Below are positions 1-35,229 of a stretch of DNA of 35,229 bases, piece by piece; position 1 is the stretch's first letter, and every line of letters starts with the position of its first letter. The stretch comes from Candidatus Omnitrophota bacterium. Its GTDB lineage: Bacteria > Omnitrophota > Gorgyraeia > 1-14-0-20-64-10. Under the pieces are notes generated by a model. That model did not search any database. It saw only the letters and a list, made by a program, of their open reading frames with translations, and was not told where the DNA came from. The translations under genes were made by a program, and so were the position numbers. Where the stretch lies: contig JACQCH010000027.1 in the NCBI GenBank assembly GCA_016201735.1, positions 1 to 35,229 of the forward strand. Reading direction: 5' to 3'.

Positions 1-137
1 ACGAGTTCGTGCTTGGACAGGTTCTGCGGATCGTTGAAAGCAGCCAGAATAACCTCCCCTATGATCGGGGAGTGGCTTCACTCTACGATACGATGGCGGA
101 AACGATCAAGCAAAATCTTCTCAGAACGCTAAACTGA
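1..137 (+). CDS. C-terminal end of an unidentified protein (cut by window edge)
   Basis: An open frame enters from the left edge (codons from position 3) and ends at a TGA at 135-137, giving the last 44 residues of a protein. The tail (…YDTMAETIKQNLLRTLN) is charged and probably helical, as glycosyltransferase C-termini often are, but no motif allows a family call. The truncated methyltransferase reading begins almost at this stop in another frame, so the two are adjacent or partly fused remnants. The setting suggests a polysaccharide enzyme; that is inference only. Confidence 0.5.
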   Translation, partial: EFVLGQVLRIVESSQNNLPYDRGVASLYDTMAETIKQNLLRTLN

Positions 138-621
138 TACTGAGCTGGAGCTGTGTTGTGCGACACTAGAGCAAGCTCGCTTTGGTGATGAAATGTTCGA
201 TCTGATTATCATGATCGATTTCATTGAACATGTAGAGGATCTGAAGAGTTTTCTTCAAGAGGTGGTTAGGATCCTGAGGTCTCCGGGGCGTCTTTTTCTG
301 CTCACTCCCAATTATCGGGCGTTTTCCCGGGCGAAATCATCTTGGACGTGTCTCTATAAAGATTTTGAACATCTCCAGTACTTCAGCCCCAACAGCTTAA
401 AAACCATATCGGGAAGGATGAAATTGACCCTCATCCAATGGTGGACAAGAGGCCTTCCCGTTCCCTTGTCGCCGTATCCGCGACTTTATAATCGTGGGTT
501 TCATCGGTTGCTTTATCCGGGCGTCAGTTGGGATAACCTGGCAAGGAAAGTGAAATATACGCCATGGCCCTTCTTGGGAAAGGATTTCGGTCACGATTTG
601 TTGGCTGTTGTGCAAAGATAG
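133..621 (+). pseudogene. 5'-truncated class I SAM-dependent methyltransferase
   Basis: The first ATG is at 193 (142 residues), but the homologous reading continues upstream in the same frame to a stop at 130-132. The stretch just before the ATG (TLEQARFGDE) and the following MFDLIIMIDFIEHV match the middle of Methyltransf_11/23-type enzymes, which normally lies about 70-90 residues after the N-terminus. The SAM-binding glycine motif (GxGxG) is therefore absent and no in-frame sequence can supply it. The rest of the fold is kept: a strand with LFLLTPN, a conserved FEHLQYFSP-like segment and the C-terminal tail. Such enzymes methylate sugars or lipid carriers in O-antigen clusters. The gene has probably lost its N-terminal third by recombination and is unlikely to bind SAM; a remote possibility is that it works as a partner subunit. 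Confidence 0.6.
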
Positions 622-629
622 AGTAAGCC

Positions 630-1442
630 ATGCATCCGCTTGAGCGATGTTGCGTTCGCGTGAGGTACCATCCTTGGCTGCGAAAAGTCGGATGGTTGTG
701 GAATGTGGCTCGACCCTGTTACGAATGGGCTCTTGGGCTGATGGCGGCGAACGGTTTAGAACGGACCATCAACGGAACGGATACCCTGTTTATTCATCGG
801 AAGTTTCACAGCATGGGAGAGGTTTATGAGCCGTTGGTATGGGAACGACTGATGGCTCAAGCGCGTGAAGGCGACGTCACAGTGGATGTAGGCGCTTTTA
901 TTGGGTTATACACGATCGCCCTGGCTAAACGGGTTGGGCCGTCAGGGAAGGTAATCGCGTTCGAACCGAATCCGCAAACCTTTGAAGAGCTCAAGCGCCA
1001 CGTCGAACTCAACGGTATAGACCATCAGGTCAAGCTCATTCCGGCAGCTGTCAGCAACCATAAAGGTCGGGTTCTCTTTGACGTTGGGAAAAAATCCGAA
1101 GCCCGTATCACTGAAGGAGTTGGTGTTAAGACCCTCTGGGTGGAGATGGTTACGTTAGACGAAATGTTTGCGCACAGCAAAGTAGACCTCCTCAAAATCG
1201 ATGTGGAGGGTCACGAAGAAAAGGTTTTGGAGGGGGGGAAGAATTTGTTGCAGGATCCCTCTCGGTGTCCCCGAGCCATCTATGTGGAAGTCCACCCGTA
1301 TGCTTGGCCAGCGCTGGGGACCACGAGTGAATCTCTGCTGGGGTTCCTGAACCGTTGTTCTTATCGGGTGTCGGGAATGGATGAGAAGCCGCTAAAGAGG
1401 ATCGAGTCCTGGGGCGAAATCTTCGCGTATAAAGAGGGCTAG
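630..1442 (+). CDS. FkbM family methyltransferase
   Basis: A 270-residue SAM-dependent O-methyltransferase of the FkbM family, which typically methylates hydroxyls of sugars or polyketides. Visible marks are the SAM-binding strand-loop VDVGAFIG (residues 85-92), the acidic strand end FEPNP (about 111-115) that binds the SAM ribose, a NGI-type helix before the third strand, and the characteristic LLKIDVEGHE block near residues 187-196. The length is normal for the family. The start is an ATG nine bases after the preceding stop; the next gene starts 11 bases after its own stop, so it belongs to the rightward transcription unit. Role here: most likely methylation of a glycan residue. The substrate cannot be deduced. 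Confidence 0.85.
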   Translation: MHPLERCCVRVRYHPWLRKVGWLWNVARPCYEWALGLMAANGLERTINGTDTLFIHRKFHSMGEVYEPLVWERLMAQAREGDVTVDVGAFIGLYTIALAKRVGPSGKVIAFEPNPQTFEELKRHVELNGIDHQVKLIPAAVSNHKGRVLFDVGKKSEARITEGVGVKTLWVEMVTLDEMFAHSKVDLLKIDVEGHEEKVLEGGKNLLQDPSRCPRAIYVEVHPYAWPALGTTSESLLGFLNRCSYRVSGMDEKPLKRIESWGEIFAYKEG

Positions 1443-1453
1443 GCACACAGTTA

Positions 1454-2632
1454 ATGCCGCGTATTGCTTACATCCAATATACAAATCCAGCCGCCTATCC
1501 CCCGCTAGAGCACAGTTCCCGGATCCTTGCAGAGAAAGATTGGAAGGTGCTTTTCTTGGGCACCGGACATTCGACCGGGTCATCCTTCAATTTTCCGTCC
1601 CATCCCAATATTCGGGTAAAACGGCTGCTGTTCTGTCCAGCCGGATGGCGCCAAAAGGTTCACTATCTCTGGTTTTGCATTTGGGCAACAGTGTCCTTAG
1701 CCGTCTGGAAGCCCCGCTGGATCTATGCTTCAGACCCCCTTTCTTGTCCGCTCGGTTTTTTCCTCAGTCTTTTATTTGAGTTCAGGATGATCTACCATGA
1801 ACACGATTCACCTCCCTCAGAGAACCGAGCCAAGCCCCCTTCTTATCCGACGAAATTCATCCTATGGGCTCGAAAGAAACTGGGGCGACGTGCCGTAGTT
1901 TGCATTCTCCCGAATGAAGAACGGACGAGTCGGTTCGCCGTGGAAGTTAACCCCAAAGGAGATATCCGGACAGTAAAGAACTGCCCGTCCCGAAAAGAAA
2001 CCGGCCCTCCCCGGTCCGCCAAAACCGATGCAGATCTTTGGATGCTGTACCATGGATCTTTGGTTGCTGAACGGCTTCCCCTTTCGGTCCCGGAGGCGAT
2101 GGTTTTCTTGCCCGCTTCTGTGAAACTGCGTGTGATTGGGTATGAAACGGTTGGCGACGACGGGTATCTTAAACGACTCCGAGAGGCCGCCGTCCGGTTT
2201 GGAGTGGTTCAGCGGATCGAAATTTTAGGGGCGATGCCCAGCAGAAAAGAGGTTTTGGAGTACGCACTCCAATGCGATGTGGGGCTGTCGTTCGTGCCTC
2301 TCGAGAGCGCGGACGTGAATCTTCAGCAGATGGCCGGGGCTTCGAACAAGCCGTTCGAATATCTCGCCTGTGGGTTGGCTCTCCTCGTATCTGATTTGCC
2401 GGACTGGAGACGAATCTATGTAGAACCCGGCTATGGATTGGCGTGCGATCCATCCGATCCAAACTCGATTGCGCGGGCAATCCGTTGGTTTCTGGAGCAT
2501 TTTCCTCAGATGCAGCAGATGGGGGAACGGGGCCGACAAAGAATCCTTCAAGAATGGAATTACGAAGCGCAGTTTCAACCAATTTTAGAGAGACTCCATG
2601 AGAGTACAACGCCTGATCATCAACGCGGATGA
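1454..2632 (+). CDS. Glycosyltransferase, GT4-like
   Basis: A 392-residue GT-B fold glycosyltransferase. The N-terminal half starts with a short strand (RIAYIQYTNPAAYPP) and the acceptor domain. The C-terminal half has the nucleotide-sugar region: a GSLVAERLPL segment, a strand with LRVIGYE, and the ASNKPFEYLACGLALLVSD block that resembles the Glyco_trans_1 donor site, with the Glu of the KPFEYLACG motif as the likely catalytic/ribose-binding acid. It is cytoplasmic or membrane-peripheral and adds one sugar to the lipid-linked repeat unit. Its 3' end overlaps the next gene by 35 bases, which points to translational coupling. Donor and linkage are unknown. Confidence 0.8.
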   Translation: MPRIAYIQYTNPAAYPPLEHSSRILAEKDWKVLFLGTGHSTGSSFNFPSHPNIRVKRLLFCPAGWRQKVHYLWFCIWATVSLAVWKPRWIYASDPLSCPLGFFLSLLFEFRMIYHEHDSPPSENRAKPPSYPTKFILWARKKLGRRAVVCILPNEERTSRFAVEVNPKGDIRTVKNCPSRKETGPPRSAKTDADLWMLYHGSLVAERLPLSVPEAMVFLPASVKLRVIGYETVGDDGYLKRLREAAVRFGVVQRIEILGAMPSRKEVLEYALQCDVGLSFVPLESADVNLQQMAGASNKPFEYLACGLALLVSDLPDWRRIYVEPGYGLACDPSDPNSIARAIRWFLEHFPQMQQMGERGRQRILQEWNYEAQFQPILERLHESTTPDHQRG

Positions 2633-3347
2633 CTTTGGGGAAAACGAGCCAGTGAATAGAGCCATCCTGGAGTCTTTTGCCAGAGGCTTCTGCTCCAGTG
2701 CCAGTCTCATGCCCAATATGCTTGGTTTTCAAGAAGCCTGCCAACGGATCCACGAGAATAAGTTGCTCGATCGGGTGGGACTTCACCTGGTATTCCGAGA
2801 CGGATATCCTTTAACGGAGAGGGTCAAACAGTTTCCAAGATTTTGTGATGGTGAGGGGCGACTGTGTTTGTCCCGAAGGAATAGCTTTACACCAGTTCTC
2901 TATTTGAGCAGACCAGAAAAAGAAGCATTGGCAGAGGAGATCCGAGCGCAGATCAAACGGTGCCGAGACCAAGGAATTCCTTTAACCCATGTTGATTCTC
3001 ATTATCACCTTCACAATGAGTGGGCCATCGCGGAGGTCCTGATTCCAATCCTCAAAGAACAGAAGGTCCTTACCTTGCGGATTGCCCGCAATTTTGGAAA
3101 GAGGATGTCAATCCCCAAGCGGGCTTACAAGGCTTTTATCAATGGCAAAATTCAGAAGGCCGGGCTGGACCGAACAAAATATTTCGGGAGCCTCGAAGAT
3201 TACCTGGATCTGGACAATCACCTCCCTCCTACGGAAACGATCGAATCGGTCGAGGTGATGATCCACCCAAAGTTCTCAGACGACGGACGGCTTGTGGATG
3301 CCGCAACCCAAAAACCCCTTGAAACGATCCGGCCTGGCTGTCGTTGA
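2598..3347 (+). CDS. YdjC/ChbG family carbohydrate deacetylase
   Basis: A 249-residue protein of the YdjC/ChbG family, metal-dependent deacetylases of N-acetylated sugars. The signature is clear: INADDFG near the N-terminus (metal-binding Asp), a GLHLVF strand, and VDSHYHLH in the middle with the metal-binding histidines. Length is typical. The ATG lies inside the end of the preceding glycosyltransferase gene, and its own end overlaps the next one by about 50 bases. In a glycan cluster it would remove an acetyl group from a HexNAc in the polymer or in the lipid-linked intermediate, a known tailoring step. The last 20 residues lie in the overlap and look poorly constrained. Confidence 0.82.
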   Translation: MRVQRLIINADDFGENEPVNRAILESFARGFCSSASLMPNMLGFQEACQRIHENKLLDRVGLHLVFRDGYPLTERVKQFPRFCDGEGRLCLSRRNSFTPVLYLSRPEKEALAEEIRAQIKRCRDQGIPLTHVDSHYHLHNEWAIAEVLIPILKEQKVLTLRIARNFGKRMSIPKRAYKAFINGKIQKAGLDRTKYFGSLEDYLDLDNHLPPTETIESVEVMIHPKFSDDGRLVDAATQKPLETIRPGCR

Positions 3348-4521
3348 AACCCACCCGATCCAGTACCACGCGCCGATCTATCGGTTGGTGCAGGAACGAT
3401 TCGGGATCCCCGTCACCGTCGTCTACGGATCGGACTTTAGCATCTCTGGATATACAGATCCAGGATTCCAAGCCCACTTTGCCTGGGACACAGACCTTTT
3501 GTCTGGATACCGAGCGATCTTCCTTTCACGAGTTGCCCAGGGAGGTGGCCGGGTTGCCGGCGAGGTAACTGCGTGGGGGTTAAGGAAAATTTTAAAGGCG
3601 GTCGCACCCAAAGCCGTTCTCATTACTGGATACAGTCCCCGATTCCATCAGGTGGCATTAGCGCAGATCTTAAGAACGGAGTTTCCCCTTCTCTTCCGTG
3701 GAGAAACGACGGATCATGCCCACGAACGGGGTCCCCTCTTGAACTGGCTTCGAGACCATACCTTAAGAAACTTCTATAGGCGGTGTACAAAACTTCTTTA
3801 TATTGGCCAACGCTCCCTAAGGCACTTCCAACGTCTGGGCTGTCCGGTAGAGAAATTGGTCTTCTCTCCCTATGGTGTGGATACTACTTCGTTCCAGTGC
3901 GATGAAGCAGGCCGGGCGTCCCTTCGGTCCCTTAGCCGGGGAGAACTCGGTGTTTCAGAGACACAAAAGGTCCTGCTCTTTTCGGGGAAACTCATCTATC
4001 ACAAGGCACCCCTGCTGTTTTTAAGAGCGCTGAAGCTCCTTCCCCTAGAGCTTCGAGAACAGATGGTGGTGGTCTTCATGGGAAGCGGCCCACTACAAGA
4101 GCAGGCGGCGAATCTGGCGCAGACTTCACCAGCGGTAAGGACCCAATTCCTGGGTTTTAAGAATCAAACCGAACTGAGCCACTTTTATCACGCAGCCGAT
4201 CTGCTGATTCTCCCTAGTCGACATTGGGAAACGTGGGGGTTGGTGGTGAATGAGGCGCTCCATCATGGGCTGCCCTGTGTGGTCTCCGAAAGTGTGGGCT
4301 GTGCCCCTGATTTGGTCGATCCTGGTGTGACGGGAGAGATTTTCAAGACAGACTCGGAGGAAGACTGCGCTCGGGCTCTTCTGCGGGCTCTGGCCTTAGT
4401 GGGGCGTCCTGAGATCCGAGAAGAATGCCGGCAGAAAGTCAGCGGGTACTCCATCGAGAGGGCTGCCGAAGGGATCGTGCTAGCCTATCGGATGATCACC
4501 GGGGAGCCCAACCTTCCATGA
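3298..4521 (+). CDS. Glycosyltransferase family 4
   Basis: A GT4 enzyme of about 407 residues. The N-terminal domain opens with VVETHPIQYHAPIYRLV, common in a GT4 subgroup that acts on lipid-linked sugars. The C-terminal domain shows GKLIYHKAPL (donor phosphate contact), FMGSGPL, and the canonical EX7E motif in RHWETWGLVVNEALHHGLP. A TTG at 3292 could extend it by two codons; the ATG at 3298 is preferred because it is the standard start and no strong ribosome binding site argues otherwise. It overlaps the deacetylase gene by 50 bases, and its stop overlaps the next start as ATGA, so the three genes are probably translated together. Confidence 0.85.
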   Translation: MPQPKNPLKRSGLAVVETHPIQYHAPIYRLVQERFGIPVTVVYGSDFSISGYTDPGFQAHFAWDTDLLSGYRAIFLSRVAQGGGRVAGEVTAWGLRKILKAVAPKAVLITGYSPRFHQVALAQILRTEFPLLFRGETTDHAHERGPLLNWLRDHTLRNFYRRCTKLLYIGQRSLRHFQRLGCPVEKLVFSPYGVDTTSFQCDEAGRASLRSLSRGELGVSETQKVLLFSGKLIYHKAPLLFLRALKLLPLELREQMVVVFMGSGPLQEQAANLAQTSPAVRTQFLGFKNQTELSHFYHAADLLILPSRHWETWGLVVNEALHHGLPCVVSESVGCAPDLVDPGVTGEIFKTDSEEDCARALLRALALVGRPEIREECRQKVSGYSIERAAEGIVLAYRMITGEPNLP

Positions 4522-5522
4522 AGTTGCTTCTCATCGGGAATCCTGGCGTTGGACACGTGGGAGGCCACCTTCATCGAGCCGCAAAAGATCTAGGGCTTTC
4601 GGTAAATTTTTTGGACGTGACACAAGCGTTTGCAAGTCCTTCTTGGGAAGCCAAATGGAATTGGTGGATCCGGGGTCACCGTCCAAGCCGGTTGCATGAA
4701 TTTGGCCAAGAGGCTCTTCAGGTTTGTCGTGAATTTAAACCGAAGTGGCTATTGAGTACCGGGATCGCTCCACTAGAGGCCGGGACCCTTCAGGCGATCA
4801 GGGAAATGGGGGTTGAGCGGTTGAATTTTCTTACGGACGATCCTTGGAATCCTGCCCATTGGGCGCCATGGTTTATGGAGGGGCTCCCCTTCTACGATCG
4901 GATTTTTTCCCCCCGTCGCGCAAATCTCCGGGATTTGGAACAGCTCGGTTGCTCAAAGGTCTCCTACCTGCCGTTTGCCTATTCACCCGAGATTCATTTC
5001 CCAGAGGCGCCTAAGACGAGCCAAGAGCAGGATCGCTACGCCTGCGACGTGGTGTTTATTGGTGGAGCGGACCGAGATCGTTTGGTTCCGGTGGCGGCCT
5101 TGATCCGGGCCGGATTTCAAGTGGCCCTTTACGGAGGATACTGGGACCGGTTTCGTCAAACCCGGGCATACGCCCGCGGGCAGATTGATCCAACGGACTC
5201 GCGTCGGGTGGTAGGGAGCGCTAAAGTCGCCCTCTGCTTGGTCCGACGGGCCAACCGGGACGGCCATTCCATGCGAAGCTTCGAGATTCCCGCCATGGGG
5301 GGCTGTATGTTGACCGAGGACACGCAAGAACATCGGGAGCTGTTCGGAAAAGAGGGAGAATCTACCCTTTATTTCCATACCATTCCCGAAATGCTTGAGA
5401 AACTTCGCTGGATGCTTCAACATAATCTGGAACGCCAGCGGCTGGCAAGCGCGTGCCATCAGCGGATCGTTCAGGGCAGGCACACATACAAGGATCGTCT
5501 CGTGACGATGTTGGGGCTCTAA
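4518..5522 (+). CDS. CgeB-like glycosyltransferase
   Basis: A 334-residue protein resembling the CgeB/Glyco_trans_1_2 group. It starts MKLLLIGNPG, carries a central DDPWNPAHW segment, a VVFIGGADRDRL strand before the donor domain, and the typical C-terminal block RSFEIPAMGGCMLTED followed by HRELFG and a long helical tail. These proteins act on spore or surface glycans and are usually GT-B enzymes. The ATG overlaps the previous stop as ATGA, which is why a longer upstream reading is not used. Its TAA overlaps the next ATG by one base. The acceptor and donor are unknown. Confidence 0.8.
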   Translation: MKLLLIGNPGVGHVGGHLHRAAKDLGLSVNFLDVTQAFASPSWEAKWNWWIRGHRPSRLHEFGQEALQVCREFKPKWLLSTGIAPLEAGTLQAIREMGVERLNFLTDDPWNPAHWAPWFMEGLPFYDRIFSPRRANLRDLEQLGCSKVSYLPFAYSPEIHFPEAPKTSQEQDRYACDVVFIGGADRDRLVPVAALIRAGFQVALYGGYWDRFRQTRAYARGQIDPTDSRRVVGSAKVALCLVRRANRDGHSMRSFEIPAMGGCMLTEDTQEHRELFGKEGESTLYFHTIPEMLEKLRWMLQHNLERQRLASACHQRIVQGRHTYKDRLVTMLGL

Positions 5523-6685
5523 TGAAGATTGCGATCGTTGTCCACGGCCGTTTTCATGCATTCGATCTGGCACGAGAGCTGCTGCATCGGGGCCATGAGG
5601 TGACCCTATTTACGAATTATCCGAAATGGGCGGTAGAACCCTTCGGTGTTCCTGGAAAGCACGTGCGCAGTTTCTGGATTCATGGGGGGCTTTCACGGGT
5701 GAGTTGGTGGCTTCGCCAGATGGCAAGGTGTTCCTATCCAGAGGCGGCGCTCCATATCCTGTTCGGCCGGTGGGCGGCGAGGGAGATAGAAAAAGAGCAA
5801 TGGGATGTCGTTCATTGTTGGAGCGGAATCTCAGAGGAAATCCTGGTGGCCTTAGCGGGCCGAAACACCCTGAAGCTCCTCATGCGGGGATCTACCCATA
5901 TTCGGACCCAGGCACGAATTCTAGAGGAAGAAGAGAAACGCACGAGGACAGCCCTCGATCATCCCAGTTCCTGGATCATTGCTCGGGAAGAGCGGGAATA
6001 TGCCCTGGCGGACCGGATCACTGTTTTGTCGAGCTTTTCGTACAGAACATTTATAGAGGAAAAGGTTCCTTCCCAAAAACTATGCATCCTTCCTCTGGGA
6101 GCTCAGATTGAGCGATTCCGACCGACTCCTGAAATAATCGAATCCCGGTGTAGACGTATCCTTTCAGGAAGACCGCTTCAGGTGTTGTACGTGGGAGCCC
6201 TCTCGTTTCGGAAAGGGATGTGGGATATGGCCTCTATCCTCCGAGAAGCAGATCGGAATCGATTTCAATTCCGATTGGTCGGACCGGCAGCTGCTGAGAC
6301 AAAAAAACTTTTGACTGAACTGCGCGGTTTAGGGGAGTTTATTCCTAAACAGCCCCAGCATGAGTTGCCCAACTGGTATGCCGGGGGAGATCTTTTCATC
6401 TTTCCGACGTTGGAGGAAGGGTATCCCATGGTTCTTTCACAAGCCAGTGCCAGTGCGCTTCCTGTACTAACAACGCCCAACGGTGCTGGGGTTGATTTGG
6501 TTCAAGAAGGGGAGACTGGGTGGGTGCTTCCGATTCGATCCCCGGGGGCGTTCATGGAGCGCTTGATCTGGTGTGACAAACATCGGCGCGAATTAGCAGA
6601 GATGGCGCGTCGCATTTATGGGGAATACCGGCCGCGGGATTGGTCCAATGTGGCGGCGGACTTCGAGAGGATTTGTAGAAGCTAG
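5522..6685 (+). CDS. Glycosyltransferase family 4
   Basis: A 387-residue GT4 with N-terminal MKIAIVVHGRFHAFDLA and a C-terminal donor domain containing VLYVGALSFRKGMWD and FPTLEEGYPMVLSQASASALPVL. In the usual EX7E motif the second Glu is replaced by Gln (E-GYPMVLS-Q), a variation seen in parts of the family. The start at 5522 overlaps the preceding TAA by one base (TAATG). Its TAG stop (6683-6685) shares the palindrome CTAG with the stop of the convergent ABC transporter gene, so this is the last gene of the rightward series and there is no room for an intergenic terminator. Confidence 0.83.
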   Translation: MKIAIVVHGRFHAFDLARELLHRGHEVTLFTNYPKWAVEPFGVPGKHVRSFWIHGGLSRVSWWLRQMARCSYPEAALHILFGRWAAREIEKEQWDVVHCWSGISEEILVALAGRNTLKLLMRGSTHIRTQARILEEEEKRTRTALDHPSSWIIAREEREYALADRITVLSSFSYRTFIEEKVPSQKLCILPLGAQIERFRPTPEIIESRCRRILSGRPLQVLYVGALSFRKGMWDMASILREADRNRFQFRLVGPAAAETKKLLTELRGLGEFIPKQPQHELPNWYAGGDLFIFPTLEEGYPMVLSQASASALPVLTTPNGAGVDLVQEGETGWVLPIRSPGAFMERLIWCDKHRRELAEMARRIYGEYRPRDWSNVAADFERICRS

Positions 6686-7434
6686 GCAGATATCCCCGTG
6701 GCTCGTCCTTCCCGGACGGCCTGCTGGTAGGCATCGATCACTTCCCCGGAAGGGCCAAAGGATGCGACCTTCCCATGATCCAGCCAAAGCGCTTCATCGG
6801 TTTGTCGACGGATAGCTTCCAGATCGTGTGAGACAAACAAGATGGTGGCCTTGCGCTGATGGAGCGCTTTGAGCCGATCAAAGCTTTTCGTCTGGAATTC
6901 GGCATCGCCGATACTCCAGGCTTCGTCCACTAGGATGATATCGGCCTCCACGTGGATGGCGATGCTAAAGCCCAAACGCATGATCATTCCAAGAGAGTAA
7001 TGTTTAAGCGGCATATCGAGAAATTCCTTAACGCCGGCGAATTCGACAATGACAGACAACTTTTTCCGGACTTCATGTCGGCGCATTCCTAGAATCATCC
7101 CAACGAGAAAGATATTTTCACGCCCGGTCAAATCCGGCTGCATGCCGGCGACCGGTTCCAAAAGGGGAGCCACCCGACCATGGACGATCACTGTGCCATG
7201 GGTGGGAGCTGTTACCCCGGAGATGATTCGAAGAAAGGTAGTTTTCCCGGAACCGTTAGCCCCGATGATCCCCACCCGTTTTCCAGGTTCAGTGAGGGTA
7301 AAGTCTACCTGATTCAGAGCCCAGAACCAGTCGGACTGAGCTTTCTTCCTGCCGTGGATTAAGTGAGCCAGATGCCGCGGCCAGATGCCCCGCAAATACC
7401 GTTTGCCCACGCTAACCAATTCAATGGGGATCAT
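6682..7434 (-). CDS. wzt: Polysaccharide ABC exporter, ATP-binding subunit (Wzt/TagH-like)
   Basis: A 250-residue ATPase of the polysaccharide/polyol-phosphate exporter family. Motifs: Walker A GANGSGKT (58-65), a signature helix beginning YSLGM (146-150), Walker B IILVDE (166-171) and the switch histidine in VSHD (201-204). The N-terminal ~50 residues form the family-specific region before the nucleotide-binding domain. It ends soon after the ATPase core, so the C-terminal carbohydrate-binding domain that some Wzt proteins use to recognise a capped glycan is missing; this resembles the short TagH/KpsT type. It should pair with the permease encoded 13 bases upstream to move lipid-linked glycan across the inner membrane. 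It is the last gene of the leftward series and meets the rightward one at CTAG. Confidence 0.88.
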   Translation of the reverse strand: MIPIELVSVGKRYLRGIWPRHLAHLIHGRKKAQSDWFWALNQVDFTLTEPGKRVGIIGANGSGKTTFLRIISGVTAPTHGTVIVHGRVAPLLEPVAGMQPDLTGRENIFLVGMILGMRRHEVRKKLSVIVEFAGVKEFLDMPLKHYSLGMIMRLGFSIAIHVEADIILVDEAWSIGDAEFQTKSFDRLKALHQRKATILFVSHDLEAIRRQTDEALWLDHGKVASFGPSGEVIDAYQQAVREGRATGISA

Positions 7435-7447
7435 CGTTCCATCTCCA

Positions 7448-8260
7448 TCAGAGAATATCGGAAATGCTTCCTTCCATCTGCCGGAAACAAGCCGCTCCGA
7501 TCGCCATTATTGCCAGTGAGACGATCATCGCCGGCCACAACAGATCTTGGGGGGGAGGTTTCCCTAGAAGCAAAGCGGCTCGGTATCCTTCAATGAGACC
7601 TGTCATCGGGTTCCATCGGGAAAGGAAAACGAATTCTTTCGGCACCATGGAAGAGGGATAGAAAACGGGACTGGCGAAAAACCAGAGTTGAAGAAGAGAG
7701 GGGATCGCATGTCCGATGTCCCGTAAGAATACGTTTGCCAGCGAGACCAAGCAACTAATTCCGATAAGAAGAGATAAATGGATAAGAAATAGTGCCGGAA
7801 TCCAGCCCACCTCCCATGAAATGGAAATGTGGTAATGCAGGAAAAGCCCCACCAGCATCAAGCCCATGACACAGAGATCTGCCAGACTGGAGACAACTGC
7901 GGACATGGGAAGAAGAATTCTCGGCAGGGCGATCCGCTTCAACAACATTACCTCACCGGCGACGGTAACCACAGATTGAGAAGTGGTGAGTGCGGTTAAG
8001 GACCAAACCACGAGGCCCACCGCTGCAAAAAGGGGGTAGGGAATATCTCCCGTTGGGATCCGGGCGACCCGGTGAATGTAATTAAAGATAATCGTCAGTG
8101 CGATAGGCTGCAGAAAGATCCAGCCGAAACCGAACAGGGTCTCCTTGTAACGGAGACTAACTCGATGAATGCTCAAAGTCCACAGAAGTTCCAGGGCCCA
8201 CCGGTTGGAGTGCCGAGGTGTCCGGATGACGGTCGGACGATTAGAGGGGCCCGTGTTCAT
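7448..8260 (-). CDS. wzm: Polysaccharide ABC exporter, permease subunit (Wzm-like)
   Basis: A 270-residue ABC-2 type permease. It has the short amphipathic N-terminal helix before the first membrane segment (VSLRYKETLFGFGW…), about six hydrophobic segments, and the conserved late block FFASPVFYPSSMVP followed by WNPMTGLIEGYRAALLLG, typical of O-antigen and teichoic acid exporters. The ATG at 8260 overlaps the stop of the upstream glycosyltransferase as ATGA; a longer reading to 8302 is rejected for that reason. Together with the adjacent ATPase it would form the inner-membrane exporter of the finished glycan-lipid. Confidence 0.88.
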   Translation of the reverse strand: MNTGPSNRPTVIRTPRHSNRWALELLWTLSIHRVSLRYKETLFGFGWIFLQPIALTIIFNYIHRVARIPTGDIPYPLFAAVGLVVWSLTALTTSQSVVTVAGEVMLLKRIALPRILLPMSAVVSSLADLCVMGLMLVGLFLHYHISISWEVGWIPALFLIHLSLLIGISCLVSLANVFLRDIGHAIPSLLQLWFFASPVFYPSSMVPKEFVFLSRWNPMTGLIEGYRAALLLGKPPPQDLLWPAMIVSLAIMAIGAACFRQMEGSISDIL

Positions 8261-9537
8261 GCGGCCTCTTGGGTGAGCTGGATGCCGGCCAGCTCGCAGC
8301 AAAGCCGGAAGTAAAGTTTTACTGCGACAGCTCGATCAAAACGGAAGGCCGCTTCACGGGCACGGGCTCCCATTTCTTGAGCGAGAGACCGGTTCTTGTA
8401 TAAGATCCGAATTTTATCGGCCAGGTCCTGCGCGTTTCCTGGTTTGGCCAGCAGGCCGCACTGATTTTGCCGGGTGATCCGGGCCACGTCGCATTCCTCA
8501 TCCACCGAGGCGATGTAAGGCCGGCCAGCCGCTAAGATTCCGTACAGCTTGCTTGGCATGATGTAGCCAGACAGCCCGGGTTCGAGAGAAATGACGAAGC
8601 AATCGGCTGCACTGAAAGAATGGGACAAATTCTCTTTTGGCTCATAAGGCAGGAACCGGACATTGGTAAGACCAAGATCATGCACCAACGCTTGAAGGCG
8701 CGATTTTTTGACTCCCTCTCCAATGAAAACAAGGATGAGATCGGGGATGTCTTTAAGCAACGTGATAGATCTTACCAGAGTTTCCAGGCTGTGGCAGATT
8801 CCCATGTTTCCTGAGTGCATGACAACAAAGGAGTTGGCCAGCCCATGTGTCAGCGAGAACGGATTTTTTTTGGAGAACGATAAAATCGCTGAACAGTCCA
8901 CCCAGTTGTGAATGACAACAACTTTTTTGGGGTCAGCCCCTTTCTCTACAATCAACCTCTCACGCATCTTTTCTCCTAAAGCAACGACTCGGTCCGCTTT
9001 TCGGATAAGATAGCGACTGATCCGGTCCAGGGCCCGATAGATCCACTCGTTTCGGAATCCGTCCAAGAGGCGAGCTACTTCGGGGAATACGTCTTGACAG
9101 ACAAAGACGAATCGGGCGCCGCCCCGACGGGAGGCCAGGAGAGCCGCCAAACCGATGATCGGAGGATCTGTCTGGAAGAAGACGACATCCGCCTGCGGAA
9201 TTCTCAGTGCCGTAAGGCAGGCGCTCACAAAGTAACTCATATAATTGATTGCTCGACCTGCAAAACGGTGCGGCTTAAAAACGGTTCCTGAGGTTCGGAA
9301 AACTTGAACTCCTCGGATCGACTCCACTCGAAACGGCGGCCAGAGGCGAAAACCCCATTTTCCCGGGCTCCCTCCCACAAGAGGAGGCCCTGCGACGATA
9401 GAGACTTCGCATCCACAGATACGAACGAGATCTTCCGCCAGTTCCGTCAAAAGCTGTCCTGTTGCCCCGAGGTCAGGGTAATAAGATCGGTTGAAAAAGC
9501 AAACCTTTAAAGGGCGATGCGGTGTTCCCGATACCAT
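8257..9537 (-). CDS. Glycosyltransferase family 4, WbuB/WcaI-like
   Basis: A 426-residue GT4 of the WbuB-like group. The N-terminus CFFNRSYYPDLGATGQLL is typical of it, as is the central VFVCQDVFPEV segment. The donor domain has FVISLEPGLSGYIMPSKLYGILAAGRP, where WbuB-like enzymes carry the same PSKLYGILAAGRP core. Family members transfer fucosamine, fucose or related sugars in O-antigen and colanic acid synthesis. Here the gene directly follows gmd and fcl, so a GDP-fucose donor is a reasonable guess. The ATG at 9537 lies 31 bases inside fcl. Confidence 0.82.
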   Translation of the reverse strand: MVSGTPHRPLKVCFFNRSYYPDLGATGQLLTELAEDLVRICGCEVSIVAGPPLVGGSPGKWGFRLWPPFRVESIRGVQVFRTSGTVFKPHRFAGRAINYMSYFVSACLTALRIPQADVVFFQTDPPIIGLAALLASRRGGARFVFVCQDVFPEVARLLDGFRNEWIYRALDRISRYLIRKADRVVALGEKMRERLIVEKGADPKKVVVIHNWVDCSAILSFSKKNPFSLTHGLANSFVVMHSGNMGICHSLETLVRSITLLKDIPDLILVFIGEGVKKSRLQALVHDLGLTNVRFLPYEPKENLSHSFSAADCFVISLEPGLSGYIMPSKLYGILAAGRPYIASVDEECDVARITRQNQCGLLAKPGNAQDLADKIRILYKNRSLAQEMGARAREAAFRFDRAVAVKLYFRLCCELAGIQLTQEAA

Positions 9538-10448
9538 TGGATGGTACGGCGCAGTCCTTCTTCGAGTTTAACCTTGGCTTGAAACCCAAACCGTTTTTTC
9601 GCTCGGGACGTGTCTACCTTTCGCCTCGGTTGGCCGTTGGGTTTCGTTGTGTCCCAAACAATTTTCCCGGGATACCCGCAGAGTTGAGCGATCATCTCTG
9701 CCAAACTCTTAATGGAAATTTCATGACCCGAACCCACGTTCACCGGCTCGGCCTCGTCATATCGTTCCGCGGCCAGCACAATGGCTTCGGCGGCATCCTC
9801 GACAAAAAGGAACTCTCGGGTGGGGCTTCCATCCCCCCAGCACGTGATCGTTGATTCCTTACAGTCGATCCCATCCAGGCATTTTCGGATCAGCGCCGGG
9901 ATAACGTGAGACGTGTCCAAATCGAAGTGGTCTCCGGGGCCGTGGAGGTTTACCGGCATCACATGAACCGCGTTGAACCCGTACTGTTGCCGGTAAGCTT
10001 GTCCCTGCACCAAGAGCATCTTTTTGGCCAATCCGTAAGGTGCGTTTGTTTCTTCCGGATAACCATTCCAGAGGTCTTCTTCGCGAAACGGGACTGGAGT
10101 GAGTTTTGGATAGGAACAGATCGTCCCCAGGCTGATCAATTTCTCTACCCCCGATCGGCGGGCGTATTCCATCACCAAGAGGCCCATGACGAGATTTTCG
10201 TAGAAGAAACGCCCCGGGTTAGCTCGATTCGCCCCGACACCTCCGACGACCGCAGCCAAGTGAAAGACCATTTGAGGTTTCGTATCCTGATAAAGCCGGC
10301 GGACATGATCTTCTTGTGTTAAATCGTATTCTTGATGGGAAGGAAGAGAGAGCTTTCGAACGCCCCGGTCCCGAAGGGTTTTAACCAAGTGTTGTCCCAA
10401 AAAGCCAGTTCCACCTGTAACAAGTATGTTTTTGTCATGCAACTCCAT
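9507..10448 (-). CDS. fcl: GDP-L-fucose synthase
   Basis: A 313-residue extended short-chain dehydrogenase that converts GDP-4-keto-6-deoxy-D-mannose to GDP-L-fucose by epimerisation at C3/C5 and NADPH reduction at C4. It shows the Rossmann motif TGGTGFLG (11-18), the VFHLAAVVGGVGAN segment that is diagnostic for Fcl/WcaG, the catalytic Cys region GTICSYP (109-114) and the YGLAK pair (138-142). The length is normal. Its ATG overlaps the gmd stop by one base (TGATG), so the two pathway enzymes are translationally coupled. Confidence 0.93.
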   Translation of the reverse strand: MELHDKNILVTGGTGFLGQHLVKTLRDRGVRKLSLPSHQEYDLTQEDHVRRLYQDTKPQMVFHLAAVVGGVGANRANPGRFFYENLVMGLLVMEYARRSGVEKLISLGTICSYPKLTPVPFREEDLWNGYPEETNAPYGLAKKMLLVQGQAYRQQYGFNAVHVMPVNLHGPGDHFDLDTSHVIPALIRKCLDGIDCKESTITCWGDGSPTREFLFVEDAAEAIVLAAERYDEAEPVNVGSGHEISIKSLAEMIAQLCGYPGKIVWDTTKPNGQPRRKVDTSRAKKRFGFQAKVKLEEGLRRTIQWYREHRIAL

Positions 10449-11488
10449 CAGGGTTTCTTGAACCAGTTAAAACGGGCATCGAGAGACGCATCCTGACTGC
10501 GCGCATCGGAGAGTTGAAGCGCTCTCAGCTCAGCGCCGACCATGATCTTGACCAGCTCTTTGAAGGTTACGGTTGCTTGCCATTGGAGGTGCCGTTTGGC
10601 TTCCGAGGGGTCTGCCTGCAACAGAGGGACTTCGGTAGGCCGAAAATAACGCGGATCGATTTCCACATAATTCTGCCACTTCAAATTGACGTGGAGGAAA
10701 GCCTCCTCTAGAAATTCTCGCACCAGATGGGCCACCCCTGTCCCAAACACAAGGTCTCGAGCGGAGTTCTGCTGCAGCATGAGCCACATGCCTTCCACAT
10801 ATTCCGGCGCAAATCCCCAGTCCCGGTGCGCGTCCAAATTCCCAAGGAAAAGTTTCTTCTGCTGCCCGGCCACGATCCTGGCGACGGCGCGGCAAATCTT
10901 CCTGGAGACGAAGGTCTCGCCCCGTCGGGGAGACTCGTGATTGAACATGATGCCGTTGCAGGCAAAGAGCCCATAAGCTTCGCGATAGTTGGATACCATC
11001 CAATGGGCGTAGACCTTCGCGGCCGCATAAGGGCTGCGGGGCTGAAAAGGGGTCTTTTCGTTTTGGGGCGGGGGCGAGCCTCCGAACATTTCGCTGCTCG
11101 ATGCTTGATAGAGGCGACAACGGACACCGCTCTTCCGGATGGCTTCGAGCAAGCGGACAGTCCCCAGCCCCGTTACGTCGCCGGTATAATCAGGCATGTC
11201 GAAACTTACGCGGACATGCGATTGGGCTCCGAGATGGTAGACCTCATCCGGTTGGATCTGATAAAAGAGGTTCGTTAATCGGCTGGAATCGGAAAGGTCT
11301 CCGTAATGTAGAAAAAGGCGGGTGTTGACATCATGCGGGTCTTGGTAAAGGTGGTCAATCCGTTGCGTGTTGAAGGTGCTGGCGCGTCGAATAAGCCCAT
11401 GGACCGCATAGCCTTTAGAAAGAAGCAATTCCGTCAAATAGGAACCATCCTGTCCGGTGATTCCGGTGATGAGCGCGATCTTCGGCAT
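10448..11488 (-). CDS. gmd: GDP-mannose 4,6-dehydratase
   Basis: A 346-residue dehydratase that turns GDP-D-mannose into GDP-4-keto-6-deoxy-D-mannose, the first step to GDP-L-fucose. Visible are the NADP-binding [11 protein letters not shown] (8-18), the RRAST loop, the SSSEMFG catalytic segment (130-136), YAAAK (154-158) and the GDP-binding [15 protein letters not shown] block. The start MPKIALITG is at 11488; the reading that extends 25 residues further has no family support and lies inside the upstream gene. TGATG junctions join it to its neighbours on both sides. The enzymes making GDP-mannose are not in the window. Confidence 0.95.
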
Positions 11489-12645
11489 CAGGTTAGGAGT
11501 ATACCACAGCCCTTTAAGACCGATTGATACACTTCCCAGGTTTTTTGGGCGGTTGTTTCCCATCGAAATTGAGAAGCTCGAGTCAGGCCGCGCGCCCGAA
11601 GCTCCGCCTGCAGGGAAGGATCGTGGAGGAGCTTTTGAACCGCATCCGCGAGATTCTCCGGTTTTTCCGGGTCGACGATAAGCCCCGCGTCACCGACGGT
11701 CTCCGGCAAGGCGCCCCGGTTGGAGACGACAACCGGCACCCCAGAGGCCATCGCTTCCAACGGCGGCAGGCCCATCCCCTCATACCAGGAGGGTTGAAGG
11801 AGAAGATCGGCTGCGTGGTAGAGATCCTTCAGCTTGTCGCGCGAGAGAGCTCCGAGCTCCACGATCCGATCGCTGATGCCGAGTCGCCAAGCCAACCTCT
11901 GCTGTCTCGGTTGGAGGTAGGCACCGGACCGAATCAGCCAGACCGGTTTGCCCTGCTGAACGAGAATCCGAAGACATTGAATTGCTCCCTCAATGTTTTT
12001 ATAAAAGCCCGTATGCCCGACGTGAAGAAGGAGTTTTCCATCGGGAAGCTGGAACGCGGCTCGGGCACGTACCTTCTCTTCTTCACTCGCAGGGGGCTTA
12101 AAGTTCGGATCGATTCCCAGCGGAACCACATGGATTTTGTCTGCTGGGACGTCCAGGTGAGAGATCAGGTCTCGTCGGGTACAGTCGGAGTTAGCTAGGA
12201 TCGCCGCCGACCGGATCAGCCCCCCAACGGCCTGCCGGTAGGAAAGATCAGAAAGCCAAGGGAAAAGAGATTTTCGGCGATCCCGAAAGATCAACGGGAT
12301 CAAATCATGACATGTGAAGACCGTCCGAGCAGAGTCGAGATACTTCATGAGCCAGCCATTTCCATAATCCAAAAAGTGATAGAGGTCCGCCCTGGTTTCT
12401 TTCAACAGTTTCGGATACCGGGCGTATCGGCTCCAATACATCATCGCTCCTCGACCTAAACGCCATCGTCTCAGCCAATGGCCGGAGCGCTCCGTGTTTG
12501 GGGCCAGCAGAGAGATGCGGCATGCGTCTCCTAGGAGCTTCGACAGCGCGCGCTGGAGCTGCTCGCCGTAGTTGAGGATGCTCCATTGCTGATCCCCTGG
12601 ATCGTCACCCAGCAGTAGGATATGGGGCTGGGAGGAGTCAAGCAT
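11488..12645 (-). CDS. Glycosyltransferase family 4 (mannosyltransferase-like)
   Basis: A 385-residue GT4. The N-terminal domain includes [10 protein letters not shown] and a [12 protein letters not shown] segment found in many GDP-mannose-dependent GT4s. The C-terminal domain contains [16 protein letters not shown], the EX7E motif in [18 protein letters not shown], and [17 protein letters not shown], a block common in O-antigen mannosyl- and rhamnosyltransferases. It sits immediately upstream of gmd, which consumes GDP-mannose, so mannose transfer is plausible but not proven. It overlaps the upstream GT4 gene by eight bases. Confidence 0.85.
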
Positions 12646-13837
12646 GGTGAATCTTGGGTCCTTGATTTTGAATGACGGAGAGGTAAAGCTGATGCATGGA
12701 GTCAGCGATTTGTCGGCTGTCGAATTCCGTCGCTGTCAAACGCCGGCCTGATTCCCTCATGGATCGAAGGCTTTGCGGCTGACGAAGAAGATGCTCAATC
12801 GCCGAGGCCCATTCCGAAGGGTCCCTTTCTACCACCAGCCCGGCGCCGCTTTTTTTCACTGAATCGGCCAGCCCGACATGGGGAGAAACCAACACAGGGA
12901 CACCCGCAGACATGGCTTCCAACGCCGCCATTCCGAAATTCTCGTGTTCAGATGGAAGCAGTAGGAGCGTACTGTCCCGAAGGGCGGCCCATTTGTCCTG
13001 TTCGATCAGTTGGCCGGTGAACGTTGCATGGTCCAGCAGGCCGGCCTCACTTAGAATGCGGCGCAACTGGGTTCCCGCCCCTCCCTCCGGCCCGGCGATC
13101 ACGAGATGGACATCGTCGATCCGGCGGGCGACCATCACAAAGGCGTGAGCGAGCAGGTCCAACCTTTTAATTGGATGCAGACGTCCTAAGAAAAGGAGGA
13201 TTCTCCGTTGGCCTACCTCCGGGTGGCGTCCACGAAAATCCCCAGCCGGTCGATCCGGAGTATGATTCATCCGGACACAGCAGGGAATTACAGCCGAAGG
13301 CCGGCGCACTCCGAACAAATAGGCATATTGTTTCTCGAGCGAACTGGTGAAACACAGCGAAGCGGCACCTGCCAGATTTTTTCGTTCTATCCAAAGGCCA
13401 TAGAGCCACTTGAATAGTCGGTGATTTTGAAATCCTGTCGGATCAAGTGCCCCGCAAGGAGAGAGGATGTAAGGGATGTTTTTTCGCCGGCAAATTCTGG
13501 CTGCAATGGTCGTAGGATATTCCCACACTCCATGTAAGTGAAGGAGATCCATTTTGGGGATCTCTTGCCGGAGAACCTTCCCCAATTGAGAGCTGTAAGC
13601 ATATCGGTTTCCAAGAAAACCCCAAGAATGAAGAGGAAAATATTGGAGCTTCACACCCGATCTCTGGAGTTCCTGATCTGGTCCAGTATCAAGTGAAGGG
13701 TCGTAGGCCTGCCGAGTGGCCCAAAGAGTAACATCCACATCGGTACCTGCCAAAGCTCGGCATAGCTCCCGAACACTGACGGATACGCCGCCTTGCTTCA
13801 ACCCCAACGAAGAGACAACATGAAGGACTTTAATCAA
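12638..13837 (-). CDS. Glycosyltransferase family 4
   Basis: A 399-residue GT4. It starts MIKVLHVVSSLGLKQGGVS, with the Gly-rich acceptor loop of the family, and has LHLHGVWEYP followed by YILSPCGALDP, typical of a GT4 subgroup of capsule and exopolysaccharide clusters. The donor domain contains LLFLGRLHPIKRLD and the EX7E motif in SEHENFGMAALEAMSAGVP. The start codon is a TTG (13835-13837) that overlaps the carbamoyltransferase stop as TTGA. It acts on the cytoplasmic face of the inner membrane; the transferred sugar is unknown. Confidence 0.85.
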   Translation of the reverse strand: MIKVLHVVSSLGLKQGGVSVSVRELCRALAGTDVDVTLWATRQAYDPSLDTGPDQELQRSGVKLQYFPLHSWGFLGNRYAYSSQLGKVLRQEIPKMDLLHLHGVWEYPTTIAARICRRKNIPYILSPCGALDPTGFQNHRLFKWLYGLWIERKNLAGAASLCFTSSLEKQYAYLFGVRRPSAVIPCCVRMNHTPDRPAGDFRGRHPEVGQRRILLFLGRLHPIKRLDLLAHAFVMVARRIDDVHLVIAGPEGGAGTQLRRILSEAGLLDHATFTGQLIEQDKWAALRDSTLLLLPSEHENFGMAALEAMSAGVPVLVSPHVGLADSVKKSGAGLVVERDPSEWASAIEHLLRQPQSLRSMRESGRRLTATEFDSRQIADSMHQLYLSVIQNQGPKIHHA

Positions 13838-15573
13838 GAACGGGCCTCTCTCTGGATCCAGAAAGGGCCGAGGGCCAGGCAGTCGATGGCGTTTCGCTGA
13901 AAGCAGGCGATGGCCTCTTCCGGGCGGCAGACAATTGGCTCCTGCTCGTTAAAAGAGGTGTTCAGCAGCATCGGGACGCCAGTCTTAGCCGCGAAGGCGT
14001 TGATCAGCTTCCAATAAAGCGGTTCAACGGTGGGGTCAACGGCCTGCAGGCGCCCGGTTCCATCGGCGTGGACGACCGCCGGAATTTTTTTCTGAAGATC
14101 ACTCCGCACGGGATAGGCAAAGAGCATAAAAGGATCCGGATGTCCTTCCGGGAAATAGTCTCCAACCTTTTCAGTCAGGACCGAAGGGGCGAACGGACGA
14201 AACGACTCTCGCCGTTTGACTCGCTCATTAATCCGGTCCTTCATTTTTGGATCTCTCGGATCCGCCAGGAGACTCCGGTGCCCCAACGCCCGAGGTCCAA
14301 ACTCCATCCGCCCCTGATACCAGCCGATGATTTTTCCTTGGGCCAAAGCCTCCGCGGTGATCTCGCAAAGGGCCTCTGGGTCGAAACGCCGAAATGAAAG
14401 GGCCCCTTTTTCCAATGCTTTCCGGTAGTCCGCCTCGGTTGTTTCGGGTCCCCATGCCGTATGTTTCATGATGAAGGAGCGGGGCTGACGGTAGATCTGA
14501 TGGGCGACGTAGAGAGCCGCTCCCAGCGAAGTACCGGCATCGTGCGCGGCCGGCTGGATGAAGACATCACGGAACGGAGTTTCTCTCCGGATCTTTCCAT
14601 TCAGCACGCAGTTCAAAGCCACCCCGCCGGCGTAACAGAGTCGGGGGGTCCGGTATTTCTCCGAGAGGCGCCGGAGTAAAGAAAGGATCACTTGTTCCAA
14701 CCGTTCTTGTAAAGCTGCCGCAATGTCGGTATGCCGTTTCTCGATGGGAGCCGCAGGATCTCGAGGGGTCCCCAGCAGATTTTCCAGCCGCTCCGTAAAG
14801 AGCCTGTCCAGTGTCGGAGCCCCTGCCGCCCAACTCATCGAGACATCCATCGTCGGGTGCCGATAATACTCCAGCCCAAGCCGATAGCCCCCTTGGGGAG
14901 TCTGGTGAACGAGGGTTTCAAAGGCCCGTCGATAAGGTCCAGGGTTCCCGTAGGCGGCCAGGCCCATCACTTTATATTCGTCTCCCCAACTTTGGAATCC
15001 GAGAAATTGGGTGATGGTGGTGTACAGAACACCCAGTGAGTGAGGGAAAGCAACTTCTCCCTGCAGACAGAGGGAATTTCCTTGTCCGACCCCCCACATT
15101 CCACTTAAGAAATCCCCAAATCCATCCAGGGATAGAAGAACCGCTGTTTCCCATCCGGAAGGATAGAAACTGGAAGCAATGTGGGCCCGGTGGTGCTCTA
15201 CAAAATGGATCGGGGCTCGGATTTGTTCGGGGGTTGCTTCGATGGCTTCTGCTAAGATGGCCTTAAAACTCCGTAGGTTTGTTAAAAGCGCCATTCGATC
15301 TCGGGTCCCCCTCGAGAAGAGGCCCCGACGCAGCGCTTGCCAGCCCTTTACCCAGAGGTGGGCCATGGGATTTCGTGAGATCGCAATAGCGTCCAGATCC
15401 TCGGGGGCCACTTGTCCGGCGGCAAGGCAATACCGGATTGCCTGGATCGGAAAACCGGCCACATGTTTGATCCGGACAAACCGCTCCTCCTCGGCGGCCG
15501 CCACCAGCTGGCCGTCCCGCACGAGGGCGGCGGAGGCCTCCGCGTGATAGGCGTTAATTCCGAGAATTAAGAT
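13834..15573 (-). CDS. Carbamoyltransferase (NodU/CmcH/TobZ family), probable ATC start
   Basis: This enzyme transfers a carbamoyl group from carbamoyl phosphate, via carbamoyl-AMP, to a sugar hydroxyl. The N-terminal Kae1-like domain has GINAYHAEASAALV, AAAEEERF and HHRAHIASSFYPSG. A second part contains SLDGFGD and CYAGGVALNCVLN. The C-terminal YrdC-like part has FGPRALGHRSLLADPRDP and the end block VPMLLNTSFNEQEPIV. Length from the chosen start is 579 residues, normal for the family. No ATG/GTG/TTG exists at the family N-terminus: the ATC at 15573 follows GGGAGG by seven bases and sits four bases before the stop of the upstream methyltransferase gene. The nearest in-frame ATG (15648) adds 25 residues without family support. 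Its role would be carbamoylation of a glycan residue. Confidence 0.85.
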   Translation of the reverse strand: MLILGINAYHAEASAALVRDGQLVAAAEEERFVRIKHVAGFPIQAIRYCLAAGQVAPEDLDAIAISRNPMAHLWVKGWQALRRGLFSRGTRDRMALLTNLRSFKAILAEAIEATPEQIRAPIHFVEHHRAHIASSFYPSGWETAVLLSLDGFGDFLSGMWGVGQGNSLCLQGEVAFPHSLGVLYTTITQFLGFQSWGDEYKVMGLAAYGNPGPYRRAFETLVHQTPQGGYRLGLEYYRHPTMDVSMSWAAGAPTLDRLFTERLENLLGTPRDPAAPIEKRHTDIAAALQERLEQVILSLLRRLSEKYRTPRLCYAGGVALNCVLNGKIRRETPFRDVFIQPAAHDAGTSLGAALYVAHQIYRQPRSFIMKHTAWGPETTEADYRKALEKGALSFRRFDPEALCEITAEALAQGKIIGWYQGRMEFGPRALGHRSLLADPRDPKMKDRINERVKRRESFRPFAPSVLTEKVGDYFPEGHPDPFMLFAYPVRSDLQKKIPAVVHADGTGRLQAVDPTVEPLYWKLINAFAAKTGVPMLLNTSFNEQEPIVCRPEEAIACFQRNAIDCLALGPFWIQREARS

Positions 15574-16292
15574 GTAGAGTCCTCCCGCTGTGCCAGCGCA
15601 AACAATTCGTAGCCCTGTCTTGATAAAAACCAGCGGCCACCCGGCCATTTCTCCATGGCGACGGCTAGTTTCGCGAACCATGCAGGCCATAACGATCGGT
15701 TGGTGAATGGGAGGGTTGCGGCCAGCGGGATGAGGGAATCTCCTCGGATCATCTTGACCGTGAATCCAAGACGTTGGAGTTGACGACACACGGCCTTGGT
15801 TCCAAGAAAAGATTGACGAAGGGCGCCGGAACGGGAACCCCATAAATTCAAGACGATGGACCAGGGGGACCATCGGTTGTTCCAACTCAATAAGAATCTG
15901 CCACCGGGTTTGACCTTGGCGGCGAGCTGGTCGATCGCTCGAGAAGGGTCTGGGACATGCATCAGTACTCCTATGCAGGCCACTGTGTCGAACGCGGCAT
16001 CTTGGAATGGCGGATAGGCAAGATCAGCGACTACCCCCCTCCCATTTTTATCGATCCCATCTTGGACCGCCTTGACCATGCGGATCTCCCGGTCCAATAG
16101 AATCAATGGGGAAGCGGCCTTCATTAGAGGGGTCAGGCGGCCGTACCCGCATCCAGCTTCAAGAAGCTTTCCCATCGAATAAGAATTTAGCATTTCACGT
16201 AGAAGCTCTCGGTCTCGTTGCGCTTTTAATTTTCTGGCTAGATTGGCGGAACAATAAGCTGCCCAGGCTTCCGGCGTCCACTCAGAGATCAT
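15567..16292 (-). CDS. Class I SAM-dependent methyltransferase
   Basis: A 241-residue methyltransferase with SAM motif LLEAGCGYGRLTPLM, an acidic LLDRE after the second strand, motif AYPPFQDAAFDTVACIGVLMHV and the PGGRFLLSWNNRW strand: a complete Methyltransf_11-type core. Unlike the fragment near position 200, all SAM-binding parts are present. The ATG overlaps the GT2 stop as ATGA. Its stop region contains the ribosome binding site and start of the carbamoyltransferase, so the two are coupled. It probably methylates the glycan or its lipid-linked precursor. Confidence 0.82.
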   Translation of the reverse strand: MISEWTPEAWAAYCSANLARKLKAQRDRELLREMLNSYSMGKLLEAGCGYGRLTPLMKAASPLILLDREIRMVKAVQDGIDKNGRGVVADLAYPPFQDAAFDTVACIGVLMHVPDPSRAIDQLAAKVKPGGRFLLSWNNRWSPWSIVLNLWGSRSGALRQSFLGTKAVCRQLQRLGFTVKMIRGDSLIPLAATLPFTNRSLWPAWFAKLAVAMEKWPGGRWFLSRQGYELFALAQREDSTS

Positions 16293-17149
16293 TGGCCGCG
16301 GCCAGCCTCCCGCTCCAGCTCTCCCAGCCGGACATCGATCATCAGGCGCAGCCAGAATCCTTGGAGGAAGTGGAACAATATTCCCTCAGGTCCATCCAGA
16401 ACTCCGAGGCGGAAGACGAAGCGGTAAATAAAATAGAGAAAGGGACGCACGTAAAGAGGCAGCCGATACCAAAGATTTTTCAACCAAAGAACCTGTTGGT
16501 CAGGGGTACCCCAAAGCAGAGGTTTTATTGTCCATGGAATCCGATGGTGTCGGCGATGGTGCTCTTCCTGTGCTTGGAGCTCGATGTAACGCAAATGTTT
16601 CTGCAGCCAAAAGGTAATTTGGTCTTCTTTCCGGTTCTGCTCTAGGATGGGGTATCTTAAACGCCGCGTTTCCCCATCGACATAGAATCGGAAATCCACC
16701 AACTCCTGTTCATCCGACCAGCCACAGCCTCGGCGGAACAACTTCAACAGATACTTCGGCCAGTACCCGCCGTGACGGATCCACTTCCCTCGGAAAATCT
16801 GCTTTCGGGGGAGATAATATCCTTTGATTTCCAGAGAGGATTTGGGCAGCGAAGAGAGGATCTCCTCCTTGAGTTCCGGCGTGACCCGTTGGTCTGCATC
16901 GAGCGCGAGGACCCACTCGCCCGTGATGGGAAGAGTTTTCAACGCCCAGTTCCATTGCTTGGCGTGGGTTTCAAAGGGATGTTGAATGACAGCGGCTCCA
17001 TGGGCCCTTGCGATGGGAAGCGTCCCATCGGAGCTGCCGGAGTCTACGATGAAGACTTCACGACACCACCCCTCTAAAGATTTTAAGCAATGGGGCAGGT
17101 TCAGTTCTTCATCGAGTGTTAGGATGATGGCGGTAATGGAAAGAGTCAT
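16289..17149 (-). CDS. Glycosyltransferase family 2 (WaaE/KdtX-like)
   Basis: A 286-residue GT-A fold enzyme. The N-terminus ITAIILTLDEELNLPHCLKSL and IVDSGSSDGT form the nucleotide-binding part, and WVLALDADQRV supplies the DXD motif. The following segments (KGYYLPRKQIFRGKWIRHGG and the EQELVDF-type block) are shared with WaaE/KdtX-like proteins, often beta-1,4-glucosyltransferases of lipopolysaccharide core. A hydrophobic stretch near residues 230-245 (YVRPFLYFIYRFVF) suggests membrane association. It overlaps the Wzy-like gene by four bases (ATGA). Confidence 0.86.
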   Translation of the reverse strand: MTLSITAIILTLDEELNLPHCLKSLEGWCREVFIVDSGSSDGTLPIARAHGAAVIQHPFETHAKQWNWALKTLPITGEWVLALDADQRVTPELKEEILSSLPKSSLEIKGYYLPRKQIFRGKWIRHGGYWPKYLLKLFRRGCGWSDEQELVDFRFYVDGETRRLRYPILEQNRKEDQITFWLQKHLRYIELQAQEEHHRRHHRIPWTIKPLLWGTPDQQVLWLKNLWYRLPLYVRPFLYFIYRFVFRLGVLDGPEGILFHFLQGFWLRLMIDVRLGELEREAGRGQ

Positions 17150-18600
17150 GACGGTTGAACCGATGGAAGGGTTTCCAAGGAACGCGGCTGAAGGAACCGG
17201 ATGAAGAAATACATGATGAGCAGATAGTACACCAGTCCTCCGAACGCGAGCGAAAAACTGTTCTCAATAATCAGCATATTTGAGAAGAGGGTGCACCCGA
17301 TGATGGTTCCACGTTCGCCAGCCTCTGGGTGCCCCAACAAAACTATGAGAGCCCGGTAAATCCAGCCGACAATTGCCATTCCAAGGATAACACCGAGGGA
17401 GCCGAAGTTGACGTACGGCTCAATGACTTGGTGCGGCAAGTTGAATGAAGTTGACTCATCTTCCAGATCCAGAAGATTATAGCGATGTCCAAAAGCCTGC
17501 CCAACAGTCTTCGTCGGTTTTCCCGGAAACAGGATTCGAGGAGCCAATGCCCAGAAGAGGTCGAAGTAGGTCTCTCCTTTCCAAAACGGAATCATCGTAG
17601 GCGTCATCTCCATAGTGATCATAAAGACACCCAAATGACCGATGCGGGATTTTGCGGATTCCATAGAGGCAGAATAGGCCTCACCTCTTCCTTCTCCCAT
17701 CTGTTTGGTTGCCAGCCCAACAAAAGCAAGTCCGCGTTGAATGGGCGAACTTGGGACATCAATATCCCCGCTTTCTCCATACCACGCAATCGACCGAAAT
17801 TCCTGCTTCACACTGCCGGCCAAAGGCAGAAGGCAAAGGATTCCGATCGCCAGCGCTTGCCAGGGGATCCTTCGTCGTTCCGCGGCGTAGCAAAACAGCA
17901 ATGGCGCCAGGGATCGAATGACTTCATAGATAAAACCCGTTCCCAAACTTATCAGGAATTCCAGAGGGATTGCCAGCCCCCAAATAAACAGTTTCAAGAT
18001 CAAAGATAATCGACCCCTCAACTGGAGAAGGAACAGAGTGACGATTCCTATCGTTGCTAGTTGAGAGACGATAGACAGGAATTGGGCGAGGGAAGGAGGG
18101 GGAGAAAAAACAAGGGTGTAATAGTGGGTTCCCAGTCCCACGGTCGTCAGAAGCATGCCTAAGAGTGGAGCTCGGTCTGGATCCCAGGGTGCTTTGATTC
18201 TTGGAACGACCCGTTCAACCCATCGGCCTAAGGGAGTATAGAAGGTGAGAAGGCATGTGCCTGCCCCTAATGCCGCAAGCCGCAAGGCATTAACCACGGC
18301 GGTCTCCGGGACAAGAAAATCCAACCCATTGAGGAAATCCTCACTGAGCATCGGCATTCCGAACATGACGAAATATACCAATCCCCACATGGGCATGAGG
18401 GGGATTCGGAAAGGGTGACCTCCAGCGAACAGAACGGTGGGGAGACTGCAGGAAATGTAGAGGAGGGTGAGCCAGAAAAACTCGCCGGCCGGCAGCCGGT
18501 GGAGGCTGACGGCCGATAAGGCGATCCAGGCGGCCGTCAGGAAGACGATGTATCCTAATGCGCGGCGGCCCCTTCCTTTTCCAGTTCCGATCTGCAGCAT
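17146..18600 (-). CDS. Multispanning membrane protein, probable Wzy-type O-antigen polymerase
   Basis: A 484-residue integral membrane protein with about eleven or twelve hydrophobic segments and one large loop (roughly residues 270-390) that should be periplasmic. The loop contains GESGDIDVPSSP, RGLAFVGLATKQ and FWALAPRILFPGKPTKTVGQAFGHR. The segment ending in PRILFPGKP and the GFIYEVIRSLAPLLFC helix resemble the oligosaccharide repeat polymerases of exopolysaccharide clusters. Such proteins join undecaprenyl-linked repeat units in the periplasm. The gene is 12 bases downstream of the Wzz/kinase fusion, its expected partner. A Wzx flippase is less likely: that family is usually near 420-500 residues but lacks one dominant periplasmic loop. 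The call rests on topology and context. Confidence 0.65.
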   Translation of the reverse strand: MLQIGTGKGRGRRALGYIVFLTAAWIALSAVSLHRLPAGEFFWLTLLYISCSLPTVLFAGGHPFRIPLMPMWGLVYFVMFGMPMLSEDFLNGLDFLVPETAVVNALRLAALGAGTCLLTFYTPLGRWVERVVPRIKAPWDPDRAPLLGMLLTTVGLGTHYYTLVFSPPPSLAQFLSIVSQLATIGIVTLFLLQLRGRLSLILKLFIWGLAIPLEFLISLGTGFIYEVIRSLAPLLFCYAAERRRIPWQALAIGILCLLPLAGSVKQEFRSIAWYGESGDIDVPSSPIQRGLAFVGLATKQMGEGRGEAYSASMESAKSRIGHLGVFMITMEMTPTMIPFWKGETYFDLFWALAPRILFPGKPTKTVGQAFGHRYNLLDLEDESTSFNLPHQVIEPYVNFGSLGVILGMAIVGWIYRALIVLLGHPEAGERGTIIGCTLFSNMLIIENSFSLAFGGLVYYLLIMYFFIRFLQPRSLETLPSVQPS

Positions 18601-18612
18601 TTCAGGATCTGC

Positions 18613-20457
18613 TTAGCGTCGGGCGCGTTTGCTTTCTCGGTCGCGATGGTAATAGTAGTAATACCGGTAGCCCCGCTCCAGTTCCAGCCGGGCCCCGTTC
18701 AAGATTCCCCCGATGATTCGGGCGCCGACGTCGATCAAGCGCTGCTTGCCGGCTAAGGCCACCTCCCCGTGCGTGCGGCCCGCCCGGAGCACGAAGATCA
18801 CCCCATCGGTGAGGGTCGCCAGAACAGAGGCATCCGCCGCCACCAGAACCGGGGAGGCATCGATCAGCAAATATTGATATTCCTTTTTCCAGCCCTCCAT
18901 AAGGGCCCGGAGCTTGGAACTGCTCAAGAGATCCGTTGGTTGAGGGGGAGACATCCCTGCGGAAACGATGGAAACTCCGTTCAAGAGAGGGGAGCTCTGC
19001 ACCAAATCCTCCAGGGCGGCCTTGTCCTGCAGGTACTCGCTTAAGCCCGGCTCCAGATTCAGATGCAGAAGCTTGTGAAGGTTCGGCCGGCGCAGATCCC
19101 CATCGATGATCAGCACCTTGCGGCCCAGTTCTTGAAACGCGGCGGCCAGGTTGACGCAGAGCATCGATTTCCCTTCCTCCGGCAGGGCGCTCGTGACGAG
19201 CAGGGCGTGGGGCTGGTCGGCTGGCAAAAGGAACTGCAGGGTGGTGCGAATGGACCGGATCGACTCGCCAATAGGGGAATGGTGGTCGGTGAGGCGGATA
19301 ACATCCGTCCCCGCGCCCATCCGGATGAGCGGGACGTGTCCTAAGAACGGGATCTCCATCAGGCGCTCGAAATCCCGCCGGGTCTGGAAGGTCTTGGTGA
19401 GTTTCTCCCGAAGGATGCTCAACCCCCCGCCTAAGCCCAAGCCCAGGAGAACAGCGATCAGGATGATTCTTATTCGGGGTGGGCCGATCGGTGCTTCCGG
19501 AACAAGGGCGTAGTCCACCACCTGGATGTTGTTGCTCCTCAGACCTTCCTGGACGGAAAGTTCCTTCAGGCGGGTCAACAGGACGTTGTAGATCTCTTCG
19601 CTGGTTTTGGACTCCCTTGAAAGACCCCCGTATTGGATGGAGAGACGGCTCGCCTCCAGGGCCTTCTGTTCCTGGTCGTAGAGAGCCAATTGGAGTTCCC
19701 GTTCCTTGGCTTGGAGTTCCAGGAGGGTCGGATGTTTCTCCCGGTATTTCGTCTCCGCCTCGATCCGGTCCTTCCGGGTCTGGGTGATCGCCGCGTTCAG
19801 GGCCTGGATCCGTTGGAGGATCGAATTTTGCTGCTCGGTTCCCATATCGACCGTGCCGTTCTGCTCCAGGAACGCCTGGAGGGCCAACTGGGCGGAGTGC
19901 ATTTTATCCTCCATCTTGGCCACCTCGTCCCGGAGCCACTGAATGCCTCCGGCCGTCGTCTCCTGGCGGCGTTCCATATTCATCCGGGCGTAACTCTCGG
20001 CCACCGCGTTGGCGATTCGGGCGACCAGTTCCGGTTTCAGGCCGGAGATCCGGATATCGACCATCGCGGTTCCCCGCACCGGCTCGACGAGGAGCATTTC
20101 CTGAAGGGCCTTGGCCGGATCCCGGGAAGAGGAGAAGGGAGGAAAGGCGGCCAAATGAAGTTCTTGGATAACCCGGGAGGAAACCGCCCGGCTTGCGATC
20201 ACCCGATACTCGGTCTGAAGGAATCCTTGAATCCAGCCGCCGGAAAGCGGGGCGACTTCCTGGAATCGAACCAGTTGAGGGGCCTGGGCCTGAAGGAGGA
20301 CCCGAGCCGAGGCCTGATAGATGTTGGGCTGCTGAATCATAAAGAGGGCGGTAAATCCTCCCAGAATCAGCGCGGTTAAGCCGATGAACCACCGATGGAG
20401 CCAGAGGGCTCTTAAATAGTCTTCCGGCTGCCACTCGACTTCTACTCGAGAAGCCAT
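18613..20457 (-). CDS. Wzc-like polysaccharide co-polymerase / BY-kinase fusion
   Basis: A 614-residue inner-membrane tyrosine autokinase that sets chain length and couples polymerisation to export. Order: a Wzz domain with first membrane helix (about 23-41), a long periplasmic coiled-coil region (about 165-300), second membrane helix (331-348), then the cytoplasmic kinase with Walker A SALPEEGKS (423-431), Walker A' VLIIDGDLRRP (448-458), Walker B LLIDAS (530-535), and a C-terminal tyrosine cluster (Tyr597 and Tyr599-603) followed by a basic tail. All BY-kinase motifs are intact. The start overlaps the sugar transferase stop by one base. Autophosphorylation of the Tyr cluster would cycle the oligomer, as in Wzc. 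Confidence 0.9.
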   Translation of the reverse strand: MASRVEVEWQPEDYLRALWLHRWFIGLTALILGGFTALFMIQQPNIYQASARVLLQAQAPQLVRFQEVAPLSGGWIQGFLQTEYRVIASRAVSSRVIQELHLAAFPPFSSSRDPAKALQEMLLVEPVRGTAMVDIRISGLKPELVARIANAVAESYARMNMERRQETTAGGIQWLRDEVAKMEDKMHSAQLALQAFLEQNGTVDMGTEQQNSILQRIQALNAAITQTRKDRIEAETKYREKHPTLLELQAKERELQLALYDQEQKALEASRLSIQYGGLSRESKTSEEIYNVLLTRLKELSVQEGLRSNNIQVVDYALVPEAPIGPPRIRIILIAVLLGLGLGGGLSILREKLTKTFQTRRDFERLMEIPFLGHVPLIRMGAGTDVIRLTDHHSPIGESIRSIRTTLQFLLPADQPHALLVTSALPEEGKSMLCVNLAAAFQELGRKVLIIDGDLRRPNLHKLLHLNLEPGLSEYLQDKAALEDLVQSSPLLNGVSIVSAGMSPPQPTDLLSSSKLRALMEGWKKEYQYLLIDASPVLVAADASVLATLTDGVIFVLRAGRTHGEVALAGKQRLIDVGARIIGGILNGARLELERGYRYYYYYHRDRESKRARR

Positions 20458-21011
20458 TATTTAGAATCCTTTCTTTCCCATCGGCTCCGGAGTGTCACCG
20501 CGAGTGATTGGAACAAGATCCAGAGATCCAATCGAAGGGAACAGCGCTTCACGTAAGCCAGGTCCCACTTGATCCGCTCCGCGAGCCCTGGGAATTTCCC
20601 GCCGTAGAGCTGGGCCAATCCGGCCAATCCGGGGCGCAGTAAGAAGCGGCGCTGACCGTTTGGAACCCGCCCCAATTTCTGAAGATCCTCCGGGATCAGG
20701 GGGCGCGGCCCCACAAAACTCATCTCTCCTTTGAGGATATGAATGAGCTGCGGCAGTTCATCCATGGCGGTTGCCCGCATCCAGCGGCAGAAGGGAGGGC
20801 TCTTCCCCTGGGCGGTCATCGTCCGAAACTTCAGAATTTGAAATTCTCTCCCCCGGATTCCGATCCGGATTTGTCGGAAGAATGGGGAGCATCTCAGCTC
20901 CCGATAAATTCCCCAAGCCATCCCAGCCATCGGGATCCCAAAGACCAGCAGTCCCGCGCCGGCCAGAAAAAAATCGAACAGGCGTTTCCCTCCCGATCGG
21001 CACCAGATCAC
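20457..21011 (-). CDS. Initiating sugar transferase (bacterial sugar-1-phosphate transferase family)
   Basis: A 184-residue phosphoglycosyltransferase of the short, monotopic type, as in EpsL or PglC. It places the first sugar phosphate on undecaprenyl phosphate. It has the N-terminal KRLFDFFLAGAGLLVFG re-entrant helix, FQILKFRTM, MDELPQLIHILKGEMSFVGPRP (DELPQL at 84-89, GPRP at 101-104) and the late RPGLAGLAQLYG block. In most members an Asp-Glu pair is catalytic; here it would be the one in MDELPQ. The start is a GTG at 21011 behind a G-rich ribosome binding site, eight bases after the TPR gene. It leads the core export module with the kinase gene. Confidence 0.9.
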   Translation of the reverse strand: MIWCRSGGKRLFDFFLAGAGLLVFGIPMAGMAWGIYRELRCSPFFRQIRIGIRGREFQILKFRTMTAQGKSPPFCRWMRATAMDELPQLIHILKGEMSFVGPRPLIPEDLQKLGRVPNGQRRFLLRPGLAGLAQLYGGKFPGLAERIKWDLAYVKRCSLRLDLWILFQSLAVTLRSRWERKDSK

Positions 21012-21019
21012 CCCACCCC

Positions 21020-22903
21020 CTATTTCTTTTCCACCAGCTCCACGGAGATATCCGCGTAGCCCTCCTTCAGTTCATATTTCTTAATCTTCAAAAGCTGCTG
21101 CTGTTGGCGGACCGATTGGTTAACCTTCTCCTCCAGGGCTCCGAGGAGTATCTTTGGAAGGGACAAATTCCCCACCTTCACTTCATGGATCAGAGCGTGA
21201 GGCCGCTCCTCCACGACCGTGATCCCGATCCGGGCTTCGACGGGAAACGTGAAAGGCCCTAAGTGGACCGTTCCGTACCCGACGAATCCATCCGGATGGA
21301 TTTTGGTGTCCACCTCCGTGATCTGCCCGGGGAATTTTGCTCGGACGCGGCGGACCACCAACTCTTTGAATTCCGCGTCGGTGTATTTCCGGGTCATCTC
21401 ATGCCGATTGGCCGATTTCATGTAGCCGGCCAGCCGTTCCTCGAACACCTCCACAAACAGGGGTAGGAATTTTTCCAGCCACCCCAGCAGGAGGGACCCT
21501 TTCTCCAAGGAGGGCTGAGAAGTTTCTTTGGGGAGGGCCGCTGCTGGCCGAGGAAGAACAGGCGTTGAGGGAAGAGCCAGAAGAGCGATGAAGATTCCCT
21601 TTTCCCGCTCGGCTTGATACAGCTTTTGCTCCATGTCGCTGAAAGGGCTGGCGGGGAAATGGCTCAGCAGTTCCTGGAAGTGAAGCTGGGCTTTCACCGG
21701 GTCGTTTAGATCGTAGCGGTAGACCGATCCGGCCTCCGTGTGGAGAACAGCGGCAAACGCGTCGTCCTGGCTCTCCCAGGAAATCCGATCGTAAAGGAGC
21801 CCGGCGGTCTGAAGATCCCCCGAGGCCCGATAGGTTTCGGCGACCTGATGCCGCGCCGCCCAGGCCCAGGGAGATTTCGGATCCCGGTGAATCACCTCCT
21901 GGAATCCGTTCAAGGCCTCTTCAAATTGTCCCAAGGTTTTCAAGCACCAGGCCTCCTTGAACAGGGCGGGCAGAGCCAAATCTCCATCCGGGACCGCCAA
22001 TCGGGCTTCGTGGAATGCCTTGGCCGCCTTGTCGATCGCATAGAGGCGGATCGAGACCAGCCCCAGTTCAAAGGCAACCTGTTGGCGTTCCGGCCCCCAT
22101 TTGATCGTCGAGAGGCGCTGCTCTAAAACCTTGGCCCTGCCGGTTTGTTTTCGGGCCTGAGTGAGATTCCCCAACATTTGGTGGGCGACCTGGGCCTCGT
22201 TCGGGTCCAGCGCTTGGGCCAACACCTGCCGGTACAGCCGTTCCGCCTCATCAAAGGCGCCGGTCCGCTGATGGAGATACCCGAGCCGCAGTCTCAAGCC
22301 GCTGCGGCCGACGTCATTCGGATAATCCTTCAGAAGCTTTTCATAAACCGTTACCGCCTCCTTGAACATCCCCAACCGTTCCGAACGGGCGGCCTTCGGA
22401 AGAAGAGGGTCGTTCGTCAATTGGGAAGAGCCCCCCGTGAAAATCCGCCGAGGGAAGAAAGTGATCCCCCGGGAAAACCCCTGTATTCCGGTGACAATCC
22501 CGTCCAGGGTCGTCAAAAAGCCGGACCGGGCCGAGGCTCGATCCTCCGTCAAGGATTCCATGATGAGCCGCGCATCTTCCACAGGACGTTGGAGCTGCCC
22601 CGATGCGAGGGTCCCTTGGGTGTACTGGAGGGAGGCCAGATCCTTGAGATGGATCTCCTCCTTCGCCATCTCCGCCACCAGGGTTTGATCCACGAGAAGC
22701 AGAACGGCCTCGGCCTGGCTTACCCCGACGGCTTTGTTCAAGGCCGACAGGGATGTTTTCAAGTTTTGAAGGTTGGTGTCGAGGATAAACCGGTTGTATC
22801 CGGCCAGGAACAGGCCGATCCCGATTAAGGCGATCGGGATCCGAAGCAGGAAAACCCAGCGCCCCAGAAATTGGATGAAGGGGCGGATCGCTTCACGCCG
22901 CAT
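21020..22903 (-). CDS. Membrane-anchored TPR protein with unassigned C-terminal domain
   Basis: A 627-residue protein not recognised as a named family. After a basic start it has one membrane helix (about 15-36), then a linker, then tetratricopeptide-like repeats from about 185 to 420 (for example EAVTVYEKLLKDYPND, EAERLYRQVLAQALDPN and EALNGFQEVIHRDPKS), a Pro-rich linker, and a C-terminal domain (469-627) clearly related to the whole mature protein encoded directly upstream. The C-terminal pattern, with FPVEARIGITVVEERP and EVKVGNLSLP, recalls YpmS/DUF2140-like or LmeA-like lipid-binding (TULIP-type) domains; that comparison is inference. One anchor and no signal cleavage suggest a periplasmic location. 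The start overlaps the upstream gene by 11 bases, and it lies just before the initiating transferase gene, so a scaffold role in polysaccharide assembly is likely. Confidence 0.65.
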   Translation of the reverse strand: MRREAIRPFIQFLGRWVFLLRIPIALIGIGLFLAGYNRFILDTNLQNLKTSLSALNKAVGVSQAEAVLLLVDQTLVAEMAKEEIHLKDLASLQYTQGTLASGQLQRPVEDARLIMESLTEDRASARSGFLTTLDGIVTGIQGFSRGITFFPRRIFTGGSSQLTNDPLLPKAARSERLGMFKEAVTVYEKLLKDYPNDVGRSGLRLRLGYLHQRTGAFDEAERLYRQVLAQALDPNEAQVAHQMLGNLTQARKQTGRAKVLEQRLSTIKWGPERQQVAFELGLVSIRLYAIDKAAKAFHEARLAVPDGDLALPALFKEAWCLKTLGQFEEALNGFQEVIHRDPKSPWAWAARHQVAETYRASGDLQTAGLLYDRISWESQDDAFAAVLHTEAGSVYRYDLNDPVKAQLHFQELLSHFPASPFSDMEQKLYQAEREKGIFIALLALPSTPVLPRPAAALPKETSQPSLEKGSLLLGWLEKFLPLFVEVFEERLAGYMKSANRHEMTRKYTDAEFKELVVRRVRAKFPGQITEVDTKIHPDGFVGYGTVHLGPFTFPVEARIGITVVEERPHALIHEVKVGNLSLPKILLGALEEKVNQSVRQQQQLLKIKKYELKEGYADISVELVEKK

Positions 22904-23498
22904 TATTCAGCTCCACCGAAAGAAGAGCCCAGCCCTCGCCTAAATTCACCGACTTGACTTTGAGAAGCAGCCGCAGCCGGTCGAGCTTCTCGTTGACGCG
23001 GGTTTCCAGCAGGCTTCGGACTTCGTCGGGAGCCGTTTGATTTCCGATTCGGACCTCCTGGAAGAACAGATGAATCCGGTCACTCACCACGGTCACCCCG
23101 GCTCGCACCTGGACCGGAATGGATCGGGACTCCAGGCGGGCCGTTCCTTTCCCGACCATGCCGTCCGGGTGGATCTTGACCGTGATGTCGTTCAGTTGTC
23201 CCGGCAGCATCTCCCGCACCCGCTGAACGACCATCTCTTCGAATTCCTGTTCGCTGTATTTCCGGGTGAGATGATCCTCGCCGACCGCCTCGATCAAGAG
23301 GGCCAGCCGTTCATCGAATACCTGCACGAAGACCGGCAGGAGATGTTCCAGGCGGGTCATCAAGGGGGATCCGGATTCGACGGAATAAGGATTGGAAGAG
23401 TAGGTGCTCTGGGGCGTGTCGGAATACAGCGTCTCCGCCTGAAGAGGAGCGGCCGCCATGATGAATCCTAAAACCAGGACCAGTCTCATCCATGTCAT
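22893..23498 (-). CDS. Secreted single-domain protein, paralogous to the TPR protein C-terminus
   Basis: A protein of about 200 residues with a signal peptide (LVLVLGFIMAAAPLQA|E). From about residue 43 to the end it aligns with the last 159 residues of the adjacent TPR protein, at roughly 45% identity by eye over the best 120 positions. Shared marks are an LPVFVQVFDERL-like helix, TRKY..EF..VV.RVR..PGQ, KIHPDG.VG.GT, an EV.(V/I)GN strand and an alternating beta end (LLKVKSVNLGEG). No known function. The first ATG (23498) lies inside the arm of a palindromic repeat; the next in-frame ATG is at 23489, and either could be used. Probably periplasmic and a partner of the TPR protein. Confidence 0.65.
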   Translation of the reverse strand: MTWMRLVLVLGFIMAAAPLQAETLYSDTPQSTYSSNPYSVESGSPLMTRLEHLLPVFVQVFDERLALLIEAVGEDHLTRKYSEQEFEEMVVQRVREMLPGQLNDITVKIHPDGMVGKGTARLESRSIPVQVRAGVTVVSDRIHLFFQEVRIGNQTAPDEVRSLLETRVNEKLDRLRLLLKVKSVNLGEGWALLSVELNNAA

Positions 23499-23570
23499 CT
23501 CGAGGAGCGGAGCGACGAGAGATCCCGTTTTTAAAGGCGAGATTTCTCGGCCTGGCGGCCTCGAAATGAC
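23494..23570 (-). repeat. Palindromic dispersed repeat (REP/MITE-like), 77 bp
   Basis: Imperfect terminal inverted repeats of 12 bases (23494-23505 and 23559-23570, 11 of 12 matching) enclose two smaller hairpins. It belongs to the widespread kind of intergenic repeat with ends reading GTCATTTCGAG or GTCATCTCGAG and inner GAGATTTCTCG. It fills almost all the 95-base gap between the Wza-like gene and the secreted-protein gene, and one arm contains the first ATG of the latter. Strand is arbitrary. Confidence 0.65.
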
Positions 23571-23593
23571 GATGCCGACTATTCGTGAGATAG

Positions 23594-24784
23594 CTAAAAC
23601 AGCCGCCTCCGGACGTAGATCGTATCGTGGGGAAGGATCGCCACATTCGGTTCTTTCCCCACGATGACCCGATCCATATGGATTCGAATCGACATCTTTT
23701 TCTGCTGATCCCCTCGGATGATCTCCACATGGTTGGACCCGAACTTAGTGATTCCCCCCGCTTGGCTTAAGGCGGTTAAAAGATCCACCGGTCCTTCCAT
23801 CAGGTAGGCCCCGGGCCGTTCCACATCTCCGAGGACGGAGAACTTCGCGCCGTACAGCCGGACCGTCACCTGCATTGTTTCCGCCGGATTTCCCCGGACA
23901 TAGATGGTGTCCCGAGGAGACAGCATCATGTTGGGTTCTGTGCCTTTGAAGATCTGGTCCACGTGGGCTTGGATCGTCACCTTTTCTTTCCCGGAACCCC
24001 GGATGACCTCGACCTGGTTGGACCCGAACTTGGTCAATCCCCCCGCCTGGCTCAAGGCGGTCAGAAGATCCACCGTGCCGGCCATCTCGTACCAGCCGGG
24101 CCGCTCTACCTCTCCGAGCACCGAGAATTTCGCTCCGGAGAGCTGAACGGTCACCTGGGGGTTGACCAGGTAATCCTTGTCCAGCCGTTCCTGGACCTCC
24201 TTTTCTACCTCCTGCAGGGCCCGTCCTGCCCCCTGGATGCTTCCGACCAATGGAAATGAAAAGGTTCCGTCCTCCCGGATCAGGGCCTTTTTGTTTAGAT
24301 CCGGTTGATTCCAGACCGAGATGTCCAACTCATCTCCAACCCGCAAATGATACACCTCATTCGGAATCTCCCGGGTGGAGAGGACCCGCCCCGGAGCGGA
24401 AGGTTCCGTTGGGCTCTCCTGCTCCGGAGTCAATGGAACGGACTGGCTCAAACGTTCCTGGATCTGCTGTTCTACCTCCCGGAGGGAGCGGCCTTCTGCT
24501 TTTATCAGTCCCACGGGAGGGAACAGGAAGGTTCCATCCTCCCGGATCGGGATCCGTTTGTTGAGGTTTTCCCGGCCCCAGATGGAGATGTCCAGCTCGT
24601 CGCCGGAGCGCAGGTGATAGATCTCATTGGCCACCTCATTGGCCGAGAGGACCTGCCCCGAAGCAGAAACGGGAACATGACCGTGGGTGACCGCCTGAAT
24701 CGACGGCCCGCAGCCGGCCGCGATCAGCAGTCCGAAGCAGAGAACCGTAGGTGCCGGGGGGATGCCCCGAAGGGGAGGATCCAC
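23594..24784 (-). CDS. Wza-like polysaccharide export lipoprotein with duplicated domains
   Basis: A polysaccharide export protein with a lipobox (LLIAAGC) followed by four domains in the order A-A-B-B. Two polysaccharide-export segments (YHLRSGDELDIS… and YHLRVGDELDIS…) are 89 residues apart. Two SLBB-type beta-grasp domains (SGAKFSVLGEVERPG… and YGAKFSVLGDVERPG…) are 95 residues apart. A usual Wza has one export domain and one or two divergent SLBB domains. The copies of each pair are very similar, also at DNA level. The chosen GTG (24784) gives 396 residues and puts one Arg before the hydrophobic stretch; a GTG at 24883 lies inside the upstream gene and is disfavoured. No start codon exists between the palindromic repeat and the lipobox. 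It should form the outer-membrane or periplasmic channel working with the Wzc-like kinase. Confidence 0.82.
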   Translation of the reverse strand: MDPPLRGIPPAPTVLCFGLLIAAGCGPSIQAVTHGHVPVSASGQVLSANEVANEIYHLRSGDELDISIWGRENLNKRIPIREDGTFLFPPVGLIKAEGRSLREVEQQIQERLSQSVPLTPEQESPTEPSAPGRVLSTREIPNEVYHLRVGDELDISVWNQPDLNKKALIREDGTFSFPLVGSIQGAGRALQEVEKEVQERLDKDYLVNPQVTVQLSGAKFSVLGEVERPGWYEMAGTVDLLTALSQAGGLTKFGSNQVEVIRGSGKEKVTIQAHVDQIFKGTEPNMMLSPRDTIYVRGNPAETMQVTVRLYGAKFSVLGDVERPGAYLMEGPVDLLTALSQAGGITKFGSNHVEIIRGDQQKKMSIRIHMDRVIVGKEPNVAILPHDTIYVRRRLF

Positions 24785-24827
24785 ACCGGGCGGAGGGGCC
24801 CCGCAGGGGCGCCCCGCGGCACCTACG
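24746..24827. repeat. GC-rich palindromic element with perfect 11-bp terminal inverted repeats, 82 bp
   Basis: The left end (24746-24756, CGTAGGTGCCG) is the exact reverse complement of the right end (24817-24827). The interior is very GC-rich and holds CCCC-GAA-GGGG and GGGGCGCCCC hairpins. Size, ends and structure fit a MITE or REP-like element. It lies between the barrel gene stop (24834-24836) and the lipobox of the Wza-like gene, and the best start codon of that gene (GTG at 24784) lies inside it. Confidence 0.7.
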
Positions 24828-24833
24828 CAGCTC

Positions 24834-26168
24834 TCACAGTTCCGCTTCAAAGCCAAGAGCCCAAATTTGGTTAGTGTAGTCACTGGTTCTCGATCGGTTG
24901 AACTTATAGTCCAAAGTGACTTTCATCTGTTCCCGAACCTGCCACTCGATTCCGGCGGTGAGCCCGTACCGGCTGGCTTTAAGCTGGCTTCCGGATAACA
25001 CCTGGCCCCCTTTGGCTTGTTGGCGTTCGTAGTTGGCTCCCAGGTTTAGTTTGGTCCGGGGGCTCAGTTCATAGATCAGTTCGCCGGAAGGCCGGGTGCT
25101 GTGGAATTGGAGCCGGTCCGATGAGAAAGAGGGGACGTTTCCGTCGAAAAACCCCAGATTAAGGGTTGTCCGGGGACCCGGCTTGTATTTCCACTTTCCA
25201 TCGAAGGTGATGCTGGTGGGGGAAAACCCGTTTTTAAACTCCCGGCGTCCGAGCGTTAAAGTCGCCTCAAGCTCGGAAATCTCCGTCAGCGTATAGCGGG
25301 TCCCCAAACGCCCCCCCGATTCATGGGAATCCTTGGATCGGTTTTTTGGGATTGTCACGTCATTAAAGGAGAGTCCTGTGAAGACGAGCCAGCCGGGTCT
25401 CAAATCATGGTCCATATCCAAGGTCGCCAGCAGGTCTCTCCGATCGGTATCGGTGTCATTCGCGCTCCGATCATCGTAGATTTTGTATTGAATCGCCGGA
25501 ACGAGAGAGTTCGTGTTATTTAAGGCATAGGTGATTCGCCCGATCTCGATGTATTCCATCGAGGCCTGAACGCCCGCAGCGGCGCTTCGCCGCACGATGT
25601 CGACTCCTTCTTGGGATGCTCCAAAGACAAGACCGTGTGCCGTCCTCAAATGGGAATCGAGCCGGTAATGGAGACGAGTTTTTTGGTCCAGATCGGCGAA
25701 AACCCGGAGGTCGTGGTTGATCCAATTGACCCGAGTGTTGACGTAGTAGAAATCGTTTATCTCGTAGTCGATCCCGTACAAAAGAGCCCCTTTCGGATCG
25801 GCGAACAGGATCTCCGCTTCCGACTCACTAATCCAATCATCCTGCTTATTATTATCCTGGAGGAACAAGTTGTCGTTGTAAGTCTCCCGGTAGCCGATCC
25901 CCAACTGCGTCCGCTCCCGCAGGTAATCCAGCAACGTCCGGGACGCATCCGCCTCATGCGGGAGATCGTCGATCTCCACCGTCGGAATAGGAGACCGCTC
26001 CACTCCCCAGGCCTGCGAACTCCCCAAAAACAGGGAAATCAGACTTAAGGCAAGCGCGATAAGTTTTGCGGCATCGCCGTTCGTCCTGAGCTTGTCGAAG
26101 GACGAACGGCCGAGTCGTTCCCGTTCATGCTTCGACGGGCTCAGCATGAACGGCAGGCGCCGGGTCAC
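24834..26168 (-). CDS. Outer-membrane beta-barrel protein of an exopolysaccharide cluster
   Basis: A protein of up to 444 residues. After a hydrophobic signal core (KLIALALSLISLFLGSSQAWG) comes a mature part made of alternating polar/aromatic strands, many ending in turns with Asn, Asp or Gly (YRETYNDNLFLQ, GIDYEINDFYY, TRYTLTEISELEATLTLGRRE, KVTLDYKFNRS), and a C-terminal strand ending GFEAEL. This fits the putative beta-barrel porin family BBP2_2 found beside Wza-like genes. It would sit in the outer membrane and assist export or secretion of the polymer. A GTG at 26168 has a GGAGG six bases upstream and is the likely start, but it puts about 25 repeat-encoded residues before the signal core. 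Later in-frame ATG: 26147. Confidence 0.75.
   Translation of the reverse strand: MTRRLPFMLSPSKHERERLGRSSFDKLRTNGDAAKLIALALSLISLFLGSSQAWGVERSPIPTVEIDDLPHEADASRTLLDYLRERTQLGIGYRETYNDNLFLQDNNKQDDWISESEAEILFADPKGALLYGIDYEINDFYYVNTRVNWINHDLRVFADLDQKTRLHYRLDSHLRTAHGLVFGASQEGVDIVRRSAAAGVQASMEYIEIGRITYALNNTNSLVPAIQYKIYDDRSANDTDTDRRDLLATLDMDHDLRPGWLVFTGLSFNDVTIPKNRSKDSHESGGRLGTRYTLTEISELEATLTLGRREFKNGFSPTSITFDGKWKYKPGPRTTLNLGFFDGNVPSFSSDRLQFHSTRPSGELIYELSPRTKLNLGANYERQQAKGGQVLSGSQLKASRYGLTAGIEWQVREQMKVTLDYKFNRSRTSDYTNQIWALGFEAEL
26076..26154. repeat. Double-hairpin dispersed repeat inside the barrel gene 5' end, 79 bp
   Basis: Two perfect hairpins: arms 26076-26087/26099-26110 (12 bp) and 26121-26130/26144-26153 (10 bp), with loops of 11 and 13 bases. 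The sequence type, ending in GTTCGTCCTGAGC…, is a well-known repeat in many bacterial genomes; when translated it yields peptides with LSPSKHE or FDKLRTNG, both seen here. It is in frame with the beta-barrel gene. Confidence 0.75.
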
Positions 26169-26210
26169 CCCGCCCCTCCGAATTTACGAAGAGGCAGATA
26201 CTTCTTCGTC

Positions 26211-26232
26211 ATGCCGAGCCGTCGCTCGGCAT
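26211..26232. repeat. Perfect hairpin (9-bp arms) upstream of the barrel gene
   Basis: ATGCCGAGC (26211-26219), a four-base loop CGTC, then the exact reverse complement (26224-26232). A second small inverted repeat (CTGCGCC/GGCGCAG on the minus strand) lies about 40 bases to its right. Both are in the 133-base gap between the PilZ gene and the barrel gene, the largest break in the leftward series, so they could terminate or separate transcripts, or be part of another repeat. No T-tract follows, so a rho-independent terminator is not supported. Confidence 0.55.
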
Positions 26233-26301
26233 GAGCGTCGTCGAATCCCGACCCTTTTCCTCGCTGCGCCATTCGACGGCGCAGATTCGGCAGGGGCGGG
26301 G

Positions 26302-26715
26302 TCAATTGATTTGGCGCCAATAGATCCCCCGCTGACGGGTCCGTTCGCTCGGGCTGAAAAACTGCTCGATCACCCCCTCCAAATCTTCCCGATCCTGAGC
26401 AGAAATTTCTCGGAAGCGCAGGCCCACCTCGAATCCCTCTCGGGGTTTCGGCAGGCATCGGACCACCTCGGCGCCCGTCGAGATCGTCCGGTTCAAAGGG
26501 GGCACATGGATCTCCACCGCCAGCCGGCTGCCCGCCGGAATAGGATCTCGGACCAGCACCGCGGTTCCTCCAGCGCTGACATCTTCAGTCGAAAGAAGGA
26601 CCTCCGCCCCCGGCCGGGGTTCCACCACCCGGCATTTCATCGGCCAAGCCGCCGGCAACCGCGGGTACTGGCGGGTGTTCTCGCATTTAAATCCCTTCAA
26701 GCGAAAAGGGAACAT
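26302..26715 (-). CDS. PilZ domain protein
   Basis: A 137-residue protein made of a single PilZ domain, which binds cyclic di-GMP. The RxxxR motif is in NTRQYPRLPA, and the second motif is in TEDVSAGGTAV (D-x-S-x-x-G). The ATG at 26715 has AGGGAGG seven bases before it; a GTG two codons upstream is less well placed. It is separated from the FAD oxidoreductase by a few bases and lies just upstream of the export module in the direction of transcription, so c-di-GMP control of polysaccharide export is an attractive inference. Confidence 0.8.
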   Translation of the reverse strand: MFPFRLKGFKCENTRQYPRLPAAWPMKCRVVEPRPGAEVLLSTEDVSAGGTAVLVRDPIPAGSRLAVEIHVPPLNRTISTGAEVVRCLPKPREGFEVGLRFREISAQDREDLEGVIEQFFSPSERTRQRGIYWRQIN

Positions 26716-26727
26716 CGGCACCCCTCC

Positions 26728-27891
26728 CTACCAGAGCCCTGTCCGAGCTACTTCCTGCAGCGCGGGAAGTTTTAGACTGGTTTCGATCAGTTTTCGGTGC
26801 CAATCGAACTGCGCTAAGCGCTTCACCAGCCCTATGATATCATCACGGGTGCCCAGTTCCACCATCGCATCGATCTGAGCGTCGCTTAACCGGCCAAAGA
26901 GCTGTCTCAACTGCAGACCGGTTTTCAATTCCTGGCCGATCGCCTGCCGCCAGGCCCGCTCATATCGGCGCAGCATCCGGGCCCGGAAATCGTTCTTTCC
27001 CGCCGCTTCTTCAAGAGTTTGGGCGGCCATCGCCGCGCAGAGCATCCCGTAATAGATCCCTCCTTGAGTCGTGGTCTTGACCTGTCCGGCGGCCTCTCCG
27101 ACGACGAGGACCCGGTCGGTCACGCTGCGATGGATCGGTTCGATCGGGATCGGGCTGAGCAGCATCTTAGGTTGTTTCGTTTTGATCCGGTTCCGAAGAG
27201 AGGGGTGTTTCAGGAAATTTTGGAAATAGAGAGGAGCTTCCCTGGCCGCCGTCAGACCCACCCGGGCCCGACCCGGCTCGAGAGGCACGACCCAGGCAAA
27301 CGCTTCGGGAGCAATCTCCCGCCCCAGATAAATCTCCACTTCCTCGACCCCTTCCATCTCCAACTCGGCCTGGGCGCCGTAGACGGTTTTCTGAATTCCG
27401 GGAAGCCCGACCTGCGAGGCCAGGTTGGAACCGAACCCCGTGGCAATGACTGCCGCCTTGGCCCGGATCGGATGGGTATCTTCCTCCCGCTGCCGCAGCT
27501 CCACCGCATCCGAATCGACCCGGATCAGCCGGGCGTGATATCCGAACCGGCAGAAAGCTCCCTGGCCGTGAGCCAGATCTGCCAGGGCCTTATCGAACCG
27601 GTGGCGGCTCACCACGTGGGCCAGCGGTTCGCCGGGATTGTACCGGAAGCAGCGTCCTGACGGAGCGAAGAATCGGATCCGCTGGAGAGATCCCAAGATC
27701 GGCTCGGTGGGCAAATTTAATTTAGAGAACGCCTCAGCTCCGATGATCCCGGTGCAGTTGACGAAAAGGCCCGCCTCCTCATGTTCCTCGAGGAGAAGGG
27801 TGGAAAGTCCCGCCTTCGCGGTTAAGGTCGCGCAGACCGATCCGGCGGGACCGGCCCCAATCACCACCACATCGAATAGCCGTTGAGTCAT
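26728..27891 (-). CDS. FAD-dependent oxidoreductase, geranylgeranyl reductase family
   Basis: A 387-residue flavoprotein. The dinucleotide-binding motif VVVIGAGPAGSVCATLTAKAGL is at the N-terminus, LLLEEHEEAG follows the second strand, and a second FAD contact is VLVVGEAAGQVKTTTQGGIYYGM. These mark the geranylgeranyl reductase/halogenase-like branch, which reduces isoprenoid chains or related substrates. The ATG at 27891 overlaps the HIT gene stop as ATGA and is preferred to the ATG four codons earlier. Function in this bacterium is unknown; reduction of a polyprenyl or quinone-like lipid would be consistent with the envelope setting. Confidence 0.8.
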   Translation of the reverse strand: MTQRLFDVVVIGAGPAGSVCATLTAKAGLSTLLLEEHEEAGLFVNCTGIIGAEAFSKLNLPTEPILGSLQRIRFFAPSGRCFRYNPGEPLAHVVSRHRFDKALADLAHGQGAFCRFGYHARLIRVDSDAVELRQREEDTHPIRAKAAVIATGFGSNLASQVGLPGIQKTVYGAQAELEMEGVEEVEIYLGREIAPEAFAWVVPLEPGRARVGLTAAREAPLYFQNFLKHPSLRNRIKTKQPKMLLSPIPIEPIHRSVTDRVLVVGEAAGQVKTTTQGGIYYGMLCAAMAAQTLEEAAGKNDFRARMLRRYERAWRQAIGQELKTGLQLRQLFGRLSDAQIDAMVELGTRDDIIGLVKRLAQFDWHRKLIETSLKLPALQEVARTGLW

Positions 27892-28232
27892 CCCGGCGGC
27901 CATTTCATTGCTCGCCCGCCCAAAAGATGCAGGTGCAGGTGGTAGACCGACTGCCCGGCTCCGGGATTGCAGTTGATGACCAGCCGGTATCCCGGCTCAG
28001 CGATTCCCAACCGATCGGCGAGCCGGTTAGCCGCCAAGACGAGTTGACTGACGACCGGCGCCGTTTCCGGGGTCAGCTCCGAGACCCGGGCGATATGTTT
28101 CTTCGGGATGATTTGGATGTGGACCGGCGCCTGCGGGTTGATGTCGTGAAACGCGACGAGATCCTTGTCCTCATAGGCGATCTTCGCCGGGATCTGTTTT
28201 TCGGCGATCTTACAGAAGATGCAGTCAGGCAT
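27888..28232 (-). CDS. HIT family nucleotide-binding protein (HINT type)
   Basis: A 114-residue histidine-triad protein with the Zn-type N-terminus CIFCKI, AFHDINPQAPVHIQIIPKKHI in the middle and the catalytic triad at His98, His100 and His102 (VYHLHLHLLGG). HINT proteins hydrolyse nucleoside phosphoramidates and related adenylates. It is complete and standard in length. Its start overlaps the M48 gene stop by eight bases. Confidence 0.92.
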   Translation of the reverse strand: MPDCIFCKIAEKQIPAKIAYEDKDLVAFHDINPQAPVHIQIIPKKHIARVSELTPETAPVVSQLVLAANRLADRLGIAEPGYRLVINCNPGAGQSVYHLHLHLLGGRAMKWPPG

Positions 28233-29328
28233 CGGCTCCTTCCGCCATGGCGATCCGTTTGGCGATCGAGGGATGGTCGTAAAGGAGCCACTCGACCCAT
28301 TTGGGCGGCGAGGCCTCCGCCAGATTTCTCTCGGCCAGCCGGCGCATGGCGGTGGCGAAGGCCCGCGGGTTGCCGGTTTGATCCAGCGCGTACCGGTCCG
28401 CCTGGGCCTCCAAGATTCTGGACAGACCGTTGATGAACGGCATCCAGACCAAACTTAAGCCCGTGAACAAAAGGCCCAGCAGGGGAAGTGCCGCCAGATC
28501 GTCAAGCCCGGTCAAGGACAAAGGTCCCAGCAGAAATCGAATCCCTCGATCGGCGAGAAAACAGAGGGCGCCGGTGGCCAGCCCGCTTGCCCCGATCAGA
28601 ATCCCCATGTGATGAAGGTGGAGGTGTCCCACCTCATGCGCCAAGATCACCTCCACTTCCTCGGGGGGATGACCCTTAAGCAGGGTATCGCTGATTAAAA
28701 CCCGGCGGCTCTTCCCCAGCCCGCAGAGGCATGCGTTGGCCTTGCGGGTGGTCCGGCTTAAATTCACTTCAAAGATCCCCCGCACCCGGGTTTGGCAGCG
28801 ATTCAAAAGAGATTCCAGCCGTTGTTTGAGAGCGGCCTCTTTCAGAGGGGTCTGCCGGTAGAAAATAGGAATCAGCCACGTCGGGGCGACCCGGGTTAAA
28901 AGGATCGACCAGCCCAGCCAGAAAAAGGCGGCCCATCCCCACCAGTTTTCCGGAGCGAACCGGAGCAGGGCGGACAACCCTTCCACGACGGCCAAACCCA
29001 AGAGGCCGCCGAGGAGCCATTGTTTTGCCTGGTCCAGCATCCATCGGGGAAACGTGAGGGTGGACAGGCCGAATCGGTGCTCCAGCCAGAAATCCCGGAT
29101 CCAGTCCAGCGGAAACGCGACGAGGGACATCCCCGCGCCGAGAGATCCGATGTAAACTCCCACTTGAAGGGGCCAGCCATGAAGGTGAGAGACAACCCAA
29201 TCTCGATAGAAGACAGCGGCGCCGCTAAAGACCCAGAGCCCCAGCAGAAGAACGCCGAGCAGCAGATCGGCGAACCAGAGCCCTCTTCTTAAACGGGCGT
29301 ACCTCTTCGCGTCGGATTCCTTGCTCAT
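28225..29328 (-). CDS. M48 family membrane metallopeptidase (Ste24/HtpX type)
   Basis: A 367-residue integral membrane zinc peptidase with several N-terminal membrane helices, the FWLEHRFGLST segment typical of CAAX prenyl protease-like (Ste24) members, catalytic HEVGH at 231-235 and a downstream glutamate ligand in ILEAQADRYAL. All active-site residues are present. It would act in membrane protein quality control or processing. The ATG at 29328 directly follows the previous stop; an upstream ATG at 29352 lies within the previous gene and has no ribosome binding site. Confidence 0.85.
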   Translation of the reverse strand: MSKESDAKRYARLRRGLWFADLLLGVLLLGLWVFSGAAVFYRDWVVSHLHGWPLQVGVYIGSLGAGMSLVAFPLDWIRDFWLEHRFGLSTLTFPRWMLDQAKQWLLGGLLGLAVVEGLSALLRFAPENWWGWAAFFWLGWSILLTRVAPTWLIPIFYRQTPLKEAALKQRLESLLNRCQTRVRGIFEVNLSRTTRKANACLCGLGKSRRVLISDTLLKGHPPEEVEVILAHEVGHLHLHHMGILIGASGLATGALCFLADRGIRFLLGPLSLTGLDDLAALPLLGLLFTGLSLVWMPFINGLSRILEAQADRYALDQTGNPRAFATAMRRLAERNLAEASPPKWVEWLLYDHPSIAKRIAMAEGADA

Positions 29329-29329
29329 C

Positions 29330-29791
29330 CTATGGTTTGGTTCCAAGGGCATCGGCCAATTGTTTCTGGATCTTGGGATCGAGCCCCTGGAACTGAACCC
29401 CCACGGCGAAAAGCCGTTGTCGGGCGGAAGACAGTTCCTTGCTCCAGACCACTTGCCCCGTGACCGCGCATGGAATTGGCTGGTCCGGCAGCGTCAGATT
29501 CACCTGGATCAGGGTTCCCACCGCTAATTGTTCCGGAACAACCATTGAAACCCCCGTGGTGCTTAGGTCCCGGCTTTTGGCGTGGTTTGTTTCGGAAGAA
29601 GGGAGCCGTTGATACCGGATCGCCCAGTCCACACGAAAGCGGGGAGCGCGCCGCCGATCCTTCTTGAACCAGAGCCGCCGCAGGCGTCCCAACGGAATCT
29701 TTCCCTGACTCGCCAGCCGTTCTTCCCGCAGGATGACCGCCAGAACCAACCCCGCTACAAAAACAGCCCAGAGGGCCGCCAGCCGAAACAT
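29330..29791 (-). CDS. Membrane-anchored PilZ domain protein
   Basis: A 153-residue protein with one N-terminal membrane helix (about 4-22, ALWAVFVAGLVLAVIL), a basic linker and a C-terminal PilZ domain. The RRRAPRFR segment (RxxxR) and RDLSTTGVSM (D-x-S-x-x-G) are the c-di-GMP binding elements. It starts one base after the M48 lipoprotein stop. Together with the other PilZ gene it suggests that c-di-GMP acts on envelope functions encoded here. Confidence 0.82.
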   Translation of the reverse strand: MFRLAALWAVFVAGLVLAVILREERLASQGKIPLGRLRRLWFKKDRRRAPRFRVDWAIRYQRLPSSETNHAKSRDLSTTGVSMVVPEQLAVGTLIQVNLTLPDQPIPCAVTGQVVWSKELSSARQRLFAVGVQFQGLDPKIQKQLADALGTKP

Positions 29792-29792
29792 T

Positions 29793-30695
29793 TTATTTCC
29801 CTTTCTTTCTTAAAGGAGTGCCGTCCCGTTCACAAAATCGGGCCTTCGCCGGATATTCCTGCCCGCAGGTCGGGCAGAATTTCATTCCTTCCCAAAGATT
29901 TATTTCCTCCTTGGCCTTGGCGATCCGCTCGCTGGTCAATGGATGGGTGGACTTCCAGGCAAAAGCCTTTTCGGCGGCCCCTTCCGGATGTTCCGCCTCG
30001 ATCTTCTCGAAAAAAGAGATCATCCCGCGGGGATCGTAACCAGCCTTTCCCGCGTACCGGATCCCCAGCCGATCGGCCTGCAGCTCATCCTGCCGGCTGA
30101 ACCCGTTACTGAAGAGCCCATAAAGGGAGTTGGCGATCCGGGCCGATTCCGCACCCACACCGGCGGCGCCGGCCAACTGCAGGAGGACGGTGAACCCCAG
30201 ATCGGCTTGGAGATGTTTGGCAACGTGGCGGGCGGCGACGTGGCCGATCTCGTGCGCGATGACGCAGGCCAGCTCATCCTCCGTTGCTTTGTCCAGAATT
30301 CCGGTATGGACGTAGATGGTCCCGCCCGGGAGAGTGAAGGCGTTGAGCGACTTGTCCCGGATCACTCCGAACCGATACGGAACGTCCTGCCGGTCGCTGA
30401 CCCTGGCGATTCTCTGGCCGATCGTTTGAACCCTGGAGAACTGATCGGGGCTGACCCGCCCGACCTGCAGGGACCCCAGCCCCATCTGGGCCCGGGCCAG
30501 ATTTCCCAGGGCGATCTCGACGGAAGAGTCCAGCACCGTCTCCTGCCGCTCCGTGGCGGGGTTATAGATCGTCGCGCACCCGCTGAGTAACGATGCAACA
30601 TAGAGAGTGGCCACGGCTCGGGGGATGGGCTTCGAAGGCAATCGGAGGCCCGAGCGGGCCTGAGAAGCTCTCCCCCGAGCCGCTGGCCTAGGCAT
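29793..30695 (-). CDS. M48 family lipoprotein peptidase with C-terminal zinc ribbon
   Basis: A 300-residue peptidase related to the BepA/LoiP type. The lipobox is LLSGC (Cys40) after a long basic n-region; catalytic HEIGH is at 148-152, with the glutamate ligand in RQDELQADRLG. The catalytic domain is followed by a short helical part and a C-terminal zinc-ribbon-like module, CPTCG followed 9 residues later by another Cys (FCERDG). Such a Cys pair set is unusual for a periplasmic lipoprotein. It should act in outer-membrane protein assembly or turnover. The start overlaps the M23 gene by eight bases. Confidence 0.85.
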   Translation of the reverse strand: MPRPAARGRASQARSGLRLPSKPIPRAVATLYVASLLSGCATIYNPATERQETVLDSSVEIALGNLARAQMGLGSLQVGRVSPDQFSRVQTIGQRIARVSDRQDVPYRFGVIRDKSLNAFTLPGGTIYVHTGILDKATEDELACVIAHEIGHVAARHVAKHLQADLGFTVLLQLAGAAGVGAESARIANSLYGLFSNGFSRQDELQADRLGIRYAGKAGYDPRGMISFFEKIEAEHPEGAAEKAFAWKSTHPLTSERIAKAKEEINLWEGMKFCPTCGQEYPAKARFCERDGTPLRKKGK

Positions 30696-31212
30696 CAGTG
30701 TCGGCCGCCTCCATCATGCTCAGCGGATCGACGGGAGTGCCCCCTTCATTCCAGATTTCGAAATGCAGATGCGGCTGGATCAGCCGCCGCCGGGCGTTTC
30801 CGGTTTTGCCTACCGTCCCGAGAATTTCCCCGCGCCGGATCGGCTGGCCGTCCTGAATTCGGATTTCTTTCAGATGCGCGTAGAGGGTTGTCCAGCCGTC
30901 CGGGTGCCGGATCTCAACATAGCGGCCCATCCCGCTGTGCACTCGGCCGATCCATGCCTTTCCGGATTTCGCGGCCAACACATTCGTTCCGATGGGGGCC
31001 GTCAGATCCAGCCCTCGATGGCGTCTTCTTCCGGATCGATGGGCGCCGAACTCTCCGGAGCCGTAGGGGTCTTTCCGGATCTGGATCGGCCCGGAAATTT
31101 CCAGCGGGATCCGATACCAGGGCTCCCGCCATTGAAATAGCTTCAGGGAAATCGTCGGGTAGGCCGGGATCAACAGAAACAGGGGAAGGGACAGAGCCAG
31201 GAGCCGTTTCAC
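30688..31212 (-). CDS. M23 family metallopeptidase
   Basis: A 174-residue secreted peptidase with an N-terminal hydrophobic stretch (LLALSLPLFLLIPAY) and the LytM-type domain. Zinc and catalytic residues are all visible: His and Asp in HRGLDLTAP (65 and 69), His113 in LYAHL, and HLH at 148-150 in QPHLHFE. It is therefore probably an active peptidoglycan endopeptidase. The GTG at 31212 overlaps the hydrolase stop as GTGA and has GGAGGAG eight bases before it; an ATG at 31233 is less likely. Confidence 0.85.
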   Translation of the reverse strand: MKRLLALSLPLFLLIPAYPTISLKLFQWREPWYRIPLEISGPIQIRKDPYGSGEFGAHRSGRRRHRGLDLTAPIGTNVLAAKSGKAWIGRVHSGMGRYVEIRHPDGWTTLYAHLKEIRIQDGQPIRRGEILGTVGKTGNARRRLIQPHLHFEIWNEGGTPVDPLSMMEAADTDA

Positions 31213-32042
31213 CTTAAAATCTCCTCCATCCATCCGCAGAGGTCTTCGATCACCCGCCCCCGTTCCGGCTCATTGAAGATCTCATGGTAAAGCCCATCGT
31301 ACCGCCGCAGGGTCGCGGGTGTTGCCTGAATCGACGCGGCGAATTCCACGGCGGCCTGCGGATCGCAGATCCGGTCGTCGCCGGCCAGCAGGATCAGGAT
31401 CGGGATCCTCAACTGCGAAGCCAGCCGGGGAGATTCCGCCATCGCCTGCCGCAGGGCGATCGCGCCGCGGGCGCTGATGACCCGGTGGATGAGAGGGTCC
31501 CGCTTGTAATGGGCGACTACCTCGGGATCGCGCGATACAAAGTTGGGGTTGACCCCGTTGGGCAAAGGGGTTTTGGGGAGGATGCGGGCCAGGTTTTCCG
31601 CGAGGAGGCGCTTGATCGTTGGCGGTTCATGGGCGAGCCGTAAAGCGGGCGAGGAGACGGCTACTGCCCGGATCATTTGAGGGTATTGCGCGGCGTAGGT
31701 GAGGGCGATCAGGCCTCCTAGGCTGTGGCCGAGGAGCAGCCGCGGCGGGCCGGGAAGCTGCCGTTGGGCTTCTTGGACCAACAAGTGCAGATCCTCGACG
31801 AAGTCGTTGATCGAACGGCAGTCCCCCCGGAGGCCCTCGGAGCGGCCGTGGCCCCGGTTGTCCATCGACCAGACAGCGATCCCGCGCCGATTCAGCTCTT
31901 TTGCCAACGCCTCATACCGGCCGCTGTGTTCCCCCAAGCCGTGGACCAGGAGGCAGAAGGGCCGTGGATTGGAAACTTCCCATCTGCGGGTAAACAGCCG
32001 CAGGCCGTCCGCCGTTTTCAGGAAATTTTCCGCTGGGTTCAT
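31209..32042 (-). CDS. Alpha/beta hydrolase, lysophospholipase/monoacylglycerol lipase type
   Basis: A 277-residue serine hydrolase. The oxyanion strand is LLVHGLGEHSGRY, MDNRGHGRSEG is typical of monoacylglycerol lipase-like enzymes, the nucleophile is Ser107 in GHSLGG, the acid is probably Asp223 in LAGDDRICDP, and the base is His253 in YDGLYHEIFNE. It is intracellular (no signal) and complete. Substrate is likely a lysophospholipid or monoacylglycerol; exact specificity cannot be read. Confidence 0.85.
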   Translation of the reverse strand: MNPAENFLKTADGLRLFTRRWEVSNPRPFCLLVHGLGEHSGRYEALAKELNRRGIAVWSMDNRGHGRSEGLRGDCRSINDFVEDLHLLVQEAQRQLPGPPRLLLGHSLGGLIALTYAAQYPQMIRAVAVSSPALRLAHEPPTIKRLLAENLARILPKTPLPNGVNPNFVSRDPEVVAHYKRDPLIHRVISARGAIALRQAMAESPRLASQLRIPILILLAGDDRICDPQAAVEFAASIQATPATLRRYDGLYHEIFNEPERGRVIEDLCGWMEEILR

Positions 32043-32061
32043 TGGCGCAGCACAGCGTTAC

Positions 32062-32067
32062 ATTTTA
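32062..32067 (-). promoter_or_regulatory. Possible -10 box upstream of the hydrolase
   Basis: On the minus strand TAAAAT lies about 20 bases before the hydrolase ATG, in an AT-rich stretch. No good -35 sequence at normal spacing and no clear ribosome binding site are seen. It is the best promoter candidate for the whole leftward series, but weak. Confidence 0.3.
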
Positions 32068-32076
32068 TCATTAAAG

Positions 32077-33231
32077 TTAAAAAAACTGGCCGGCCCACAG
32101 TCGATCCAGGAACATCCGCCATGGAAGAATCTCGATGCCCTTCTCGATCTGCCGGGGCTCTTTCTCCAAACAGACCACCACGCATCGTTTGACCGGGCCG
32201 TCCTCCTGGAGCGCTTTTAAAGAACGGATGTCTCCTTCGTGCGCTCGGGAGGATCCCTTGATCGCCACGGCCAGCTCCTTATCCCCCACGATAAAATCGA
32301 CCTCCTGGCCGGCGCTCGTTCTCCAAAAGGTGACAGCCAACTCCGGATTCCGATACGCTTGGTAGGCCATCAGCTCCATGAGAACGTAATGCTCAAACGA
32401 TTTGCCGAACTCGGAGCTGCCCAAACGGGGCTGTCGCCTGGCAAGGTAATTCGCCACCCCGACATCGAAGAGATAAAATTTCTCCGTCAGGATCATTCTC
32501 CGGGTTCTCGACTTCTTCCAGGGGGCGATCCGGAATCCCAGATGGGTATCCTCCAGAATTTGGAAATAGGTCCGAACCACCTTGTGCGAGACGCCCGTTT
32601 CTCGGGCGATGTTCACGTAGTTGATCAGCTCGCTGCTGGACAGCGCCGCCACGCGGAGGAACTCCGCGAAGGCCGGAATATTCTGCGTTAAGGATTCCGC
32701 CACAATCTCTTCCTTTAGATAATCCGCCACGTAACCGCGCAGCTCTTCCACCGGGTTTGGCGAGAGATAGTGGGGAGGCAGCATCCCGGAAATCATCACT
32801 CGCTCGATGTCCATTTCATCCACTTCCTGGCAGGAGAGGGGAACCATGGTTTTCCGCCAGGCCCGGCCCGCCAGCAAATTGGCATGGCCCCGGCGTAGCT
32901 TCCGGGCGCTGGATCCCGTTAAAAGAAAGGAAAGCTTCCGGTTTTCGATCAGCCAATGGACTTCATCCAGAATCTGGGGAATTTTCTGGACCTCATCGAT
33001 CACCACCGGCCCCTTATGGTTCTGATATCGTTCCCGCAGGAGCGCAGGCCGGGAGGCGTATTCTGAAAAAACGTCCGTCTTCAGGAAATCGAGGAGCACG
33101 GCTTCTTTCTGCTGAGGGAGAAAGTGATGCGAAATCCAATAGCTTTTGCCCACCCTGCGCGGCCCCCAGAGAAAAGCGGATCTCTGCGGGGGCAGGCGGA
33201 CCTCAAAAAGCCTCCCTGTTATTTTACCCAT
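32077..33231 (-). CDS. AAA ATPase with C-terminal DUF4143
   Basis: A protein of 384 residues from the ATG at 33231. The N-terminal ATPase has Walker A WGPRRVGKS (22-30), a VVIDEVQKIP Walker B-like motif and SFLLTGSSARKLRRG; the C-terminal DUF4143 part has FYLFDVGVANYLARRQP and the conserved EVDFIV. Such ATPases are widespread in mobile or defence-rich regions and have no proven general function. It has its own start in a gap and is not tightly linked to neighbours. An ATG 54 bases upstream is not favoured. A palindrome surrounds the start codon. Confidence 0.82.
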   Translation of the reverse strand: MGKITGRLFEVRLPPQRSAFLWGPRRVGKSYWISHHFLPQQKEAVLLDFLKTDVFSEYASRPALLRERYQNHKGPVVIDEVQKIPQILDEVHWLIENRKLSFLLTGSSARKLRRGHANLLAGRAWRKTMVPLSCQEVDEMDIERVMISGMLPPHYLSPNPVEELRGYVADYLKEEIVAESLTQNIPAFAEFLRVAALSSSELINYVNIARETGVSHKVVRTYFQILEDTHLGFRIAPWKKSRTRRMILTEKFYLFDVGVANYLARRQPRLGSSEFGKSFEHYVLMELMAYQAYRNPELAVTFWRTSAGQEVDFIVGDKELAVAIKGSSRAHEGDIRSLKALQEDGPVKRCVVVCLEKEPRQIEKGIEILPWRMFLDRLWAGQFF

Positions 33232-33239
33232 ACAGGGTA
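33225..33239. promoter_or_regulatory. Palindrome around the DUF4143 ATPase start codon
   Basis: TACCC (33225-33229), a five-base loop, then GGGTA (33235-33239). The start codon occupies 33229-33231. A protein binding here, or a hairpin in the mRNA, would block initiation. It could equally be chance, since five-base arms are short. Confidence 0.35.
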
Positions 33240-33390
33240 TTTTATCCGGATAGATTTCCTTTGTCAAGGGAACGTCAGACCTCAAAGACCTCGGATTTTT
33301 AAGGTACGGTATGACCCCTTAATAGAGATACAGAAGAGCTGGGAAGCAATTGGAAGGAGTCAGTGGATCGTCTGGAAATTAGCCGAGCTT

Positions 33391-35088
33391 TTATTCGAAA
33401 TACATCGATTCGATTTGGGCGGAATATTTCTCCGCGACGACGCGGCGCTTAACCTTCAAGGTCGGAGTCAACTCTCCGGCTTGGAGGGAAAACGGCTCCG
33501 GCAGGAGGGTGAATTTCTTGATCTGCTCGAAGGAAGCCAGCTTCTCATTTAATCGGTCGATCCGTTCCTGAACCATCTTTTCGGCTTCAGGATGGTGGAG
33601 GATCGATTCGGCCGGCACGATCAAGGCGCTGATGTATTTGCGGCGGTCGCCGATCACCACGCAGTCGGCGATCAAGGGATCGGATTTCAGGGCGTTCTCC
33701 AGATTTTGCGGCGCCACCATTTTCCCGCCGGAGGTCTTGATCATATCCTTCTTCCGGTCCGTGATGGTTAAGAACCCCTCGGGACTTAAATTCCCAATGT
33801 CCCCGGTGTGGAACCAGCCGTCGGAATCGATCGCCTCGGCGGTGGCTTCCGGGTTATTGAAATAACCCTTCATCACGTGGGGGCCCCGCGTCAGGATCTC
33901 CCCATCCTCGGCGATCCGGACCTCGACCCCGGGAAGGGGCAGGCCCACCGAGCCGAACCGGAACTTCTCCGGCCGGTTCGCCGTGATGACGGGAGAGGTT
34001 TCCGTCAGCCCGTATCCTTCCAGGATCAGGACCCCGGCCCGGTAAAAGAATTCGGACAGCTCTTTGGAAAGAGGAGCGCTTCCCGAGATGCAGAACCGGA
34101 GGCGCCCTCCTAATCGGGCCCTCAATTTGGAAAACACCAGATGATCCGCGAGCCCGTAGAGGGGGCTCCCCCGTTCCACCCGGACCGCCCAATGGAAGAT
34201 CCACCGCTTCAGGACGGAGGCGGCCCGGACCGATTCCTGGACCCGTTCATGCATCTTTTCGTAAAAACGGGGGACGGCGGTCAGGATCGTCGGCTTAATC
34301 TCCAGAAGATTCGTCGGGACCGTCTCCATATTTTCCGCGTACGCCACGGATCCTCCGACGGAGAGGACGAAGTAATAGCCGGCGCACCGTTCGAACACAT
34401 GGCTCAAGGGGAGAAAAGAGAGGGTGGAATCTTTTTCGGTGATGGGAAGCACTTCTGCGATGGCGGCGCAGTTCGACAAGAAATTCCGGTGGGTGAGCAT
34501 CACCCCCTTAGGGTGACCGGTGGTCCCGGAGGTGTAGATGATCGATACCACATCCTCTGGCCGGCTGTTTGCAAGACGGCTCTCCAGTTCTTCTCTCACC
34601 TTGGGGCCGGCCGTTTCTCCGAGGCCAATCAGTTCGCCGAGCCACCAGACCCGAGGGCCGGCGACCCGATAGGGGGCGTCGAACAGAACCACTTTAAGAT
34701 CCATCTTCAACTGGAGGGGCAGCACCTTCGTCATCAATTCCGGACTGGAGACGAACAGCAGGCGGGCCTGCGCGTTTTGCAGGATGTACTCGATCTCTTC
34801 CGCCGTCAGCGTGGTGTAGATCGGGACCGTCACGGCGCCCGCGGCCAGGATCCCTAAATCGGCGAAGGCCCATTCGGGCCGATTTTCGGACAAGAGCCCC
34901 ACCCGGTCCTGCGGATGAACCCCCAGATCAATCAAACTTAAGGCCAACTTTCGGACATGACTTTGAAGTTCATTCCAAGAGATGTCCCGGTAGATTCCGG
35001 ACCGCTTTGCCCGCAGGGCCGTCCGGTCCCCCAACCGCTTCGCCTGAGCGAAGACCATCTGGGGGATTGTCTGCCAGGGAGGATTCAT
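33391..35088 (-). CDS. Long-chain fatty acid-CoA ligase (AMP-forming)
   Basis: A 565-residue acyl-CoA synthetase of the ANL superfamily. It activates fatty acids with ATP and CoA. Motifs: P-loop IIYTSGTTGHPKG (183-195), EGYGLTETSP, TGDIGNLSPEGFLTITDRKK and KTSGGKMVAPQNLE, and the C-terminal LTPTLKVKRRVV containing the last conserved Lys. The length, and the short FadD15-like N-terminus, suit bacterial long-chain types. It lies leftward behind an intergenic region shared with the rightward gene at the window edge. AGG stands directly before the ATG, which is not an ideal ribosome binding site. Confidence 0.9.
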   Translation of the reverse strand: MNPPWQTIPQMVFAQAKRLGDRTALRAKRSGIYRDISWNELQSHVRKLALSLIDLGVHPQDRVGLLSENRPEWAFADLGILAAGAVTVPIYTTLTAEEIEYILQNAQARLLFVSSPELMTKVLPLQLKMDLKVVLFDAPYRVAGPRVWWLGELIGLGETAGPKVREELESRLANSRPEDVVSIIYTSGTTGHPKGVMLTHRNFLSNCAAIAEVLPITEKDSTLSFLPLSHVFERCAGYYFVLSVGGSVAYAENMETVPTNLLEIKPTILTAVPRFYEKMHERVQESVRAASVLKRWIFHWAVRVERGSPLYGLADHLVFSKLRARLGGRLRFCISGSAPLSKELSEFFYRAGVLILEGYGLTETSPVITANRPEKFRFGSVGLPLPGVEVRIAEDGEILTRGPHVMKGYFNNPEATAEAIDSDGWFHTGDIGNLSPEGFLTITDRKKDMIKTSGGKMVAPQNLENALKSDPLIADCVVIGDRRKYISALIVPAESILHHPEAEKMVQERIDRLNEKLASFEQIKKFTLLPEPFSLQAGELTPTLKVKRRVVAEKYSAQIESMYFE

Positions 35089-35153
35089 CCTGAAAAACCC
35101 GTGAATTTCGGCATCTTCGCGTCAAGTGCTCCAATTTTCTCGACGGGAACAGG

Positions 35154-35159
35154 TATAAT
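35154..35159 (+). promoter_or_regulatory. Consensus -10 box (TATAAT)
   Basis: A perfect TATAAT on the plus strand, in the divergent gap between the acyl-CoA ligase and the rightward gene. No good -35 element is visible at 16-18 bases. A transcript would start near 35166, which favours a start codon later than the ATG at 35163. Confidence 0.5.
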
Positions 35160-35207
35160 GTGATGAGCGAAACGGCCTTTGCAGAACCTTCACCCCAGGG
35201 GAAGTTT

Positions 35208-35229
35208 GTGTCAGATGCCCAAAGGGCTC
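35208..35229 (+). CDS. Start of an unidentified gene (cut by right edge)
   Basis: Open reading to the window end. The GTG at 35208 has AGGGGAAG just before it and follows the TATAAT by about 50 bases, a sensible arrangement. An in-frame ATG at 35163 is also possible, but it would lie only a few bases from the -10 box. Only seven or so residues are visible, so no function can be given. Confidence 0.4.

Follow-up and report, generated by a model that had tools for sequence, protein, structure and literature searches.

A TULIP-like domain found twice, once behind a TPR scaffold, in a Wza/Wzc-type locus of Omnitrophota

In synthase-dependent polysaccharide export, AlgK, PgaA and BcsC provide the periplasmic TPR parts. 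The short-OPX/beta-barrel systems EpsY/EpsX and WzaX pair an OPX protein that lacks Wza_C with an outer-membrane (OM) barrel, and the same papers give TPR parts for synthase-dependent systems only (PMC9601211, PMC9603273). The TULIPs form a further point of reference. They commonly act as head-to-head pairs, and the bacterial members follow a fixed order of elements: strand -1, the core, and strands +1 and +2 (Levine 2019, PMC6791001). In the LmeA family (PF11209, DUF2993) the TULIP makes up the C-terminal half, and DUF2140 has been reported from monoderms only (Levine 2019, PMC6791001). In mycobacteria, LmeA itself, a phospholipid-binding TULIP protein, serves to maintain the synthesis of lipomannan (PMC7643837).

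Gene run and domain copies in the window

The window (the whole stretch of 35,229 nucleotides that was analysed) contains a tightly packed run of genes on the minus strand, in the order barrel, Wza, secreted domain copy, TPR protein (the scaffold), sugar transferase, Wzz-Wzc kinase and Wzy-like polymerase (Table 1). It has the make-up of a short-OPX (class 3)/beta-barrel locus: the Poly_export-SLBB protein, in which a family search found no Wza_C domain, lies beside the gene of an OM barrel. An identical arrangement of these two genes is seen in L050, L052, L055 and L058. The Wzc-like protein carries a Walker motif and a Tyr-rich tail. The preliminary description had placed both domain-bearing genes directly next to the sugar transferase and the kinase. 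The identities of these neighbours stand (PF02397, TIGR01007) and the TPR protein does adjoin the sugar transferase; the secreted copy, however, sits between Wza and the TPR protein.

Two peculiarities of the upstream genes can be added. The Wza/OPX gene contains an internal duplication that shows up as two direct repeats, one of 161 nt (80%) and the other of 91 nt (73%). The listed start of the barrel gene yields a leader (FMLSPSKHE...SFDKLRTNG) resembling read-through of another repeat, and the true start probably lies further in.

Table 1. Features of the locus, by position in the window
Feature	Position	Strand	Basis
Wzy-like polymerase	17146..18600	(-)	NF046084 E 2e-12, below cut-off
Wzz chain-length determinant + BY-kinase fusion (Wzc-like)	18613..20457	(-)	TIGR01007 above cut-off
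Small phosphoglycosyl transferase (initiating sugar transferase)	20457..21011	(-)	PF02397 E 1e-42
Scaffold gene (627 aa)	21020..22903	(-)	Pfam TPR families + full-length AF2 model
TULIP-like domain, scaffold copy (residues 469-627)	21023..21499	(-)	BLASTP, model, fold search
TPR repeats of scaffold (about residues 174-430)	21614..22384	(-)	Pfam + AF2
Predicted single membrane anchor of scaffold (about residues 14-37)	22793..22864	(-)	sequence
Secreted TULIP-like protein (201 aa)	22893..23498	(-)	signal peptide ending ...APLQA
TULIP-like domain, secreted copy	22908..23372	(-)	BLASTP + genome search
76-bp interspersed repeat, between Wza and secreted copy, covering the latter's first ATG	23495..23570	(-)	
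Wza/OPX protein, Poly_export and SLBB each twice	23594..24883	(-)	Pfam
OM beta-barrel, TIGR03016/EpsL type; may partner the short OPX protein	24834..26168	(-)	

The paired-domain feature is real and well bounded. In BLASTP, the secreted protein and the TPR protein share 75 identical residues out of 164 (46%, with 66% positives and a single gap; E 2e-46), a resemblance that, judged from the alignment, lies far beyond chance. The identity of about 45% previously read by eye is thereby borne out; the KIHPDG-VG-GT stretch reported to be common to both copies is present in the alignment, and the reading frames given for the two proteins were likewise confirmed. Exactly two copies of the domain were found in the source genome (1.8 Mb, 95% complete). 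The end of the secreted gene and the start of the TPR gene overlap by 11 bases, so that stop and start codons interlock. For the secreted protein, the first ATG (23498) falls within the 76-bp repeat (CGTCATTTCGAGG...CTCGAGATGAC, about 28 matches genome-wide), and M4 at 23489 is therefore the more likely start. A lipobox Cys is absent from the predicted signal peptide region.

From the N- to the C-terminus, the scaffold consists of the membrane anchor, a TPR superhelix, a linker and the TULIP-like domain (Pfam + AF2). The full-length model accordingly displays TPR helices, a low-confidence linker (435-469) and a C-terminal alpha/beta domain; the matches listed in its fold search are solely of the TPR type. 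Anchor and signal peptide point to a periplasmic location of the scaffold and the secreted copy, respectively, and since the N-terminus of the scaffold is positive, the remainder beyond the anchor is probably periplasmic.

Relation of the domain to TULIP proteins

Neither window copy matches a Pfam or NCBIfam family, in keeping with the earlier statement that no named function was recognised, and direct searches gave nothing usable in PHROGs or among PDB sequences. Profile scans with PF11209 and PF09911 found no match in the source genome. The family members were also scanned singly. In this case, a TPR-fused relative from a sister family (L055/L009; genome G009) matched LmeA (PF11209) positions 90-216 of 217 with E 1.4e-5 and 25.7 bits, which is below the curated cut-off of 27.3, the N-terminal half being unmatched. 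When 25 whole genomes were scanned with the LmeA profile, the TULIP-like domain was the best match (E 1.3e-5). The link to LmeA thus comes from one relative that does not reach the cut-off of the family, and the window copies themselves have no match to it. We conclude that the domain is TULIP-like, yet outside LmeA proper. With PF09911 (DUF2140/YpmS), one distant stand-alone relative (G371) gave E 0.51. A tighter domain profile of six rows, run over genome contigs, has matches in Omnitrophota only, and a search of plasmids returned no match.

The AlphaFold2 (AF2) model of the scaffold copy was built from a 7-sequence alignment and has a mean pLDDT of 86.9 and a pTM of 0.75. It is composed of two helices, a strand, a helix, a four-strand meander, a helix and two strands, and so contains the TULIP succession of strand, helix, curved meander, helix and two more strands. 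The strands are amphipathic. A fold search of the PDB places only TULIPs at the top: two BPI entries (E 2.6e-4 for 1ewf, prob 0.98, and E 3.2e-4), CETP (E 1.6e-3, prob 0.99) and LBP (E 2.3e-3, prob 0.80). The superposition is poor (TM 0.26-0.37, rmsd about 15 A), and because of these low TM-scores the fold matches are by themselves no more than suggestive. The solved bacterial TULIP YceB (3L6I) is absent among the top 50 matches, and viral proteins gave no fold match at E 0.001. The likeness to YpmS/LmeA-type domains proposed in the preliminary description is supported by the sub-threshold LmeA match at the correct positions, by TULIPs as best PDB folds and by the element order of bacterial TULIPs.

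Scaffolds and free copies across Omnitrophota

A profile of the N-terminal part of the scaffold (membrane anchor and next helices) finds it in 57 of 384 Omnitrophota genomes (about 15%), and the YNxFxxD motif at the end of the anchor is conserved phylum-wide. The surroundings were scanned using profiles of five kinds, namely Wza, Wzz, Wzc kinase, sugar transferase and OM barrel. Wza, Wzz or Wzc lies within 8 kb on the same strand in 43 of 61 scaffold loci; many of the remaining 18 are on contigs that end nearby. The chance rate of Wzc proximity would be roughly 2%, an estimate from one to three Wzc loci per 1.7-Mb genome. Distant families usually have the genes arranged as scaffold, barrel, Wza, Wzz-Wzc, and family f1 keeps a fixed order of barrel, Wza, scaffold, sugar transferase, Wzz-Wzc.

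The C-terminal end of the scaffold is swappable: most scaffolds have extra TPRs there and the others the TULIP-like domain. Since most scaffolds of the phylum carry extra TPRs instead, the domain is dispensable for export in general. The TULIP-like end occurs in nine families (f1, f2, f4, f7, f9, f17, f30, f42 and f57), of which the f4 and f57 cases (L046, L045) were found via this end, their N-terminus being unmatched by the scaffold profile. For the domain-bearing scaffolds in these nine families, Wza, Wzz or Wzc is nearby in 15 of 18 loci (14 of 17 retrieved, plus the window). The neighbourhood comparison suggested earlier thus turned out in favour of the TPR-fused form being regularly associated with Wza/Wzc. 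In a tree built from 51 scaffolds, the domain label requires 4 changes versus about 14 when shuffled (none of 500 shuffles was as low), and the domain-bearing end may have had a single origin.

Double domains recur. Four scaffolds of 887-917 aa (L143, L150, L153, L158) contain two TULIP-like domains in tandem. Their first and second halves match each other in hhalign (probability 95.6%, E 1e-8), and the domain family profile matches the first at 94% and the second at 75%. Beyond the tandem domains, the same four have another similar C-terminal stretch. Genome G371 holds two adjacent membrane-anchored single-domain genes (L048:4433-5912), the second being the one that weakly touches DUF2140; no Wza/Wzc gene is present on this 12-kb contig. 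The secreted neighbour of the window is a different matter. Among the six family f1 loci with a visible Wza-scaffold junction it occurs in one, namely that of the window genome. The adjacent pair was therefore rejected as a conserved unit; what is conserved is the fusion. Support in the domain tree is too poor to date the duplication.

Besides that of the window, stand-alone copies amount to seven genes in six places. One (L056:740-6003, a second polysaccharide-type locus of G009) is a secreted copy that also has a short stretch of TPRs; it adjoins a second Wzz-Wzc gene, after which comes a protein carrying cNMP-binding, ParA-like and patatin domains. The others (in G004, G008, G254, G371 and G422) have no Wza/Wzc in the stretch examined. 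The G004 copy (L051:4233-10407) begins 3 bases past FabI at the end of a PlsX-FabH-FabD-FabF-FabI run, with SMC next, a setting that fits a lipid-related role. With L056 alone against 14 of 17 fused cases plus the window, the bare domain is untied from polysaccharide genes and the fused form tied to them. Stand-alone copies are thus mostly found outside polysaccharide loci.

A possible lipid-handling scaffold and its nearest parallels

Taken jointly, these observations are probably best explained by a periplasmic scaffold of a short-OPX/beta-barrel exporter that bears a TULIP-like lipid-binding module. The TPR protein would be an inner-membrane-anchored periplasmic scaffold of a Wzz-Wzc-type assembly and export complex common in Omnitrophota, whose C-terminus, in the lineage of the window, would be a TULIP-like tube. 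A duplicate of the tube would be produced in free, secreted form by a gene of the same run as the scaffold. The scaffold would position its tube between the polymerase/co-polymerase and the OPX/barrel. At this site the tube would bind the lipid portion of an intermediate, i.e. an undecaprenyl-phosphate-linked glycan or a phospholipid. Lipid binding is suggested by the fold and by weak LmeA homology, and a role with lipid-linked glycan by gene context. The recurrent double domains suggest that the copies may pair; because TULIPs commonly work head to head, the secreted copy may form the second half of such a pair. The mechanism as a whole is plausible. What the analysis shows directly is the homology, the domain architecture, the surrounding genes and the structure model together with its fold matches. 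We know of no soluble carrier for the step of Wzx/Wzy assembly in which undecaprenyl-linked polymer or freed lipid would be taken up. A distinct Omnitrophota export complex that combines the OPX/Wzc machine, OM barrel and periplasmic TPR scaffold, with one or two lipid-binding tubes performing this uptake in several lineages, can be put forward tentatively, and we consider it somewhat doubtful.

The low TM-scores would also suit another alpha/beta fold, such as a helix-grip, Bet v 1-like one, that resembles TULIPs by chance, and Bet v 1-like proteins are indeed the next best in the fold search (from E about 0.05). The Bet v 1 fold ends in a long C-terminal helix, unlike the model with its final helix and two strands, and the independent LmeA sequence match spans the right half; a non-TULIP fold is very unlikely.

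If the fold is of TULIP descent, its task may still be another one. It is unlikely that the domain has lost lipid binding and serves as a docking or cap module fixing the scaffold to OPX, barrel or Wzz, even though most scaffolds of the phylum hold TPRs (binding modules) at the same position in similar loci and, in synthase-dependent export, periplasmic TPR proteins help the polymer to cross the periplasm (PMC9601211). Several strands retain a hydrophobic face, and the recurrent scaffold-free copies, one in a fatty-acid-synthesis run, suggest an activity of the domain itself. The same free copies, all but L056 lying outside Wza/Wzc loci and that of G004 directly after PlsX/Fab genes, would agree with a general envelope lipid chaperone, acting on phospholipid or on a lipid A precursor, which is co-regulated with polysaccharide assembly and no part of it. 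This appears quite unlikely, given the proximity of the fused form to Wza/Wzz/Wzc across nine families and its fixed place between Wza and sugar transferase in family f1.

Should the preferred reading of a lipid-binding module on an export scaffold hold, it would provide a concrete candidate for the poorly understood handling of lipid on the periplasmic side of Wzx/Wzy-type assembly. TPR scaffolds would then belong to OPX/Wzc loci phylum-wide as well as to synthase-dependent export, and a TULIP-like subfamily without Pfam model, fused to other domains and with recurrent double copies, would be added. A literature search, with subscription journals mostly outside its reach, found no paper linking a TULIP to Wza/Wzc loci.

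The scaffold resembles AlgK, PgaA and BcsC in having a TPR superhelix that is predicted to lie between the inner membrane and a barrel in the outer membrane. It is set apart by an N-terminal transmembrane anchor, by the TULIP-like end and by a Wzx/Wzy-type locus that includes OPX and Wzc. The EpsY/EpsX and WzaX systems resemble the locus in their OPX protein without Wza_C beside an OM barrel and a Wzz-Wzc co-polymerase; the Omnitrophota loci add the membrane-anchored periplasmic TPR scaffold. Among bacterial TULIPs, DUF2140 (YpmS), DUF4403 and YceB have the element order in common with the domain, and the pseudodimeric DUF4403 also the recurring tube pairs (PMC6791001), although the window copies differ in being without a Pfam match. 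Unlike the domain in Wza/Wzc loci, LmeA is not fused to a TPR scaffold; it has an N-terminal half that is missing here, and its match, to a single relative, is below the cut-off. It is periplasmic, as is predicted for the domain, matches in its TULIP half and works next to the polymerisation of a polysaccharide on a lipid anchor (PMC7643837), a setting suggested here by the genes. LmeA with its lipid-anchored mannan polymer would thus be the nearest functional parallel.
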